In this document: one piece after another, positions 1 to 64,000 of the stretch
How positions within the stretch are numbered: position 1 is the stretch's first letter
How the letters are laid out: each line of letters starts with the position of its first letter
Assembly (NCBI RefSeq): GCF_003269275.1
Contig: NZ_QLTS01000001.1
Span: 62,001-126,000 of the forward strand
Length of the DNA: 64,000 bases
DNA from: Phascolarctobacterium faecium DSM 14760
GTDB lineage: Bacteria; Bacillota; Negativicutes; Acidaminococcales; Acidaminococcaceae
Reading direction: 5' to 3'
Notes under the pieces: model-generated
Databases searched by the model: none
What the model saw: only the letters and a program-made list of their open reading frames with translations
What the model was told of the DNA's origin: nothing
Made by a program: the position numbers and the translations under genes

Positions 1-1
1 T

Positions 2-451
2 TATCCTATTGCTTTTAATCTGATTCCTCAAATAGATGTTTTCTGCGATAATCTTTATACTAAGGAAGAAATGAAGATGGTCAATGAAACGAAAAAAATT
101 ATGGAGGATTATGAAATGCGGATCACTGCTACTACGATCCGCGTACCTGTTTACCGCAGTCATTCCGAGTCTGTAAATATCGAGCTGGAAAAAGAAGTCG
201 ATCTGGGGGCTATGCGCGAAGCGCTGGCAAAATTCCCGGGAGTTACTGTTCAGGATGATCCTTCTAAGCAGGAATATCCGATGCCGTTATATACTTCCGA
301 AAAAGACGATGTTTATGTAGGACGTCTGCGCAGGGACGAATCATGTGAGAAGTCTTATAATATATGGGTCGTCGGCGATCAGATCCGTAAAGGCGCTGCG
401 CTGAATACTTTACAGATCGCCGAAACGATGATCAAAAACGGCTGGATCTAA
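2..451 (+). CDS. asd: Aspartate-semialdehyde dehydrogenase, C-terminal part (cut by window edge)
   Basis: The reading frame is open from base 2 and gives the last 149 residues of aspartate-semialdehyde dehydrogenase, which reduces aspartyl phosphate to the semialdehyde in the lysine/threonine/methionine branch. Visible family signatures are the stretch around PQIDVF, the EEMKMVNET segment, and RVPVYRSHSE, which carries substrate-contacting Arg and His of this family. The catalytic Cys lies upstream, outside the window. An internal ATG at 71 is not the true start because homology continues upstream of it. lysC follows after 21 bases and then dapA, so the three consecutive steps from aspartate to dihydrodipicolinate are probably one operon. 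Confidence 0.93.
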   Translation, partial: YPIAFNLIPQIDVFCDNLYTKEEMKMVNETKKIMEDYEMRITATTIRVPVYRSHSESVNIELEKEVDLGAMREALAKFPGVTVQDDPSKQEYPMPLYTSEKDDVYVGRLRRDESCEKSYNIWVVGDQIRKGAALNTLQIAETMIKNGWI

Positions 452-472
452 GATAGGAGAGCGACACAGTTC

Positions 473-1690
473 ATGAAAATTTTAGTGCAAAAGTTCGGCG
501 GTACTTCCGTTGCTTCACAGGAAGCGCGCATCGCTGTTAAGGATAAGGTGCAGAAAGCCGTACGCAGCGGTTTTGCTCCGGTTGTAGTTGTTTCTGCGAT
601 GGGACGCAAAGGAGAACCTTACGCTACCGATACCCTGATCAAGGTACTGAAGGAAACGAATCTTTCAGTCAACGTGCGCGAACTGGATATGATGATGTGC
701 TGCGGCGAGATCATGGCAGCCTGCGTTATGGCAGCGACGCTGCAGAAATTCGGGATCAATGCTATGGCGCTTACGGGCGGTCAGGCCGGGATTATTACGG
801 ATTCTCAGTTTGGTGCGGCACGGATCAAAAATATCAATGTCAGCAATTTGCATCATTTATTGGAATCAGGCGTTATTCCTATTGTCTGCGGGTTTCAGGG
901 CATGACGGAAAATAACGGCAAGTTTACTACTTTGGGCCGCGGCGGCAGTGATACTACGGCTGCTGCAATAGGCGCCGCTTTGCATGCTGAATGTGTCGAG
1001 ATTTATACTGATGTCGAAGGCATTATGACAGCGGATCCGCGTTTGGTAAAAGAGGCTTCGATATTGAAGCAGATCTCCTACGGCGAAGTTTGTCAAATGG
1101 CGCATCAGGGCGCAAAGGTTATCCATCCGCGCGCAGTAGAGATCGCAATGAAGAAAAATATACCGCTGATCGTAAAATCTACGTTCAGCGATGCTCCCGG
1201 CACACTCATTACAAATGATTGTGCAGAAACGGAAGAGGATACTTCTATCAATGAGCGCAGGCTGGCCAGCGGTGTAACTCATCTGACCGATCTGGCTCAG
1301 TTCCGGGTTGCGCTCAATCCTGAGGATATCGCCAGCGGCCGCAAGCTGTTTGAGGATCTGGCTGATGCCGGTATCAGCGTCGGCTGTTTGAATTTATCCG
1401 AGAGCAATGCTATGTTTGCGGTTTTTGCCGATGATGTGGAACATACAAATAAAGTTTTAAATGGTACAGATTTTGAATATACTTTAACCGAGGATTGTGC
1501 CAAGGTTTCGGTTGTCGGTTCGGCGATGCGCGGCGTACCCGGTGTTATGGCTAATTTTGTTGCAGCGCTTACCGGCTGCAAAATAAGCATCCTGCAGACT
1601 GTGGATTCTGATACGACTATCTCCGCGATAATCAAACAGGAACATCTGATCGATGCTGTGAAGGCGCTTCATAAAGCGTTTAAATTATAA
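473..1690 (+). CDS. lysC: Aspartate kinase (monofunctional)
   Basis: Phosphorylates aspartate as the first step of lysine, threonine and methionine synthesis. The 405-residue protein starts with the KFGGTS nucleotide-binding motif (residues 7-12). The kinase domain runs to about residue 250 and includes GRGGSDTTA and a TDVEGIMTADPR segment. Two ACT-type regulatory repeats follow (about 265-405; SVVGSAMRGVPGV lies in the second). Length and architecture fit class II Firmicute aspartokinases such as LysC/DapG, which are feedback-inhibited by an end-product amino acid; which one cannot be told from sequence alone. It is co-directional with asd upstream and dapA 14 bases downstream. Hom and ThrB are encoded far away on the right arm (about 54-56 kb), so the threonine branch is not in this operon. 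Confidence 0.95.
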   Translation: MKILVQKFGGTSVASQEARIAVKDKVQKAVRSGFAPVVVVSAMGRKGEPYATDTLIKVLKETNLSVNVRELDMMMCCGEIMAACVMAATLQKFGINAMALTGGQAGIITDSQFGAARIKNINVSNLHHLLESGVIPIVCGFQGMTENNGKFTTLGRGGSDTTAAAIGAALHAECVEIYTDVEGIMTADPRLVKEASILKQISYGEVCQMAHQGAKVIHPRAVEIAMKKNIPLIVKSTFSDAPGTLITNDCAETEEDTSINERRLASGVTHLTDLAQFRVALNPEDIASGRKLFEDLADAGISVGCLNLSESNAMFAVFADDVEHTNKVLNGTDFEYTLTEDCAKVSVVGSAMRGVPGVMANFVAALTGCKISILQTVDSDTTISAIIKQEHLIDAVKALHKAFKL

Positions 1691-1704
1691 GCGAGGTGTA
1701 AGTA

Positions 1705-2601
1705 ATGAAAAATCCTTATTTTGGCAGACTTTTGACCGCTATGGTCACTCCTTTTAATGCTGATGGCAGCGTCAATTATGAAAAGGCGGCTGATCTGGCT
1801 GAATGGCTTATCAATAATGGCTCTGACGGCTTGGTCGTAGCAGGCTCTACCGGCGAGGCTGCTACTATGAGTGCGGAGGAAAAACTGGAATTGTTCCGCG
1901 TAGTTGTTAATCGTATCAATAAACGCGTGCCTGTTATTGCTGGTACAGGTTCTAATAACACTGCTGATTCTGTCAAAATGACGAAAATGGCCGAGGCAAT
2001 GGGTGTCGATGGCGCTTTGATAGTTGGTCCGTATTACAACAAGCCGACACAGGAAGGGTTTTACCAGCATTTTGCAGCTGTAGCGCAAAGTACAGGATTG
2101 CCTATCATTGTTTATAATGTTCCGGGACGTACAGCTTCCAATATCTCTCCGGCAATAGTAGCACGTCTGGCTGCTGATTTTGAGAATATTGTTGCGATCA
2201 AAGAAGCTGCAGGCAATGTTGCTCAGGTTGCCGAGCTTTATTCGGTTCTTCCGGAAGAGTTTACGATCTACAGCGGTGACGACGGACTGATTCTTCCGTT
2301 TATGTCTGTCGGCGCGACCGGGCTTATTTCTGTGCTCAGCAATATTGGCGGCGGTATCTTGCAGGACGTTATGCAGGCTTATGAAGACGGCCGCGTACGC
2401 GAAGCTGCAAAATTGAATGCCAGAATGGTGCCGTTGGCAAACGCTATGTTTATCGAAACCAATCCTATCCCGGTAAAAGCTGCGGTAACGCTCGTTACTG
2501 GCATTGATGCAGGTCAGCCGCGTCTGCCGCTGACCCCGATGGAACCGGCAAATAAAGCAAAAATGGTCGCCGTTCTCCAAGAATACGGCCTTGTAAAATA
2601 A
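1705..2601 (+). CDS. dapA: 4-hydroxy-tetrahydrodipicolinate synthase
   Basis: Condenses aspartate semialdehyde with pyruvate, the committed step towards diaminopimelate and lysine. The protein has 298 residues, the normal length for this class I aldolase family. It has the GSTGE substrate loop, YNVPGRT with the catalytic Tyr at residue 137, and the Schiff-base Lys at residue 166 in AIKEAAGN. The start is supported by GAGGTG six bases upstream of the ATG. Its stop codon shares one base with the ATG of the next gene (TAATG), so the CGGC-domain gene is translationally coupled to it. Confidence 0.96.
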   Translation: MKNPYFGRLLTAMVTPFNADGSVNYEKAADLAEWLINNGSDGLVVAGSTGEAATMSAEEKLELFRVVVNRINKRVPVIAGTGSNNTADSVKMTKMAEAMGVDGALIVGPYYNKPTQEGFYQHFAAVAQSTGLPIIVYNVPGRTASNISPAIVARLAADFENIVAIKEAAGNVAQVAELYSVLPEEFTIYSGDDGLILPFMSVGATGLISVLSNIGGGILQDVMQAYEDGRVREAAKLNARMVPLANAMFIETNPIPVKAAVTLVTGIDAGQPRLPLTPMEPANKAKMVAVLQEYGLVK

Positions 2602-3002
2602 TGGCGAAATTAGTAGTGATAATTCAGTGTGACATCGTGCAGAAAAAATGCGTTGGTTATGCCTGCATGAAATCGTTTTATGAGCGCAGCGGCAGATTTA
2701 CCGGTTATGATGCCGATACCAAATATATGACGATTACCTGCGGCGGCTGCTGTGGTGCTGGTGTAGCCGGAAAAATCGAAGATTTGAACCGTAAACTTAA
2801 ACGCTGGGGTGATGATCGCAGGGATGTTGTGGTACATTTAGCATCGTGCGTCGTATCAGACAATTATCACCGTCCGCCTTGTCCACATAGAGACTACATC
2901 AAGACAATCGTAGAACGTAAAGGTTACCCTGTTATTTTTGGTTCGTATATTTCCAAAACTGCAGAGAAAAAACGTCAGGACGGCATTTACGAAGCTTTTT
3001 AA
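2601..3002 (+). CDS. CGGC-domain protein, function unknown
   Basis: A small 133-residue Cys-rich protein. Cysteines are at 10, 17, 22, 47, 50 and 51; the last three form the CGGCC signature of the CGGC-domain family, and further Cys lie near 83 and 93. The spacing suggests metal or iron-sulfur binding, but no biochemical role is established that I can state. The start overlaps the dapA stop by one base, so it is co-expressed with the lysine genes. An intrinsic terminator follows directly after the stop, making it the last gene of the asd-lysC-dapA transcript. Any role in diaminopimelate synthesis would be inference from position only. Confidence 0.8.
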   Translation: MAKLVVIIQCDIVQKKCVGYACMKSFYERSGRFTGYDADTKYMTITCGGCCGAGVAGKIEDLNRKLKRWGDDRRDVVVHLASCVVSDNYHRPPCPHRDYIKTIVERKGYPVIFGSYISKTAEKKRQDGIYEAF

Positions 3003-3011
3003 TGCTTGCTG

Positions 3012-3047
3012 CTACCGTAGTTTTATTATAAAACTACGGTAGTTTTT
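3012..3047 (+). terminator. Rho-independent terminator of the asd-lysC-dapA operon
   Basis: A 13-bp perfect stem (3012-3024 pairing with 3030-3042, loop ATTAT) is followed by five T residues, ten bases after the stop of the CGGC gene. Confidence 0.92.
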
Positions 3048-3223
3048 CTGTGTTTGGGGCAGGATTTTTACCCTCGGTACAGAATTTAATAATTATCGAA
3101 TTAAATAAGACGCTTAAAGCTGTCAGATTCAGCAAACAGGCTGAGGCCGCGGAGAATGCCGGCAAATATACCGGTCTTGTCGGCAATAATATTTGTGAAG
3201 ATTGGTTTAGGAGGTAGTTTTTT

Positions 3224-4516
3224 GTGATTAAAAAAATTTTATTTTTGTGTATGATGCTGATGATATTGCTGATGCCTAAAGGACCTGTGGAGGCAGCAGG
3301 TATTACTGCTTATGAAAAATTTATCAGCCCGGCCTACTGGACGGAACATAATGCCGACGGTGATAAAGTAGTGCTAAATGCGGCGGGCGTAGAGGCTTTC
3401 AATAAAAAGATCATTGCCGCATCGCCGACAGTTTATGATATGGCCGCTTATCCTAAAACCCTGAGCGGTAAAACGGTAGCAACTTATGTCAATACGCATA
3501 CAGATTTGAGTGATGAACTGTACCGGGAAGGTAAGCTCGTCAGTGATAATTATAAAAATATTCTGCGTTCGCAAACTAATGCGGCGGCAATACCGGCTGA
3601 GGTCACTGTGCGTTATGGCGTTACTGTAAGGCGTGCTAATCTGCGTAATCTGCCGACAGGTGAAGGTTTGTTTTTTTATGCCGGTGACCGTAATTTTGAT
3701 GCTTTGCAGGAAACCGCTTTGGATCCGGGCGAGGCTGTCGCTATTTTGCATACCAGTACTAACGGTTATTTTTATTATGTGCAAGCGTATAATTACCGTG
3801 GCTGGCTGTCTAAATTTGATGTTGCCGAAACTGACCGCAGTATCTGGTTGCGTTATGCGGAGCCTAAGAATTTTCTGACCGTAGTTGCTAAGGATTACAC
3901 ATTAAAGGCGGACGGAGCTCAGGTTTTATTTCAGCAGGGCGCTCGTTTGCAGCTGGCTGATAAAAAAGCATCTGCTTATACGGTGAAGGTTCCTGTCAGG
4001 ACTAAAGAGGGCAAGCTGCAGGAAGAGAAGGTAGTTTTGGCTGCCAATGCTTCGCTGCACGAAGGTTATCTGCCTTATACGACTAATAATATTATCCGCA
4101 GCGCTTTTAAATTTTACGATTCTGTATATGGTTGGGGCGGACTGCAGCAAAGCGTCGATTGTTCCAGTTTTATCAGTAATGCTTACCGTACAGTAGGTAT
4201 TTTTCTGCCGCGCAATGCTGACGAGCAGGAAACAAGCGCTGGTATTCATAAAAAAATGGGCAATATGAGCAGTGCTCAGCGTGCCAATGTCATAAAAGGT
4301 TTAACTCCTGGTTCTACACTGCATATGGACGGACACGTGATGTTGTATCTCGGTTCCTCCAACGAGATTCCCTATGCTATTCATTCTCTGGGCAGCCATT
4401 ATACGGGCGGTACGCGTCATAGTGTAATGAAGGTCGTTGTCAGTGATTTGAATCTGCAGAAATCAAATGGCAACACCTATTTGGATGAGTTGACTACCTG
4501 TGTAACTTTCAGATAA
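3224..4516 (+). CDS. Secreted SH3 / NlpC-P60 cell-wall endopeptidase
   Basis: Probable peptidoglycan endopeptidase, exported by an N-terminal signal peptide (KK followed by a Leu/Met-rich core, likely cleavage after VEAA near residue 25). The middle (about 130-265) resembles tandem bacterial SH3-like domains (a RRANLRNLPT segment and a YNYRGWL segment). The C-terminal third is an NlpC/P60 fold: nucleophile Cys313 in VDCSSF, His371 in GHVMLYLG, and a later His in AIHSLG as the third polar residue. Layout matches proteins that cleave the D-Glu/diamino-acid bond of stem peptides. The start codon is GTG, chosen because AGGAGGT (3208-3214) lies nine bases upstream. It stands alone between a terminator and pepA, which starts 28 bases downstream and might be cotranscribed. 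Confidence 0.88.
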   Translation: MIKKILFLCMMLMILLMPKGPVEAAGITAYEKFISPAYWTEHNADGDKVVLNAAGVEAFNKKIIAASPTVYDMAAYPKTLSGKTVATYVNTHTDLSDELYREGKLVSDNYKNILRSQTNAAAIPAEVTVRYGVTVRRANLRNLPTGEGLFFYAGDRNFDALQETALDPGEAVAILHTSTNGYFYYVQAYNYRGWLSKFDVAETDRSIWLRYAEPKNFLTVVAKDYTLKADGAQVLFQQGARLQLADKKASAYTVKVPVRTKEGKLQEEKVVLAANASLHEGYLPYTTNNIIRSAFKFYDSVYGWGGLQQSVDCSSFISNAYRTVGIFLPRNADEQETSAGIHKKMGNMSSAQRANVIKGLTPGSTLHMDGHVMLYLGSSNEIPYAIHSLGSHYTGGTRHSVMKVVVSDLNLQKSNGNTYLDELTTCVTFR

Positions 4517-4544
4517 AAATAAAAAAGTATAAAGGAGCAGTATT

Positions 4545-6050
4545 ATGGATTTAGATCAGGAAACAGCAAAAGAGTTAGTAAAATCAGTGATAGATGGTTT
4601 TGAAGAAGAAAGTATAGTTAATGCGGAGTCTGTTACCTTGTTTTTGTGCAGGGAATGTCTGCCGTACTTAACAAAAATGAATATTCCAGCTAATATAGTG
4701 CAGGCTGTCAATGGGCTGGCTGAAAAAAATGAAGATTTGACAGCAGCAGGAAGCTTGACTGATCTTGTTATAGCGCAGGATGGAAGGTTGCAGAGAGTTA
4801 TTGTTGCCGGCTTTGGCAAAGGTGATGAATGCAAGCCGAACAATCTACGTAAAGCTGCAGGCAGTGCTGCCAGGGCTCTAATTGCTGCCAAAATAAAGCA
4901 GACTGCTGTTGTGGCACCGATTCTTTCTAATCCGGCAAGGGTCCATTACTTAGCTGCTTTGGCAGAGGGGCTGGTTTTGGGAGGGTATCAATTTACGGAA
5001 TGTAAGGGTAAACCTGAAGCTAAACCGGAACTTGATTTTTCTATTATTTCCGGTATTCCTGATGCTGAACGGGTGCTTGCAGAAGCTGAGGTTGTGGCAG
5101 ATGCGGTTTGTTATACACGCGATCTGGTCAACCGGCCCGGCAATTTAGTGACTCCAAGCGTTATGGCTGAAGAAGCAGAAGCATTGGCTCTGGAATATGA
5201 TATGGAATTTGAAATTTTAGACGTAACAATGATGGAAGCGATGGGCATGCATGCTTTACTGGCTGTAGGGCAGGGCTCTATCCATCCTCCGTGTCTGGTT
5301 ACAATCAAATATAATGGAGCAGGTGCTGCGCCTTATACTGCTTATGTCGGTAAGGGTATTACTTTTGACAGCGGAGGTATTTCGATCAAGCCCAGTGACA
5401 ATATGGGTGAGATGAAAGACGATATGGCTGGTGCTGGTGCAGTTTTAGGCGCGTTAAGGGCTATTGCCGCACTGAAAATACCCTGCAATGTGATGGGGAT
5501 CATTGCCTGTGCTGAAAATATGCCTTCCGGCAGCGCTCAGCGTCCCGGAGATGTTGTAAAAGCAGCTAACGGTAAAACGATCGAGGTTATTTCAACAGAT
5601 GCCGAAGGACGTATGGTCTTGGCGGATTCGGTCTGGTACGCCTGCAAGCAGGGCGCAGACAAGGTAGTTGATATAGCAACGCTGACTGGCGGCGTTATTG
5701 TTGCTTTGGGGACAGAAACAGCTGGTGTTGTCGGCAACGATGATGTTTTGATCAGACAGATTATCGAAGCTGGTAAAAAAGCAGGCGAAAGCTACTGGCA
5801 GCTGCCTGCGCTGCCGGAATGCAAGGAAGCGTTGAAAAGTGATGTTGCTGACCTGCTCAACAGTGCCGGACGTGAAGCCAGCTGTATCAGCGGCGGATTG
5901 TTTATCGGTGAATTTGTCGAAGCAGGGATACCCTGGGCCCATATTGATATCGGCGGTACTTCTACCGCTGCTAAAACTGCGGGTTTTAAAGTTAAGGGTG
6001 GTACCGGATTTGGCGTCAGCACTTTGATTAAGCTGGCGCAGGAAATGTAA
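4545..6050 (+). CDS. pepA: Leucyl aminopeptidase (M17 family)
   Basis: Cytosolic dinuclear-metal aminopeptidase that removes N-terminal residues from peptides. At 501 residues it has the usual two-domain M17 size: a variable N-terminal domain and a C-terminal catalytic domain. Catalytic signatures are GKGITFDSGG (active-site Lys and metal-binding Asp), MKDDMAGA, and STDAEGR, which is the NTDAEGR family motif with Ser in place of Asn. The ATG is preceded by AAAGGAG. The PHP phosphoesterase gene starts one base after its stop, so the two are likely coupled. Confidence 0.94.
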   Translation: MDLDQETAKELVKSVIDGFEEESIVNAESVTLFLCRECLPYLTKMNIPANIVQAVNGLAEKNEDLTAAGSLTDLVIAQDGRLQRVIVAGFGKGDECKPNNLRKAAGSAARALIAAKIKQTAVVAPILSNPARVHYLAALAEGLVLGGYQFTECKGKPEAKPELDFSIISGIPDAERVLAEAEVVADAVCYTRDLVNRPGNLVTPSVMAEEAEALALEYDMEFEILDVTMMEAMGMHALLAVGQGSIHPPCLVTIKYNGAGAAPYTAYVGKGITFDSGGISIKPSDNMGEMKDDMAGAGAVLGALRAIAALKIPCNVMGIIACAENMPSGSAQRPGDVVKAANGKTIEVISTDAEGRMVLADSVWYACKQGADKVVDIATLTGGVIVALGTETAGVVGNDDVLIRQIIEAGKKAGESYWQLPALPECKEALKSDVADLLNSAGREASCISGGLFIGEFVEAGIPWAHIDIGGTSTAAKTAGFKVKGGTGFGVSTLIKLAQEM

Positions 6051-6051
6051 A

Positions 6052-6870
6052 ATGTTAGTAGATCTGCATACTCATAGCACAAGTTCAGATGGAACTTATA
6101 CTCCGGCAAAGCTGGTAGAAGCGGCAGCTGCTGCTAAAATAGGCGTACTGGCTTTGACTGATCATGATTCTGTAAATGGCATTGTTCAGGCAGAAGCCGC
6201 TGCTGTAAATATAAAAAACGCTCCCCGCATCATCAGAGGCGTAGAGCTTGGTACTCAGGCCGGTGAAGCCAGCGTACATATTTTAGGATATCATATTGAT
6301 ATCAGTAATGAGCGTTTGCTGACGAAAATGCATGAAATGCGCCATGCGCGCGAACTCAGGCTGCAGAAGATTCTTAAGAAAATAGCTGCTCTGGGCTATT
6401 ATGTCGAGGTGGCCGAATGTGATCCTGACAACAGAGCAGTCGGACGTCCCCATGTGGCTAAAGCTTTAGTTGCCAAAGGGTATTTTGCTACGGTGCAGGA
6501 AGCCTTTGACGTGCTTTTAAAGAGAGGCAGGCCCGGTTATGAACCGCAGCCTAAATTATCGCCGGAGGAGGCCGTAGAGCTGCTGCACCAGGCAGGAGGC
6601 CTGGCGGTGCTCGCGCATCCAAGTGAGTTGGAGGATAAGCCGCTGGTGAACTGTTTGATGAAGAATGTAAAATTTGACGGTATCGAAGTCTATCATCCTT
6701 CCGCAGATATAAATGAGCAGAAATACTGGCTGGAGCTGGCGCAGAATTTTGATTTGCTGGTTTCTGGCGGTTCAGATTTTCACGGAGTGAGCGGGCGTTT
6801 TCCTGAGCAATTAGGAATTTTTGAAGTTTTATATACAAATGTCAAAAATGTGATAGAATATAAACAATAA
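6052..6870 (+). CDS. PHP-domain phosphoesterase (TrpH/YciV-like)
   Basis: A 272-residue metal-dependent phosphoesterase. The PHP metal ligands are visible: DLHTHS at residues 4-9, LTDHDS near 37, and GSDFHG near the C-terminus. The family includes 3',5'-nucleoside bisphosphate phosphatases and 5'-3' exoribonucleases of the YciV/TrpH type, and this protein has the matching size and order of motifs. The exact substrate is not determinable here. It directly follows pepA (one-base gap) and precedes a P-loop/Asp23-like gene by 27 bases, in a run of small housekeeping genes. Confidence 0.85.
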   Translation: MLVDLHTHSTSSDGTYTPAKLVEAAAAAKIGVLALTDHDSVNGIVQAEAAAVNIKNAPRIIRGVELGTQAGEASVHILGYHIDISNERLLTKMHEMRHARELRLQKILKKIAALGYYVEVAECDPDNRAVGRPHVAKALVAKGYFATVQEAFDVLLKRGRPGYEPQPKLSPEEAVELLHQAGGLAVLAHPSELEDKPLVNCLMKNVKFDGIEVYHPSADINEQKYWLELAQNFDLLVSGGSDFHGVSGRFPEQLGIFEVLYTNVKNVIEYKQ

Positions 6871-6897
6871 ATTTAAGTCGGATTTGCGGAGGCCTTT

Positions 6898-7746
6898 ATG
6901 AAAGTAGTAGCTTTTGTAGGTCCCAGCGGTACTGGTAAAAGTCATCGAGCAATAGGTATTGCCCATAAAAATAATTGTGATGCTATTATTGATGACGGAT
7001 TACTTATCAAAGGAACCAAAATATTAGCCGGAACTTCTGCTAAAAATGAAACGAATAGAATACAGGCGGTCAAGCGCGCTATTTTTACTGAAGAAGATCA
7101 TGCAGAAGCAGTGCGTCAGGCTTTGGCAGGTAATGACGTCCGGCGGCTTCTGATTTTGGCAACTTCCGACAATATGATAGAGAAAATAGTTAAGCGTTTG
7201 GAGTTACCTGAGCCTGAAAAGACCGTTTATATTCAGCAGATTGCGTCCAAGCAGGAGATCAAAAAGGCGAAACAGGCCCGGCTGCGCGACGGCAAGCATA
7301 TTGTTCCGGTACCGACTGTCGAGTTGAAGCCGCATTTTACAGGTTATTTTGCTGATTTACCATATAATTTATTTTCCAAGCAAAGGAAGAAAAGCGGGGA
7401 AGACCGTTCGATAGTCAGACCGGCGTTCAGCTACTATGGCAAGCTGTTGATTTCCGATTACGCTATTTATGACATTATCAATCTCATTGCCGAAAAAATG
7501 ATGGGCATTGATAAAGTAACAGGCATCAAAGTGCGCAGGCGTGCCGAAACGAAAGGCATCAGCATTTATGTCGATGTCGTATTGTATTACGGCGTTAAGA
7601 TTTTTGAAGTAACAAAATTGTTCCAACACAAAATAAAAGAAAAAGTAGAATATATGACGGCAATGCAGGTCAAAACAATCAATGTTTCCGTCCGCAGCTT
7701 GTCGGTAAAAAAACAGGAGGATTTTTATGTTAAACGAACAAAGTAA
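6898..7746 (+). CDS. P-loop NTPase fused to an Asp23/Gls24-like domain
   Basis: I recognise two parts in this 282-residue protein. The N-terminus carries a clear Walker A motif, GPSGTGKS (residues 8-15), with an Asp-Asp pair near 32-33, suggesting an ATP-binding domain of about 160 residues. The C-terminal part (about 172-270, including GIKVRRR and ISIYVDVVLYYGVKI) resembles the alkaline-shock protein Asp23/Gls24 fold, normally a stand-alone envelope-stress protein. The join seems genuine because the frame is continuous with no internal start signal. The role is unknown. The next gene (DUF3870) starts 20 bases inside it with its own AGGAGG, so the two are coupled. Confidence 0.7.
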   Translation: MKVVAFVGPSGTGKSHRAIGIAHKNNCDAIIDDGLLIKGTKILAGTSAKNETNRIQAVKRAIFTEEDHAEAVRQALAGNDVRRLLILATSDNMIEKIVKRLELPEPEKTVYIQQIASKQEIKKAKQARLRDGKHIVPVPTVELKPHFTGYFADLPYNLFSKQRKKSGEDRSIVRPAFSYYGKLLISDYAIYDIINLIAEKMMGIDKVTGIKVRRRAETKGISIYVDVVLYYGVKIFEVTKLFQHKIKEKVEYMTAMQVKTINVSVRSLSVKKQEDFYVKRTK

Positions 7747-8086
7747 TGAAAGAGTACTTTTTTCGGGGTATGCAAAATTACCGGTAGGAATTACAGCTGC
7801 GGAAATGTATAAGGTAATAGGCGTGATTGTGGTTGTAGATATGAAGAGTGGACTTATCGTAAAGGCAGACTGCACACTGGCGACTGAACTGGCACGGCAA
7901 TATATTGCGCAGTGCCTTATTGGTTACAATCTTTCCAATGGGCACGAAGAGCTGCAGAATATTTTAGAACGTCAATATCAGGGCAGTGCTAAAAAAGCCG
8001 TTGCAACGGCTATGCGGATAATTTATGACAAATACCGCAGCTTTAAAAACGGGGAAAGCGCCGAAGGCAGTGACAAATTTATCTGA
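7727..8086 (+). CDS. DUF3870 family protein
   Basis: A 119-residue protein with the pattern GYAKLP, a central ADCTLAT block and a conserved VGYNL-like segment (here IGYNL), which I associate with the DUF3870 family of Firmicutes; no function is assigned to it. It lacks a signal peptide or membrane segment. The ATG is supported by AGGAGG with a six-base spacer, inside the 3' end of the preceding P-loop/Asp23-like gene. It ends just before a strong bidirectional terminator. Tight coupling suggests it works with its upstream neighbour. Confidence 0.75.
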   Translation: MLNEQSNERVLFSGYAKLPVGITAAEMYKVIGVIVVVDMKSGLIVKADCTLATELARQYIAQCLIGYNLSNGHEELQNILERQYQGSAKKAVATAMRIIYDKYRSFKNGESAEGSDKFI

Positions 8087-8120
8087 AGATAATAAAATAA
8101 CAAAAATGTATAAAAAAAAA

Positions 8121-8152
8121 TCCCTTCAACAAAAATGTTGAAGGGATTTTTT
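8121..8152 (+). terminator. Bidirectional intrinsic terminator
   Basis: An 11-bp perfect stem (8121-8131 with 8136-8146, loop AAAA) has six T residues on one side and nine A residues on the other. It can end both the + strand DUF3870 transcript and the convergent - strand EF-hand gene, whose stop codon begins at its edge. Confidence 0.92.
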
Positions 8153-8511
8153 CACATAACAGGATTAGTAAGTGCATCTGCCTGTTCAAAAATGAAAGCA
8201 GGTGAAGGATAATAGAATTGGCAATGCTGGAAACTGATTGCTTCTGTTGAAAAACGTTTTAGTAAAGCATAACTGGCACGTTCTTCAAAATCGATCAGAT
8301 TATCCTTGTTGATATCGGCGTCATCGACAATGACCAAAAGATAAGCCGGAACGCTGGGCGCGTCTTCCGGGACCAGGCTGCGGTCAAGCGGGACACCTGG
8401 AACGATACGAAGATGGCCGATGACCTGCTGATTTTCGTCAAGCAGCTGGGCACGGAAAGTATCGTTGTAAAGCGTACGTGAAAGTTTGAGAGTATAAGCT
8501 CCGGAACTCAT
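8152..8511 (-). CDS. Small protein with one EF-hand-like loop, function unknown
   Basis: The 119-residue product contains a textbook calcium-binding loop pattern: Asp, Asn, Asp, Asn at loop positions 1, 3, 5 and 6, Ile at 8 and Glu at 12 (DINKDNLIDFEE). The rest shows no family I know; there is no signal peptide or membrane helix. The ATG at 8511 is preferred over an upstream one in the same frame because AAAGGA sits ten bases before it. It is the only - strand gene in the left arm before lexA, convergent with DUF3870 across a shared terminator and divergent from the TRAP operon, so it may have been inserted or be independently regulated. Confidence 0.6.
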   Translation of the reverse strand: MSSGAYTLKLSRTLYNDTFRAQLLDENQQVIGHLRIVPGVPLDRSLVPEDAPSVPAYLLVIVDDADINKDNLIDFEERASYALLKRFSTEAISFQHCQFYYPSPAFIFEQADALTNPVM

Positions 8512-8640
8512 AAAACACACATCCTTTTCTCTTATTGGCAAGGGAATTTATTGCCCTCTGAATATTTGATAACGATATATATGATACCATATTCTTTTAA
8601 TTTTAGCAAAGCGGCAAAAATTTAAGAAAAACAGATAAAG

Positions 8641-8658
8641 TATATTGTATACAATATA
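8641..8658. promoter_or_regulatory. 18-bp perfect palindrome, possible GntR-type operator
   Basis: TATATTGTATACAATATA reads the same on both strands. Its core TTGTATACAA resembles operators bound by GntR-family (FadR subgroup) regulators, many of which control organic-acid transport. It lies between the divergent EF-hand gene and the TAXI TRAP operon. A second shorter palindrome, GTGTACAC (8767-8774), is just before the TRAP ribosome binding site. No regulator gene is adjacent; the assignment is inference. Confidence 0.45.
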
Positions 8659-8796
8659 GAGCTTCTTCTAACTTGCAGGATTTTATAGAAATTTATCGAA
8701 TTAAACTAAGTAAGTAAAGTGGCATAGTCATTTGAAAAATGAGCTTTTATTTTTCATGATACAACTGTGTACACTCAAAAATGAGGAGGGGATCCT

Positions 8797-9771
8797 ATGA
8801 AAAAACTTTTAGCTTTTCTGATGGCGATCATGGTCTTTGCTACTATGGCAGCCGGCTGCGGCGGTGGTTCTGACAAAAAGGACGAAAAAAAACCGGCTGC
8901 GCAAAAATTCATTAATATTGCTACTGGCGGTACAGCTGGTACATATTTCCCATTGGGAGGCGCTATCGCTGACATTTTGAATAAAAATGTTCCCGGAGCT
9001 AATGCTTCAGCACAATCCACCGGTGCATCTGTAGCAAATATCAACTTGTTGCAGCAGGATAAAGTCGATATCGCTTTTGTACAAAATGACATCGCTTATT
9101 ATGCTGTTAACGGTTCAGAAATGTTCAAAGATAAAAAAGTCCCCAGTATCCAGGGCTTGGCGACTTTGTATCCTGAAACCGTACAAATCGTAACGTTGGA
9201 TAAAACTGGCGTAAAATCTCTGAACGATGTTAAAGGCAAACGCGTTGCAGTAGGTGCCGCAGGTTCCGGTACTGAAGCTAATGCCCGCCAGATCCTCGAA
9301 GCTTATGGTATCACTTATGACGATATCAAAGTCCAATACCTCTCTTTCGCAGAAGCTTCCAATGCATTAAAAGACGGCAATGTTGACGTTGCATTCGTAA
9401 CTGCAGGCCATCCGACCGCAGCTATTCAGGATATCGCGACTCAAAACCATGTAGTTTTACTGCCGGTTGACAGCGATAAAGCTGACGCTTTGATTGCAAA
9501 ATATCCTTTCTATACCAAACTTACTATTGCAGCCAAAACTTACCCGAATCAAGAAGCCGACGTTCAGGCAATCGCAGTTCGTGCTATGTTGGCAGTAACT
9601 GATAAAATGAATGCTGATACCGGCTATGCTATCACCAAAGCTATTTTCAGCAATCTCGATCGTTTGAAAGCAGCTCATTCTGTAGCTAATGCAGTTTCTA
9701 AAGCAACCGCATTGGACGGTATGTCCGTTCCTGTTAATCCGGGCGCAGAAAAATACTTGAAAGAAAAATAA
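8797..9771 (+). CDS. TAXI-family TRAP transporter solute-binding lipoprotein
   Basis: Captures an organic-acid-type solute outside the membrane and passes it to the fused TRAP permease encoded downstream. The first 21 residues are a lipoprotein signal ending in the lipobox MAAGC (Cys21), followed by a Gly/Ser/Asp/Lys linker. The mature part starts with FINIATGGTAGTYFPLGG, the hallmark of the TAXI (TRAP-associated extracytoplasmic immunogenic) family, and has GAAGSGTEANAR in the binding-pocket region. At 324 residues the length is normal. AGGAGGGG precedes the ATG. A palindromic operator candidate lies 140 bases upstream and a terminator-like hairpin lies just after the stop. The substrate cannot be read from sequence. 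Confidence 0.93.
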   Translation: MKKLLAFLMAIMVFATMAAGCGGGSDKKDEKKPAAQKFINIATGGTAGTYFPLGGAIADILNKNVPGANASAQSTGASVANINLLQQDKVDIAFVQNDIAYYAVNGSEMFKDKKVPSIQGLATLYPETVQIVTLDKTGVKSLNDVKGKRVAVGAAGSGTEANARQILEAYGITYDDIKVQYLSFAEASNALKDGNVDVAFVTAGHPTAAIQDIATQNHVVLLPVDSDKADALIAKYPFYTKLTIAAKTYPNQEADVQAIAVRAMLAVTDKMNADTGYAITKAIFSNLDRLKAAHSVANAVSKATALDGMSVPVNPGAEKYLKEK

Positions 9772-9801
9772 GAGTTAAATATTTTATATGATGAACCTGA
9801 G

Positions 9802-9839
9802 AGACCGGTTGCCGGGAACTTCCGGTAATCGGTCTTTTT
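9802..9839 (+). terminator. Internal terminator/attenuator between TAXI SBP and permease genes
   Basis: A 14-bp stem (9802-9815 with 9822-9835, two G-U pairs, loop GAACTT) ends in a run of five T. It lies 30 bases after the SBP stop, inside what would be the first codons of the next gene if that began at 9788. It probably causes partial termination so that the binding protein is made in excess over the membrane subunits. Confidence 0.8.
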
Positions 9840-9847
9840 CTAAAAAA

Positions 9848-10318
9848 ATGATTCTGATATCAGTTACTGTATTAGTTGGTTTGGGAATATTGTTTTGGTA
9901 TGCCAACCAATTAGTAGTTTCTATTAATCCCGAAGATGGATTGCCAAAACAATGTTTTACTGCAAAAAGAGGAGAAGAATGGAATATTGAATTTACCCAT
10001 TCGGTCCAGTTGACAACGGTGGAAGAATTTTTTAGAGTTGACGGTGCAGATGATCTGGTTATGACACATACTCGGTATCAATCACTGGGAGTAGGACTGC
10101 CATATTCACCTGCAGAAGGAATTTTGACTAATACTCCTGACGGTAAGTTTATCTTAAAAATGGATCGGCCTTATAAGACTGTAAAATTAAGAACTGCCGT
10201 ACAAGCAAAGCCTCGTATTATACATAAAAATAAAGTCTATGATCTTTGCGATCTATATGGACAAGGAACCTTGGTTGAAATCAAGGCAGAAAAACGTTAT
10301 CAATATTGGTTAAATTAA
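9848..10318 (+). CDS. DUF1850 protein of the TAXI TRAP operon
   Basis: A small protein with one N-terminal membrane segment (about the first 25 residues) and a soluble region containing FTHSVQLTTVEEFF, typical of DUF1850. Such proteins are regularly found between a TAXI binding protein and a fused TRAP permease, but their role is unproven. The frame is also open from ATGs at 9788 and 9791, but those codons are made of the terminator stem, so I place the start at the ATG at 9848 (156 residues). No start has a good ribosome binding site, so this remains uncertain. The permease gene follows after 28 bases. Confidence 0.72.
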   Translation: MILISVTVLVGLGILFWYANQLVVSINPEDGLPKQCFTAKRGEEWNIEFTHSVQLTTVEEFFRVDGADDLVMTHTRYQSLGVGLPYSPAEGILTNTPDGKFILKMDRPYKTVKLRTAVQAKPRIIHKNKVYDLCDLYGQGTLVEIKAEKRYQYWLN

Positions 10319-10346
10319 ATTTTGCAAAAGGGGAGGAGAGGGCAGA

Positions 10347-12296
10347 ATGAGTGAACAAGATAAAACAACTATGTCAGCAGAAGAAGTCCTGCAAAAGTTT
10401 GACAAAGAGTCTGACAAACGTAATTTAACAGGAATGTGGGACAAATTAATTTCTTTTATCTGTATTGCCTTCGCCGTTTTTCAATTGTATACCGCAACTT
10501 TCGGTGTACTTGATGCACACTTACAGAGAGCAATCCATTTGGCATTTGGATTTTCTTTGATTTATCTGCTGTATCCCGGCAGGAAAAACTGGTCCAGATC
10601 TGTAATGCATCCGCTTGATGTTATTTTCGCTGTTCTAAGTGTTGCCAGTGCACTTTATATCGTAATTTTTTACGACGAACTTGTTTTAAGAGCCGGTATG
10701 AATACTGAATTTGATTTCAGTATCGCTTTTATCGGTACATTGCTTCTGTTTGAAGCAGCTCGCCGTGTTGTCGGCTGGCCGATGCTTACAGTTGCACTGT
10801 TTTTTATGTTTTATGCTTTTGCCGGCCCGTATATGCCGGGGATTCTGGCACATCGCGGAGTTGGTGTGCAGGAGATGTTCGATCATCTTTTCTTTACCAC
10901 AGAAGGTATTTTTGGTACTCCGCTTGGCGTATCTTCAACATTTATTTATCTCTTTATCTTATTTGGTTCCTATTTGGAAGCTACGGGTTTGGGCAAGTTG
11001 TTTATCGACCTGGCTAACGCTGTTGCCGGCTGGGCCGCAGGCGGACCTGCCAAGGTTGCCGTATTATCATCTGGTTTGATGGGCACAGTATCAGGCAGCT
11101 CTGTTGCTAACGTAGCCGGTACAGGCGCCTTTACGATTCCGATGATGAAGAAATTAGGTTATCGTCCTGCTTTTGCAGGCGCGGTAGAAGCTGCTGCTTC
11201 TACTGGCGGACAGCTGATGCCTCCTGTTATGGGTGCGGCTGCATTCTTGATGGCTGAATTTGTCGGAGTCCCTTATATCGAAGTTGTTAAAGCTGCCGTC
11301 ATTCCGGCGCTGTTATATTACATTGGTGTTTGGATAGGCGTACATTATGAAGCTAAAAAGTTTGGGCTTAAAGGGACGCCGCGTGATCAATTACCTAAGT
11401 TTGGTAAACTGTTTATGGAAAAAGGCCATTTGATTTTACCGCTGGCGATCATCGTTTACTTGTTGGTATCCGGTTATACGCCGATGCGTGCTGCTTTGTG
11501 GGCGATTGGTCTTACTCTGATCTGTTCCTGCCTCAGAAAATCTACACGTATCAGCTTTGGTGATGTAGTCAAAGGCTTGATCGAAGGTTCTAAAGGTGTT
11601 CTCGGTGTTTTGATTGCCTGTGCTACAGCCGGAGTCATTATCGGTGTTGTAACCAAAACAGGCGTTGGCCTTAAATTGGCTACGGCACTGCTGGATCTTG
11701 CAGGTGGACACTTATTGCCGGCAATGTTCTTTACAATGATCACGTCTTTGATCCTTGGTATGGGCGTTCCGACTACTGCTAACTATGTTATTACATCTAC
11801 GATTGCTGCTCCTGCTTTGGTGCAGATGGATGTTCCTGTTTTGGCAGCGCATATGTTTGCCTTCTACTTTGGTATCGTTGCGGACGTAACTCCTCCGGTT
11901 GCTTTGGCTGCTTATGCTGGTGCCGGTATCTCCGGTGCCGATCCAATGAAGGCAGGTTTTGCAGCAGCAAAATTGGCAATAGCGGCTTTTATCGTTCCGT
12001 ATATTTTTGTTCTGGCACCTGAACTGCTTATGATTGATGCAACTCCATTTACGATCACTTTTGCCTGTGCAACGGCGATTATCGGCATGTGGGGCGTATC
12101 TGTCGCCATGATTGGGTTCTGTCAGTCCAAGCTCAGCTTTTTGCAAAGACTGCTGTTCTTTGTTGGCGGCTTAAATATGATTATTCCTGGCGCTGTTACT
12201 GATGCTATTGGCGTAGCAATTCTTGCAGTTGCTTTCTTCTGGCAGCGCATGAATAAAAATAAAGGTCCTATCGAAAACCATGGTGAGGATCTGTAA
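10347..12296 (+). CDS. TRAP transporter fused permease (4TM/12TM)
   Basis: The 649-residue integral membrane subunit joins the small (DctQ-like, roughly residues 35-170) and large (DctM-like, from about 180) TRAP permease domains in one chain, as is normal for TAXI systems. Family motifs in the large domain include GLMGTVSGSSVANV, GGQLMPPVMGA and GMGVPTTANY. It uses an ion gradient to import the solute delivered by the TAXI lipoprotein. The ATG is preceded by GGGGAGGAGAGG. The operon is SBP-DUF1850-permease and ends in a strong terminator nine bases after the stop. Confidence 0.94.
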   Translation: MSEQDKTTMSAEEVLQKFDKESDKRNLTGMWDKLISFICIAFAVFQLYTATFGVLDAHLQRAIHLAFGFSLIYLLYPGRKNWSRSVMHPLDVIFAVLSVASALYIVIFYDELVLRAGMNTEFDFSIAFIGTLLLFEAARRVVGWPMLTVALFFMFYAFAGPYMPGILAHRGVGVQEMFDHLFFTTEGIFGTPLGVSSTFIYLFILFGSYLEATGLGKLFIDLANAVAGWAAGGPAKVAVLSSGLMGTVSGSSVANVAGTGAFTIPMMKKLGYRPAFAGAVEAAASTGGQLMPPVMGAAAFLMAEFVGVPYIEVVKAAVIPALLYYIGVWIGVHYEAKKFGLKGTPRDQLPKFGKLFMEKGHLILPLAIIVYLLVSGYTPMRAALWAIGLTLICSCLRKSTRISFGDVVKGLIEGSKGVLGVLIACATAGVIIGVVTKTGVGLKLATALLDLAGGHLLPAMFFTMITSLILGMGVPTTANYVITSTIAAPALVQMDVPVLAAHMFAFYFGIVADVTPPVALAAYAGAGISGADPMKAGFAAAKLAIAAFIVPYIFVLAPELLMIDATPFTITFACATAIIGMWGVSVAMIGFCQSKLSFLQRLLFFVGGLNMIIPGAVTDAIGVAILAVAFFWQRMNKNKGPIENHGEDL

Positions 12297-12304
12297 GAGC
12301 TTCA

Positions 12305-12339
12305 AACAAGCATACCTTTTAAGGTATGCTTGTTTTTTT
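12305..12339 (+). terminator. Terminator of the TRAP operon
   Basis: A 12-bp perfect stem (12305-12316 with 12323-12334, loop TTTTAA) is followed by a T run, directly after the permease stop. Confidence 0.93.
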
Positions 12340-12394
12340 ATGTTCAGTTCACTGAATCTTTACAATAAAAATTTATTGATAATTGATTAAACAT

Positions 12395-12423
12395 TTGTTT
12401 TTCTGCATTATTTAATGTATAAT
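12395..12423 (+). promoter_or_regulatory. Sigma-A-type promoter for the rnj-ftsK operon
   Basis: TTGTTT (12395-12400) and a perfect TATAAT (12418-12423) are separated by 17 bases, about 100 bases upstream of the RNase J start. The leader between them and the gene is AT-rich with no other obvious structure. Confidence 0.75.
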
Positions 12424-12520
12424 ATACCGTAGAGTAGGTGTGCGGTTAATAGATTTTATTACTAGAGGTCTAAATACTTGTACGGAAATAAATTAAAAAA
12501 ATTTTGGAGGTGTATTTTTT

Positions 12521-14185
12521 TTGAGTAAAATACAAAGTAAATTAAATATTATTCCCTTGGGCGGATTGGGGGAGATCGGTAAGAACATGACGGTATTCCG
12601 TTATGGCGACGATATAATTCTCGTTGATGCCGGCTTGATGTTCCCTGAAGATGATATGCTGGGAATCGATCTTGTTATTCCTGATATTACTTATTTAGTG
12701 GAGAACAAAGACAAGGTTAAAGCTATCTTCCTGACTCATGGGCACGAAGATCATATAGGTGCTTTGCCGTATGTTATGAAACAGATCGGCGCTCCTGTTT
12801 ACGGAACTGCTTTGACTTTAGGTATTCTTCAGGGAAGATTGAAAGAAAACGGGGTCAGCTCTGAAGCATGCAAAATTATCAAACCTGGAGATAAAATTCA
12901 CGCAGGAAATTTCAAAGTGGAATTTATACGTGTCAACCATAGTATTCCAGATGCAGTTGCATTGGCGATCCATACTCCTATTGGTATTATCATTCATACC
13001 GGTGATTTCAAATTTGACCAGACTCCTGTAGATGGACAGGTAACTGAATTTAATAAATTCGCAGAGTTCGGTGATCAGGGTGTACTGGCTTTAATGGCTG
13101 ACAGTACCAATGCCGAACGCCCCGGTTATACGCAAAGTGAAAAAATAGTCGGGCAGACTTTTGATGATGAATTCCGTTATGCCAAAAACCGTATTATTGT
13201 CGCTACCTTCTCGTCAAACGTACATCGTATCCAGCAGGTAGTTGACAGCGCTGTTCGTTATAAACGTAAAGTAGCAGTTATCGGGCGCAGCATGGTAAAT
13301 GTAGTAAATATTTCCATGGAATTAGGGTATTTAAAAATACCTGAAGGCGTACTGATCGACATTGATGAGAGCAACAACTATACTCCTGATAAGATAGTTA
13401 TCATTACTACCGGCAGCCAGGGAGAGCCTATGTCTGCTTTAACAAGAATGGCTATGTCCGATCATAAAAAAGTTGATATTGTTCCCGGAGACACTGTTAT
13501 TATTTCCGCAACACCTATTCCAGGCAATGAAAAGCTGGTTTCCAGAACAATAGACCACTTGTATAAACTTGGTGCCGATGTTATTTATGAAAAAAGCAAT
13601 GGTGTACACGTTTCAGGTCATGCCAGTCAGGAAGAAATCAAAATGATGCACAATCTGGTGCGTCCTAAATTTTTCATTCCTGTGCATGGCGAATACAGGC
13701 ATTTGATCAAGCATGCACAGCTTGCAGGCAGTCTGGGTATGCCGCGCGAGAATATCGTCGTAGGCGAAAACGGTTCGATCATTGAATTGACACGCAATAG
13801 TATTGGTATCAATGGCCGCGTTCCTTCCGGAAAAGTACTTGTAGACGGACTCGGCGTAGGTGATGTTGGCAATATCGTTCTGCGTGACCGCAGACAGCTG
13901 TCCCAGGATGGTATCATGATAGTTGTCGTTACTATCGATAAGGATACCTGCACTGTAGTTTCCGGTCCGGATATAGTTTCTCGCGGCTTTGTTTATGTGC
14001 GTGAAGCAGAGGGCTTGATGGAAACTGCTAAAGAGAAAGTTCAGCAGGCTCTTGATAAATGCGAACAGAGCAATGTTTCTGAATGGTCTGTTATAAAATC
14101 TGCTGTCCGCGATTCACTTGGCAGATTTTTATACGAAAAAACACGCAGAAGACCAATGATTTTGCCTATTATAATGGAGATCTAA
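12521..14185 (+). CDS. rnj: Ribonuclease J
   Basis: A metallo-beta-lactamase/beta-CASP ribonuclease that degrades and matures RNA with 5'-exo and endo activity, in the cytosol. The metal-binding motif HGHEDH is at residues 73-78, followed by HSIPDA and HTGDFKFD; the beta-CASP region contains GTGSQGEP-like and SGHAS motifs. 554 residues is the usual length. The start is TTG with GGAGGTG upstream; no ATG is better placed. ftsK follows closely (about 20 bases), so the two are likely one transcript from the promoter at 12395-12423. Confidence 0.95.
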   Translation: MSKIQSKLNIIPLGGLGEIGKNMTVFRYGDDIILVDAGLMFPEDDMLGIDLVIPDITYLVENKDKVKAIFLTHGHEDHIGALPYVMKQIGAPVYGTALTLGILQGRLKENGVSSEACKIIKPGDKIHAGNFKVEFIRVNHSIPDAVALAIHTPIGIIIHTGDFKFDQTPVDGQVTEFNKFAEFGDQGVLALMADSTNAERPGYTQSEKIVGQTFDDEFRYAKNRIIVATFSSNVHRIQQVVDSAVRYKRKVAVIGRSMVNVVNISMELGYLKIPEGVLIDIDESNNYTPDKIVIITTGSQGEPMSALTRMAMSDHKKVDIVPGDTVIISATPIPGNEKLVSRTIDHLYKLGADVIYEKSNGVHVSGHASQEEIKMMHNLVRPKFFIPVHGEYRHLIKHAQLAGSLGMPRENIVVGENGSIIELTRNSIGINGRVPSGKVLVDGLGVGDVGNIVLRDRRQLSQDGIMIVVVTIDKDTCTVVSGPDIVSRGFVYVREAEGLMETAKEKVQQALDKCEQSNVSEWSVIKSAVRDSLGRFLYEKTRRRPMILPIIMEI

Positions 14186-14207
14186 TGTTGTAAATGAGGT
14201 GCCTAAT

Positions 14208-16652
14208 TTGAGAAGAACCAAAGCAGAACGTACGGAACAACAGAATAACAGTCGTTTGGAAATAAGCGGCGTTCTTTTGCTTGCGTTAGGATGTTTTGCA
14301 GCAGCAGCTTATTTTGGGCTTCCTACAGGAACAATAGGTGCTTTTATAGATAAAGTTATGAACTATACTTTAGGTAAAGGGGCATTTTTGTTTCCGCTCG
14401 CATGCATAGTTCTTGGTATCAGATTTTCTTTTTCCCACAAGGGAATTGGTTTTTCAAAAAAAGGATTAGCCCTAACATTATTGATGCTGTGCCTTTTAGG
14501 CACAGCTCATCATGTTTTTGTACCTGTAGGGGAAGAGCTGGTTCCTGAACAGCTTAAAGAAGGTGGCGGTCTATTGGGCGGAGCTTTTCTTTTAGCATTA
14601 AGACGTCTGTCAGGAACAGCTGGAGCATTGATAATTTTGATTGCAGGTATCATCTGCAGCGTTTTATTAACGGGGAAATTGTCTTTAAAGGCTTCGGCAG
14701 AAACAGCTGGTAGAAAAGCTAAAAATATTGTAACTTATCAAAATTCAGATAATGAAACTACTGCTGAAACTTCTGATTTTAAGAATATGGAAGTTTTGAA
14801 CACTGTTAATCCTTACAACAGTGATGATTTTGCAGGCTTTACTTCAGGAATCAAAAAAGAAAGCCAGTTTAAACAGATCATTCGAAAAGCTGTTGGCAAA
14901 AATGAAAGTAAAGCTGAAGATGAAGAAGCGTTTTTTGATGATGAACAGCCATTTATCGAAGAATTTCCTGTTGCTGAGAAAAATGAGCCTCATATTATTA
15001 CAAGGCCGATTATAGATTTTAATAAACCAAAGGAAACAGCAGTACAAATGCCAGAGCATGATTTTCTTAATCCTTACAAAAATCAGAATCCTGGCGATAT
15101 AAAGATCATTGATACTGCTGATAAAAATATTTCTGCTGCCAACCCGGCTCCTAAAAAGGCTGTCAGTGAAAAAGTAAAAACAGAAACTCTGCCGGCAGCA
15201 GAAGCAAGTACATACTTGTTTCCACCTTTGGAGTTACTTAATCCTCCGTATGTTTCCAAAGATAAGCATACCGAAGAGGATATCAGAGAACAATGTGCTA
15301 TTTTAGAACAGACACTTGAAGATTTCCGCGTTCGCGCCAGCGTCGTCGCTGTTACCCGCGGTCCTTCCGTCACCAGATTTGAACTGGAACCTGCTCCTGG
15401 CGTTAAAGTAAGTTCAGTAGTAAACTTAGCAGACGATATAGCGCTCAAACTTGCCGCCTCAGGTGTTCGCATTGAGGCGCCGATACCAGGCAAAGCTGCC
15501 ATCGGTATTGAAGTCCCGAACCGAAAAAATGATCCGGTATTTTTCAGGGAGGTAGTCGACTGCGATTTAGTTCGTAAAACAGAGTCAAAACTTTGTGTAG
15601 GTCTTGGCAAGGATATCAGTGGTAATATTATTACGGTAGACCTTTCTAAAATGCCTCATATGCTTGTTGCCGGTTCTACCGGTTCCGGTAAATCTGTATG
15701 TATCAACACGATCATTGCCGGTATTTTATACAAAGCCCGTCCTGAAGAAGTCAAAATGATTTTAGTTGACCCTAAGGTTGTTGAACTTTCTAATTATAAT
15801 GGTATTCCGCATTTACTGACTCCTGTTGTTACTGATTCCAAAAAAGCTGCTTCAGCTTTACATTGGGCTGTTGCCGAGATGGAACGCCGTTACAAGGCTT
15901 TTGCTGATAATCATGTGCGGGAAATCAATAGCTATAATGCACAGGCCGCGGAAAAAATGCCCTTTATCGTAATTATTATTGACGAATTAGCAGATTTGAT
16001 GATGGTGGCTAAAGTAGATGTAGAAGATGCTATTCTGCGTTTGGCTCAAAAAGCCCGCGCAGCTGGTATCCATCTTATTTTGGCAACTCAGCGTCCGTCT
16101 GTTGATGTTATCACAGGAATTGTAAAAGCAAACATTCCTTCACGTATTGCTTTTGCTGTTTCTTCACAGACCGATTCCCGTACTATTTTGGATATGGGCG
16201 GTGCTGAAAAGCTATTGGGCAAAGGCGATATGCTTTTTTATCCTATCGGTACAAATAAACCTGTACGTGTACAAGGTGCTTTTGTGAGTGATGGAGAATT
16301 AAATAAGATTGTTGATTTTATCAAGAAGCAATCCATACCAGTCGAATATTCAGAAGAAGTTACTCAGCAGGTGTTAGAAAGTGATACTAAAGGTTCTAAC
16401 GCAGCATCTGAAAATGGCAACGATCTGATGAGTGACGAACTTTTTGAAGATGCAGTCCGTTTAGTCATGGATACTGGTCAGGCATCTTCTTCAATGCTGC
16501 AGCGTAAATTTAGAATTGGTTATACGCGTGCTGCACGCTTAGTTGATTGTATGGAAGAACTTGGTATCGTAGGTCAGTCTGTTGGCAGCAAACCCCGCGA
16601 ATTAATTATGTCGCGTCATGAAATAGAAGAACGTTTTTTTACAGCGCAATAA
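14208..16652 (+). CDS. ftsK: FtsK/SpoIIIE DNA translocase
   Basis: Membrane-anchored hexameric motor that pumps chromosome ends through the division septum and, in many bacteria, activates XerCD recombination at dif. Four or so N-terminal membrane segments (first 160 residues) are followed by an acidic, low-complexity linker and the motor domain with Walker A GSTGSGKS and Walker B IIIDELADLMM. A winged-helix gamma domain, which reads polar DNA motifs, is at the C-terminus (QASSSMLQRKFRIGYTRAA). TTG at 14208 is preferred over GTG at 14199 because GAGGTG lies six bases before the TTG. The dif-like site that it would act on is 12 kb away in this same window. Confidence 0.94.
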   Translation: MRRTKAERTEQQNNSRLEISGVLLLALGCFAAAAYFGLPTGTIGAFIDKVMNYTLGKGAFLFPLACIVLGIRFSFSHKGIGFSKKGLALTLLMLCLLGTAHHVFVPVGEELVPEQLKEGGGLLGGAFLLALRRLSGTAGALIILIAGIICSVLLTGKLSLKASAETAGRKAKNIVTYQNSDNETTAETSDFKNMEVLNTVNPYNSDDFAGFTSGIKKESQFKQIIRKAVGKNESKAEDEEAFFDDEQPFIEEFPVAEKNEPHIITRPIIDFNKPKETAVQMPEHDFLNPYKNQNPGDIKIIDTADKNISAANPAPKKAVSEKVKTETLPAAEASTYLFPPLELLNPPYVSKDKHTEEDIREQCAILEQTLEDFRVRASVVAVTRGPSVTRFELEPAPGVKVSSVVNLADDIALKLAASGVRIEAPIPGKAAIGIEVPNRKNDPVFFREVVDCDLVRKTESKLCVGLGKDISGNIITVDLSKMPHMLVAGSTGSGKSVCINTIIAGILYKARPEEVKMILVDPKVVELSNYNGIPHLLTPVVTDSKKAASALHWAVAEMERRYKAFADNHVREINSYNAQAAEKMPFIVIIIDELADLMMVAKVDVEDAILRLAQKARAAGIHLILATQRPSVDVITGIVKANIPSRIAFAVSSQTDSRTILDMGGAEKLLGKGDMLFYPIGTNKPVRVQGAFVSDGELNKIVDFIKKQSIPVEYSEEVTQQVLESDTKGSNAASENGNDLMSDELFEDAVRLVMDTGQASSSMLQRKFRIGYTRAARLVDCMEELGIVGQSVGSKPRELIMSRHEIEERFFTAQ

Positions 16653-16676
16653 AGTATGATAGAGGAGGGTAAGCTT

Positions 16677-17528
16677 ATGGATAATATAGGAGAAATTCTA
16701 AAAAATACCAGACTTGATAAAGGACTTTCTTTAGAGCAGGTAGAAGAAGCTACCAGTATCCGAAAAATCTATCTAGCGGCTATTGAAACAGGTGACTACG
16801 CTAAAATTCCAGGTGATGTTTTTACTAAAGGAATAATACGCACCTATGGTAATTATCTGGGGCTCAACGGTCCAGAATTAGTTACGCTTTACAAAGCTGC
16901 TTGTGCAGGTGTTGATCCAGAAGAAATAAAACCTGCTGAAATCCGTACAACTTCTAAAATAAGTGTTGCTCCTCATCTAAAACCGCAAAAAAATTCTTCG
17001 AATATTTTTACTTATCTGCTGTCATTTGTGTTGTTAGTTATAATTGCTGCTGCCGGTTATATTTTCTTATTCAGCAGCAGTGATCAGCCGGAAAATATTG
17101 TGACACCAAAACAATCAGCTTTAAGTGATGATACTGCCAAAAGCAATGAAATACCTGAGCAGGAAAAAGCAAAAATAGAAGCAGATGCAAAAAAAGCCAA
17201 AGAACGCGCTGAACAAGCGGCTGCTGCTAAAGCACAGAAAACGCCTGCTGACAATAAGCAAGTACAGCAGAAGCAGCAAGCTGTTCCTGATAAAAACAAT
17301 CTAAATCTCTATATGTTTTGTAATGACAGATGCTGGGTAGAAGTTACTGTAGATGGAGAAAAAGTTTTTGAAGGAACTTTAGTAAGCAATCAGGAAAAAA
17401 ACTTCTCTGCTGATAAAAAAATTATTGTAAAATATGGCAACATCAAGGCAATGCAGATTGCTGTTAACGGAAAGCCTGCTCCAGCTGAAAAAGTTGATGG
17501 AGTTGTCATTAAAGAATATAAGAAATAA
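16677..17528 (+). CDS. RodZ-like helix-turn-helix membrane protein
   Basis: A 283-residue single-pass membrane protein: an N-terminal Xre-type HTH (IGEILKNTRLDKGLSLEQVEEAT), a transmembrane helix near residues 115-135, an Ala/Lys/Gln-rich coiled linker, and a C-terminal DUF4115 beta domain (WVEVTVDGEKVFEG). This is the layout of RodZ, which links MreB to the cell wall elongation machinery. The start at 16677 has AGGAGGG seven bases upstream; an upstream in-frame ATG has no such signal. It sits between ftsK and ygiQ, an arrangement common in Firmicutes. Confidence 0.85.
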   Translation: MDNIGEILKNTRLDKGLSLEQVEEATSIRKIYLAAIETGDYAKIPGDVFTKGIIRTYGNYLGLNGPELVTLYKAACAGVDPEEIKPAEIRTTSKISVAPHLKPQKNSSNIFTYLLSFVLLVIIAAAGYIFLFSSSDQPENIVTPKQSALSDDTAKSNEIPEQEKAKIEADAKKAKERAEQAAAAKAQKTPADNKQVQQKQQAVPDKNNLNLYMFCNDRCWVEVTVDGEKVFEGTLVSNQEKNFSADKKIIVKYGNIKAMQIAVNGKPAPAEKVDGVVIKEYKK

Positions 17529-17549
17529 TATCGGAGGCCATAAATCCTA

Positions 17550-19406
17550 ATGAAAGAATTTTTGCCGATTTCCCAGGAAGATATCAATGCTCGTGGTTGG
17601 GAACAAATAGATTTTTTGTTTATCAGCGGCGATGCCTATGTTGATCATCCTTCTTTTGGACCGGCTGTTATTTGTCGTGTATTAGAAGCGCAGGGTTATA
17701 AAGTCGCACTGTTGTGTCAGCCAGATTGGCGCAAGCTGAAAAATTTTGAGGTGCTGGGCAAGCCTCGTCTGGCAGTGCTTATTTCAGGTGGAAATCTTGA
17801 TTCGATGCTTTGCCACTATACTGCGGCTAAAAAACCAAGAAAAAAAGATGCATATACACCTGGTGGCGAGATGGGGAAGCGCCCTGATCATGCTACTGTA
17901 GTTTACGCGCAGCAAATAAAACGCTTATGGCCGGAAATGCCGGTTATTATCGGAGGCATTGAAGCCAGTTTGCGCAGATTTGCGCATTTTGATTATTGGG
18001 AAAATAAAATTTTGCCTTCCATCTTAGTCGAAAGCAATGCCGACCTTTTGATATATGGTATGGGTGAAAAGCAGATCGTTGAAATTGCTGACTATTTAGC
18101 TGGCGGAGCTATTATCGAAGATATCCATTATGTGCGGGGTACAGCTTATTTAGCAGATGATTTGCAAGCGTTAGATGAATTTATTGAATTACCTTCATTA
18201 GAAGATATATTAAAAGATAGGGAAGCGTTTGCTAAAGCTTATAACCTACAAAGTAAAGAACTTGATCCATTTTCCGGGAAGATTGTTGTCCAAAAGAACG
18301 GCAAAAAATTCGTTGTTCAAAATCAAGTGCCATTTCCTTTGTCACAGGAAGAAATGGATGCTATTTATGATTTGGATTATGTGCGTACTTATCATCCGTC
18401 TTACGAAAAATACGGAGGAGTGCCTGCAATAGAAGAGGTACAGTTTAGTGTGATCAGTTGCCGTGGCTGTTTTGGCAGTTGTTCTTTCTGTGCTATTCAT
18501 TCTCATCAGGGAAGAATAATCCAGACACGCAGTCATGAATCTATCATTCGTGAAGCAAAAAAAATCACTGAATTGCCAAATTTTAAGGGGTATATACATG
18601 ATGTTGGCGGTCCGACTGCCAATTTCAGACATCCTTCCTGTGCCAAGCAATTAAAAGTAGGAGTTTGTCGCGACAGGCAGTGTCTATTTCCAAAACCATG
18701 TCCTAATCTTGATACTGACCACAGCGATTATATAGCACTGCTTCAAAAAGTTCGTGCGCTTTCTGGAATAAAGAAAGTATTCGTTCGTTCCGGTATCCGT
18801 TACGATTATTTGCTGGCAGACAAAAATGATCGTTTCTTAGATGAATTATGTCGTTACCATGTCAGCGGGCAATTAAAAGTTGCTCCAGAGCATGTAGCAG
18901 AACATGCCTTAGCTAATATGGGCAAGCCTGGTAAATCTGTTTATCTAAAATTTATGCGTGCTTTTAATAAGAAAAATCAAGAAATAGGCCTCAAACAGTT
19001 TTTAGTACCTTACTTTATCTCCAGTCATCCCGGCTGTACTCTGCGTGATGCAGTTGAGTTAAGTGAATTTTTGAGGGATATCGGACATCAGCCTGAACAG
19101 GTGCAGGATTTTATTCCAACTCCAGGAAGCGCATCGACAGCAATGTATTATTCCGGTATCAATCCTGAAACTGGCAAAAAGGTTTTTGTTGCCCGTAATC
19201 CTCATGATAAAGCGATGCAGCGTGCTCTGATGCAATATAAAAATCCTAAAAACCGTCAGTTGGTTAAAGAAGCTTTACAGCAGACTAATCGTGGTGACCT
19301 TATTGGTGATGATGCGAAATGTTTACTGAAAATATCTTCTTCCCATAATCCAAAAGCACGACACAGCAAAATTGCATTTAACCCTAAAATTAACAAACGG
19401 CGGTAA
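17550..19406 (+). CDS. YgiQ-family radical SAM protein
   Basis: 618 residues with the N-terminal block starting FLPIS and containing FISGDAYVDHPSFG, typical of YgiQ. The radical SAM cluster motif is CRGCFGSCSFC, binding a [4Fe-4S] centre and SAM. A Cys-rich block (CRDRQCLFPKPCPN) may hold another cluster. The family is widely conserved but its reaction is not firmly known. Start supported by CGGAGG upstream. Its stop is 15 bases before the next gene, within the long rnj-to-ynbB run. Confidence 0.9.
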   Translation: MKEFLPISQEDINARGWEQIDFLFISGDAYVDHPSFGPAVICRVLEAQGYKVALLCQPDWRKLKNFEVLGKPRLAVLISGGNLDSMLCHYTAAKKPRKKDAYTPGGEMGKRPDHATVVYAQQIKRLWPEMPVIIGGIEASLRRFAHFDYWENKILPSILVESNADLLIYGMGEKQIVEIADYLAGGAIIEDIHYVRGTAYLADDLQALDEFIELPSLEDILKDREAFAKAYNLQSKELDPFSGKIVVQKNGKKFVVQNQVPFPLSQEEMDAIYDLDYVRTYHPSYEKYGGVPAIEEVQFSVISCRGCFGSCSFCAIHSHQGRIIQTRSHESIIREAKKITELPNFKGYIHDVGGPTANFRHPSCAKQLKVGVCRDRQCLFPKPCPNLDTDHSDYIALLQKVRALSGIKKVFVRSGIRYDYLLADKNDRFLDELCRYHVSGQLKVAPEHVAEHALANMGKPGKSVYLKFMRAFNKKNQEIGLKQFLVPYFISSHPGCTLRDAVELSEFLRDIGHQPEQVQDFIPTPGSASTAMYYSGINPETGKKVFVARNPHDKAMQRALMQYKNPKNRQLVKEALQQTNRGDLIGDDAKCLLKISSSHNPKARHSKIAFNPKINKRR

Positions 19407-19421
19407 AACAGGAGGTTAAAG

Positions 19422-20435
19422 ATGCCTCAAAAAAAAATACTGTTAATCATTGCTCTGATGTTTGCATGTATAGCCTGGTTTATTTTTGATTCTGACAAAA
19501 ATGAAACAAGTATAGCGGTGCATGGAAAAACTGAATTATTATTATATTCTAATTTAGATAACAGTTTTCTACAGGCTTTAATCAGCGAGTATAATAATGA
19601 CTCTGATCGGAATGCTGTGATAAAACTATTACTGCCGGAAGAAAGAGAACAGGGAAAATTACCTGATTTGTATCTATTAGAGCATAATGAGCTGCAGCTT
19701 TTAAGTAAACAGCAGCGTTTATATGCCATTTTAAGTGAGGCTGGAGATTTATTACCGTCTGTTTTTAAAGATGAACAAAGTCAATGGTTCGGTGTCTTTT
19801 ATGACCCTGTAGTTTTTTTGGTTAATCAAAGTTATGCCAGAAAATACGGTCAGGAAAATATTTTGAGTTGGCAGGATATCATTAAGCTTCAAAATGTGCG
19901 TGTGGCTATGGAAAATCTTTCCGATTCGGCAAATACGCGTAACTTTTTAGCTGCTTTTGCAAGTGTTCGAGGCGAGGAAAAAAGCCTGGCATATTTCAGA
20001 GGTCTTAACAGACAAATTCCTCAATATTCCCGCTTTCCTTTCACACCAATTCGCCTGACCACTGTTGGTGATGCAGACTTGGCTATTACTCGGCGCAGCT
20101 ACGTATTCAAATATTTGGAAAATGATTTTCCTGCATATATCGTCTTTCCCAGTGAAGGGACTCCTGTAAGCTTATATGGGGTAGCCGTTGATGCTGCTTC
20201 TAAAAAATATGAGGATGCACAAATGTTCAGAGACTGGCTTTTAATGTCATCGGCACCGCAGAAAGTTGCGTTGGAGCAAAATACAGGTTATATGTTTTTA
20301 CTATCCAATGGTTTAAATGGCAATCATATTGAGCAGCCTGAAAAATTATGGCTTAATACGGCTTATAATACTCTGGTACAACAGGAGATTTTAACAAATA
20401 AATGGCTGCAGTCGGCTAGATTTGCAGTAAAATAG
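19422..20435 (+). CDS. Extracellular solute-binding protein-like, orphan
   Basis: A 337-residue protein with an N-terminal hydrophobic helix (about residues 5-22) and no lipobox Cys in the normal place, so it is probably membrane-anchored or secreted. The rest resembles family-1 periplasmic binding proteins (ELLLYSNLDNSFLQALISEY, FGVFYDPVVFLVNQSYA, FLAAFAS). No ABC permease or ATPase gene accompanies it; instead it lies between ygiQ and rimO. A sensory or lipid-linked role rather than transport is possible. AGGAGG precedes the ATG. Confidence 0.7.
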   Translation: MPQKKILLIIALMFACIAWFIFDSDKNETSIAVHGKTELLLYSNLDNSFLQALISEYNNDSDRNAVIKLLLPEEREQGKLPDLYLLEHNELQLLSKQQRLYAILSEAGDLLPSVFKDEQSQWFGVFYDPVVFLVNQSYARKYGQENILSWQDIIKLQNVRVAMENLSDSANTRNFLAAFASVRGEEKSLAYFRGLNRQIPQYSRFPFTPIRLTTVGDADLAITRRSYVFKYLENDFPAYIVFPSEGTPVSLYGVAVDAASKKYEDAQMFRDWLLMSSAPQKVALEQNTGYMFLLSNGLNGNHIEQPEKLWLNTAYNTLVQQEILTNKWLQSARFAVK

Positions 20436-20449
20436 ATGGAGGAACAAAC

Positions 20450-21784
20450 GTGAAAATAGGCTTAGTAAGTCTCGGCTGTCCTAAGAATCTCGTTGATTCT
20501 GAAACAATGTTGGGATTGATTCATGAACAGCAGATAACAATTACTAACGATCCTGCAGAAGCAGATTTGATTATTATAAATACCTGTGGTTTTATAGAAT
20601 CTGCCAAAGAAGAATCTATTAATACTATTTTACAAATGGGGGAGTATAAAACAACAGGGACCTGTAAATATTTGATTATTACCGGCTGCTTAGGGCAGCG
20701 TTATGCAGAAGAACTTTTAGAAAATATTCCTGAAGCAGATGCCGTTATAGGTACTGAATGCTATGAAGATATTGCTTATGTTATCCAAAGGGTCACTCAG
20801 GGAGAGCGGTTCATTATGCTGGAGTCTCTGAAAAAAGCAGAACTGGCGCCGCCAATCCCGGCACCGCGTATTTTAACAACTCCTGATTATATGGCATATT
20901 TAAAAATTGCCGAAGGCTGTGATAATTGCTGCTCTTACTGTATCATCCCCAAATTACGTGGACCTTATGTCAGCAAACCGTTTGAACAAGTGCTTGGCGA
21001 AGCCAAAGCATTAGTTGATAAGGGTGTTAAAGAGCTGATAGTTGTTGCACAGGATACCACCAGATACGGTGAAGATCTTTACGGTAAACTGCGCCTGCCG
21101 GAGCTCTTGTCTGAACTTAATAAACTGGAAGGCCTTAAATGGATCCGGGTCATGTATTGTTATCCAAATAATTTTACTGACGATTTGATTGAAGCTTTTG
21201 CCAGCTTGGATAAGGTTTGCAAATATGTGGATCTTCCGCTTCAGCATGCCAGCGATAGATTGCTAAGCAGCATGAATCGCTATGATACTAAATCAGAAGT
21301 TGAGGCATTGCTGAACAAATTACGGCAGCGTATACCAGGTATTACTATCAGAACTACGTTTATTGTCGGTTTTCCTGGAGAAACAGAAGCTGATTTCCAA
21401 GAATTAAAAGCTTTTGTTGAAGCACAGCGTTTCGACAATGCCGGTGTGTTCTCTTATTCCCAAGAAGAGGGAACTGTAGCAGCTGATTTGCCAGAACAGA
21501 TAGATACGCAAATCAAGGAAGAACGTTTTCATGAATTAATGTCTTTGCAGGCACAAATATCAGAAGATATGCATCATAATATGGAAGATATGATTTTAGA
21601 AGTACTTGTTGAAGGTTGCGATGAGGAAAACCCTGATCTTGTTTTTGGTCGTTCATATAAAGAAGCTCCTAATATTGATGGCAGTATTTTTGTCGAAAAC
21701 GCAGGAAGTGTTCAAGCAGGTGAGTTTATTAAAGTAAAAATTTTACAGGGTTTCACCTACGAAATGGTAGGAGAGAGAATTTAA
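20450..21784 (+). CDS. rimO: Ribosomal protein S12 (Asp) methylthiotransferase
   Basis: Adds a methylthio group to the conserved Asp of ribosomal protein S12 using radical SAM chemistry. The N-terminal UPF0004 domain starts GLVSLGCPKNLVDSE with conserved Cys; the radical SAM motif is CDNCCSYCIIP; a TRAM domain ends the protein (residues about 370-444). 444 residues is normal. Start is GTG with GGAGG eight bases upstream. It is co-directional with its neighbours. Confidence 0.95.
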   Translation: MKIGLVSLGCPKNLVDSETMLGLIHEQQITITNDPAEADLIIINTCGFIESAKEESINTILQMGEYKTTGTCKYLIITGCLGQRYAEELLENIPEADAVIGTECYEDIAYVIQRVTQGERFIMLESLKKAELAPPIPAPRILTTPDYMAYLKIAEGCDNCCSYCIIPKLRGPYVSKPFEQVLGEAKALVDKGVKELIVVAQDTTRYGEDLYGKLRLPELLSELNKLEGLKWIRVMYCYPNNFTDDLIEAFASLDKVCKYVDLPLQHASDRLLSSMNRYDTKSEVEALLNKLRQRIPGITIRTTFIVGFPGETEADFQELKAFVEAQRFDNAGVFSYSQEEGTVAADLPEQIDTQIKEERFHELMSLQAQISEDMHHNMEDMILEVLVEGCDEENPDLVFGRSYKEAPNIDGSIFVENAGSVQAGEFIKVKILQGFTYEMVGERI

Positions 21785-21808
21785 TTTGCCAGCAAGGGGG
21801 CAAAACAA

Positions 21809-23065
21809 ATGATCGTTGAAGTTGTAAATACAGGTACTGAGCTGCTGTTGGGAGAAATACTTAATACTAATTTTCAGTACTTATCACGACAATTAAATAA
21901 ACTAGGCTATGATGTGCTTTATCAGACGACTGTTGGCGATAATGAGACCAGGCTTAGAAGCGTTTTAGAAATTGCTTTAGAAAGAGCGGATATCGTTATT
22001 ACTACAGGTGGTCTTGGCCCTACAAGAGGCGATATCACTAAAGAAGTTATTGCTGATATGCTGGGACTGGAAATGTATCTGGATTTAGATACATGGGATA
22101 GGATTAATAGTTTTTTTGTTAAAAAAGGTCTTTGTATGTCATCTAATAATGATAAACAGGCAATGGTTCCTTTAGGTGCAGAAATTTTAATCAACGAAGT
22201 TGGAACTGCGCCGGGTTTGGTATTAGAACATAATGGCAAGCTAATTGTTTTGCTGCCTGGACCTCCGTCAGAATTAAATTACGTATGTGAACAGCGCTTT
22301 TTACCGTTACTTATGCAGCGTTATGCTCAACAAGGTATAATCTATTCGCGTATTTTAAAAATGCGTGGCATTGGAGAATCATCTGTTGCAGCGCAGCTTG
22401 ATGATATTATCACTTCACAAAGTAATCCTACCATTGCCATTTATGCTCGTCGCGGTGAAATTATTGTTCGTATTACAGCTAAAGCGTCCGATGTTGAAGA
22501 AGCCAAAGCCTTGATTTCCGGCACAGAAGCACAAATCTATGAACGGTTAAGTAAATTTATTTATGGCGTTGATGATGCTTCTTTAGCAGAATATCTTGGT
22601 CAGGAACTATTAAAAAGCGGTAGTACGATTGCCTTTGCGGAATCCTGCACAGGAGGTTTAGCCAGCAGCATGATCACTGATATTCCTGGCAGCAGTGAAT
22701 ATCTTTTGGGCAGTGTTGTGACTTACAGCAATATGGCCAAACAAAAACTGGTCAACGTATCTGCGGAAAATTTAGAAAAATACGGCGCTGTCAGCGAACA
22801 GGTTGCCTGTGAGATGGCGTCCGGAGTGAGAGATCTTTTTGGAACAACTTATGGTGTAGGTATCACTGGTATTGCAGGTCCTGGTGGTGCCACAGAAGAA
22901 AAACCTGTAGGCTTAGTTTATATGGCTGTAGCTGATGGCAATGACGTACATTGTGTGAAACATCTTTTCGGCGGAACCAGAACTGAAAATAAACTGCGTA
23001 GTGCGTTAACGGCTATTTCTATGGTGATAGATAAAATAAAAGCAAGAAGAAATGAGGAAATTTAA
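21809..23065 (+). CDS. cinA: CinA family nicotinamide-nucleotide amidohydrolase
   Basis: 418 residues: an N-terminal molybdopterin-binding-like (COG1058) domain with TGTELLLGEILNTN and TTGGLGPTRGD, and a C-terminal CinA domain (AESCTGGLASSMIT, GITGIAGPGGATEEKPVG) that deamidates NMN in characterised homologues. In many Firmicutes cinA is followed by recA and preceded by pgsA; here rimO precedes it and a DEAD-box helicase follows, with no recA in the window. AAGGGGG lies upstream of the ATG. Confidence 0.93.
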   Translation: MIVEVVNTGTELLLGEILNTNFQYLSRQLNKLGYDVLYQTTVGDNETRLRSVLEIALERADIVITTGGLGPTRGDITKEVIADMLGLEMYLDLDTWDRINSFFVKKGLCMSSNNDKQAMVPLGAEILINEVGTAPGLVLEHNGKLIVLLPGPPSELNYVCEQRFLPLLMQRYAQQGIIYSRILKMRGIGESSVAAQLDDIITSQSNPTIAIYARRGEIIVRITAKASDVEEAKALISGTEAQIYERLSKFIYGVDDASLAEYLGQELLKSGSTIAFAESCTGGLASSMITDIPGSSEYLLGSVVTYSNMAKQKLVNVSAENLEKYGAVSEQVACEMASGVRDLFGTTYGVGITGIAGPGGATEEKPVGLVYMAVADGNDVHCVKHLFGGTRTENKLRSALTAISMVIDKIKARRNEEI

Positions 23066-23068
23066 ACA

Positions 23069-24661
23069 ATGACAACTAATGTACAAGAAATGTTCGGCAG
23101 CTTACTGCTGGATAAAAAAATCGTAGCATCTTTAACAGCTATGGGTTTTGAAGAACCGTCTCCGATCCAGGAGCAAACTATTCCTTTAGTACTAGAGGGT
23201 AGCGATGTTATAGGTCAGGCACAAACTGGTACTGGTAAAACAGCCGCCTTTGGTATTCCGGTCGTACAAAGTATTACCGATCATCGCCATATTCAAGCTC
23301 TGATTATGACTCCAACCCGTGAACTGGCAATCCAGGTTGCAGAAGAGATTGGTAAAATTGGACGTACTTCTAAAATTAAAGCATTACCTGTTTATGGCGG
23401 ACAGCCTATCGACCGTCAGATCAGAGCTTTACGCAGCGGCGTGCAAATAGTTATTGGTACTCCAGGCCGTTTGATTGATCATATAAACCGTAAAACTATC
23501 AAACTTGATCATATTAAATTTTTAGTCCTGGATGAAGCTGATGAAATGTTGGATATGGGCTTTGTAGACGATATGGAAGAAATTATGAAAAATCTTCCTG
23601 CAGAACGTCAAACCTTGTTGTTTTCAGCAACTATGCCAAGACCGATCCTAAGCCTCACAAAAAAATATATGAAGGCTCCTAAAAATGTTACGATCAGCAA
23701 AGAGGAACTCACAGTTCCGCTTATCGATCAATATTATTTTGAAACTAAGGATAAGATCGAAGGTTTATGTCGTTTGCTTGATGCAGAAATAGATGGTAAG
23801 CTGATTATTTTCTGCCGCACTAAAAAAGGTGTTGATGATCTGGCTATTGCATTGGGAAGCCGCGGTTATATGGCTGAAGGTTTACATGGCGATTTAAGCC
23901 AAACTCAACGTGATCGTGTTATGAAGAAATTCCGTGACGGAACAGCTGATATTCTTATCGCTACGGACGTCGCTGCCCGCGGCATAGATATTGATAATAT
24001 TACTCATGTTATCAATTTTGATATTCCTCAGGATCCGGAAAGCTATGTTCATCGTATTGGACGTACCGGCCGTGCAGGTAATACTGGTGTTGCTATGACC
24101 TTTATTACGCCGCGTGAATTCCGTCAGTTGAAACTTATCGAACGCACTACTAAAACCAAAATAACACGTCGTCAATTACCGACTACAGCCAATGTTATTG
24201 AGCGTCAGCGTGAAATGATCGTTTCCAAAATGCAGAGTGTGCTGGATCAGTCTAACTATCATGATTATATGCCTATTGCAGCAAGCTTATTAAAAGAATA
24301 TGATGCTGAAGATGTGGTTGCTGCTGCGTTAAAACTGATGCAGGAAGGTAATAAAGCTTTAGAAGCTTCGCCTGAAGATATTCTGGCGAAAGATTTAAGT
24401 AATACTGGTGGTCGTCCTGGCATGGTTCGTCTTTTCATGAATATTGGACGCAGCCAAAAAGTTACTGTTCAGGATATAGTTCGAACTATTGCTATTGAAG
24501 CTGATATTCCTGCCAAAGAAGTAGGTTTGATCAATATTTATGACAAGTTTACCTTTGTAGAAGTCCCAGAAGATATGGCCGAAAAAGTTTTGGGTGTAAT
24601 GCACAAAAACACGATTAAAGGCTATAAAATAAATGTCGAGCCGGCACGCGTTCGTCAGTAA
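23069..24661 (+). CDS. DEAD-box ATP-dependent RNA helicase
   Basis: A 530-residue helicase with all core motifs: Q motif near GFEEPSPIQ, Walker A AQTGTGKT, PTRELA, DEAD box VLDEADEM, SAT, and HRIGRTGR. The C-terminal 80 residues (from GMVRLFMNIGR) form a DbpA-type RNA-binding domain, placing it in the CshA/DeaD/DbpA group that remodels rRNA or assists decay. Its gene begins three bases after cinA and ends before a hairpin. Cooperation with RNase J in RNA decay is plausible but inferred. Confidence 0.93.
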   Translation: MTTNVQEMFGSLLLDKKIVASLTAMGFEEPSPIQEQTIPLVLEGSDVIGQAQTGTGKTAAFGIPVVQSITDHRHIQALIMTPTRELAIQVAEEIGKIGRTSKIKALPVYGGQPIDRQIRALRSGVQIVIGTPGRLIDHINRKTIKLDHIKFLVLDEADEMLDMGFVDDMEEIMKNLPAERQTLLFSATMPRPILSLTKKYMKAPKNVTISKEELTVPLIDQYYFETKDKIEGLCRLLDAEIDGKLIIFCRTKKGVDDLAIALGSRGYMAEGLHGDLSQTQRDRVMKKFRDGTADILIATDVAARGIDIDNITHVINFDIPQDPESYVHRIGRTGRAGNTGVAMTFITPREFRQLKLIERTTKTKITRRQLPTTANVIERQREMIVSKMQSVLDQSNYHDYMPIAASLLKEYDAEDVVAAALKLMQEGNKALEASPEDILAKDLSNTGGRPGMVRLFMNIGRSQKVTVQDIVRTIAIEADIPAKEVGLINIYDKFTFVEVPEDMAEKVLGVMHKNTIKGYKINVEPARVRQ

Positions 24662-24675
24662 TTGTAAGAAAAGGA

Positions 24676-24708
24676 AGAGCAGATATGGTAAAATACCATG
24701 TCTGCTCT
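24676..24708 (+). terminator. Hairpin between the helicase and hflX
   Basis: A 15-bp stem with one T-G pair (24676-24690 with 24694-24708, loop AAA) is followed by only two T before AAGG. It may be a weak terminator or an mRNA-stabilising structure; the hflX start is 14 bases beyond. Confidence 0.55.
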
Positions 24709-24722
24709 TTAAGGTGTAAATC

Positions 24723-26534
24723 ATGCGTGAAATTTTAGGTAACAAAAAAGGAATACGGGATTCTGTTTTGAATGAATTAATTGCTTTGTACGATGTACAA
24801 GTGCCTTTAGGGCAGCTCATTTCTGCGGAATTAGCTTTAAAATTAGCTGATATTACAGAATTTATAAACAGAGAAATCTCTCTTTATATTTCTAGAAGCG
24901 GGCAAATAACTAATATTGTAATCGGTGGTAATGACAGTGTAGAACTGCCAGCAGTAGAAGGTCGCAGAGGTATTGGCAGATTAAGTGGAATCCGTTGTGT
25001 CCACACTCATCCAAATGGTAATCCAGTGTTGAGTGGAGTTGATTTTTCAGCGTTAAAAAATAATAAATTCGATGCCATGGTTACAATAGGTGTTACCGCA
25101 CCTGATTACACGCAGTCCATAATTTCTTTTGGCATGATAGTTGGGCTTGACAAAGAAGAACAGTTTATCTGCGATGAATATGGACCTTTTTCTCTGGAAG
25201 AAGCAGAAGCTATTAATTTTCTTAATGTAATCAATACAATAGAGCGGATTTTAGACAAGCAAACAAGTAGTTCCAGTTTAGCAGTAGCAGCAGAGAAAAC
25301 CATTTTAGTTGGTATGGACTGGGGACAGATAAAAGGCGGTTGGACTGCTGAAGATTCGCTTGAAGAGTTAAAGCAGCTTGCGGATACAGCAGGTGCTGTA
25401 GTAGTGAACCGTTTTATTCAACGTCGTGCTAAACCGGATCCGGCATTTTTTATAGGAAAAGGAAAAGTACAGGAGCTGGCCTTGCATGCACAACAGGAAA
25501 ATATTGATCTGTGCATTTTTGATGATGAACTGACACCGGCGCAGCAAAGAAATATAGAACAGGTAATGGGTGTTCGTATTCTTGATAGAACAGCTTTAAT
25601 TTTGGATATTTTTGCCCAGCGGGCTCGTACTAATGAAGGAAAATTACAAGTAGAATTAGCACAGCTGCAATATAATCTACCGCGAATTATGGGTAAAGGA
25701 CTTATTTTATCACGTTTAGGCGGCGGTATTGGTACCCGCGGTCCTGGCGAAACAAAATTAGAAGTTGATAGACGGCGTATTCGCGATCGTATAGCTTTTA
25801 TCAAAGACTCCATAGAAAAAGTTCGCGCTGTCCGGACTTTACATAGGATTAAGCGCGCCAAAAACCAAGTTCCTTCAATAAGTCTTGTTGGTTATACTAA
25901 TGCAGGTAAATCTACATTACTAAATTTATTAACACAGTCTGATATTTATGCGAAAGATCAATTGTTTGCAACTCTTGATCCTACTACACGTCAGTTAATA
26001 TTACCAGACAAGCACGAAGCAATACTTACTGATACTGTTGGTTTTATACAACGTTTGCCTCATCAATTAGTTGCAGCATTCAGATCTACTTTAGAAGAAG
26101 TTGCTGAGGCAGATTTATTGCTGCATGTCATTGACGTGAGCCATGAATTATATCAGGAACAAAGTGATGCTGTTTATAAGGTTTTAGAACAAATAGGTGC
26201 ACAAAATAAAACAATACTCACCGTTTACAATAAAATAGATAAACTTCCCTCTGAAAATGCTTTGGCACAGCGTTTAGCACAGCAAGAAAATAGTGTTTGT
26301 ATATCGGCTAAGAGTGGTATTGGTATCGAAGAACTCCTTGCTCTGATTTCAGAAAATCTGAAATTAAAATCTATAGAAGTCACTCTGCTTATTCCATATA
26401 CAGAATCTGAAAAAGCTGCTAAACTACATACTATAGGTACTGTTTTAGAACAAGAATATAAAGAAAACGGTACTTTTATGAAGGTACGTCTGGCATCAGA
26501 ACAGTTAGAGGATTTCGAAAAATTTATAATATGA
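24723..26534 (+). CDS. hflX: HflX GTPase with an N-terminal JAMM-like domain
   Basis: HflX is a ribosome-binding GTPase that splits stalled 70S ribosomes. The C-terminal 400 residues carry the HflX domain (RAKPDPAFFIGKGKVQEL, GGIGTRGPGETKLE) and the G domain with Walker A GYTNAGKS at 390-397 and DTVGFI. The protein is 603 residues, about 180 longer than short HflX forms. In the extension I see RadC-like JAMM residues: Glu51 in NRE, His94 and His96 in HTHP, Ser104 and Asp107, exactly fitting HxH-x7-SxxD. This suggests a metal-dependent hydrolase or its relic. The start is ATG at 24723 with AAGGTG upstream. ynbB follows 13 bases downstream. Confidence 0.93.
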   Translation: MREILGNKKGIRDSVLNELIALYDVQVPLGQLISAELALKLADITEFINREISLYISRSGQITNIVIGGNDSVELPAVEGRRGIGRLSGIRCVHTHPNGNPVLSGVDFSALKNNKFDAMVTIGVTAPDYTQSIISFGMIVGLDKEEQFICDEYGPFSLEEAEAINFLNVINTIERILDKQTSSSSLAVAAEKTILVGMDWGQIKGGWTAEDSLEELKQLADTAGAVVVNRFIQRRAKPDPAFFIGKGKVQELALHAQQENIDLCIFDDELTPAQQRNIEQVMGVRILDRTALILDIFAQRARTNEGKLQVELAQLQYNLPRIMGKGLILSRLGGGIGTRGPGETKLEVDRRRIRDRIAFIKDSIEKVRAVRTLHRIKRAKNQVPSISLVGYTNAGKSTLLNLLTQSDIYAKDQLFATLDPTTRQLILPDKHEAILTDTVGFIQRLPHQLVAAFRSTLEEVAEADLLLHVIDVSHELYQEQSDAVYKVLEQIGAQNKTILTVYNKIDKLPSENALAQRLAQQENSVCISAKSGIGIEELLALISENLKLKSIEVTLLIPYTESEKAAKLHTIGTVLEQEYKENGTFMKVRLASEQLEDFEKFII

Positions 26535-26547
26535 GGACTATACGTAA

Positions 26548-27783
26548 ATGACTGATTTTAAAAAAATAGAAGAGGAAGCATTATTAGAAGTATTACATGC
26601 TGCTGAAAGCTATGAAGAAGCAGCTTTGTATAATACAGAAAAGGTTATGCAAGCTTTTAGAAAGCATATGGTATCAGATTTTTATTTAAAACCAACTACT
26701 GGATATGCCTATTCCGATGTTGGCAGAGAAAAATTAGATGAAATATATGCTGATATTTTTAAAACGGAAGCGGCATTGGTACGATCTCAGTTTGTTTCAG
26801 GGACTCATGCATTAGCCGTTGCGTTACTCGGAGTTTTGAAAGCAGGCGATGAAGTAATCGCTGCTACAGGAGCTCCATATGACACAATGCAGACTATCAT
26901 AGGCGTACCTGTAAAAACCCCTGGCTCTCTTACTGACTTAGGCGTAGTCTATAAAGAAATTCCCATGATTGGTTCACAAATTGATCTTGAAAAAATCACA
27001 GCTGCAATTACGGATAAAACAAAAATGATACATATTCAACGTTCATGCGGTTACAGTAGTGTGCGTAAAACGTTAAGAATTGAAGAAATAGGAACGATCT
27101 GTAAAGCAGTAAAAGCAATAAAGCCTGATATTATTTGTTTTGTTGACAACTGTTATGGTGAATTTATTGAAAAACAAGAACCAACAGAAGTTGGAGCTGA
27201 TCTAATGGCCGGTTCTCTTATCAAAAACCTTGGAGGCGGTCTTGCACCTACTGGTGGTTATATTGTTGGCCGAAAGGATTTAGTAGAACTTGCGTCATAT
27301 AGATTAACCGCTCCAGGATTAGGCGGAGAAATGGGGGCTACACTTGGAGATACGGCCAGAGAATTATACCAGGGCTTATTCTTAGCTCCGCATATAGTTT
27401 TGCAAGCTGTTAAAACAGCAATTTTTGCTTCTGCAGTATTTTCACGCCTGGGTTATCAGGTTACTCCTTCTGCAAATGATAGACGCAGTGATATAATTCA
27501 GACTATTCGTTTGGAAACTAAAGAGCGTTTATGTAATTTTTGTATAGCCATACAAAAAAATTCACCAGTTGATGCACATGTTGTTCCAGTTCCTGCAATA
27601 ATTCCTGGCTATCAAGATGAAATAATTATGGCAGCGGGGACTTTTGTACAAGGCGCATCAATAGAATTAAGTGCTGATGGCCCTTGCCGTGAACCTTATA
27701 ATGTATATTTTCAAGGAGGACTTACTTTTGAGCACGGGCGTATTGCAATTATGTCAGCTGCAAAAATGGTAGGGGAGAAATAA
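26548..27783 (+). CDS. Methionine gamma-lyase family / YnbB-like PLP protein
   Basis: A 411-residue fold-type I PLP enzyme of the family often labelled aluminium-resistance protein (YnbB). Markers are VRSQFVSGTHALA, the CFVDNCYGEF segment that would contact PLP, and the presumptive PLP-binding Lys in AGSLIKNLGGG. The true reaction is unknown. In Bacillus the homologous gene also follows hflX (ynbA-ynbB), which supports the call. It is the last + strand host gene before the strand switch and ends at a strong terminator. Confidence 0.88.
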   Translation: MTDFKKIEEEALLEVLHAAESYEEAALYNTEKVMQAFRKHMVSDFYLKPTTGYAYSDVGREKLDEIYADIFKTEAALVRSQFVSGTHALAVALLGVLKAGDEVIAATGAPYDTMQTIIGVPVKTPGSLTDLGVVYKEIPMIGSQIDLEKITAAITDKTKMIHIQRSCGYSSVRKTLRIEEIGTICKAVKAIKPDIICFVDNCYGEFIEKQEPTEVGADLMAGSLIKNLGGGLAPTGGYIVGRKDLVELASYRLTAPGLGGEMGATLGDTARELYQGLFLAPHIVLQAVKTAIFASAVFSRLGYQVTPSANDRRSDIIQTIRLETKERLCNFCIAIQKNSPVDAHVVPVPAIIPGYQDEIIMAAGTFVQGASIELSADGPCREPYNVYFQGGLTFEHGRIAIMSAAKMVGEK

Positions 27784-27810
27784 AAACTCAAATTTTATAT
27801 CAATAGAAAA

Positions 27811-27851
27811 GCAGATAAGAGGATTTTTATTGTTCCTCTTATCTGCTTTTT
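27811..27851 (+). terminator. Terminator after ynbB
   Basis: A 13-bp stem (27811-27823 with 27834-27846, ten-base loop) is followed by five T; A residues precede it, extending the stem. Confidence 0.93.
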
Positions 27852-27867
27852 AATTATCTCAGAAAAT

Positions 27868-27901
27868 AAAGACAGCTATATGACATCATATAGCTGTCTT
27901 T
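27868..27901 (-). terminator. Terminator of lexA
   Basis: A near-continuous 16-base inverted repeat (27868-27883 with 27886-27901) lies 29 bases past the lexA stop on the - strand, followed there by TTTATTTT. The two innermost pairs would open to form the loop. Confidence 0.75.
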
Positions 27902-27929
27902 ATGATATTTTTTTGGTGTATTATAGACA

Positions 27930-28589
27930 TTACAGCATTCTGAATACTGCTATTACCTTACCAAGAACCTGAATATTATCAGTACCTGTTATGGGAGTAT
28001 AGGCATCATTTTCTGGTTGTAGACGAATTGAACGTAATTCACGAAAATAACGCTTAACTGTTGTTTCTTCACCATCAATAAGAGCAACAACTATATCTCC
28101 GTTATTAGCAAAATTTTGCTTTCTGGCAACAATGTAATCATGATCAAGTATACCAGCTTTGATCATACTATCTCCAGAAACAGATAACATAAAAACATCT
28201 TCTTGACAGCCAAGCAAATCTAGTGGAATGGGATAGGTCTCCTCAACATTTTCAACTGCCAGAATAGGTTGCCCTGCAGTGACTTTGCCAACCAAAGGAA
28301 CAGGAACGACCGTTTTCTGCCGCCAGCTGCTGTCTTGGATCAATTCTATAGCGCGTGGTTTGGCTGGATCTCTTTGCAAAAAACCATATTCTTCTAATTT
28401 ATGCAGATGAGTGTGTACGCTGGCACTTGAAGATAAACCCACTGCCTTACCAATTTCACGTACTGCAGGAGGATATCCCTTAGCATAAACGTGCTCACGA
28501 ATGAAATCTAAAATAGCTCTTTGCCGATCGGAAAGCATTTCCTCTGTAATAACTCCATCAAAATCGCTGAAACGTGCTCTTCTTGCCAT
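27930..28589 (-). CDS. lexA: LexA SOS repressor
   Basis: Represses DNA-damage genes and cleaves itself when RecA is active. The 219-residue protein has an N-terminal winged HTH (AILDFIREHVYAKGYPPAVREIG, SSSASVHTHL), the Ala-Gly self-cleavage bond in KVTAGQP, the catalytic Ser in SVSGDSM, and the Lys in TTVKR. The ATG at 28589 is chosen because GGAGG lies eight bases upstream; an in-frame start further up lacks one. It is the first - strand gene of the right arm, with a consensus promoter and an SOS-like box upstream. It lies about 170 bases from the dif-like site and is divergent from the prophage. Confidence 0.96.
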   Translation of the reverse strand: MARRARFSDFDGVITEEMLSDRQRAILDFIREHVYAKGYPPAVREIGKAVGLSSSASVHTHLHKLEEYGFLQRDPAKPRAIELIQDSSWRQKTVVPVPLVGKVTAGQPILAVENVEETYPIPLDLLGCQEDVFMLSVSGDSMIKAGILDHDYIVARKQNFANNGDIVVALIDGEETTVKRYFRELRSIRLQPENDAYTPITGTDNIQVLGKVIAVFRML

Positions 28590-28674
28590 AAAACCAGCCT
28601 CCAATTCCAATCATCATATACTCAAAAAATTTCTAAAGATAGTAAGTTCATTTATTTCTATTCTAATTGTTTCT

Positions 28675-28703
28675 ATTATATCAGGAACAGGTAAGAATGT
28701 CAA
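28675..28703 (-). promoter_or_regulatory. Consensus promoter of lexA
   Basis: On the - strand TTGACA (28703-28698) and TATAAT (28680-28675) are both perfect and separated by 17 bases, about 85 bases upstream of the lexA start codon. Confidence 0.88.
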
Positions 28704-28714
28704 AACATCTGTTT
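28703..28714. promoter_or_regulatory. SOS-box-like operator touching the lexA -35
   Basis: AAACATCTGTTT is an inverted repeat AAAC-N4-GTTT, differing in two positions from the Gram-positive LexA box core GAAC-N4-GTTC. It abuts the -35 hexamer of lexA, the right place for autorepression. The deviation from consensus keeps this moderate. Confidence 0.55.
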
Positions 28715-28782
28715 GCAATTGTTCGTTTAATGAAATTATTCTTCAACAACTATCTACAACGAAATTTATCAATTTTCACTTT

Positions 28783-28810
28783 ACGTCCGATAATATATAT
28801 TATGTAAAAT
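28783..28810. other. Chromosome dif-like site, left end of the prophage (attL)
   Basis: A 28-base sequence with XerC arm ACGTCCGATAA, spacer TATATA and XerD arm TTATGTAAAAT. Against the B. subtilis dif as I remember it (ACTTCCTAGAA, TATATA, TTATGTAAACT) it matches 8/11, 6/6 and 10/11. It lies exactly where host genes change from + to - strand, as expected at the replication terminus. It resolves chromosome dimers through XerCD, and the prophage starts here. Confidence 0.85.
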
Positions 28811-28888
28811 GAAATTCTGATAATCATTGTGGCGACTATATACAAGCAAATTCCCATAATAATTATTTTGACGTAAAGGAGTGATATT

Positions 28889-30511
28889 TTGAAATCAGTA
28901 ATGTCCCATAATTTTAGCCGTGTTCCTCGTGCTGAAATACAACGGTCAAGCTTTAATCGTTCTCATGGTCATAAGACAACTTTTGATGCTGGCTATTTAG
29001 TTCCTTTCTTTGTCGATGAAGTGCTTCCCGGTGATACGTTTAACTGTCGAGCTACTTTGTTTGCACGTTTGGCAACTCCTATAGTTCCCTTCATGGATAA
29101 TCTGTTCATGGATACATTCTTTTTCTTTGTTCCATGTCGCTTACTCTGGGAAAACTGGGAACGCTTTAACGGTGCACAAGATAACCCCGGAGATAGTACC
29201 GATTATTTAATCCCTACATTAGCCGATAATACGACTTTTGATGTTGGTACTTTAGGCGATTACTTTGGTATTCCTACAGGTGTTTCATTATCTAATATCA
29301 ATTCTATGCCTTTCCGAGCCTATAATCTTATCTGGAACGAATGGTTCAGAGATGAAAATTTACAGGATTCTGTTGATGTTCCTAAAGATGATGGTACTGA
29401 TGATGTTATGGATTATCAACTTCTTAGACGTGGCAAACGTCATGATTATTTTACTTCCTGCTTGCCTTGGCCACAAAAAGGGCCTGGAGTTGAATTACCT
29501 GTAGGTGGTTTAGCAGATGTTAAATTTGCAGATGATTATGATGTTAATGCGCCTATTCCTTTGACTTTTAATATTAACCAACAACCTTATCCTGCTACTT
29601 ATTGGGATACGGACCAGCAAGGTCATGGGATTGTTCCTCGTCTTGATTCTTCCCAAATTGGTGGACTAGGAAATTTTGAAGGTGCATCAGTTAATATTTA
29701 TAATCCTTTGGCTTCATTGCCTGCAGGCGGTTTAGTTGCTGACCTTTCTACTGCTACTGCCGTAACAATTAATTCTTTCCGTATGGCTTTCCAAGTACAA
29801 CGATTGTATGAGCGTGATGCTCGTGGCGGTACTCGTTACACGGAAATGCTTACTGCTCACTTTGGTGTTGTCTCTCCTGACGCTCGCTTACAGCGTCCTG
29901 AATATCTCGGCGGTTCCTCCTCACCTGTCGTTATAAACCCTGTACAGCAAACGTCTTCGACAGATAACACCACTCCCCAGGGCAATCTTGCCGCTTATGG
30001 TCTTGTTGGTAGCCGTGTTCATGGTTTTACAAAATCATTCGTTGAACATGGTTATCTTATCGGTTTAGTTAATGTCCGTGCCGATCTTACCTATCAGCAA
30101 GGTTTAAACAGAATGTGGAGCAGACAAACCCGCTTTGACTTCTATTGGCCTGCCCTTGCACATCTTGGAGAACAAGCTGTACTCAATAAGGAGATATATG
30201 CAGATGGTACTGCCGCAGATGATGATGTTTTTGGTTATCAAGAACGTTTTGCAGAATATCGTTATTTCCCCTCTAAAATTACAGGGAAATTCCGTTCTAC
30301 CTTCGCACAGCCTTTGGACGCTTGGCATCTTAGCCAGAAATTTGAAACACGTCCCGTCTTAAATGCTGAATTTATCGTAGATGAACCCCCTATTGACCGA
30401 GTTGTTGCTGTTCCGTCCGAACCTCATTTCTTGTTTGATAGTTACATTCAGCTTAACTGTGTGCGTCCTATGCCTGTGTATAGTGTACCTGGCTTAATTG
30501 ACCACTTCTAA
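28889..30511 (+). CDS. Microvirus major capsid protein VP1 (F-type)
   Basis: The 540-residue jelly-roll capsid protein forms the 60-subunit T=1 shell. The N-terminus has the gokushovirus pattern: an SVMSHNFS block, then PRAEIQRSSFNRSH, then a conserved LPGDTF segment, then FMDNLFMDTFFFFVPCRLLW. The 140-330 region is more variable and includes a hydrophilic insertion, where gokushoviruses form surface protrusions. The C-terminus has FDSYIQLNCVRPMP. The start is TTG at 28889, because AAGGAG (28876-28881) is seven bases upstream; the first ATG at 28901 is too far from it. It is the first gene after the attachment site. Confidence 0.95.
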   Translation: MKSVMSHNFSRVPRAEIQRSSFNRSHGHKTTFDAGYLVPFFVDEVLPGDTFNCRATLFARLATPIVPFMDNLFMDTFFFFVPCRLLWENWERFNGAQDNPGDSTDYLIPTLADNTTFDVGTLGDYFGIPTGVSLSNINSMPFRAYNLIWNEWFRDENLQDSVDVPKDDGTDDVMDYQLLRRGKRHDYFTSCLPWPQKGPGVELPVGGLADVKFADDYDVNAPIPLTFNINQQPYPATYWDTDQQGHGIVPRLDSSQIGGLGNFEGASVNIYNPLASLPAGGLVADLSTATAVTINSFRMAFQVQRLYERDARGGTRYTEMLTAHFGVVSPDARLQRPEYLGGSSSPVVINPVQQTSSTDNTTPQGNLAAYGLVGSRVHGFTKSFVEHGYLIGLVNVRADLTYQQGLNRMWSRQTRFDFYWPALAHLGEQAVLNKEIYADGTAADDDVFGYQERFAEYRYFPSKITGKFRSTFAQPLDAWHLSQKFETRPVLNAEFIVDEPPIDRVVAVPSEPHFLFDSYIQLNCVRPMPVYSVPGLIDHF

Positions 30512-30522
30512 GGGGTGATTAT

Positions 30523-31257
30523 ATGAGCTTTGGAAGTGATTTAGGCTTACAAGCCGCAGGTTCTTTATTTTCCTTCGGTATGAATAGTTCTTCAGCAAAA
30601 GCCGCTTATAACAGACAAAAAGAGTTCTATCAAAACCAACATCAATGGGAAGTTGCAGATCTAAAAAAAGCTGGTCTAAATCCTATTCTAAGTGCTACTC
30701 ATGGTTCTGTTGGTGCTCCCTCTGTTGCCGCTCCTACTGCTGAAAATCCTGCCGCTGGCTTAGCTACATCAAGCTATCAGTATAAACGTCTTAAAGAGCT
30801 TGAACTTAAAGATATGGAAAACAGAGTGAAAGTTGGTAACTCTACTGTAGGTACTAACAATGCTACCGTTGAACGTCTTAAAACACAAAATGCTGTTGAT
30901 ACTGCTAATTCTGCCGCTAATGTCTTGTATCTTACTAAACAAGGACTAAAGTTAGCGCAGGATATTGAAAACAGTAAAATACTTACTGCTGCTCAAGCAG
31001 ATTATTATTACAAATCTGGAGATGCTGCTCTTTCTAATGCTGGAGCTTCTTGGCATAATGCTATGACAAATGCAGGTTTTAGTGCTAAGCAAATAGCTAA
31101 GATTGAAAAAGAGATGGCTAATATGGATTTAGATTATAAAAAGAAAAGCACTCGTTATTCTATTTATGATAGTGATAATGGACATGATTCTGTTGGTCAA
31201 AAAGGTGCTCGTTTAGGTGAAATGTTTTCTAATGTTTTCCCAATGTATGGATATTGA
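30523..31257 (+). CDS. Microvirus DNA pilot protein VP2 (H-type)
   Basis: The 244-residue minor protein is expected to guide the genome into the next cell. The N-terminus has a Gly/Ser/Ala-rich amphipathic segment (GLQAAGSLFSFGMNSSSAKA), then the conserved WEVADLKKAGLNPILSAT motif of gokushovirus VP2, a Pro/Ala-rich stretch and long alpha-helical regions that would assemble a tube. AAGGGGTGA precedes the ATG. It begins 12 bases after VP1, as in other members of the subfamily. Confidence 0.93.
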   Translation: MSFGSDLGLQAAGSLFSFGMNSSSAKAAYNRQKEFYQNQHQWEVADLKKAGLNPILSATHGSVGAPSVAAPTAENPAAGLATSSYQYKRLKELELKDMENRVKVGNSTVGTNNATVERLKTQNAVDTANSAANVLYLTKQGLKLAQDIENSKILTAAQADYYYKSGDAALSNAGASWHNAMTNAGFSAKQIAKIEKEMANMDLDYKKKSTRYSIYDSDNGHDSVGQKGARLGEMFSNVFPMYGY

Positions 31258-31273
31258 TAAGGAGGTGATTAAT

Positions 31274-31357
31274 ATAGACAAGTTTGTAAAGTATGCTACC
31301 TTTGTATCTGCATTGTTAGCCGCTATCGTTTCCAGTATTACCCAATTTAAATTTTAA
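31274..31357 (+). CDS. Putative 27-residue hydrophobic peptide with a non-ATG start
   Basis: Between VP2 and the VP8-like gene a perfect AAGGAGGTG (31259-31267) precedes an open frame that contains no ATG, TTG or usable GTG start at proper distance. The codon at a proper spacing (eight bases) is ATA at 31274, with ATT five bases nearer. The product would be (M)DKFVKYATFVSALLAAIVSSITQF plus KF in two parts: a short charged head, one 15-20-residue hydrophobic helix, and a basic tail. The stop overlaps the next ribosome binding site. Small membrane peptides could act in lysis, but this is inference; the strong Shine-Dalgarno is the main support. Confidence 0.5.
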   Translation: MDKFVKYATFVSALLAAIVSSITQFKF

Positions 31358-31369
31358 GGAGTGATGATT

Positions 31370-31486
31370 GTGCGAAGACATAAAATGTCCCGCAGACGTT
31401 CCAGAAAACTATTTAGTAAAACTGCTTCTCGTACTCGTTCCAAAAATCTCCGTTCCCGTCCAATGCGTGGCGGTTACAGAATTTAG
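31370..31486 (+). CDS. Arg-rich DNA-binding peptide (VP8-like)
   Basis: A 38-residue peptide with 13 or so Arg/Lys in its first 30 residues (RRHKMSRRRSRKLFSKTASRT) and the ending RPMRGGYRI. This is the recognisable small DNA-condensing protein of gokushoviruses, the counterpart of phiX174 J. The start is GTG at 31370, eight bases after AAGGAG; an in-frame ATG at 31364 is only two bases from it. It is too short for many gene finders. Confidence 0.85.
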   Translation: MRRHKMSRRRSRKLFSKTASRTRSKNLRSRPMRGGYRI

Positions 31487-31496
31487 GTGAATTAAA

Positions 31497-32390
31497 ATGC
31501 CTTGTTATCATCCTTTGTTAGCATGGCGTGATTCCTCTAAGGTTAATCCTAAGACTGGCAAGTCTTCTTTGGTGTTCACTGCTCCCGCTAATTGGCGGGA
31601 GTGTGAGCCATTGAAAATACCATGTGGTCAGTGTGTAGGTTGTCGCCTTGAACGTTCCCGAGTATGGGCTGTCCGTTGCGTTCATGAGGCTTCGCTCCAT
31701 GAACGTAATTGTTTTATTACTCTTACTTACAATGATGAAAATTTACCATCTGACCGTTCGCTTAAGATGAAACACTATCAAGATTTTATGAAGCGTCTTA
31801 GAAAGCGTTACGGAGAAGGTATTAGATTCTTTCACTGTGGAGAGTATGGTTCTTTAAATCAACGTCCCCACTATCATGCTATATTGTTTAATCATGATTT
31901 TGAGGATAAAAAGTTATGGAAGGTGAATAATGGCTTTAAATTATATGTATCAGATAGTCTCTCACGTCTTTGGCCTTTTGGCTATGCTTCTATTGGTGAT
32001 GTTTCTTTTGAATCTGCTGCATATGTGGCTAGATACGTCCTTAAAAAGGTTACAGGAGATGCTCAAGAAGCCCACTACAAAGGGCGACAACCAGAATACG
32101 TTACCATGAGTCGGCGTCCTGGTATCGCGCACGAATGGTTCTTACGCTATAAAAATGATATATTTCCTAATGATAAATGCGTTATTAGAGATGGATTAGT
32201 AGTTAGGCCCCCACGATACTATGACAAAATATTTGATGAAATTGATCCTATTGCCTTTAAAGATGTATTAACAGTCCGTAAATTAAAAGCTCTTAAAACT
32301 GACCAAACTGTTGACTATATCCGTTTAGGTGTTAAAGAAAAATGTAAAAATAAACAACTTGAGTCGTTAATTCGACCTATTGAAATGTGA
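31497..32390 (+). CDS. Microvirus replication initiator VP4 (HUH endonuclease)
   Basis: Starts rolling-circle replication by nicking the double-stranded form. The 297-residue protein has the three Rep motifs in order: FITLTYND (residues 73-80), the HUH motif RPHYHAILF with His125 and His127, and AAYVARYVLKK with Tyr176 and Tyr180 as the nucleophile pair. A Cys cluster at the N-terminus (CGQCVGCR, residues 43-50) is also typical of gokushovirus VP4. All catalytic residues are present, so the enzyme looks active. It lies ten bases after the VP8-like gene. Confidence 0.95.
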   Translation: MPCYHPLLAWRDSSKVNPKTGKSSLVFTAPANWRECEPLKIPCGQCVGCRLERSRVWAVRCVHEASLHERNCFITLTYNDENLPSDRSLKMKHYQDFMKRLRKRYGEGIRFFHCGEYGSLNQRPHYHAILFNHDFEDKKLWKVNNGFKLYVSDSLSRLWPFGYASIGDVSFESAAYVARYVLKKVTGDAQEAHYKGRQPEYVTMSRRPGIAHEWFLRYKNDIFPNDKCVIRDGLVVRPPRYYDKIFDEIDPIAFKDVLTVRKLKALKTDQTVDYIRLGVKEKCKNKQLESLIRPIEM

Positions 32391-32400
32391 GGTAATTATT

Positions 32401-32742
32401 ATGAAAAAATTGTATGCTATCTATGACCGTAAAGCTATGTTCTTTGGTTCTATTATTGCTGTTTCCGCTCAAATTGAAGCTGTTCGAGCCTTTGCTGGAG
32501 CCGTTGAAAGTATGGATTCTATGATCTATAAATATCCTAATGATTTCGCCTTATTTTCTCTTGGTGAATATGATGAACATACTGGTAGCCTTGCTTCTTA
32601 CCCTACTCCTATTTTAGTACATGAAGCTATTGAGTTTCATCCTCATGAAAAGCCGCTGGCGCAAGGTGCAGAAATCAGCGTAGCGTCTGCACCTGTAGAC
32701 AGTGGAATCGCCGTAGGCGAAAAGTCCCCCATTGGTGAATGA
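32401..32742 (+). CDS. Microvirus non-structural protein VP5
   Basis: A 113-residue protein starting MKKLYAIYDRKAMFF, the usual VP5 opening (KLYSIYD-like), then VRAFAGAV and a FALFSLGEYDEHTG block. In gokushoviruses VP5 is linked to control of double- versus single-stranded DNA synthesis (the phiX174 C role). The start at 32401 fits the family better than an in-frame ATG 21 bases upstream inside the VP4 end. Its stop lies one base before the VP3 start. Confidence 0.88.
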   Translation: MKKLYAIYDRKAMFFGSIIAVSAQIEAVRAFAGAVESMDSMIYKYPNDFALFSLGEYDEHTGSLASYPTPILVHEAIEFHPHEKPLAQGAEISVASAPVDSGIAVGEKSPIGE

Positions 32743-32743
32743 T

Positions 32744-33172
32744 ATGGAATTCAGAAAAAACTATGAAAAGGAATTAGTTCCTGGTAAAACATTCTATGCA
32801 CCTTCATTTACTCAACAACAATTTAAAAATGAATGTGATGTTAATTTGATTCTAAAACGTTATGAGCAGACAGGCGTAATAGACCATCTGACGGCTAAAA
32901 AGCCCCTTTATGGCGATTTTAGTGATATCCCAGACTATCAGGTAGCCCAACATATATTAATCGACGCTCAGGAGAAATTTGACGCTCTCCCAGCGTCCAT
33001 AAGAAAACGTTTTGACAATAATCCGTTAAACATGGTAGAATTTTGTAAAGATCCTGAAAACCATGAAGAAGGTGTTAAACTTGGATTATTTAATAAACCT
33101 ATTGATGTACTCAGTGATATTCCTGTTGGGAATAGTAGTTCCAACGATAATCCTATTCAAAGTGATTCGTAA
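32744..33172 (+). CDS. Microvirus internal scaffolding protein VP3
   Basis: A 142-residue protein with the gokushovirus scaffold pattern: QQFKNECDVNLILKRYEQTG, then YGDFSDIPDYQVA, then DALPASIRKRFDNNP and a C-terminal KLGLFNKP. It guides capsid assembly and is removed later. It overlaps nothing and is the last gene before the right attachment site; on the circular genome VP1 follows it. An in-frame GTG nine bases upstream is an alternative start; GGTG six bases before the ATG supports 32744. Confidence 0.9.
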   Translation: MEFRKNYEKELVPGKTFYAPSFTQQQFKNECDVNLILKRYEQTGVIDHLTAKKPLYGDFSDIPDYQVAQHILIDAQEKFDALPASIRKRFDNNPLNMVEFCKDPENHEEGVKLGLFNKPIDVLSDIPVGNSSSNDNPIQSDS

Positions 33173-33186
33173 AATTACTCGTTAAA

Positions 33187-33238
33187 ACCCCGAATAAAGG
33201 GGTCGGCACAGTTACCCACTTGATGTAACTGTGCCGAC
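33187..33238 (+). other. Strong double hairpin in the prophage intergenic region
   Basis: A perfect 14-bp stem (33202-33215 with 33225-33238, nine-base loop) overlaps a smaller 5-bp hairpin (33187-33191 with 33199-33203); both cannot form at once. No T run follows, so it is not a classic terminator. It lies 14 bases after the VP3 stop and 78 before the right dif repeat. It may be a transcription pause, the complementary-strand origin or a packaging element of the ssDNA genome. Confidence 0.6.
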
Positions 33239-33315
33239 TGACACCAAATTCTAAAACTACCCCCTACGAATCTTTTTGTGTGTCAGTTTCTTATAATGAA
33301 TTAGTCTATAGTTTA

Positions 33316-33343
33316 TGTCCTTTGTATATATATTATGTAAAGC
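33316..33343. other. Right prophage attachment site (attR), partial dif
   Basis: Contains spacer TATATA and XerD arm TTATGTAAAGC, matching dif, but the XerC side, TGTCCTTTGTA, matches the B. subtilis arm at only about 5 of 11. Joining the left XerC arm to this XerD arm rebuilds a dif with 23 of 28 matches to B. subtilis, the expected empty host site. Confidence 0.75.
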
Positions 33344-33559
33344 AGCTACATAAAGATTATAAACCGCAACACGGCCATCGGCAAGTATTAACGATATTTT
33401 TGATACAGTTAAACTCTATAACGTAAATATTTAACATAAATCCACATATATGCGTAAATTTCTCTTTTAAGCTGTTTTAATCGATTGTATTATAACTTCT
33501 ATTCAATTTGTTTTTCACTTGCCTTAAAAACGATTTATGACGATGTATTTTTAGATAAA
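33344..33559. other. AT-rich host stretch right of the prophage, no gene seen
   Basis: No credible reading frame, RNA gene or repeat was recognised in these 216 bases between the attachment site and the terminator of the secreted paralogues. It is likely the host DNA that originally flanked dif. Confidence 0.5.
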
Positions 33560-33599
33560 AACACCTGGATAATATTTTAAGACTTATTATCCAGGTGTT
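33560..33599 (-). terminator. Terminator of the pduL-secreted-paralogue operon
   Basis: A 14-bp perfect stem (33560-33573 with 33586-33599, 12-base loop) is followed on the - strand by a T run, just after the stop at 33612. Confidence 0.92.
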
Positions 33600-33611
33600 A
33601 GAAAGTATTTT

Positions 33612-35162
33612 TTAATATTTTTCTTTTAACAAAGAACTTTTGAATAAATTATAGCTGTCGTATTCTTTTTGGATCAAATTTGATTTCATCGTTTTATCTT
33701 GTGTAAAATAACATAACAGATTAATTCGATTATCTGCATCAAAGTAAACTTTCTTTTGCCCATGTATAGATAAATCTGTTAAATCGGTTTCTTGAAAAAT
33801 GTCATAACCAGGTCGGTTGATTTTAGATAAAGTTTGTGGCAAATGTAAATCTACATCATAAGTAAATTGAAGCAGGCAGTTTTCTTTATTGATATCAATA
33901 TCATGTGTAAAATTTTTAATCTGAACAAACTTTTCTAGTTTTGCTTTTTCACGTGGATTCAAAAACGGTTTGTTCATAAATTCTTCGAACATAATTTTAG
34001 TAAAAACAGGATTTTCTAAAAACTGCTTTGGGCCTTGGTCATGAGGACGAGCTGGCTTATATTCTGCCGAAATACCTATAACACCTTCGGAATAAGCTTT
34101 TAAAATTTTGCTAAAATCAAAGTCATCAATATTATTAGATTCCACATTCATACCTATTTTGGTAGTTTCAATATTAAATAATTTAGAATCTATATACTCC
34201 TTCCCCATCTTTTCCAAGCTGCTGACAGGTAATGCAGCGAAGAAACTGACAGGCATATTTTCCACTTTTTGATTGCTTTGAATGTACAGCCAGTTATGTG
34301 GGACTTTGAACTCATTGTTAAAAATACCATCTTTAATAATAAGTTCAGAATTAGATAATTGTGGTTTAAAGAAATTCAGTTTTTTTGTAAACGCTTTAGA
34401 GAATTTCTTATATGCACGTTTATCAACTTTATTGTCTGTAAACTTTTGAATAAATTTATCAGCTTTATTTTCTGCAACCACTGTTTCACTTTGTTCTATT
34501 GCAGGAAACTCAACATATCCACTGCTTATGTTATATAATTGATTATTTTGTGACAAAATATAAATTTTAGAAATTAAATTGTACTGAGCTGTCATCTGTT
34601 TACCATCAGCACTGAATTTAACATAAGGATTATATTTTTGTATATTCTGCTGTTCTTTCCGAGTATAAGCAATTGGCAATTTTATTTCATAATTCAACAG
34701 CATATCATTGTTGATTTCTAATGCTGGTATTTTGTTAATCTTTGTTATTTTATAGTTTTTATTACCAGGTAAAGATTGTGGATTATCCTGCATAAGTTTC
34801 TGCATATATACTTGTAACTCATTTTGCGGTACAGTAAGATAAGCATAAGCAGGATCAGCTAAGATATCTTTTCCAGCTTTAATATCTTCAGCTATCTTCT
34901 TTAAATCACTTTCAAATTTATTGGTAGCAAAAGCTGTTTTCGTATATTTTTCAATAGATTGCTGACTTATAGCTGCTATACCATGCATGCCAGACTTATT
35001 GCTGCCTGCCGCAAACAGATCTTTACTGACAATAATAGTGTTATCATCTGGAATATCGACACTGAAACCAGCTTCTTCACTGCGATAGTCGAAAGCATAG
35101 CAGCTGGAAAGACTAACCAAGATACCGAATGTGATGATTCCTGAACAGATTGTTTTTCTCAT
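33612..35162 (-). CDS. Secreted/lipoprotein paralogue B, function unknown
   Basis: I do not recognise a named family. The 516-residue product has an N-terminal signal with a possible lipobox LSSC (Cys21), then YRSEEAGFSVDIP, which recurs in the neighbouring paralogue as YRNPEAGFKINIP. It is rich in Lys, Asn and Phe with a central basic region and no transmembrane segment after the signal. A second VPHNWLYIQS segment (about residue 290) matches LPENWYYVQS in the paralogue, where it likewise precedes a run containing ALP. The pair therefore has a repeated two-part layout. It follows its paralogue after 48 bases and ends at a terminator. Position: outermost gene of the right arm, next to dif. 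Confidence 0.65.
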   Translation of the reverse strand: MRKTICSGIITFGILVSLSSCYAFDYRSEEAGFSVDIPDDNTIIVSKDLFAAGSNKSGMHGIAAISQQSIEKYTKTAFATNKFESDLKKIAEDIKAGKDILADPAYAYLTVPQNELQVYMQKLMQDNPQSLPGNKNYKITKINKIPALEINNDMLLNYEIKLPIAYTRKEQQNIQKYNPYVKFSADGKQMTAQYNLISKIYILSQNNQLYNISSGYVEFPAIEQSETVVAENKADKFIQKFTDNKVDKRAYKKFSKAFTKKLNFFKPQLSNSELIIKDGIFNNEFKVPHNWLYIQSNQKVENMPVSFFAALPVSSLEKMGKEYIDSKLFNIETTKIGMNVESNNIDDFDFSKILKAYSEGVIGISAEYKPARPHDQGPKQFLENPVFTKIMFEEFMNKPFLNPREKAKLEKFVQIKNFTHDIDINKENCLLQFTYDVDLHLPQTLSKINRPGYDIFQETDLTDLSIHGQKKVYFDADNRINLLCYFTQDKTMKSNLIQKEYDSYNLFKSSLLKEKY

Positions 35163-35210
35163 ATTTATGTCTCCTTTGCATTCATACTGCTAAGTAAAGG
35201 GGCATCAAAA

Positions 35211-36452
35211 TCACTGTAAATCAAGCATCTTAATATTCTCTATGAGTTCTTTAGAAGCTGGTTGTTCTGTATTTCTAAGAGTGGATGTATAAACTACAAG
35301 ACCACCTTTTTTCTTTGTAAAGAAAATTCTGCCGGTATTGTCGAAATCTTTTTTATCTTTTAAATTAAATGATAGATCGAAATTTATATATCCTATTTTA
35401 GGAGTAATATTGACATCAAAATCAAACTTACTGTTTTTATAGTAGCGGCTGCTTTCAATATAGTTTTTTAGCTCTGAAAACAACAACTGCATCTCTGCTT
35501 TAGTAGCTTCTGGATTTTCTAAATAAGCAGCTGTCTCAAATTCTTTTGTTTCACAGGAAACTGACCATACGCTTTCTGTTAGTAAATCCATCCATGACGC
35601 TATATTTTCTTCGGAAACATTATCAGCTATTTTCTCTTTATCTAAGTCATTCGCTTCCAAATTTTGAGTTTTTTCCTTAATTTTTTCCAAGGTTTCCAAC
35701 GGTAAGGCAAAAGTCAAACAAGCTTTCGGATTATCAGAAAAGTAACTTTGAACATAATACCAATTTTCAGGAAGATCAAATCTAAATTTTCCTATTTTAT
35801 CAGTGTAAATTAATGTATTAGTATTTGCAGAAGGTTTTGTTATTAACACACCTTTTCGATACTCGTTACGTACTGATTCAGCTGATACTTCAGACTCTTT
35901 TTGGCTGTTTAAGACTTTGGTACTGATTACGTATAATCTGTTATTTGCAGAAAGCAAATCGATTGAACATAAATATGAATTTTTATCCTTAATTTCGTTT
36001 TCCATATTTTCAGTAAACTGCATATTTAAACTTTTTCTGCCATGGATTTTTTGAGTTTGAATATTAAAAGCAACATCATTGGGCAGCTGTTTAATAAAAG
36101 GTTTATCTGAAGGCCAGTAGAGAACAGGATCCAATAATTTAAGACTGGCTTTTTGAGGATCAATACCAGAACGTTCCAATAATTCAATTGCCGTATAATC
36201 ATCATTAAAAGCATCTGTAGTGAAATTTTCTTCTAATAAATCTGATGCCTGTTTTTGATTCAGGCTATAAACGTAAATAAAATTACCATTAGGCTGCATT
36301 CCACCATAAAAATTTTTACTTACAATGTTTATTTCCTGTTGTGGTATGTTTATTTTAAAGCCAGCTTCAGGATTACGATATTCTTTTGCATAACCGATAT
36401 TTAGTAATGACAATTGAATTAACAGGGATAGAAATATCAAGAATTTTATCAC
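35211..36452 (-). CDS. Secreted paralogue A, function unknown
   Basis: A 413-residue exported protein: an N-terminal signal peptide (about 22 residues, cleavage near GYA), then YRNPEAGFKINIP, INIVSKNFYGG and, near residue 215, FRFDLPENWYYVQS followed by LTFALPLETLEKIKE. The same ordered blocks occur in paralogue B, so these arose by tandem duplication. They resemble proteins whose soluble beta-rich domain is attached to a membrane or wall, but I name no function. It begins 17 bases downstream of pduL, so the three probably form one transcript. AGGTGG precedes the ATG. Confidence 0.65.
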   Translation of the reverse strand: MIKFLIFLSLLIQLSLLNIGYAKEYRNPEAGFKINIPQQEINIVSKNFYGGMQPNGNFIYVYSLNQKQASDLLEENFTTDAFNDDYTAIELLERSGIDPQKASLKLLDPVLYWPSDKPFIKQLPNDVAFNIQTQKIHGRKSLNMQFTENMENEIKDKNSYLCSIDLLSANNRLYVISTKVLNSQKESEVSAESVRNEYRKGVLITKPSANTNTLIYTDKIGKFRFDLPENWYYVQSYFSDNPKACLTFALPLETLEKIKEKTQNLEANDLDKEKIADNVSEENIASWMDLLTESVWSVSCETKEFETAAYLENPEATKAEMQLLFSELKNYIESSRYYKNSKFDFDVNITPKIGYINFDLSFNLKDKKDFDNTGRIFFTKKKGGLVVYTSTLRNTEQPASKELIENIKMLDLQ

Positions 36453-36468
36453 TTTACCACCTCGTTAA

Positions 36469-37041
36469 TTATTTTGTAATAATTTCAACCATCATACCAC
36501 TGTCTAAATTGCATGCATTAGCTTCGTCAGTATCAATATGTACTTCATCAGCATTCCCTTCACCGGCACGCACTAAAACATTATTCATAATTAAAGCACG
36601 TTCTCCATTTGTTTGGATAGAAACGATATCGCCATCTTTTAAACCATATGTTTCTGCTGTTTCAGGATATAAATGGATATGCCGTGCAGCTATAATAACA
36701 CCTTCTGTAATTTCTACTTCACCTTTAGGTCCTACTAATTTTCCTCCAGCAGATTCTTTAATATCTCCAGAATTTCGAATTGGAGGATTCAGACCTACTT
36801 TTCTGGCATCAGTAAAAGATAGCTCCAGTTGTGTATATTTACGCAAAGGACCGATGATCCTTAATTTCATCTCACCTTTAGCAGTTACTAAAGTAATCTG
36901 CTCTTCCGAAGAATACTGTCCCGGTTGTCCAATATATTTTTTTGGGTGTAATTCAGACCCTTCACCAAATAAAATGTTCATATGCTCGCGGCATAAATGA
37001 GCATGACGTGCAGAAACTCCTAATACTAACGGAAATTGCAT
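36469..37041 (-). CDS. pduL: PduL-type phosphotransacylase
   Basis: Interconverts acyl-CoA and acyl phosphate (propionyl- or acetyl-) with zinc at the active site. The 190-residue protein has both PduL half-domains: VSARHAHL with a His pair near the N-terminus, then VGPKGEVEITEGVIIAARHIHLYPE in the second half; conserved His ligands are visible. It has no N-terminal encapsulation peptide and no microcompartment genes are near, so it is a cytosolic enzyme probably making ATP with an acyl kinase. The start at ATG 37041 has GAGGTG six bases upstream. Confidence 0.9.
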   Translation of the reverse strand: MQFPLVLGVSARHAHLCREHMNILFGEGSELHPKKYIGQPGQYSSEEQITLVTAKGEMKLRIIGPLRKYTQLELSFTDARKVGLNPPIRNSGDIKESAGGKLVGPKGEVEITEGVIIAARHIHLYPETAETYGLKDGDIVSIQTNGERALIMNNVLVRAGEGNADEVHIDTDEANACNLDSGMMVEIITK

Positions 37042-37164
37042 TTTATTCACCTCGAAGAAAATTTTTTAATATAAAACTTATCTTACTTATTTTAACATAT
37101 CATAGAAGTTTTTACCATTCTGAAGTTAAGTAAAATAAAAACAAATATGAATAGAAAATTAAAA

Positions 37165-37190
37165 ATATCCGGCAAATTTTTGCCGGATAT
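37165..37190 (-). terminator. Terminator of the MTA salvage-nfn operon
   Basis: A 12-base inverted repeat (37165-37176 with 37179-37190) precedes a T run on the - strand, 39 bases after the nfnB stop. Confidence 0.88.
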
Positions 37191-37228
37191 TTTATACGGT
37201 TATTATTATCAGAGAAAGAAATTTTTAA

Positions 37229-38620
37229 TTAATGTTTTGACAAATATTCATCAATTGCCAGAGCTGCTTTTTTACCGGCTCCCATAGCAGAAATTACTGT
37301 TGCCGCACCAGTAACTATATCGCCACCGGCAAAAACACCAGGAATAGATGTAGCACCTTCTTCATTAGCAACAATATTGCCGCGTTTATTAGTTTCCAGT
37401 TCAGGTGTTGTTTGTTTGAGTAAAGGATTAGGCCCTTGGCCTATCGCCATAACTACCATATCAACATCAAGAACATATTCTGAACCTTTGATTTCTACAG
37501 GAGAGCGCCGTCCTGATGCATCAGGTTCACCAAGTTCCATTTTTATACATTCCATACCATTAACCCAGCCCTTATCATTTCCGAGAATACGGGTAGGATT
37601 ATTGAGCAGTCTCAGTTCAATGCCTTCCTCTTTAGCATGGCCTATCTCTTCTTTGCGAGCCGGCATTTCGTCTTCGCTACGGCGATAAACTATATATACC
37701 TGTTCAGCGCCAAGACGTTTTGCTGTACGCGCGGCATCCATAGCAACGTTTCCAGCACCGACAACGGCAACATTTTTACCTACATATACAGGAGTTGCAA
37801 CATTAGGAAATTGGTATGCACGCATTAAATTAACTCTAGTAAGAAATTCATTTGCAGAATAGACTCCATTTAAATTTTCGCCATCTATATGCATGAAATG
37901 TGGCAATCCAGCACCTGTACCTACATAAACGGCACTGAATCCTTCTTCATCCATTAATTCTTTGATGGTGAAGGTTCTGCCAATGACGGCATTAGGGATT
38001 ATTTTTACCCCCAAATCTTTTAAGGCGTCAATTTCGTGTTTTACAATTTCTTTCGGCAAGCGAAATTGTGGAATACCATACATTAAAACTCCACCTGGAG
38101 CATGAAGAGCCTCATACATAGTAACATCATAGCCCATTTTCGCAAGATCTCCTGCAGCTGTTAAACCTGAAGGACCACTGCCAACAATTGCTATCTTTTT
38201 ATCTTTTGATGAATCTATATCAGTTTTGGTGATATCAATTCCCTGCTCACGAGCATAATCTGCAACAAAGCGTTCGAGACGTCCGATAGCAACGGATTCT
38301 CCTTTGATACCTAAAACGCATTTACTTTCACACTGATTTTCCTGAGGACAAACGCGTCCGCAAACAGCTGGTAAACTATTTTTACGTTTCAGGATAGTTA
38401 TAGCTTCATTTAATTTACTTTGAGCAATAGCTTGAATAAAAGCTGGTATTTCTACATTAACCGGACAACCTTCAACGCAGCGCGGTTTAGGACAATTTAA
38501 GCAACGCTGTGCTTCATCGATAGCAGTTGCCATATCATAACCAAGCGCTACCTCTTCAAAATTTTTATTTCTTATATCAGCCGGTTGTTCCGGCATAGGA
38601 TTTCTCATTCCTCCACGCAT
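37229..38620 (-). CDS. nfnB: NfnB/GltA-like NADPH-binding subunit of the Nfn transhydrogenase
   Basis: Electron-bifurcating ferredoxin:NADP oxidoreductase, large subunit, with two [4Fe-4S] and an FAD. The N-terminus holds the cluster Cys (CLNCPKPRCVEGCPV and CGRVCPQENQCESKC), then a Rossmann FAD motif GSGPSGLTAAG, an NADPH motif GAGNVAMDAARTAKRLG, and a C-terminal GVFAGGD segment. The sequence also fits glutamate synthase small subunit; the direct partnership with an NfnA-like subunit decides for Nfn. ATG at 38620 has GGAGGT eight bases upstream. It overlaps the end of nfnA. Confidence 0.88.
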   Translation of the reverse strand: MRGGMRNPMPEQPADIRNKNFEEVALGYDMATAIDEAQRCLNCPKPRCVEGCPVNVEIPAFIQAIAQSKLNEAITILKRKNSLPAVCGRVCPQENQCESKCVLGIKGESVAIGRLERFVADYAREQGIDITKTDIDSSKDKKIAIVGSGPSGLTAAGDLAKMGYDVTMYEALHAPGGVLMYGIPQFRLPKEIVKHEIDALKDLGVKIIPNAVIGRTFTIKELMDEEGFSAVYVGTGAGLPHFMHIDGENLNGVYSANEFLTRVNLMRAYQFPNVATPVYVGKNVAVVGAGNVAMDAARTAKRLGAEQVYIVYRRSEDEMPARKEEIGHAKEEGIELRLLNNPTRILGNDKGWVNGMECIKMELGEPDASGRRSPVEIKGSEYVLDVDMVVMAIGQGPNPLLKQTTPELETNKRGNIVANEEGATSIPGVFAGGDIVTGAATVISAMGAGKKAALAIDEYLSKH

Positions 38621-39447
38621 TTGCAATGACCTCCGCAGCTATATTCAAGCATTTCCTGACCTTTATACATTTGCTGACGCTGAACAAGATTAGCAAAATC
38701 TACTAAATGTGCGTCAAATTCCGGGCCGTCAACACATGCAAATTTATTTTCATCCCCTACCCTGACACGACACCCACCGCACATTCCGGTTCCGTCAACC
38801 ATAATAGTATTTAAACTTGCAGTAGTCGGAGTTCCATAGGGTCGGGTAGTTTCTGCAACATTCTTCATCATAATAACAGGTCCAATAGCCAAGACTAAAT
38901 CAATTTTTTCACCGGCTTCAAGCATTGCTTTCAGAGGATCTGTAACAAAGCCTTTCTGACCAGCACTTCCATCATCAGTAGTAATAATCAATTCATCACT
39001 GACAGCTTCCATTTTTTCTTTAAAAATAATCAGATCTTTATTGCGGGCACCGATAATAGAAATGACTTTATTACCCAATTTATGATAAGCACGAGCAATG
39101 GGATAAACCGGTGCAACGCCGATACCGCCACCAACGCAAACAACAGTACCGAATTTACCCATATGTGAAGGCATTCCTAATGGGCCAAGAACATCTAAAA
39201 TTTCATCACCAACAATAAAAGTTTCACAAAGATGTGTTGTAGTATTGCCTACTGTTTGCACAATCAAAGTTATTGTCCCTTTTTCACGATCAAAATCAGC
39301 TATAGTCAAAGGGATACGTTCGCTGTTTTCATCTGTACGAATCATAACAAATTGACCGGGTTGGCATTTATGAGCTATCATTGGCGCTTCAATAATAAAT
39401 TCATAAACAGCAGGTGCTAAATTGTTTTTTACAAGTATTTTTGCCAC
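38605..39447 (-). CDS. nfnA: NfnA-like small subunit (ferredoxin/NAD side, FAD and [2Fe-2S])
   Basis: The NAD(H)-binding subunit of Nfn; homologues are also annotated as sulfide dehydrogenase subunit or PyrK-like. It contains an FAD-binding fold (PLTIADFDR), an NAD motif (GGGIGVAPVYPI), and C-terminal Cys for a [2Fe-2S] centre (CGGCRVRVGDENKFACVDGPEF). 280 residues. The GTG at 39447 has AGGAG eight bases upstream. It lies 18 bases after mtaD and is probably in the methylthioadenosine-salvage transcript. Confidence 0.88.
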   Translation of the reverse strand: MAKILVKNNLAPAVYEFIIEAPMIAHKCQPGQFVMIRTDENSERIPLTIADFDREKGTITLIVQTVGNTTTHLCETFIVGDEILDVLGPLGMPSHMGKFGTVVCVGGGIGVAPVYPIARAYHKLGNKVISIIGARNKDLIIFKEKMEAVSDELIITTDDGSAGQKGFVTDPLKAMLEAGEKIDLVLAIGPVIMMKNVAETTRPYGTPTTASLNTIMVDGTGMCGGCRVRVGDENKFACVDGPEFDAHLVDFANLVQRQQMYKGQEMLEYSCGGHCKCVEE

Positions 39448-39474
39448 TCTCGTCACTCCTAAAGTTTTTTTGCT

Positions 39475-40761
39475 TTATCTAGTTAAGCGATGGCCTCGCA
39501 TATTGGCCTCCGCATAAATTTTTTCTACATCCATTTCCAACAGTTCGCCATTTTTCATTAAAACTTTACCGTTGACAATAACTGTATCAGCATCAGTTGC
39601 GCTTGCAGCATAAACCAGTAAAGAAACACGATCATGGCGTGGATACCAATAAGGCTTCTGCATATCGTAAAGAACAATATCAGCTTTCTGACCTACCTCA
39701 ATTTCTCCTACATCAGTAAATCCCAAAGCCGAAGCACCTTGTTTAGTTGCCAATTTTAAAGCTTCCTGGGCGGGAATAAGCAATGGATCACCGCTTATTC
39801 CTTTATGAAGCATAGCTGCCAGACGGCACTCTTCTAAAAGATCCAAATTATTATTGCTGGAAGTTCCATCAGTACCTAAACCGACTATAATACCACGTTT
39901 AAGCATTGCCGGCACTGGAGCAATACCGCTGGCCAGCTTTAGATTGCTCTGCGGATTATGTGCTACACGGACTTTTTTATCAGCCATTATATCCAAGTCT
40001 GCTTCACTTACATGCACGCAATGTGCAGCTAAAGTTCCGCAATCAAACATATCTAAACTATTCATTAGTTTTATAGGTGTCATATTGTGCTCTTTTACAC
40101 AATCACTTACTTCTCCTGCCGTTTCACATAAATGCATATGAATTTCCGCATTCAATTCACCGGCTTTAGCTACAACTTTCTTTAAATATGAGACAGGACA
40201 AGTATAGGGAGCATGAGGACCAAACATTACTCTAATACGGCCATCAGCTTTTCCATGCCAGTTTTTAAAAAGCATTTCATTATCCTGCAGTTTTTCATCA
40301 GCATCTGGTGTAAGTCCAACCAGACCACGGCTTAAAGAAGCACGAATACCAGTTTCATTCACTGCCTGGGCAACTTTATCCATTGCAAAATACATATCTG
40401 CAAAACATGTAGTTCCTGTTTTAAGCATTTCTGCGATTGAAAGCATTGTGCCCCAATAGATATCTTCATCATTTAATCCCGCTTCTGCAGGCCAGATTTT
40501 ATTTTGCAGCCAGTCCATCAATACCATATCGTCTGCGTAACTGCGCAATAAAGTCATAGCAGCATGTGTATGAGTGTTTACCAGACCAGGCACTGCAATC
40601 TTATCAGAAGCATTGATTATTTCGGCATTTTCAAAACCTGTCGGCATTTCTTTACTGATAACACTGATAGTGTCATTATCAATGCCTAAAAAATATTTTT
40701 CGTTATCGGGAGCAGAAATTATTTCTACATTTTTTATTAGTAATTTACTCAAGTACTTCAT
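39475..40761 (-). CDS. mtaD: 5-methylthioadenosine/S-adenosylhomocysteine deaminase
   Basis: An amidohydrolase that deaminates the adenine of methylthioadenosine or SAH. The 428-residue protein has the metal motif HTHAAM (VNTHTH near residue 61-65), a MHLCETAGEV segment with substrate-binding His/Glu, HCVHV, and GLGTDGTSSNN. It overlaps the class II aldolase gene by 17 bases, implying coupling. Its role beside ahcY and mtnP is to route both SAM by-products, either through hydrolysis/phosphorolysis or deamination. Confidence 0.9.
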   Translation of the reverse strand: MKYLSKLLIKNVEIISAPDNEKYFLGIDNDTISVISKEMPTGFENAEIINASDKIAVPGLVNTHTHAAMTLLRSYADDMVLMDWLQNKIWPAEAGLNDEDIYWGTMLSIAEMLKTGTTCFADMYFAMDKVAQAVNETGIRASLSRGLVGLTPDADEKLQDNEMLFKNWHGKADGRIRVMFGPHAPYTCPVSYLKKVVAKAGELNAEIHMHLCETAGEVSDCVKEHNMTPIKLMNSLDMFDCGTLAAHCVHVSEADLDIMADKKVRVAHNPQSNLKLASGIAPVPAMLKRGIIVGLGTDGTSSNNNLDLLEECRLAAMLHKGISGDPLLIPAQEALKLATKQGASALGFTDVGEIEVGQKADIVLYDMQKPYWYPRHDRVSLLVYAASATDADTVIVNGKVLMKNGELLEMDVEKIYAEANMRGHRLTR

Positions 40762-41431
40762 CTCCCTTTTCTATTTGGCGTTTAGAATAATGCTGCTTGT
40801 AGAAATCATGCATTATAGCAATGTCTGATTCCGGTAATAATTTAGCACCGCCCATAGTTTCACAAATACAATAAATATGTGCTGCTTTCTCAACTATTTC
40901 AGCAGCCATTAAAGCAGTTTCTAAAGAATTTCCCCAGCATACAACTCCATGGTTAGCTAGTAATGCAGCTTTTTTATTTTGTAAAGCTATTAAGGCATTT
41001 TCAGCTAATACTTTTGTTCCCGGTAACGCATATTCGGCAACGTCCACACTACCGCCTATTATTTGCACCAGATCTTCAATTAACGCCGGTATCGATCTAT
41101 GCAGCGCAGCGCAGGCACTGGCATAAACACTATGTGTATGAACTATGGCTTGTGCTGCAGGTATAGCATTATAGATTGCCAGATGCAGAGGTGTTTCTGA
41201 TGAAGGAATCAAAGCTCCCTTTATTTTATTACCTTGCATATCCACAACAACAATATCTTCAGTATTTAAGCTGTCATAACTACGTCCAGATGGTGTTATT
41301 GCACAACGTGAAGTATCTATTTTTATACTTAGGTTTCCCCAAGATCCTGCAATCATTTTTTGCTCGACCATTTTTATGCCTGCAGTAACTATTTGTCTAC
41401 GAGCCGCATCAATAATGAGATCATCCTGCAA
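40745..41431 (-). CDS. Class II aldolase-family protein, probable methylthioribulose-1-phosphate aldolase
   Basis: A 228-residue fuculose-phosphate-aldolase-type enzyme. Zinc ligands are visible: Glu in PSSETPLH, the HTHS pair (with VYASA) and a later His in LLANHGVV; GNLS binds phosphate. In the same family MtnB dehydrates and the Ald2 type cleaves methylthioribulose-1-phosphate to DHAP and methylthioacetaldehyde. No mtnC/mtnD/mtnX genes are present here, which favours aldolase over MtnB, but it is inference. TTG at 41431 is preferred to GTG at 41440 because AAAGGA is ten bases before the TTG and adjacent to the GTG. Confidence 0.8.
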   Translation of the reverse strand: MQDDLIIDAARRQIVTAGIKMVEQKMIAGSWGNLSIKIDTSRCAITPSGRSYDSLNTEDIVVVDMQGNKIKGALIPSSETPLHLAIYNAIPAAQAIVHTHSVYASACAALHRSIPALIEDLVQIIGGSVDVAEYALPGTKVLAENALIALQNKKAALLANHGVVCWGNSLETALMAAEIVEKAAHIYCICETMGGAKLLPESDIAIMHDFYKQHYSKRQIEKGDEVLE

Positions 41432-41445
41432 GATTAACACTTCCT

Positions 41446-42690
41446 TTAGGCCTGGTGCAGATATGTTTCCTGTTCCTGCGTTAACTTATCAATACCTACA
41501 CCCATAGCTTGTAATTTAAGCGCAGCAATTTCTGTATTCAACTCTTCTGGTAAAACATAAAGTTTATTTTCAAGTTCATTTTTATGTTCCAACAGATATT
41601 TCATTGCTAAAAACTGCATCGCAAAAGAAAGATCCATTACTTCTACAGGGTGTCCATCGCCGCAGGCCAGATTTACAAGACGGCCTTCTCCCAATAAATT
41701 TATTTTGCGGCCATTTGACATCGTAAAAGTTCTGATATTTTTTCTAACCTCATACGACGGTTCTACAGTTAATTCTTCAAGATGTTTGATGTTTATTTCA
41801 ACATCGAAATGACCAGCATTGCTAAGAATGGCTCCATCTTTCATAACAGCAAAATGTTCTTTTGTGATAACATCTTTACAGCCGGTAACGGTAACAAAGA
41901 AATCGCCATATTTAGCAGCTTCCTGCATAGGCATTACTCTGAACCCATCAAAAACAGCTTCTATCCCTTTAATAGGGTCTATTTCAGTAACTATAACATT
42001 AGCTCCTAATCCTTTAGCACGCATTGCTACACCTTTGCCGCACCAGCCATAACCAGCAACGACTACTGTTTTTCCTGCAACAGAAAGGTTTGTAGTGCGC
42101 ATAATACCATCCCAAGAAGATTGGCCAGTGCCATAACGATTATCGAAAAGATATTTGCAATAAGCATCATTAACTGCAATCATGGGGAAAGCCAACTTAC
42201 CGTTATTGGATAAAGCCTTTAAACGATGCACGCCAGTAGTAGTTTCTTCGCTGCCGCCAATAAGTTTGGCAACCAAATTTTTGCGTTCACCGTGCAGCAT
42301 ATTGACAAGATCCCCGCCATCATCAATGATAAGATCAGGCTCAACATCTAATGCTTTGCTGAGATACATATCGTATTCTTTATCAGTACAGTTATGGGTT
42401 GCAAAAACAGTAACACCGCTATCAGCTAACGCTGCAGCTACATCATCCTGAGTAGACAGCGGATTGCTGCCGGTTACCACTACATTAGCGCCAGCATTTT
42501 TGAGTACTTGGGCCAAATATGCAGTTTTCGCTTCTAAATGAATGGTAACTACCATATTCAAACCATTAAAAATTTGATTTTTACTATATTTTTCATTAAG
42601 AATATTGAGCAAAGGCATATGCTCCTTTACCCAAGAGATTTTTTGCTTTCCGGATGGTGCTAAAGCTATATCACGAATCATACTTTCCAT
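41446..42690 (-). CDS. ahcY: Adenosylhomocysteinase
   Basis: Hydrolyses S-adenosylhomocysteine to homocysteine and adenosine, using bound NAD. The 414-residue protein has DDGGDLVNM, NDAYCKYLFDNRYGTGQS, the Rossmann GYGWCGKGVAMRAKGLGA and the substrate-linked C-terminal HPVEVMDLSFA. It lacks the short insertion of longer eukaryotic forms, as is normal for many bacteria and archaea. Two possible starts (Met1, Met4) lie close together; the first is given. It sits between mtnA and the aldolase, so SAH and methylthioadenosine recycling are joined. Confidence 0.95.
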   Translation of the reverse strand: MESMIRDIALAPSGKQKISWVKEHMPLLNILNEKYSKNQIFNGLNMVVTIHLEAKTAYLAQVLKNAGANVVVTGSNPLSTQDDVAAALADSGVTVFATHNCTDKEYDMYLSKALDVEPDLIIDDGGDLVNMLHGERKNLVAKLIGGSEETTTGVHRLKALSNNGKLAFPMIAVNDAYCKYLFDNRYGTGQSSWDGIMRTTNLSVAGKTVVVAGYGWCGKGVAMRAKGLGANVIVTEIDPIKGIEAVFDGFRVMPMQEAAKYGDFFVTVTGCKDVITKEHFAVMKDGAILSNAGHFDVEINIKHLEELTVEPSYEVRKNIRTFTMSNGRKINLLGEGRLVNLACGDGHPVEVMDLSFAMQFLAMKYLLEHKNELENKLYVLPEELNTEIAALKLQAMGVGIDKLTQEQETYLHQA

Positions 42691-42698
42691 AGTTAATA

Positions 42699-43769
42699 TT
42701 AGTCCTCCTCTTGCAGTATTTTCTGCAATTTTTTTATATTTTCTATATATGGCGCAGATATAACACCATATTCTGTAATAATGCCGGTAATCAGTTCTCC
42801 CGGAGTGACGTCAAAAGCAGGATTAAAAACATTCACCTGCTGTGGTGCTGTTACCACACTATGAAGCAATCGTACTTCGTCAGCAGAACGTTCTTCAATA
42901 GGGATCTGTTTGCCAGTTTCTAAAGTAAAATCAAAAGTACTGATCGGTGCAGCAATATAAAATGGTATCTGATGATATTTTGCAGCCAATGCCACTCCAT
43001 AAGTACCGATTTTATTTGCCGTATCACCATTGGCAGCAATTCTATCTGCGCCGACTATAACAGAGTCTATATGTTGAGTTTGCATAACCCAGGCTGCCAT
43101 ATTGTCGGTAATCAAAGTAACAGGAATATTATCTTCTATTAATTCCCAGGCTGTTAAACGCGCCCCCTGTAATAACGGTCGTGTCTCATCTGCGTATACC
43201 ATCTCCAGCCGTCCATCTAAAAAAGCTTGTCTGACAACCCCCAAGGCAGTTCCCCATCCACAGGTAGCTAAAGCTCCTGCATTACAATGCGTGAGTATTC
43301 TGGCTTGCTGCGGCAATAATGCGGCCCCATAGATACCAATCCTTCTATTGACTTCAATATCCTCCTGATAAATTTTACAGGCTAAATTTCCCAATGAAGT
43401 TTCAATAGCTTTTAAAGATTGCTGTGCATTTATCATAGCAACAGCATGTTTATATATTTTTTCAACTGCCCAACCAAGATTAACTGCTGTCGGGCGAGTA
43501 GAAAGCAAAAAGTTTTTTATTTTTTTGAACTCTATTAAAAGAGTTTCCTGGCTGAAATCAGCATATCTTGATGCAAGCTCCTGCCATCCTAATACCATTC
43601 CAAAGGCCGCAGCCGCACCAATAGCAGGTGCTCCTCGTACTTCCAAACGTTTTATTGCTTCTCCTACTCTACGGTAATCTTTACAAAGAATAGTTATAAT
43701 TTCTGATGGCAGCTTCGTCTGATCTAATAAAAGCAGGCTCTGTCCCTGCCATTCCATAGTTTTAACCAT
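42699..43769 (-). CDS. mtnA: S-methyl-5-thioribose-1-phosphate isomerase
   Basis: Converts methylthioribose-1-phosphate to methylthioribulose-1-phosphate, an eIF2B-like enzyme. The 356-residue protein has RGAPAIGAAAAFG, the catalytic Cys in LTHCNAGALAT, and the general-acid Asp in VGADRIAANGD. The start ATG at 43769 has AAGGAG nine bases upstream; an earlier in-frame start would overlap mtnP. It receives the product of MtnP, which is encoded just upstream, and its own product would feed the class II aldolase. Confidence 0.95.
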   Translation of the reverse strand: MVKTMEWQGQSLLLLDQTKLPSEIITILCKDYRRVGEAIKRLEVRGAPAIGAAAAFGMVLGWQELASRYADFSQETLLIEFKKIKNFLLSTRPTAVNLGWAVEKIYKHAVAMINAQQSLKAIETSLGNLACKIYQEDIEVNRRIGIYGAALLPQQARILTHCNAGALATCGWGTALGVVRQAFLDGRLEMVYADETRPLLQGARLTAWELIEDNIPVTLITDNMAAWVMQTQHIDSVIVGADRIAANGDTANKIGTYGVALAAKYHQIPFYIAAPISTFDFTLETGKQIPIEERSADEVRLLHSVVTAPQQVNVFNPAFDVTPGELITGIITEYGVISAPYIENIKKLQKILQEED

Positions 43770-43782
43770 TTTTACAGGCTCC

Positions 43783-44580
43783 TTATAAAGTAAAACCACC
43801 AAATTCAGTCATACACTGCGGGCATCCACACTCCATACTATCAGCTTCATTAGCAGCAATAAAGGCGCTGATAAGCTGTTCCATATTTTTAATACTTTTA
43901 TCCATAGCTTCAACTACTTCACTGTGAGAAAGAGGTGTCGGAGAAATTCCGGCAGCCATATTAGTAACTATGGAACAATTTGTATAACACATTTCTGCTT
44001 CTCTGGCCAGCAAGGATTCCGGCATATTAGTCATACCAACGAGGTCACCGCCCAACATTGCAAACATTTTTATTTCAGCAGCAGTTTCAAAGCGAGGTCC
44101 CTCAGTACATACATAGCAGCCTTTTTTATGAAAAATAATATCTGTTTTATATAAACAATTAATTACTTTGTCTCGTAATCTTGGACAGTAAGGATTGGTA
44201 AAATCAACATGAGCGACACCACGTTCTGGATTGTCGTAAAAAGTATTGATACGGCTTTTCGTAAAATCTAAAACCTGATCACATACAACGAAATGTCCGG
44301 GTTCCATATCAGGATTTAAAGATCCAACTGCAGTAGTCGCAAAAATTTCTTCTGTACCGAGACTTTTCAGTGCCCAGATATTTGCACGATAGTTTACTTT
44401 ATGCGGAGCTGTTTTATGTCCCACACCATGACGGGTAATGAAAATTACCTGATTGCCGCACATTGTTCCAATATTACATAAAGCTGCTCCATAAGGAGTT
44501 TGAATCACCTTTTCCTCAAAACATTGTAACGTTTCCGGACTATAGATTCCTGTTCCACCTATGATTGCTATTTTACGCAT
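43783..44580 (-). CDS. mtnP: S-methyl-5'-thioadenosine phosphorylase
   Basis: Phosphorolyses methylthioadenosine to adenine and methylthioribose-1-phosphate. The 265-residue protein has the N-terminal IIGGTGIYSPE phosphate loop, TRHGVGHK, TAVGSLNPDM, ETAAEIKMFAMLGGDLVGMTN with the substrate-facing Met, and a conserved Asn-Met-Ala segment (SIVTNMAAG). A MtnP over purine-nucleoside-phosphorylase call rests on the operon. The GGAGG upstream overlaps the 3' end of the HAD gene. Confidence 0.92.
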   Translation of the reverse strand: MRKIAIIGGTGIYSPETLQCFEEKVIQTPYGAALCNIGTMCGNQVIFITRHGVGHKTAPHKVNYRANIWALKSLGTEEIFATTAVGSLNPDMEPGHFVVCDQVLDFTKSRINTFYDNPERGVAHVDFTNPYCPRLRDKVINCLYKTDIIFHKKGCYVCTEGPRFETAAEIKMFAMLGGDLVGMTNMPESLLAREAEMCYTNCSIVTNMAAGISPTPLSHSEVVEAMDKSIKNMEQLISAFIAANEADSMECGCPQCMTEFGGFTL

Positions 44581-44590
44581 ATTGTCCTCC

Positions 44591-45253
44591 TTAGTGTTTA
44601 TTATTCAAATCATCAATAATCTTTATCAAATCTGGCATTTCTTTCAGAATATACGTTGGATTACCTTCATCAAGCATTTCCTGCCAGTCAAAGCTGGTAT
44701 AACTAACAGCTGCCGTACCATAACAGCCTGCCGCCTGTCCACTTTGTAAATCAAAAGGACTGTCGCCGATACAAAGGCATTCTTCAGCTTTCAGTTTAAG
44801 AGCGCTCAAGGCTTTCTCCATTGGTTCTGGATGTGGTTTATGATGTTGGCATATATCACATCCAATAACCGCTTCTATATAGGTTTCCAACCCCATACAC
44901 TGCAAACCGCGTTTGGCCATTGGTACCTTTTTGGAAGTAACAACAGCCATTTTTATTCCACGCTGCTGCAAAACAGACAATGTTTCTTTAACCCCTGGAA
45001 ACGGTTTAATAAGCTCATCGTGATATTTTAGATTGAACTCTCTATAAACTGCACATAATGTTTCTACCTGATTTTTATCTACATAATTTTCCATAGCACT
45101 GCGTAACGGCAGCCCAAAATATTTCACCAACTCTGCACGTGGCATCTTTTTATTCAAGCAAACTGCAAAGCTGTGTTCAAATGCTTGGATTATCAAATCG
45201 ATAGTATCGATCAATGTTCCATCTAAATCAAATAAAATACCGCGTATCTTCAC
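44591..45253 (-). CDS. HAD-family phosphatase (PpaX/Gph-like)
   Basis: A 220-residue haloacid dehalogenase-type hydrolase: motif I FDLDGTLIDT, motif II in AVVTSKK, motif III around HKPHPEP with GDSPFDLQSG (motif IV). The cap domain is the alpha-helical C1 type. It could be a pyrophosphatase (PpaX), phosphoglycolate phosphatase or a sugar-phosphate phosphatase; sequence alone cannot decide. Being first in the salvage operon, it could act on a phosphorylated by-product. GTG at 45253 has AAGGAG six bases upstream. Confidence 0.85.
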   Translation of the reverse strand: MKIRGILFDLDGTLIDTIDLIIQAFEHSFAVCLNKKMPRAELVKYFGLPLRSAMENYVDKNQVETLCAVYREFNLKYHDELIKPFPGVKETLSVLQQRGIKMAVVTSKKVPMAKRGLQCMGLETYIEAVIGCDICQHHKPHPEPMEKALSALKLKAEECLCIGDSPFDLQSGQAAGCYGTAAVSYTSFDWQEMLDEGNPTYILKEMPDLIKIIDDLNNKH

Positions 45254-45344
45254 AAACTTCTCCTTATATATTTTATATCTTATCATCTTATAATAACATA
45301 AAAGCCTTATAAAATAAAGAATTCAAGCATTTTATAAAGAAAAA

Positions 45345-45367
45345 GACCACTCTTTAGAAGAGCGGTC
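45345..45367 (-). terminator. Terminator of the GT2 gene
   Basis: A 10-bp stem with one G-U pair (45345-45354 with 45358-45367, loop TAG) is followed on the - strand by TTTTTC, just after the GT2 stop. Confidence 0.82.
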
Positions 45368-45372
45368 AAAAG

Positions 45373-46659
45373 TTATTGTTTTTTAGGAAATACGACTTGT
45401 TTCGGGCCAAGTTCAGCATTTTCCGGAATTAAAACTTCGTTAAAGCTTATTCCGCGAGTATGAGCAGTGTGGCTCCATTCATGATCATGCCTGTGAATAT
45501 ACCCCAGTACAGTAATAGGTATCCAGCTGTAAATAAAGAGCGGATACAATAAAAGGTACATCCATGATTTAAAAGAAGCATGAATTTTAAAAAGTACAAT
45601 CATAGGAAAAATATACTGACCTATACCTATCAGCGTCCAAACTTCTAACGGTAGAATAGCATATAAGACATTTGTATAGAAAGGATAAAATTGATAGATA
45701 TAACTGCAAATGACAAAAAAAGTAGAAATAAGTAAGAAATACGGTTGGAATAAATTGATTATTCCATCAAGAACAACGATATTTCTTTCCTTAATGCCTT
45801 TTACAAACAATTTACCGATATAACGGTTTGCTACATCAAAATGCCCTTGAGCCCAACGTTTACGTTGATTCCAGGATTGCATAAAAGTAAGAGGCTTTTC
45901 ATCATAGACGATGGCATCATGTGCCCAAGTAGTAGGTATACCTTCCAACAAAGCTTTCATTGTAAATTCCATATCTTCTGTAAGGCATGTAGCACCCCAG
46001 CCATGTCTGCGCAATATATCTGTAGAAATACACATACCAGTGCCGCCAAGACAGCTAGATAAACCGATATTATATTTAGCTAAATGCCATACATGGTTTA
46101 CGACCCAGAAAGAAATAGAAAATACTCCTGAAATCCAGGTATCATTAGGATTTTTAGAGTCCAAATATCCCTGAATTAATCGTTCGCCTTTACATAAACG
46201 GCTGTTCATTTCTCTTAAAAAGTCAGGATGAACTAAATTATCTGCATCAAAGACACAAACAGCATCATATTGACGTTCCATTTCAAAAAGCCTTTGGAAC
46301 ATCCAATCCATTGCAAATCCTTTGCCTTTTTCATTATCATTAAAGCGTTCATAAACGATTGCTCCTGCTTGACGGGCAATTTGCGCTGTATTGTCTTTAC
46401 AGTTATCTGCAACTACAAAAATATCATATAAATGATCAGAATAATTGAGCAGATGCAGATTCTCGACCAATTGACCGATAACTTGCTCTTCATTGTGTGC
46501 ACAAACGATCATAGCAAAAGTTTTTTGCTCATCATAAATTTTTTCTTCTGGTCTGCGGCCAAAAAGGCCAAAGAAAGAAAGCGTAAAATAATAGATCGTG
46601 AAGAATACAATTAAAAGCTGCAACGGAATCATGATCAAGTCAAAATAGGTACTCATCAA
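45373..46659 (-). CDS. Membrane glycosyltransferase family 2
   Basis: A 428-residue processive-type GT2. An N-terminal transmembrane helix (about residues 8-33) is followed by the catalytic domain with VCAHNEEQVI, the metal-binding CVFDADN, and the acceptor motif QRKRWAQGH, then three to four C-terminal helices. The DxD and QxxRW motifs indicate polysaccharide or glycolipid synthesis on the cytoplasmic side of the inner membrane. The substrate is unknown. It sits beside phospholipid genes pssA and psd. Confidence 0.85.
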   Translation of the reverse strand: MMSTYFDLIMIPLQLLIVFFTIYYFTLSFFGLFGRRPEEKIYDEQKTFAMIVCAHNEEQVIGQLVENLHLLNYSDHLYDIFVVADNCKDNTAQIARQAGAIVYERFNDNEKGKGFAMDWMFQRLFEMERQYDAVCVFDADNLVHPDFLREMNSRLCKGERLIQGYLDSKNPNDTWISGVFSISFWVVNHVWHLAKYNIGLSSCLGGTGMCISTDILRRHGWGATCLTEDMEFTMKALLEGIPTTWAHDAIVYDEKPLTFMQSWNQRKRWAQGHFDVANRYIGKLFVKGIKERNIVVLDGIINLFQPYFLLISTFFVICSYIYQFYPFYTNVLYAILPLEVWTLIGIGQYIFPMIVLFKIHASFKSWMYLLLYPLFIYSWIPITVLGYIHRHDHEWSHTAHTRGISFNEVLIPENAELGPKQVVFPKKQ

Positions 46660-46684
46660 AAATCTCCTTGCTTTCTAAAAATAT

Positions 46685-47365
46685 TTACTGCTTGTTTAGC
46701 ATTTTTGCATAAACACAGTTAATAATCCCAGCTAACGAATAGGTAAACATGGCCGCAAAAGGCCATGCTGAAAGGTTTACATAAAGTAAATATATGCCAA
46801 CAGCAGCAGCAACAATTACCGGAGGTAAAAACATTGGATTTCCTTTACCTTTAAAATCCGGAAATTTTACATTACTATACATAATACAACCAATTACAAA
46901 AGTTAGAATTGCAACAAAATAAGTGGAAAAGGAATAATCAGAAAGAACATACGTTGCTAAAACACAGGCTCCCGCAGGAATCGGCATGCCTTGAAAATAT
47001 CCCTTTACCTCACCAACATTTACATTAAATCTTGCTAAACGCATAGCACCACAAATTGTAAAAATGGAAGCAATGAGTTTTCCAAGTAAACCTAAATCTG
47101 TCATACCATATTGATAAATAAGAATAGCAGGAGCGACACCAAAAGAACCTAAATCACATAAAGAATCCAGTTCTTTACCAAATTCCCCGCCTCCTACTCC
47201 TAAAAAGCGAGCAGCTCTTCCATCCATAGAATCTGCAATAACAGCCAATATTATAAATATAGCTGCTCTGGAAAAATTGCCTTCAAATGTATCAAAAATA
47301 GATAACACGCCAAATGTTAAACTTAATGCACTAATGCTGTTAGGTATGATACGACGATAATTCAT
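46685..47365 (-). CDS. pssA: CDP-diacylglycerol-serine O-phosphatidyltransferase
   Basis: Makes phosphatidylserine. The 226-residue integral membrane protein carries the CDP-alcohol phosphotransferase signature DGRAARFLG followed by GKELDSLCD, with the three Asp that bind metal. It has six or more predicted hydrophobic helices. It lies three bases downstream of psd, so phosphatidylethanolamine is made from this pair, consistent with a two-membrane cell. Confidence 0.94.
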   Translation of the reverse strand: MNYRRIIPNSISALSLTFGVLSIFDTFEGNFSRAAIFIILAVIADSMDGRAARFLGVGGGEFGKELDSLCDLGSFGVAPAILIYQYGMTDLGLLGKLIASIFTICGAMRLARFNVNVGEVKGYFQGMPIPAGACVLATYVLSDYSFSTYFVAILTFVIGCIMYSNVKFPDFKGKGNPMFLPPVIVAAAVGIYLLYVNLSAWPFAAMFTYSLAGIINCVYAKMLNKQ

Positions 47366-47368
47366 CTT

Positions 47369-47995
47369 TTAATGAACCCTCCCGATCAGAGAAACTCCTC
47401 CAACTACTGAATCACCTTTTTTTACAAGAATTTCAACATTTTTTGGTAAAACGAGTTCAGTACTTGATCCAAATTTAATCATACCATAACATTCGCCTTG
47501 TTTCAAATTATGACCTAAAGTCACCCACGATACAATACGACGCGCCAGTAATCCTGCAACCTGAATAACCAAAACTCTCATCTTATCGTTTTGAACTCCA
47601 ATAGCATGACGTTCATTTTCAAAAGAGGCAGATTTTTTATATGCCGGCACAAACTGCCCACATGTATAACGCTGGTATTTTATTTCACCATTAACAGGGC
47701 TGCGATTGACATGCACATTAAAAACGGAAAGGAAAATAGTAACCTTTATAGCATCTTCATTTAAATATTCTTCATCATAAAAGTCTTCTATTGCCATTAC
47801 TGTTCCATCTGCAGGAGAATAAATAATAGAGTCATCTGATTGTGTAGGACGATTGGGATTACGGAAAAAATAAATAAAAAATAGCATTAACACTGCAGGA
47901 ACTACGGCCCATATTAAACTACCCCAATAACCTACAGCAAAAGTAATAATAGCAAAAGCAAATATGAACGGATGACCGTCTTTGACTATATTCAT
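47369..47995 (-). CDS. psd: Phosphatidylserine decarboxylase proenzyme
   Basis: Removes the carboxyl of phosphatidylserine. The 208-residue short form has an N-terminal hydrophobic region, SPADGTVM, FLSVFNVHVNRSP and the autocleavage motif KFGSSTE, where the Ser becomes the pyruvoyl cofactor (normal short-form motif GS(S/T)). The ATG at 47995 is chosen because the only longer frame begins inside the upstream terminator stem. It is followed by pssA after three bases. Confidence 0.93.
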   Translation of the reverse strand: MNIVKDGHPFIFAFAIITFAVGYWGSLIWAVVPAVLMLFFIYFFRNPNRPTQSDDSIIYSPADGTVMAIEDFYDEEYLNEDAIKVTIFLSVFNVHVNRSPVNGEIKYQRYTCGQFVPAYKKSASFENERHAIGVQNDKMRVLVIQVAGLLARRIVSWVTLGHNLKQGECYGMIKFGSSTELVLPKNVEILVKKGDSVVGGVSLIGRVH

Positions 47996-48041
47996 AGAGA
48001 GTCCCTCTCTTTCGGCAAGTTTAAGAAAAGAAAAAGAAAAC

Positions 48042-48076
48042 AATAATGTGATGAACCTTTAGTTCATCACATTATT
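48042..48076 (-). terminator. Terminator between tagA-like and psd
   Basis: A perfect 15-bp stem (48042-48056 with 48062-48076, loop CTTTA) is followed on the - strand by a T-rich run (TGTTTTCTTTTTC), 34 bases past the tagA-like stop. Confidence 0.87.
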
Positions 48077-48110
48077 ATAATACAGCCATATCTTTTTGTC
48101 CATTTTTATT

Positions 48111-48851
48111 TCATTTGGAACAAATTACTTTAATAACAAATTTAGGTAAAGCAAGCATTCTTGTAAAACGGCTCGGTTGTTTGTAGAGCCTAAAAAGCCA
48201 TTCCAAAGAATATTTTTGCATCCATAACGGTGCACGTTCCATTTTTCCGGCCAACACATCAAAACTACCGCCTATTCCCATAGTAATATAAGGTTTTAGC
48301 TCTTGAAGATGTGTCTGAAGCCATTTTTCCTGTTTAGGGGCTCCCAACGCAATAAATAAAATCTGTGCGCCGCTATTATTAATGGCATCTATTATAGACT
48401 TGTTATCACTGTCTTTAAAATAACCATCCCTGCATCCAACTACAGTTACACCAGGATATAAACTTTCTGCTTTTTTCTTTGCAGCTTCAGCTATACCAGG
48501 CGACGCGCCAAAGAAAAAAACTCTATAACCTTTCTCAGCAGCCAGATTAAGTAAACGATTAAATAAGTCAAACCCTGCAACTCTCTCCGGCACAGCATAT
48601 CCTAACTGTCTGCCTGCCCAAACGGTACCGGCGCCATCAGGCAGGACTAAATCGGCAACATTAGTTAAGATATTTTTATATTCTGCATCGTCTTGACACA
48701 TCATAATAATTTCTGCGTTAGCAGTAACTACAAATGAGTGCTTTTGTTCTTGTATCTTATCATCAAGATATTGAACAGCCGCATCCATACTATATGGGTG
48801 CACAGGTACATCCAAAACCTGAATAGCAGTAATTTTTTCCATCAGCAACAA
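48111..48851 (-). CDS. TagA/WecG-family glycosyltransferase
   Basis: A 246-residue GT26 family protein that transfers N-acetylmannosamine or a related sugar onto an undecaprenyl-PP-linked sugar. Signatures: VLPDGAGTVWAGRQLG, FGASPGIAEAAKKKA, ALGAPKQEKW and a GGSFDVLAGK. It is membrane-associated through its C-terminus. Donor and polymer are not determinable here, but a secondary cell-wall polymer or glycan is likely. It is transcribed alone before the terminator, right after the response-regulator gene. Confidence 0.9.
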   Translation of the reverse strand: MLLMEKITAIQVLDVPVHPYSMDAAVQYLDDKIQEQKHSFVVTANAEIIMMCQDDAEYKNILTNVADLVLPDGAGTVWAGRQLGYAVPERVAGFDLFNRLLNLAAEKGYRVFFFGASPGIAEAAKKKAESLYPGVTVVGCRDGYFKDSDNKSIIDAINNSGAQILFIALGAPKQEKWLQTHLQELKPYITMGIGGSFDVLAGKMERAPLWMQKYSLEWLFRLYKQPSRFTRMLALPKFVIKVICSK

Positions 48852-48854
48852 CCT

Positions 48855-49559
48855 TTATTGAATATATAGATCAATAATATTTGCATTTTTATCAATGCAT
48901 TTGTATTTGTAAACAGGACGACCTACACTGCCTCGATGAAGATCAAGGCTCAATAGTTTCAAGGATTTAAGAAATTCCAAATATTTACGGATTGAAACAC
49001 GTGAAATACCAACTTTAGCCGAAATTTCTTCTGTAGTAAACATTCCGTCGATTTTAATAATTTCAGACCAAACAGTATTTAAAGTATTCTTGTCCAAACC
49101 TTTCGGTAAAGTAACTTCTACATCTGTATCCTGATGAATGATAGTTTTGTCAAGTTCATCCTGTTTAAGGATGGACTGTTCTTCAACCAAGTTATAGCGG
49201 CTCTTATAATTATTTAACGCCAGATTAAATCTTTCAAATTCAAAAGGTTTTATAATGTAGTCAAATGCTCCTAACCGCAGTGCTGCTTTAATCTTATCTT
49301 TATCATTGGCAGCGGATACAATAATGACATCGACATCATATTCCTGTTCTCTGATTTTTGCCAGCAGCTGCAGACCATCCATTCCTGGCATAAAAATATC
49401 AAGAATGACAAGATTGTACTCTTTAGTCTGCATAATTTTCAAAGCTTCATCACTGTTGCGAACGATATCACATAGTTGAAAACCTTTGATTTGGGTCAAA
49501 TAATGTTCGTGAAGCTTCCCTACCATCGGGTCGTCTTCTACTACTAAAACTTTGATCAT
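48855..49559 (-). CDS. Response regulator, CitB/DcuR type
   Basis: A 234-residue two-domain regulator: receiver domain with phospho-acceptor Asp54 (LVILDIFMPG), conserved acidic pair DD at 9-10 and Lys near 105 (IIKPF), and a C-terminal HTH (ISAKVGISRVSIRKYLEFL) of the CitB/DcuR/MalR kind. The start overlaps the kinase stop by four bases, so it is its cognate partner. Targets are unknown; the nearest dicarboxylate-type transporter in the window is the TAXI TRAP operon 40 kb away. Confidence 0.9.
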   Translation of the reverse strand: MIKVLVVEDDPMVGKLHEHYLTQIKGFQLCDIVRNSDEALKIMQTKEYNLVILDIFMPGMDGLQLLAKIREQEYDVDVIIVSAANDKDKIKAALRLGAFDYIIKPFEFERFNLALNNYKSRYNLVEEQSILKQDELDKTIIHQDTDVEVTLPKGLDKNTLNTVWSEIIKIDGMFTTEEISAKVGISRVSIRKYLEFLKSLKLLSLDLHRGSVGRPVYKYKCIDKNANIIDLYIQ

Positions 49560-51196
49560 GATGTTTTCACCGTCCTTACGATTGGTAATCTTATGGTAAA
49601 CGTGGTACCTTCGCCTACGGTTGATTCAACCTCGATAGTACCTTTTAAATGGGTAACTGTCTGTTTTATTAAAAAAAGTCCGATACCGCGTCTGGGCCCC
49701 TTACTAGAATAACCTTTTTCAAAGATAGTTTCAAGTTTATTTTCAGGAATACCAGGTCCGGAGTCTTCAACCATGACCATTATTTCATTATCAAAGGTTA
49801 AAATACTCAGATTTACAATTCTTTCACTGGGATGATCACGCAGAACATCAAAAGCATTTTCAATCAAGTTGCCAATAATAAGAATCAGCTCCTGTACTGT
49901 AGGACGAATAAATTCGGTTGTAAGTTCGCTTTCATCTGTTAAAGAAAACTCGATATCTAATTCTCTTGCCCTGCTGATTTTCCCTAAAATAAAACCTGCT
50001 AATGTAATATCTTTTAATCTGGTGACTACATAAGCAGCTTCAGCCTGCCGGTTATTGGCAATTTCCATCGTAAACTGTTTTAACTCGTCATAAGCTTTCA
50101 TATCAATCAAACCCATGATAACATGCATTTTATTCATAAATTCATGTGTCTGAGCTCTTAGTGCATCAGCATAATTACGTACACCAGTCAACTGATTAGC
50201 CAATTCTTCTAATTCCGTTTTTTTACGAAATGTTATAATGGCACCACCGATATGTCCATTGTCAAATAACGGAACAAGAGTTGCGATAAATAGAACAGAA
50301 CCTACCTGTACCGGCATATCCAATGTTGCTCTTCCCTCTTTTAAAACAGTATCCAGCGTTAATCCGTTCATAACTGTTTCAAGCGGTTTGCCTAGAAGTG
50401 TGTGTGGATTAGGTATTCCTGCCTGAGCAAACAAAAACTCTGATTCAGTATTAATCAAAGTTATTTCAGCATCTTTATTGATTGCAACAACACCCTCTTT
50501 TACAGAATTAAGCAATGCATTGCGTTCTTGTAACAATGTGGCAATATCTTCAGGCTCTAATCCAAATAAAGTAGCTTTTACATGACGTGCTAAAAAAACA
50601 GCACCGCCTATACCTACAAACAAACCAAATAAACTTGCCAGAAAAATCAGCAGAACTGATTCTACTGTCAAATCCTGAATCATTTTAGGTGATACTCCAG
50701 CTACAATATAGCCAACAACAGTATTACGGTCATCGCGAATGACCCCTACTGCCTTTTCATTAAAAACTGAAGTATCATACCAGTTTAGATTAGTACTCAG
50801 TCCCTGTTCAGCCACTATCTGACGCGCTTCATCTTCAAATCCGTCTATCGAAGTAGGATTGTGAAATACCCGTATATTTTTATTGCGGTCTAAAATAATA
50901 ATACTGGCTTTACATGACTTGGCCGCCATGTTAACGACATTATTCAGAGTTTCATTGGTATTATTGATATCAGTTTCATATGTCAGCGAACGGATTACAG
51001 CTGGCGAATGAGAGAGTAAAGTAGTAATACTGACAGCATTTACACTTATACGTTCATCAACGACACCGGAAACTCTATGAGCTATAAGCAAACTGGCAGG
51101 CAATAATGATGCAACTATAACAAACGTTATCAGAAGAACTATTTTTTGTGATAAGGTGAATTTATTTGTTCCGTTTTTATATGTCATACTTTTCAC
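49556..51196 (-). CDS. Sensor histidine kinase, CitA/DcuS type
   Basis: A 546-residue kinase: two membrane helices (about residues 19-41 and 178-200) flank an extracellular sensor domain of the PASTA-unrelated CitA/DcuS (PDC) type with RDDRNTVVGYIVAG; a cytoplasmic PAS follows (ALLNSVKEGVVAINKDAEI). The Spo0B-like dimer helix has phospho-His351 in THEFMNKMH, and the ATPase domain has NLIENAFD, DSGPGIP and RRGIGLFL. Ligands of this group are carboxylates such as citrate or fumarate. Confidence 0.9.
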   Translation of the reverse strand: MKSMTYKNGTNKFTLSQKIVLLITFVIVASLLPASLLIAHRVSGVVDERISVNAVSITTLLSHSPAVIRSLTYETDINNTNETLNNVVNMAAKSCKASIIILDRNKNIRVFHNPTSIDGFEDEARQIVAEQGLSTNLNWYDTSVFNEKAVGVIRDDRNTVVGYIVAGVSPKMIQDLTVESVLLIFLASLFGLFVGIGGAVFLARHVKATLFGLEPEDIATLLQERNALLNSVKEGVVAINKDAEITLINTESEFLFAQAGIPNPHTLLGKPLETVMNGLTLDTVLKEGRATLDMPVQVGSVLFIATLVPLFDNGHIGGAIITFRKKTELEELANQLTGVRNYADALRAQTHEFMNKMHVIMGLIDMKAYDELKQFTMEIANNRQAEAAYVVTRLKDITLAGFILGKISRARELDIEFSLTDESELTTEFIRPTVQELILIIGNLIENAFDVLRDHPSERIVNLSILTFDNEIMVMVEDSGPGIPENKLETIFEKGYSSKGPRRGIGLFLIKQTVTHLKGTIEVESTVGEGTTFTIRLPIVRTVKTS

Positions 51197-51297
51197 CTCA
51201 CCAAAAATTCTTTTGCCACTGTTTATAGCATAAACTACTTTTTAAAGTTTTTACAATTAACTTTACTTAAATTATTACATAATTTATATTTTAATAT

Positions 51298-52908
51298 CTA
51301 AATTTTAGCAACATCTGAAGGAACTGTCAAAAATTGAATGCCAGGATTTCGTTCTAAAATCCAGTTCAATGACCATTCGTTATTAACAAGAATAACAGGT
51401 CTGTCTTTTTGGTCATATACAAGCATACCGCTATCCAGTCCTTTAATATTATCAATAAGTTTTTTATCTTCCGCATAAACCCAACGGGCAACGGTATAAG
51501 CAAGCTGATTCATCAAAAGCTGGGCACTGTATTCATTGATAAGCCGATATTCCAATACTTCCAGCTGAAGAACACCAACAACACCAACAATAAAGCTTTC
51601 GATGCCGATATCCTTTTGTTCAAAGACCTGAATAGCGCCTTCCTGTGCCAATTGAGTAATTCCTTTGACAAATTGTTTCCGCTTCAGAGAATCCTTTGGC
51701 TGCACTCTGGCAAAAATTTCCGGCGGAAAAACAGGGAAATCCTCAAATTGGACTTTCATTTTTTCATCGCTTAAGGAATCACCGATTCCAAAGATACCTG
51801 GATCAAAAACGCCTATAATATCACCGGGATAAGCTTTTTCTACGATAGTTCTTTCCTGAGCCAAAAACTGCTGTGGCTGTGAAAGTTTAACCACTTTTCC
51901 TCCCTGTTTGTGATAAACAGACATCCCTTTTTCAAAGACGCCGGAACAAATACGCATAAAAGCGATTCTGTCACGATGAGCTGGGTTCATATTAGCCTGA
52001 ATTTTAAAAACAAATGCAGAAAATTCTTCTGTAGAAGGATCTAAAATTTCACCATTCTGCAAAATTCTTGGCTGTGGCTGTGGAGAAAGCTCTAAAAATT
52101 TCTCTAAAAAGCTGCGAACACCAAAATTAGTCATAGCACTGCCAAAAAACAACGGTGTCAGTTCGCCATTATTTACACGCGTCATATCAAATTCATCGCC
52201 TGCCAGATCAAGAAGTTCAATATCATTGCACAAATTATCATATAACTCTTGCCCTAATGCCTCAATAATCTGGGGGTCATCAAGAGAACCGGTAGTAGAT
52301 TTTAAAATTTTAGAACCATGGCTATTATCATCCTCAAAAAGTTCGATCTGCTTTTTGATACGGTCATAAACGCCCTTATAATTACCATCAATGCCAATAG
52401 GCCAATTAATTGGGTAAGCATGAATACCAAGAACCTGTTCTAGCTCTGCCATCAAATCAAACGGATTTCTTCCATAACGATCCAATTTATTAACGAATGT
52501 AAAAATTGGCAGTTTCCTGCGATGGCAAACCCAAAACAGCTTTTTAGTCTGCGGTTCAACACCTTTAGCAGCATCAATAAGCATTACAGCACTGTCTGCG
52601 GCCATCAGGGTTCTATAAGTATCTTCCGAGAAGTCCTGATGGCCAGGAGTATCAAGAATATTTACGCGGTGCCCAGCATAATCAAACTGTAAAACAGAAG
52701 ATGTTACGGAAATACCACGCTGTTTTTCAATTTCCATCCAGTCAGAGACTGCATGTTTATTACTTTTTCGCGCTTTTACTGAGCCGGCTAGATGGATAGC
52801 CCCTCCATATAGCAACAATTTTTCAGTTAAGGTTGTTTTACCAGCATCAGGATGAGAAATAATGGCAAAAGTGCGCCTTTTCTCAATTTTCTCCAACAAT
52901 TCCTGCAT
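51298..52908 (-). CDS. prfC: Peptide chain release factor 3
   Basis: A translational GTPase that recycles RF1/RF2. The 536-residue length and motifs match RF3: SHPDAGKTTLTEKLL (Walker A), DTPGHQDFSEDT, NKLDR and a C-terminal YRLINEYSAQL region. The switch region ISVTSSVLQF is RF3-like rather than EF-G-like. The next gene upstream ends 13 bases before its start. Confidence 0.94.
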   Translation of the reverse strand: MQELLEKIEKRRTFAIISHPDAGKTTLTEKLLLYGGAIHLAGSVKARKSNKHAVSDWMEIEKQRGISVTSSVLQFDYAGHRVNILDTPGHQDFSEDTYRTLMAADSAVMLIDAAKGVEPQTKKLFWVCHRRKLPIFTFVNKLDRYGRNPFDLMAELEQVLGIHAYPINWPIGIDGNYKGVYDRIKKQIELFEDDNSHGSKILKSTTGSLDDPQIIEALGQELYDNLCNDIELLDLAGDEFDMTRVNNGELTPLFFGSAMTNFGVRSFLEKFLELSPQPQPRILQNGEILDPSTEEFSAFVFKIQANMNPAHRDRIAFMRICSGVFEKGMSVYHKQGGKVVKLSQPQQFLAQERTIVEKAYPGDIIGVFDPGIFGIGDSLSDEKMKVQFEDFPVFPPEIFARVQPKDSLKRKQFVKGITQLAQEGAIQVFEQKDIGIESFIVGVVGVLQLEVLEYRLINEYSAQLLMNQLAYTVARWVYAEDKKLIDNIKGLDSGMLVYDQKDRPVILVNNEWSLNWILERNPGIQFLTVPSDVAKI

Positions 52909-52921
52909 ATTATCCCCCTAA

Positions 52922-53473
52922 TTATTCTTTATTCTGCATCTCATATAAACGATATGCATCTATTATTTGTTTCAAAACATATTCAGGTACCGGTGTTTCT
53001 GTTTCTATTTGCCCTTTCATATTGAAACGGAAGGCAATATCGTTAAACTTTTCGCCGCCATAGGTTTCGCAGCTAAAAGTTGTACGCATAAACTCATCTT
53101 TAAAAGTACAATCTTTCAAGGAATTCTTTTTGCGTTCGGAATCCCATTCAGTATAAATGCTGAATAATCTCCGCTGTGCTTCTTCTGGGATTTCTTCACT
53201 TGTAACAACAGTTTCTTCTAACGGAGTACAGTCAAGATTTTTATATATTGTGCCATCTTCCAAAGTAATACTCACTGTCATCACATAATCTTTTTCAGAA
53301 AAAACTGCTGTTTTAATGCGCCATTTGTCTTTCCATCTTTTTATACAATCAGGGCAGATAAAATGCACATCTCTAATACTGTTACTCATAAAATTGTCAC
53401 GATAATATAATTCTTCAGCAGGAACGAATTTATTATCACAATTACTGCAAACCAAAGGCAGCGTACGAATCAT
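52922..53473 (-). CDS. Zinc-ribbon protein of unknown function
   Basis: A 183-residue cytosolic protein with two CxxC knuckles, CSNC (residues 9-12) and CPDC (about 46-49), suggesting a bound zinc, followed by a domain with no family I recognise. The longer open frame runs through the tRNA-Pro gene and its terminator, so the start is placed at the ATG at 53473, with AAGGAGG upstream. It is between a tRNA gene and prfC and may share the prfC transcript. Confidence 0.7.
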   Translation of the reverse strand: MIRTLPLVCSNCDNKFVPAEELYYRDNFMSNSIRDVHFICPDCIKRWKDKWRIKTAVFSEKDYVMTVSITLEDGTIYKNLDCTPLEETVVTSEEIPEEAQRRLFSIYTEWDSERKKNSLKDCTFKDEFMRTTFSCETYGGEKFNDIAFRFNMKGQIETETPVPEYVLKQIIDAYRLYEMQNKE

Positions 53474-53508
53474 AGGTGTGAACCTCCTTACCCACAGACA
53501 AAAAAATA

Positions 53509-53537
53509 AGCCTTTACGGGGGTTACCCGTAAAGGCT
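53509..53537 (-). terminator. Terminator of tRNA-Pro
   Basis: A 12-bp perfect stem (53509-53520 with 53526-53537, loop GGTTA) with a T run beyond it on the - strand lies just downstream of the CCA end. Confidence 0.92.
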
Positions 53538-53549
53538 GGCGATCCGAAA

Positions 53550-53626
53550 TGGTCGGAGCGGCGGGATTCGAACCCACGACCTCTTCCACCCCAAGGAAGC
53601 GCTCTACCAAGCTGAGCCACGCCCCG
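53550..53626 (-). tRNA. tRNA-Pro(GGG)
   Basis: 77 bases reading CGGGGCG at the 5' end and CGCTCCG with encoded ACCA at the 3' end, which pair as the acceptor stem. The anticodon loop TTGGGGT sits on a CTTCC/GGAAG stem, giving anticodon GGG. The T arm has GGTTCGAATCC. Confidence 0.95.
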
Positions 53627-53639
53627 AATCACAATGAGT

Positions 53640-53668
53640 ATTATACCCATCCTGCATATAAAAGTCAA
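53640..53668 (-). promoter_or_regulatory. Promoter of tRNA-Pro
   Basis: On the - strand TTGACT (53668-53663) and TATAAT (53645-53640) are separated by 17 bases, ending 13 bases before the mature tRNA. Confidence 0.88.
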
Positions 53669-53682
53669 GCAATATTTTAATT

Positions 53683-54603
53683 TCAGCTATGTTCTTTTTC
53701 CCGGGCACCATTAAAATCTAACTTAAGAATATGAGCAGTACTACGCTGTCCATATTTTTCAAAAGCGTCGGTCATTGCTGCAGCAATTATATCACAATCT
53801 TTTTCTGGATCAGCATAGGCCATCAAAGTAGATCCAGCTCCACTAATAATAGCTCCATAAGCACCGTTCGCTTTGGCTGCCTCAAAAACTGCCTCTGTAC
53901 CTGTAATTAAGGGAATTCTATAAGGCTGATGCAGACGATCTTCTAAAGCAGCATTAAGATATTGATAATTGCCGCTCATCAACGCGCCAACATAAAGTGC
54001 AGTACGACTGGCGTTGAAAACAGCATCCTGATGAGGAATGTGCTGTGGTATTGCCTGACGTGCCTTATGCGTGGAAAGAGGCTGGTCTGGTACAACGGCT
54101 ATAAAACGCAGCTCTTTTTGCGGCAGAAAACGCAGTGAATGTGCCCCTGATCTATCCATATAACTGATTGTAATACCGCCTAAAAGTGCCGGGGCCACAT
54201 TATCAGGATGTCCTTCGATTTCTGTAGCATAATTTAAAAGCCGCTCTTTAGGTAAAGTTGATCCAGTAAGCAGATTAGCCGCTACAAGTCCGGCAACTAT
54301 GGCAGTAGAACTGCTGCCCAAACCTCGTGATAAGGGGATTCGGTTCTGCATCGTTACTTTAAGGCCAATTCTAGTACCTCTAACTTCATTCCAAACCTTC
54401 AAAAATGACAGAAATGCTAAATTTCTGCCACCGGCCCGCAATCGATCTTCGCCTTCGCCAATAACCTCTAAAGCAAACCCAGGAGTATCTAAAATTTCAA
54501 AAGTAAAATCGTTATACAAGTTGCAGGCTAAACCCAGGGAATCATATCCCGGTCCGCAATTAGCTGATGTAGCAGGAACAATAACAGTTATTTTATTTTT
54601 CAT
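53683..54603 (-). CDS. thrB: Homoserine kinase
   Basis: A 306-residue GHMP-family kinase that phosphorylates homoserine in threonine synthesis. It has VPATSANCGPGYDSLG and the ATP motif PLSRGLGSSSTA, plus ISGAGSTLMA near the C-terminus. ATG at 54603 is preferred to an upstream start because GGAG lies upstream and the frame no longer overlaps hom. hom is directly upstream; no thrC is in the window. Confidence 0.94.
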   Translation of the reverse strand: MKNKITVIVPATSANCGPGYDSLGLACNLYNDFTFEILDTPGFALEVIGEGEDRLRAGGRNLAFLSFLKVWNEVRGTRIGLKVTMQNRIPLSRGLGSSSTAIVAGLVAANLLTGSTLPKERLLNYATEIEGHPDNVAPALLGGITISYMDRSGAHSLRFLPQKELRFIAVVPDQPLSTHKARQAIPQHIPHQDAVFNASRTALYVGALMSGNYQYLNAALEDRLHQPYRIPLITGTEAVFEAAKANGAYGAIISGAGSTLMAYADPEKDCDIIAAAMTDAFEKYGQRSTAHILKLDFNGAREKEHS

Positions 54604-54610
54604 ATCAAAA

Positions 54611-55909
54611 TTACTCCAGGTCGTGATCTTCAACACGAATAACACTGCAAACCTTTTCAACGATCGGCAGAGCTTTCAATGTTTGTACCGCCATTTGTAA
54701 ATTTAATTCAGAGACATCATAAGTAATAACGACTAATTCCGCAACACCCTTGACTTTACTCTTTTGTACAACATTCTTTAAGCTTACATTCTGCGCTCCA
54801 AAAGCAGCAGCAATAGCAGCTAAAACACCTGGCTTATCCTGTACATGTAACCGTATATAACAGGGAGACATCATATTCTCCAAACTGCAGAGATGTTTTT
54901 CATCAAAGCAGGTACAATTAATACGTCCGTTCGATTTATGAATAATATTACGTGCAACATCAATTATATCGCCGCAGACCGCACTTGCTGTAGGCATTTT
55001 ACCAGCTCCACGGCCCATGAACATCGCATCTCCGATAGCATCACCTGTAACAAAAATGGCATTGAATACATCATTTACACCAGCTAAAGGATGAGATACC
55101 GGCAGCATCGTCGGACGCACACAAACGCTAATACCATGTTCAGCATTATTTTTAGCAATAGCTAAAAGCTTAATTGCATAACCGAGCTCTTTACCATGTT
55201 CAATATCGCATAGATCCAGCCCGTCAATACCTTCTACTAAAACGTCACTTAAATCAATACGCGTATTAAATGCTATTGACGCAAGAATAACAAGTTTTCT
55301 GGCTGCATCCAAGCCACCAACATCTGCGGTAGGATCAGATTCTGCATACCCCTTTTCCTGCGCTTCACGCAAAACATCAGCATAATCCATATTTTCCTGC
55401 GACATTTTTGTCAGCATATAATTGGTAGTACCATTAACAATACCCATTACAGAAGTAACTTTATTAGCGGCTAAACAGGATTTTAAGGGTCTGATAATAG
55501 GAATACCGCCGCCTACACTTGCTTCAAACATAAAATCCACTTTATTTTCTTCTGCTAATGGAAATAATTCCTTACCGTATTTTGCTAAAACATCTTTATT
55601 AGCCGTTACAACATTCTTTTTATGTTCTAAAGCAGCGGCAATGTATTCCTTCGCCGGATGCTCACGGCCTATAAGCTCAACTACGATATCAATTTCAGGA
55701 TCTTCAACAATATCTTCGATTTTGTCTGTTAACTGATATTTTTCTGATAATTCTTTAGCTTTTTTCATATCACGGACTAAAATTTTAGATACATGGATTG
55801 GAACACCGACTTTTTTTTCTATCTCAGCAGTATTTTCTTCTAAAACAGTCAATACACCGCTGCCCACTGTTCCTGCACCTAAAAGCCCGACTTTAATGCA
55901 CTCTTTCAC
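54611..55909 (-). CDS. hom: Homoserine dehydrogenase
   Basis: Reduces aspartate semialdehyde to homoserine with NAD(P)H. The 432-residue protein has an N-terminal Rossmann GLLGAGTVGSGV, the catalytic domain with IVNGTTNYMLTKM and KGYAESDPTADVGGLDAARK, and a C-terminal ACT domain (about residues 350-425) for threonine feedback. It follows an ACT-domain gene by about 40 bases. Confidence 0.95.
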   Translation of the reverse strand: MKECIKVGLLGAGTVGSGVLTVLEENTAEIEKKVGVPIHVSKILVRDMKKAKELSEKYQLTDKIEDIVEDPEIDIVVELIGREHPAKEYIAAALEHKKNVVTANKDVLAKYGKELFPLAEENKVDFMFEASVGGGIPIIRPLKSCLAANKVTSVMGIVNGTTNYMLTKMSQENMDYADVLREAQEKGYAESDPTADVGGLDAARKLVILASIAFNTRIDLSDVLVEGIDGLDLCDIEHGKELGYAIKLLAIAKNNAEHGISVCVRPTMLPVSHPLAGVNDVFNAIFVTGDAIGDAMFMGRGAGKMPTASAVCGDIIDVARNIIHKSNGRINCTCFDEKHLCSLENMMSPCYIRLHVQDKPGVLAAIAAAFGAQNVSLKNVVQKSKVKGVAELVVITYDVSELNLQMAVQTLKALPIVEKVCSVIRVEDHDLE

Positions 55910-55950
55910 AATATCCCCTCCAAGGTTAAAAGCGCATCAACGGATATAAC

Positions 55951-56394
55951 TTAAACTTGGCCTAAAACTTCCAAACGTTTCACTCCGTCGATCATACGCA
56001 ATTTATCTAATAAGGCTTCCAAATCAATTGTAAGGTCTTTTGTTTCAATAGAAATAGTGGTATTTGCAACACCCTGCAAAGGGATACCCTGGTTAATAGT
56101 CATAATGCTGCCGGAATCACTGGCAACAGTGTTTAAAACTCTGGAAAGGACACCAGCTTTATGTTCAAGCAACAAGGATAAGGTAATAATTTTCTCTTTG
56201 CTGGCTTCATAAAATGGGAATACATAATCTTTATATTTGTAATAAGCACTGCGGCTTAAGCCCATTCTTTCAACAGCTTCATTAATAGTTTTGATTTCAC
56301 CGCGTTTTAAAATTTCTTTTACTTTAATAGTTTTTTTGATTGCTTCCGGTAAAATTTCTTCACGCACTAAGTAAAAAGTAGATTTGTCAGACAT
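55951..56394 (-). CDS. ACT-domain protein (PheB/UPF0735-like)
   Basis: A 147-residue protein with an N-terminal HTH-like segment (INEAVERMGLSRSAYYKYKDYVFPF) and a C-terminal ACT domain (LLEHKAGVLSRVLNTVA). It matches the UPF0735 ACT family regularly found before hom-thrB in Firmicutes, and is likely an amino-acid-sensing regulator. Start supported by GGGAGG upstream on the - strand. Confidence 0.88.
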   Translation of the reverse strand: MSDKSTFYLVREEILPEAIKKTIKVKEILKRGEIKTINEAVERMGLSRSAYYKYKDYVFPFYEASKEKIITLSLLLEHKAGVLSRVLNTVASDSGSIMTINQGIPLQGVANTTISIETKDLTIDLEALLDKLRMIDGVKRLEVLGQV

Positions 56395-56503
56395 TGATAT
56401 CGTCCTCCCTTTTATTAAATGTCCATATGGTTTTTACATGTGTTTTATTATATCATTGTTTCGTGGTAAAAGCCATATGTTTTAAGATTTTCTTATAAAA
56501 ATA

Positions 56504-56539
56504 GAAAAACAGCCGTTTTTAGTACATAAATACGGCTGT
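56504..56539 (-). terminator. Terminator of plsY operon
   Basis: An 8-bp stem (56509-56516 with 56532-56539, 15-base loop) is followed on the - strand by TTTTT, 12 bases past the plsY stop. Confidence 0.65.
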
Positions 56540-56550
56540 AATCAATATTA

Positions 56551-57177
56551 TTATTTTTTTTGTAGATCTTTTGCATTACCTTGTTTTATTTTACTTTCTG
56601 TACCATTCAAAAGTCTTTTAATATTTTCTGCATGACGTATAACAACAAATCCTCCTGCTACGACAGCAAAAATTACTAACGGCTGAGAGTAACCAAAATA
56701 ATAAGCAAAAATCGGTGTGCAAATGGCAGCTACAACAGACCCCAGCGAAACATAGCGCGTAAGTAAAACCAAAATCAACCAGACTCCAAAGCTAGCAATG
56801 CAAACTTTAGGCATAAAATAAAGAATCAGTCCCAAACCGGTAGCAACACCGCGTCCACCCTTAAATCCTAAAAAGATAGAATAATTATGTCCGAGCAAAG
56901 CTCCGATACCGGCAGCAACCATTCCTCCCATTGCGTTATTGGTAAAATAAGCCACTAACGCTACAGCAAGAATCCCCTTCATCATATCGCATAAGAGTAC
57001 AAAAAAAGCTGTTTTACCACCTACAGTACGAAAAACGTTAGTTGTTCCTATATTTTTACTGCCATATTCTCTGATATCAATACCATGAGCAGCTTTTACT
57101 AACCATAACCCGCATGGTATCGAACCAAATACGTGACCGACAATGAAGCAAACAAGCCATACTAAGCCTTCTGCCAT
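56551..57177 (-). CDS. plsY: Acyl-phosphate glycerol-3-phosphate acyltransferase
   Basis: A 208-residue five-to-six-helix membrane enzyme that starts phospholipid synthesis from acyl phosphate. Family motifs are GSIPCG, GSKNIGTTNVFR, and GFKGGRGVATGLG. GGGGGA precedes the start. It lies 12 bases after der, a common pairing. Confidence 0.95.
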   Translation of the reverse strand: MAEGLVWLVCFIVGHVFGSIPCGLWLVKAAHGIDIREYGSKNIGTTNVFRTVGGKTAFFVLLCDMMKGILAVALVAYFTNNAMGGMVAAGIGALLGHNYSIFLGFKGGRGVATGLGLILYFMPKVCIASFGVWLILVLLTRYVSLGSVVAAICTPIFAYYFGYSQPLVIFAVVAGGFVVIRHAENIKRLLNGTESKIKQGNAKDLQKK

Positions 57178-57189
57178 TTCTCCCCCACC

Positions 57190-58518
57190 TTATTCTTCTT
57201 CGTTTTTACCGCGAATGATCATTTGCAGCGGTGTTCCTTCAAAACCAAAAGCTTCGCGTAATTTATTTTCTAAATAACGTTGATACGAAAAATGCATGAT
57301 TTCCGGCTCATTAACAAAAATAACAAATGTCGGCGGTTTGATTTTAACCTGTGTGGCATACAATATTTTTAATCGCTGACCTTTTTCGGTAGGCGGCGGA
57401 TTGATTGCAATAGCGTCTTCAACAACCTGGTTAAGCACGCTAGTAGAAATACGCATAGCATTCTGCTCCGCTACATAATGAATAACCTCCGGCAGTCTGT
57501 GTATACGCTGTTTAGTCATTGCTGAAACAAAGACTACAGGAGCATACTGCATAAATACCAATTCCCTGCGCAGATTTTCTGTATAACGTAAGGTAGACGT
57601 ATTATCTTTATCGTACAAATCCCATTTATTTACTACTAAAACAATCCCTTTACCAGCCTCATGCGCATATCCGGCAATTTTTTTGTCCTGTTCCGTAACA
57701 CCGTCGATAGCATCTATAACCATTAAAACGACATCTGAGCGGTCTACAGCCCTTAATGAACGAATTATACTGTATTTCTCAATAGGCTCGTCTATACGTG
57801 CTTTACGGCGCATACCTGCCGTATCAATAAAAAGGAATTTCTGACCTTCTCTAATTACGGGAGTATCAATAGCATCGCGTGTGGTTCCAGCAACGTCACT
57901 TACGATAGAACGTTCTTCGCCTACTAAAGTATTAAAAATTGAAGATTTGCCAACGTTAGGACGACCAATCAAAGCCACTTTGATTTCATCCTCATTGCCG
58001 TCTTCACCATAAGCTGAGGTTTCAGGAAATTTTTCCACAACTGCATCCAGTAAATCACCCAGTCCAAGATGATTTGCAGCTGAAACTGGAATCGGTTCAC
58101 CTATACCAAGATTATAAAACTCAAAAATTTCCATTTCCTGTTTCGGAGAATCAGCTTTATTGATAGCAAGAACTATTGGTTTCTTCGATTGACGCAGCAT
58201 TTTAGCTACTTCTGCGTCTTCATGAGTAATACCAGCACGCGCATCACAAACAAACAAAATGACATCTGCTTCAGCAATTGCTATCTGTGCCTGCTGACGA
58301 ATAGAAACAGCTATTTTATCAGTATTCATAATTTCGATACCGCCGGTATCTACCATCATGAATTCATTATCAAGCCATTCAGTATCCGCATACAATCGGT
58401 CACGAGTTACACCAGGAGTATCTTCAACTATTGAAATCCTGCTGTTAGCAAAAATATTAAATAATGTCGACTTACCTACATTTGGCCGACCTACGATAGC
58501 GACTATCGGTTTTCCCAT
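57190..58518 (-). CDS. der: Ribosome biogenesis GTPase Der (EngA)
   Basis: A 442-residue protein with two tandem G domains, GRPNVGKSTLF near the N-terminus and GRPNVGKSSIF near residue 186, and a C-terminal KH-like domain. It is needed for 50S assembly. The gene cluster DUF512-(cobO)-der-plsY is common in Firmicutes. Confidence 0.96.
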   Translation of the reverse strand: MGKPIVAIVGRPNVGKSTLFNIFANSRISIVEDTPGVTRDRLYADTEWLDNEFMMVDTGGIEIMNTDKIAVSIRQQAQIAIAEADVILFVCDARAGITHEDAEVAKMLRQSKKPIVLAINKADSPKQEMEIFEFYNLGIGEPIPVSAANHLGLGDLLDAVVEKFPETSAYGEDGNEDEIKVALIGRPNVGKSSIFNTLVGEERSIVSDVAGTTRDAIDTPVIREGQKFLFIDTAGMRRKARIDEPIEKYSIIRSLRAVDRSDVVLMVIDAIDGVTEQDKKIAGYAHEAGKGIVLVVNKWDLYDKDNTSTLRYTENLRRELVFMQYAPVVFVSAMTKQRIHRLPEVIHYVAEQNAMRISTSVLNQVVEDAIAINPPPTEKGQRLKILYATQVKIKPPTFVIFVNEPEIMHFSYQRYLENKLREAFGFEGTPLQMIIRGKNEEE

Positions 58519-58538
58519 AACATTCTCATCCTCACTCT

Positions 58539-59063
58539 CTAATGGTCGATTCCGTCACGGGAGCTGACGCCCTTATGGAAATAATGTTTTATTTCCTGCA
58601 TATCCGTAACCAAATCGGCTATATCAATCAATTCTTCAGGCGCACTACGTCCTGTTGTAATGATCTCTGTCTTACCTTTATATTTTTTCAAAAAATCAAT
58701 AACTTCCTCTAATGGCAGCATTCCTGTTGCCAAAACAATATTCAGTTCATCTAAAATCAGTAAATCTGCAGTATCTTCAATAAGAATTTTTTTTGCTTCT
58801 TCCCATCCTTTACGAACCATTTTAAGGTCAATAGGATCTGGATTATGAAAATTTACGAAAGCATCGCGTCCAACCTGCCTCAGTAAAAAATGTGGAAGGT
58901 ATTGTGCTGCCATAGCTTCACCATAATCAGGATCATCTTTGAGAAATGACAGCATGACCGTTCTGGCACCCCTGCCTGCTGCACGCAAAGCCACACCCAA
59001 TGCCGCAGTAGTTTTTCCTTTCCCTGAGCCTGTATAAACCTGCAGTAAACCATAACCTTTCAT
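58539..59063 (-). CDS. cobO: Cob(I)yrinic acid a,c-diamide adenosyltransferase
   Basis: A 174-residue CobA/BtuR-type adenosyltransferase that attaches the adenosyl group to corrinoids. P-loop GSGKGKTTAALG near the N-terminus, LLILDELNIVLATGML (Walker B), and TGRSAPEELIDIADLVTDM near the C-terminus. ATG at 59063 is used because GGAGG is just upstream; an earlier in-frame start overlaps DUF512. It sits between der and the DUF512 gene. Confidence 0.93.
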   Translation of the reverse strand: MKGYGLLQVYTGSGKGKTTAALGVALRAAGRGARTVMLSFLKDDPDYGEAMAAQYLPHFLLRQVGRDAFVNFHNPDPIDLKMVRKGWEEAKKILIEDTADLLILDELNIVLATGMLPLEEVIDFLKKYKGKTEIITTGRSAPEELIDIADLVTDMQEIKHYFHKGVSSRDGIDH

Positions 59064-59073
59064 AATCGGCCTC

Positions 59074-60357
59074 CTACCTGCTAAGCAGCATAACCAACTC
59101 GCGTGCATTAACGGCGCGCTCTACTTTGCCGTCAAAAGCTTTTTTAAAGTCATCAAAGGACATATCATCTAAGAACAAATTATCCTGATTCAAAACAACA
59201 GCAGGCAAAATAATTCTCTTCATGCCTTGGGCAGCATTTAAAATATCTTTACCAACTAATAATCCGGTAACATTGATAGTTTCACCGAAAAATTCGTTAT
59301 TTACCGGGATAAAACTGTGTTTTGAACCAGTTTTATTATTAAAATTATCCAGCAGTGGCTGCAAAATTTTATAAGCACTGGTACCAACCGGTATCACTGC
59401 ATCAACACTATGATTGCAAACATCAGTTTTGGCAGCGATCTGCTGCCATTCGTCAATAAAACTACGACTCAGACCAATGCCATTTTCGATTTGTGGAAAT
59501 CCATCATACCATGATGCATCAGGGAGTTGTTTTTCTGCTAATAAATAAAACTCATCTCCCAGATAAACGAAGGATTTTCCAAATTTTTTGCGGCATTCCT
59601 GCTGCCATACAGTAACTTTATCAACTATAGCGGCAGCTTCAGGTTTAGAAAACAAGCGCATCGGTGTCAAATGTTCTCTATGCTTTGTAATCCCAACCGG
59701 AACTACAGCCATTGTTTCCACCATAGGCGCTAAGGCTTCCAAATCACGATAGGTTTGTTCCAACACTTCTCCATCATTATAACCAGGACAGCAAACAATT
59801 TGTGTATGGATGGAAATTCCAGCTTCCACCAGTCTATTGATTTTTGACATCAATTCACCTGCAAAACGGTTATTCATCATTTGGCAGCGTACTTCTGGTC
59901 TTGTTGCATGTACGGAAATATAGAGCGGTGACATATGCGTCTTTATGATCTGTTCAAAATCTTCTTCCTTCATATTTGTAAGAGTAATAAAGTTACCATA
60001 TAAGAAAGATAAACGATAATCGTCATCACGTACATATAATGATTCTCTCATACCAGGAATCATCTGATCTACAAAGCAGAATACACAATTGTTATAACAA
60101 GTAGTAACCCCGTCAAAAACAGCCGCTTCAAATTCCAGTCCTAATTCTTCATCAGTATATTTTTCAATAACTATCTGGCGCTGTCGGCATTCCGAATCTT
60201 CAATCGTCAATACAATCTGTTCGTCTGCAACTAAATAGCTTAATTCTATAATATCGTGTACTGACACACCATTAACAGCACACAGTTTTTCACCGGCTTT
60301 GATTCCGGCATTTTCAGCTAAACTGTTACGGCGTACGGCACTAATGATTCCCTGCAT
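59074..60357 (-). CDS. DUF512 radical SAM-like protein
   Basis: A 427-residue protein of a family conserved in clostridia and cyanobacteria. An N-terminal PDZ-like segment (about residues 5-60; NAGIKAGEKLCAVNG) precedes TCYNNCVFCFVDQ, a CxxxCxxC cluster motif, and the DUF512 C-terminus with DEFYLLAEK. Function is unproven. ATG at 60357 has AAAGGA upstream; earlier in-frame codons lack one. Confidence 0.85.
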   Translation of the reverse strand: MQGIISAVRRNSLAENAGIKAGEKLCAVNGVSVHDIIELSYLVADEQIVLTIEDSECRQRQIVIEKYTDEELGLEFEAAVFDGVTTCYNNCVFCFVDQMIPGMRESLYVRDDDYRLSFLYGNFITLTNMKEEDFEQIIKTHMSPLYISVHATRPEVRCQMMNNRFAGELMSKINRLVEAGISIHTQIVCCPGYNDGEVLEQTYRDLEALAPMVETMAVVPVGITKHREHLTPMRLFSKPEAAAIVDKVTVWQQECRKKFGKSFVYLGDEFYLLAEKQLPDASWYDGFPQIENGIGLSRSFIDEWQQIAAKTDVCNHSVDAVIPVGTSAYKILQPLLDNFNNKTGSKHSFIPVNNEFFGETINVTGLLVGKDILNAAQGMKRIILPAVVLNQDNLFLDDMSFDDFKKAFDGKVERAVNARELVMLLSR

Positions 60358-60434
60358 AGTTTTCCTTTCTAAAAGCACAGTTTGGTATCTTAATATTATA
60401 CATTATAATTTCAAATTTGACAAAACACACAAAA

Positions 60435-60461
60435 ATCCCGTTCTTATTTGAAGAACGGGAT
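60435..60461 (-). terminator. Terminator of fni
   Basis: An 11-bp perfect stem (60435-60445 with 60451-60461, loop ATTTG) with TTTTT on its - strand side is just downstream of the fni stop. Confidence 0.92.
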
Positions 60462-60468
60462 AAACATA

Positions 60469-61539
60469 CTATCTTTTTCTGGCGGCACTTATTTTTGAAA
60501 TATCATAATTACGGCCAAGTAAAAATTCACGTAATTCACCTGTAAAATATATTGGGGCGTTACGCAAAGCTTTCAGATCACTGGAACCTGTAAGCAGCAT
60601 TACCATTTTTAAATCATTGATGATATCTGTTAATGCCCTTTGAGCTTCTTCAATGTCTTTTTCTATAATATAACGCAGAATATTCCCTGACATCCCCACA
60701 ACATCAGCACTTAAAGCAAACGCTTTCGCAGCCGTCAGTCCATCCCTTATTCCTCCACTGGCTATAATAATATCATTGCGGCCGCAAACAGAAAAAGCCT
60801 CAGTAAGAGTTTTAGCGGTGTTTATACCCCACTCAGCTAAAACAGACTTTTGTGAAGTAAACCGTTTTGCTTCTATTGCAGGGAAATTCGTGCCTCCCGC
60901 TCCACCGATATCAAACCAGGTAAAGCCAAAAACAAGCATCTGTTTGATTTGTTCTGCTGCCATACCGCAACCGGTTTCCTTGACAATAACAGGGACTTCG
61001 CTATGTTCTAAAATGCGACGCATATTATCGAAAAGACCTTTAAAATTTCTGTCTCCTTCCGGCATCACAAGCTCCTGGGCAGGATTCAAATGAACCTGCA
61101 AAGCATCAGCATCAAGCATTTTAACAGCTTCAGCTGCTTCGTCCGGTGTTGCCAGAGCGCTGACGTTAGCAAAAACGACTCCATTAGGATAAACTTCGCG
61201 TACTACTTTAAAACTACGATAGCTGCTTTTACTTTTTACAGCTCCATATTGTGAACCGACCGCTATAGCTGCTCCAACTGACTTTGCTGTTTGCGCAAGC
61301 TTGCGGTTGATATCGATAACATTATCCGTACCGCCGGTTATCGCATTTATCAAAAAGGGAACGCTGAGCTTAATACCGCCCAGCGTCGTTGTAATATCAA
61401 TATCAGCAGGAGCAAGCTCAGGTAAGCAATTATGCAGAAAATGCATATCGGTAAAACCGTTAGGAAGCGGTCCATCTCCAAGTTCCAATGCATATCTGAT
61501 ATGATCCAATTTTCTTTGCTCTCGCGACATATCTACCAT
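60469..61539 (-). CDS. fni: Type 2 isopentenyl-diphosphate delta-isomerase
   Basis: An FMN/NADPH-dependent isomerase of 356 residues that interconverts IPP and DMAPP. Visible are RKLDHIRYALELG near the N-terminus, NAITGGTD, a VKETGCGM segment, GGAGGTNF and ASGGIRDG, in the order of this family. Start Met1 or Met4 are both possible. It lies nine bases after ispH-rpsA, so isoprenoid steps are together. Confidence 0.93.
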   Translation of the reverse strand: MVDMSREQRKLDHIRYALELGDGPLPNGFTDMHFLHNCLPELAPADIDITTTLGGIKLSVPFLINAITGGTDNVIDINRKLAQTAKSVGAAIAVGSQYGAVKSKSSYRSFKVVREVYPNGVVFANVSALATPDEAAEAVKMLDADALQVHLNPAQELVMPEGDRNFKGLFDNMRRILEHSEVPVIVKETGCGMAAEQIKQMLVFGFTWFDIGGAGGTNFPAIEAKRFTSQKSVLAEWGINTAKTLTEAFSVCGRNDIIIASGGIRDGLTAAKAFALSADVVGMSGNILRYIIEKDIEEAQRALTDIINDLKMVMLLTGSSDLKALRNAPIYFTGELREFLLGRNYDISKISAARKR

Positions 61540-61547
61540 CCGTTTAA

Positions 61548-63617
61548 TTAATTGTTCAAACCTTCCAGCTGTTCTTTTAAATCAAGAGTCAGCTCCGGTT
61601 TGTCATTGATAAAAGAGCTGTATTCTGCTTTTTCTGCTTCTTTAACAGCTTTAACGATACTTAAGCCGATCTTCTTATGTTTCAAATCAACTTTGATAAC
61701 TTTTACTTTTACATTTTGACCGATTTCCAAAATGTCTTCCGGTTTTTCAACACGGGTTTCAGCAATTTCAGAAACATGGACCAATCCTTCAACTTTATCG
61801 GCAAGTTTTACGATAGCGCCAAACGGCAGGAACCTCTCTACAGTACCTTCTACAACCATACCTTCTTTAAAAGCAGCTGCTTCAGTCAGCCACGGATCTT
61901 CCTGAGTAGCTTTTATACTGAGAGCTACGCGTCTGTTTTCACGGTCAATTTTTTTCACAAGTACAGTTACTTCATCATCAACTTTAGCAGCATCTTCTGC
62001 TTTTACATTACGATCCCAGGATAACTCGGTATTATGAACTAAACCGACCAACCCCTGTCCAACTTCAACAAACAAGCCAAAATCAGCAATTCTTACAACT
62101 TTGCCTGTAACTGTCTGTCCTTCTTCAACAGAAGCATAAGCGGCTTCTTCTGCGGCAGTACGAGCTTCTTTAGCAGCTTGGATCCTGGCTTCTTTGGCAT
62201 CACGCCAAGCCTGGGCTTTTGCTTCTTTTTCACTTCTAAGCAAATCACGACGTGAAACAACTAAACGTTTTTTTGCCGTATCAACTTCAATAACTTCCGC
62301 TTCCAATTCTTTACCAATATAATCAGAAAAATCTTCTACGCGGCGTAATTCCACATGAGAAGCAGGCATAAAACCTTCAACGCCTTCGACTGCAACAGCT
62401 AAGCCGACAATATTTTTCATTTTGTTTTTAATAATCCGCAGAACTTTTACAGTAGCACGGCGTTTTTCACCTTCTGCCAAATCTGCTACATAATTCCATG
62501 CAGCATCCTGTTCAGCTTTGATTTTCGAAAGACGGATAAAATCGTCTTTCGAAGTACCGGGAATAACTTTGGCCTCCACTTCATCACCAATTTTAATAGT
62601 TTGAGCCAAAATTTCCGGAGCTTCATTAGACCATTGTGAAAAAGCAATAGCGCCTTCTTTCATATAGCCGAAGTCAACATATACCTCATCTTTGCCTATT
62701 TGGATGACTGTAGCTTTAACAATCTTACCAGGGTAGACATGTGCGTCCTCCAGGCTTTGTTCCAGCATACTTTCAAAAGATTCCATGTTTTCCATTACAC
62801 GTATAGCCTCCTTAATTATACGGTCCGGCGTTGATGCGCCTGCCGTTATTCCTATATTTTGACAGTTTTTAAACATCTCCTCGTTTAATTCCGAGGCTGT
62901 TTCGATATGGTAAGCACGCTTACAGTGTTCTGCAACAAGCTCATACAAGTGTCTTGTGTTGGCACTGTTTCTGCCGCCTATTACAACAAAGGCGTCTACT
63001 TCATCAGCTAACTTCAGAGCAGCCTTTTGTCGTTTAGACGTTGCCAGGCAAATAGTTTTTTCTATTTTATATTCACCGGAACGTTCCTTCTGAAGTGCTG
63101 CCAGAATTTCTTCAAACTTTGCCAATTCAAAGGTAGTTTGAATCAAAACGCCATATTTATCTGCTAAAGGTACATTACCTATATCTTTTATACATTCTAT
63201 AACTATAGCATGTTTTCCTGCCCATTGTACAATACTTTTTACTTCAGGATGATTTTTTTCACCAATAATTACAGGTAAATAACCAGCCTCAGCCAAAGCT
63301 TGTCCTTTTTTCTGTGCAGCTTTAACATTTGGACAGGTTGCATCAAGAATAGTCAGATTTTTTGCATGAGCAGCTTCGTAAACGTCAGGGCCAACTCCAT
63401 GCGAGCGAAAAACAACAGTTTCTCCAGCTTGAAATTCGTCCAGGCTTTCACGGCAAGGCACTCCTTTGGTATTTAAATCTTCGATAAGCTGCGGATTATG
63501 TATCAAAGGGCCTAATGTTCCAGATGCTTCATTTGCTTCAGCCAATTTATATGCCATATCTACAGCACGTTTGACGCCGTAACAAAAACCGCAATATTCA
63601 GCAATTCTGATTTTCAT
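61548..63617 (-). CDS. ispH: IspH fused to ribosomal protein S1 domains
   Basis: A 689-residue fusion. Residues 1 to about 285 are HMBPP reductase (IspH), an iron-sulfur enzyme making IPP and DMAPP: Cys12 in CGFCYGVKRAV, then ATCPNVK, GRNSANTRHLYE and GITAGASTPD. Residues about 295-689 contain four S1 RNA-binding repeats (each about 70-75 residues, e.g. GKIVKATVIQIGKDEVYVDFG, GQTVTGKVVRIADFGLFVEVG) and a charged Ala/Glu linker in the middle. This fusion occurs across clostridia and Negativicutes. AGCGGAG precedes the ATG. Confidence 0.95.
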   Translation of the reverse strand: MKIRIAEYCGFCYGVKRAVDMAYKLAEANEASGTLGPLIHNPQLIEDLNTKGVPCRESLDEFQAGETVVFRSHGVGPDVYEAAHAKNLTILDATCPNVKAAQKKGQALAEAGYLPVIIGEKNHPEVKSIVQWAGKHAIVIECIKDIGNVPLADKYGVLIQTTFELAKFEEILAALQKERSGEYKIEKTICLATSKRQKAALKLADEVDAFVVIGGRNSANTRHLYELVAEHCKRAYHIETASELNEEMFKNCQNIGITAGASTPDRIIKEAIRVMENMESFESMLEQSLEDAHVYPGKIVKATVIQIGKDEVYVDFGYMKEGAIAFSQWSNEAPEILAQTIKIGDEVEAKVIPGTSKDDFIRLSKIKAEQDAAWNYVADLAEGEKRRATVKVLRIIKNKMKNIVGLAVAVEGVEGFMPASHVELRRVEDFSDYIGKELEAEVIEVDTAKKRLVVSRRDLLRSEKEAKAQAWRDAKEARIQAAKEARTAAEEAAYASVEEGQTVTGKVVRIADFGLFVEVGQGLVGLVHNTELSWDRNVKAEDAAKVDDEVTVLVKKIDRENRRVALSIKATQEDPWLTEAAAFKEGMVVEGTVERFLPFGAIVKLADKVEGLVHVSEIAETRVEKPEDILEIGQNVKVKVIKVDLKHKKIGLSIVKAVKEAEKAEYSSFINDKPELTLDLKEQLEGLNN

Positions 63618-63621
63618 ACTA

Positions 63622-64000
63622 TCACTCCGCTTCTTGTAAGCGTTTTATTTCCAGCATCAAAGCTTCTGTAAGTTCATGCAGTAGTTCTTTGCTGATCGGT
63701 ACATCCTGAGGGAAAAAAATAGGTTTTCCAAATTTGACGTTTACTTGCGGCCATAATTTCCCCTGCCGTTTGATATCGGTACCTTTTACGCATGTTGGAA
63801 CAATGACTGCTTTAGCTTTTCCTGCCATCATCAAAGCACCTGGCTCAGCCTTACCTAACGCCCCTGTTTTACTGCGAGTCCCTTCAGGGAAAATAGCTAA
63901 CACACCACCATCCAGCATCAAGTCAATACCATGTTTTATTGCTGTTCTATCGGCCCCACCACGTTTTACAGGAAATGCGCCCAAAAGTTTATAAATATCA
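63622..64000 (-). CDS. plsC: 1-acyl-sn-glycerol-3-phosphate acyltransferase, C-terminal part (cut by window edge)
   Basis: The frame is open to the window edge and begins with DIYKLLGAFPVKRGG, so the start lies to the right. Visible PlsC motifs are the acceptor region GAFPVKRGGAD and FPEGTRS; the HxxxxD catalytic motif is outside. It acylates lysophosphatidic acid in phospholipid synthesis. It is five bases upstream of ispH-rpsA, in the same transcript. Confidence 0.9.
   Translation of the reverse strand, partial: DIYKLLGAFPVKRGGADRTAIKHGIDLMLDGGVLAIFPEGTRSKTGALGKAEPGALMMAGKAKAVIVPTCVKGTDIKRQGKLWPQVNVKFGKPIFFPQDVPISKELLHELTEALMLEIKRLQEAE

Follow-up and report, generated by a model that had tools for sequence, protein, structure and literature searches.

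Within a window of 64,000 nucleotides (the whole stretch of DNA analysed) from Phascolarctobacterium faecium DSM 14760, positions 28783-33343 are occupied by an intact, complete-looking gokushovirus provirus that lies in the chromosomal dif site. The provirus carries VP1, VP2, a probable J-like basic peptide, VP4, VP5, VP3 and a probable origin stem-loop. The six genes are encoded on one strand with every frame open, and each named gene matches its own family, which bears out the original prediction of a complete-looking gokushovirus with contiguous open genes. VP1, the major capsid protein of 540 aa (28889..30511, + strand), matches Phage_F (5e-191) and phrog_514 (2e-229); its start is most likely the TTG at 28889, behind AAAGGAG. 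When VP1 was aligned with that of eight relatives, it differed singly at four otherwise identical columns, which is within the range of the relatives (2-12 times), and VP1 is thus not decaying. It is followed on the + strand by VP2, the DNA pilot protein (30523..31257; phrog_8693, 2e-23), by a small open frame at AAGGAGG with a putative start, encoding a hydrophobic product of about 30 aa (31265..31357) for which the phrog search returned no family match, and by a very basic 'VP8'-like peptide (31361..31486; phrog_10695, 1.8e-15). Judged by its sequence, the latter is probably a J-like DNA-packaging protein, and it likely starts with the GTG at 31370.

VP4 (31497..32390, + strand) is the rolling-circle replication initiator, an HUH protein of the two-tyrosine type that matches PF23343 (REP_ORF2-G2P, 8e-23) and phrog_942 (4e-122). 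The motifs FITLTY, HYH and YVARY are retained at residues 73, 125 and 176, and the catalytic residues are thus all present, as had been predicted. A hydrophobic stretch in another frame of VP4 (31930-32109) was considered as a lysis gene and rejected, 108 relatives having no consistent counterpart. The last two genes of the + strand array encode VP5, a nonstructural DNA-binding protein (32401..32742; PF20577, Phage_ORF5, 4e-20), and VP3, the internal scaffolding protein (32744..33172; PF09675, Chlamy_scaf, 2e-38). Behind VP3 lies a stem-loop (33202..33238, + strand) built from a 14-bp perfect inverted repeat with ACTTGAT in the loop, and most of the gokushovirus sequences scanned have a similar structure with a CTTGAT loop, usually in the same place. 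Because its loop resembles the phiX174 gene A nick site, the stem-loop is probably the double-strand rolling-circle origin. Overall, the presence of VP1-VP5 in about 4.5 kb, without phiX-type spike or external scaffold genes, is the gene set of the Gokushovirinae. Neither an integrase nor a repressor gene was detected among the ORFs of the provirus or in the family searches, and the absence of an integrase is as originally proposed.

The provirus is delimited by a 16-bp direct repeat, ATATATATTATGTAAA, with its left copy at 28793..28808 and its right copy at 33326..33341 (both + strand), and the repeat spacing yields the predicted unit length of 4,533 bases. When the 400-base flanks were shuffled, the longest match was at most 13 in 300 trials, and the last 15 bases of the repeat, TATATATTATGTAAA, have exact copies only at the two repeats in the 2.32 Mb genome. 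The repeat had been described as the dif core plus the XerD arm; the core holds, while the 16-mer also contains the final base of the XerC arm and covers 9 of the 11 bases of the XerD arm. Similarly, the repeat does begin at the proposed left edge of 28793, but the full chromosomal dif extends over 28783-28810. This left junction, attL (28783..28810, + strand), is in the dif scan a perfect 28-bp dif with XerC arm ACGTCCGATAA, core TATATA and XerD arm TTATGTAAAAT, and we infer that its final two bases are phage-derived. The right junction, attR (33315..33343, + strand), combines a degenerate phage XerC arm, the core and the XerD arm TTATGTAAAGC. Its XerC arm reads ATGTCCTTTGT in a register of 7-bp spacing (6/11 matches to dif) or TGTCCTTTGTA in the 6-bp register (2/11). 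The provirus thus has the hallmarks of a Xer-exploiting element, without an integrase of its own, with a dif-derived repeat at each end and in a chromosomal dif. That free phage from the culture was joined to dif by the assembler is scarcely credible, even though a single strain was judged from its assembly alone: the insert lies within a contig of 797 kb in a 100% complete genome and is present in one copy, a 16-bp repeat is too short to be an assembler join, and the outer arms differ between the two junctions, as real recombination yields.

Three independent facts identify 28783-28810 as the chromosome's real dif, namely the turning point of the GC skew, a change of gene strand, and a matching site in the genomes of the family. 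The cumulative GC skew has its maximum at 27,832, by the dif site, and the genes on either side are directed towards this point, the main exception being lexA. In a family panel of 59 genomes, in which the host is the sole genome of its genus, 44 match the dif pattern, each of them once, apart from a single genome that has an additional match of lower quality. The host lexA (27930..28610, - strand; PF01726/PF00717) is a flanking marker of the locus. The site was read in 29 relatives: a lexA gene (58-85% identical) adjoins dif in 26 of them, and a lyase gene does so in 13. To the right of the provirus lies a host gene without an assigned family (33612..35162, - strand), a diverged homologue of which is found right of dif in eight relatives. 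Phage_F genes are absent from the remaining 58 genomes of the family, whose dif sites are thus free of such a phage. The comparison with relatives therefore speaks for the original prediction: their sites, where read, are dif and nearly always beside lexA, and instead of a shared insert with decayed genes there is no insert in any relative of the family and no decay in the provirus. Among 380 genomes of the class, the only Phage_F matches besides this provirus are three contigs of 5,386-5,616 bases that stand by themselves, the length of one being exactly 5,386; judged by size they are probably the phiX174 sequencing control.

Both host recombinases are encoded, XerC and XerD scoring above the NCBIfam curated cut-offs, with xerC adjoining a codY-like gene and xerD a miaA-like gene (neighbour names read from the sequences). 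The presence of LpxC and of the codY-like gene beside xerC fits a diderm Firmicute and agrees with the Negativicutes-like host that had been proposed. In E. coli, gokushovirus integration no longer occurs once xerC, xerD or one of the two arms is lost (PMC7062461), which upholds the statement that Xer-mediated integration at dif is known for enterobacterial gokushoviruses. From the sequence evidence we consider it highly probable (roughly 0.9) that this is the provirus of a temperate gokushovirus and that the host XerC and XerD recombined it into the chromosomal dif. The complete genes, the dif repeats at both ends, the occupied dif and the presence of XerC and XerD all favour the proposal that the phage lysogenises with borrowed recombinases.

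According to this model, the double-stranded replicative form would carry attP between VP3 and VP1, in which a weak XerC arm is followed by the TATATA core, the same as in the host, and then by a perfect XerD arm (TTATGTAAAAT). XerC and XerD bound to attP and dif would swap strands inside the shared core. The left junction would then retain the host XerC arm joined to the phage XerD arm and so restore a perfect dif usable by the host, while the right junction would consist of the weak phage XerC arm and the host XerD arm. For any crossover within the 16-bp repeat, the predicted attP or circle junction is ATGTCCTTTGT-ATATATA-TTATGTAAAAT (written whole, ATGTCCTTTGTATATATATTATGTAAAAT), and the predicted empty host site is ACGTCCGATAA-TATATA-TTATGTAAAGC (written whole, ACGTCCGATAATATATATTATGTAAAGC). 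The latter has an unusual GC end (TTATGTAAAGC), whereas the XerD arms of the relatives end otherwise, mostly in AT; this points either to drift in the XerD arm of the host or to an inexact crossover model. Given an identical core and the survival of both junctions, we expect the reaction to be reversible; excision would then restore a circle on which VP4 could initiate rolling-circle replication from the putative origin at 33202-33238.

It is possible, though doubtful, that the provirus is dead or stuck, having entered via dif and being carried passively because the weak XerC arm of attR is a poor substrate. In the usual register attR is identical to dif at only 17/28 positions, the assembly holds no separate circular phage contig, and neither a repressor nor an integrase is encoded. 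However, the genes are all open and VP1 has no excess of odd residues; moreover, E. coli prophages have equally poor right arms, and a tested member of that group undergoes continuous excision and reintegration in pure culture (PMC7062461). Purely by analogy with these E. coli experiments, excision, virion formation, inducibility and dependence on Xer are likely for the P. faecium provirus. A different route, in which single-stranded DNA integrates through a folded hairpin attP by XerC alone, as in CTXphi, is very unlikely. The virion genome is single-stranded, the attachment site has a strong stem-loop some 80 bases away, and some Bacteroidetes proviruses contain a second dif-like sequence (Krupovic and Forterre 2011, PMC3091885). 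Yet a second, inverted dif-like site is absent near the end of the provirus; with the palindromic dif itself excluded, the best reverse match to a CTXphi-type inverted site is 18/28 and lies in VP4. The stem-loop is furthermore a general gokushovirus feature, and the core that is identical on both sides fits the double-stranded exchange.

The closest parallel in lifestyle is Enterogokushovirus, which comprises EC6098 and the dif prophages of E. coli and other Enterobacteriaceae (Kirchberger and Ochman 2020). Like the P. faecium phage, these prophages have a size of 4.3-4.7 kb, lack an integrase and reside at dif, with a near-perfect dif at the left junction and a degenerate one at the right. 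A like logic of the arms, which favours the integration model, is seen in five E. coli prophages: at their left junction stands the XerC arm of the phage itself, AGTGCGCATAA, and at their right junction a degenerate phage XerD arm, next to which the XerC arm is that of the host, GGTGCGCATAA, in four of the five. The attP of Enterogokushovirus is located in the VP2/VP4 interval, with dif antiparallel to VP1, a good XerC arm and a degenerate XerD arm. In contrast, the attP of the P. faecium phage lies in the VP3/VP1 interval, with dif parallel to VP1, a good XerD arm and a degenerate XerC arm. In the VP1 tree (a quick tree with SH-aLRT supports and no bootstrap), the members from E. coli, Citrobacter and Intestinirhabdus form their own clade with 100% SH-aLRT, to the exclusion of the P. 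faecium phage. Judged by its VP1 grouping and attP layout, the P. faecium phage is not an Enterogokushovirus, and the mirror-image layout together with the different VP1 clade argues that its attachment site arose separately, in keeping with reports of dif motifs scattered among gokushovirus genomes (PMC7062461).

The Bacteroidetes microvirus proviruses (BMV, Alpavirinae; Krupovic and Forterre 2011) also have dif-type direct repeats and no recombinase, and at one Alistipes locus (L071) the dif-like repeats are parallel to VP1 and the XerC arms diverged. However, they have bigger genomes and belong to another subfamily; the Alistipes loci, which stand in for this group, have VP1 proteins only 32-34% identical to that of the P. 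faecium phage and are placed by the tree outside all its other members. Microviruses in Firmicutes replicons include the prophages of Erysipelatoclostridium and Mammaliicoccus sciuri (Kirchberger et al. 2022), which reside in other hosts, and a gokushovirus integrated in a plasmid of Pusillibacter faecalis (L154), which differs in host, has a VP1 47% identical and lacks a convincing dif-type repeat.

In the VP1 tree the P. faecium phage falls inside the gokushovirus part, nearest to faecal gokushoviruses. The pig, dog and rodent faecal gokushoviruses MG945479, MG945491 and OM869624 are about 68% identical in VP1, and the first two (from pig and dog faeces) group with the P. faecium phage with 98% SH-aLRT. 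Unlike the latter, these three are represented only by free genomes without a clear attP, and their records name no host. Overall, the closest free relatives had attP-like sites no better than shuffled controls; those of two (L126 and L153) looked real.

Exact searches of IMG/VR with four core-plus-XerD sequences led to 199 screened loci, six of them gokushoviruses. Since these six were picked by a perfect XerD arm, they are biased with regard to the arms and unbiased with regard to orientation and place. In each of them the motif runs parallel to VP1; its place is the VP4/VP5 junction or close to it, except in L167 (IMGVR_UViG_3300028832_001872), where it lies in the VP3-VP1 interval. L167 shares with the P. 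faecium phage the order VP3, origin stem-loop, attP and VP1, an identical orientation and a closely similar spacing, and its attP, which reads CCGTCAGTTAA-TATATA-TTATGTAAAAT, speaks for the integration model; it differs in being a free genome with a VP1 52% identical and a record without a host. A tentative and rather speculative reading is that gokushoviruses of the Bacillota convergently built a Xer site of opposite polarity to the enterobacterial one, in which the XerD arm, facing VP1, is intact, the XerC arm is worn, the orientation is parallel to transcription and the core is possibly 7 bp. Integration would then be begun by XerD with FtsK at the terminus, and not by XerC.

A link between gokushoviruses and this class is also visible in CRISPR arrays, as two other genomes of the class carry anti-gokushovirus spacers. 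A spacer of the first (G344) matches the origin region, with 29/29 bases in the sister phage MG945479 and 28/30 in the P. faecium phage; in the second (G347), a spacer matches 25 bases of VP4 at 96% and a further one matches the VP4 start weakly. Short matches to phage positions 32381-32421 in several family genomes were set aside as gene-start look-alikes and not CRISPR spacers. Gokushoviruses had already been linked to the class by iPHoP, which gave Phascolarctobacterium as the predicted host of 19 Gokushovirinae associated with bees (PMC11860568). The 2020 enterogokushovirus study found no gokushovirus prophages outside enterobacteria. In the literature searched, no integrated gokushovirus in Negativicutes was found; since Kirchberger et al. 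(2022) list hosts from 28 classes in a table outside this search, we claim no priority.

Gokushoviruses are among the commonest phages of the animal gut, and hosts have been established for very few of them. The locus described here provides a chromosome-level host for a clade of faecal gokushoviruses, backed by CRISPR spacers from the same class. It indicates a separate origin for the borrowing of XerCD, at a site of different layout, and it extends the dif lifestyle, previously associated with enterobacteria and Bacteroidetes, to another bacterial class and another phage lineage. The P. faecium provirus thus offers a second natural system for the study of a dif-resident phage that possesses neither an integrase nor a repressor.

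Within VP4 of the window provirus lies an ORF in another frame (window 31930-32109), the product of which resembles the E lysis protein of phiX174 in combining a hydrophobic stretch with a basic tail; no consistent counterpart of this ORF was found among the relatives. A putative small hydrophobic ORF with a strong ribosome-binding site (31265-31357) is located between VP2 and the J-like gene. On the host side, two adjacent proteins with signal-peptide-like starts are encoded to the right of the terminus (33612-36452). Neither has a Pfam match, and relatives carry diverged homologues adjoining dif.

The dif site of Intestinirhabdus alba seems to hold two different gokushoviruses in tandem (L058:3913-12568), with a repeat period of ~4.3 kb and diverged copies. 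On a Citrobacter plasmid (L160), a gokushovirus is bracketed by two copies of an ISNCY-family transposase. In the Clostridia, a conjugative megaplasmid of Pusillibacter faecalis contains a gokushovirus (L154:5791-10817) that is immediately adjoined by a gene annotated as the tyrosine recombinase XerC, and no clear repeat flanks this element. Another gokushovirus, on a metagenomic contig of the Clostridia (L063:8454-13600), has on both sides 17-bp repeats embedded in a palindrome (TTTCGCTAAAGACAACT); these are unlike dif and possibly represent another kind of attachment site. Three Phage_F matches in the host's class (L003, L004 and L005) are stand-alone contigs of 5,386, 5,616 and 5,513 bases in the genomes of three species, and look like contamination with the phiX174 control.

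CRISPR spacers against gokushoviruses are present in two genomes of the window host's class (arrays L410 in G344 and L416 in G347). One of these spacers targets the conserved origin stem-loop, and such a spacer would act on many gokushoviruses at once.
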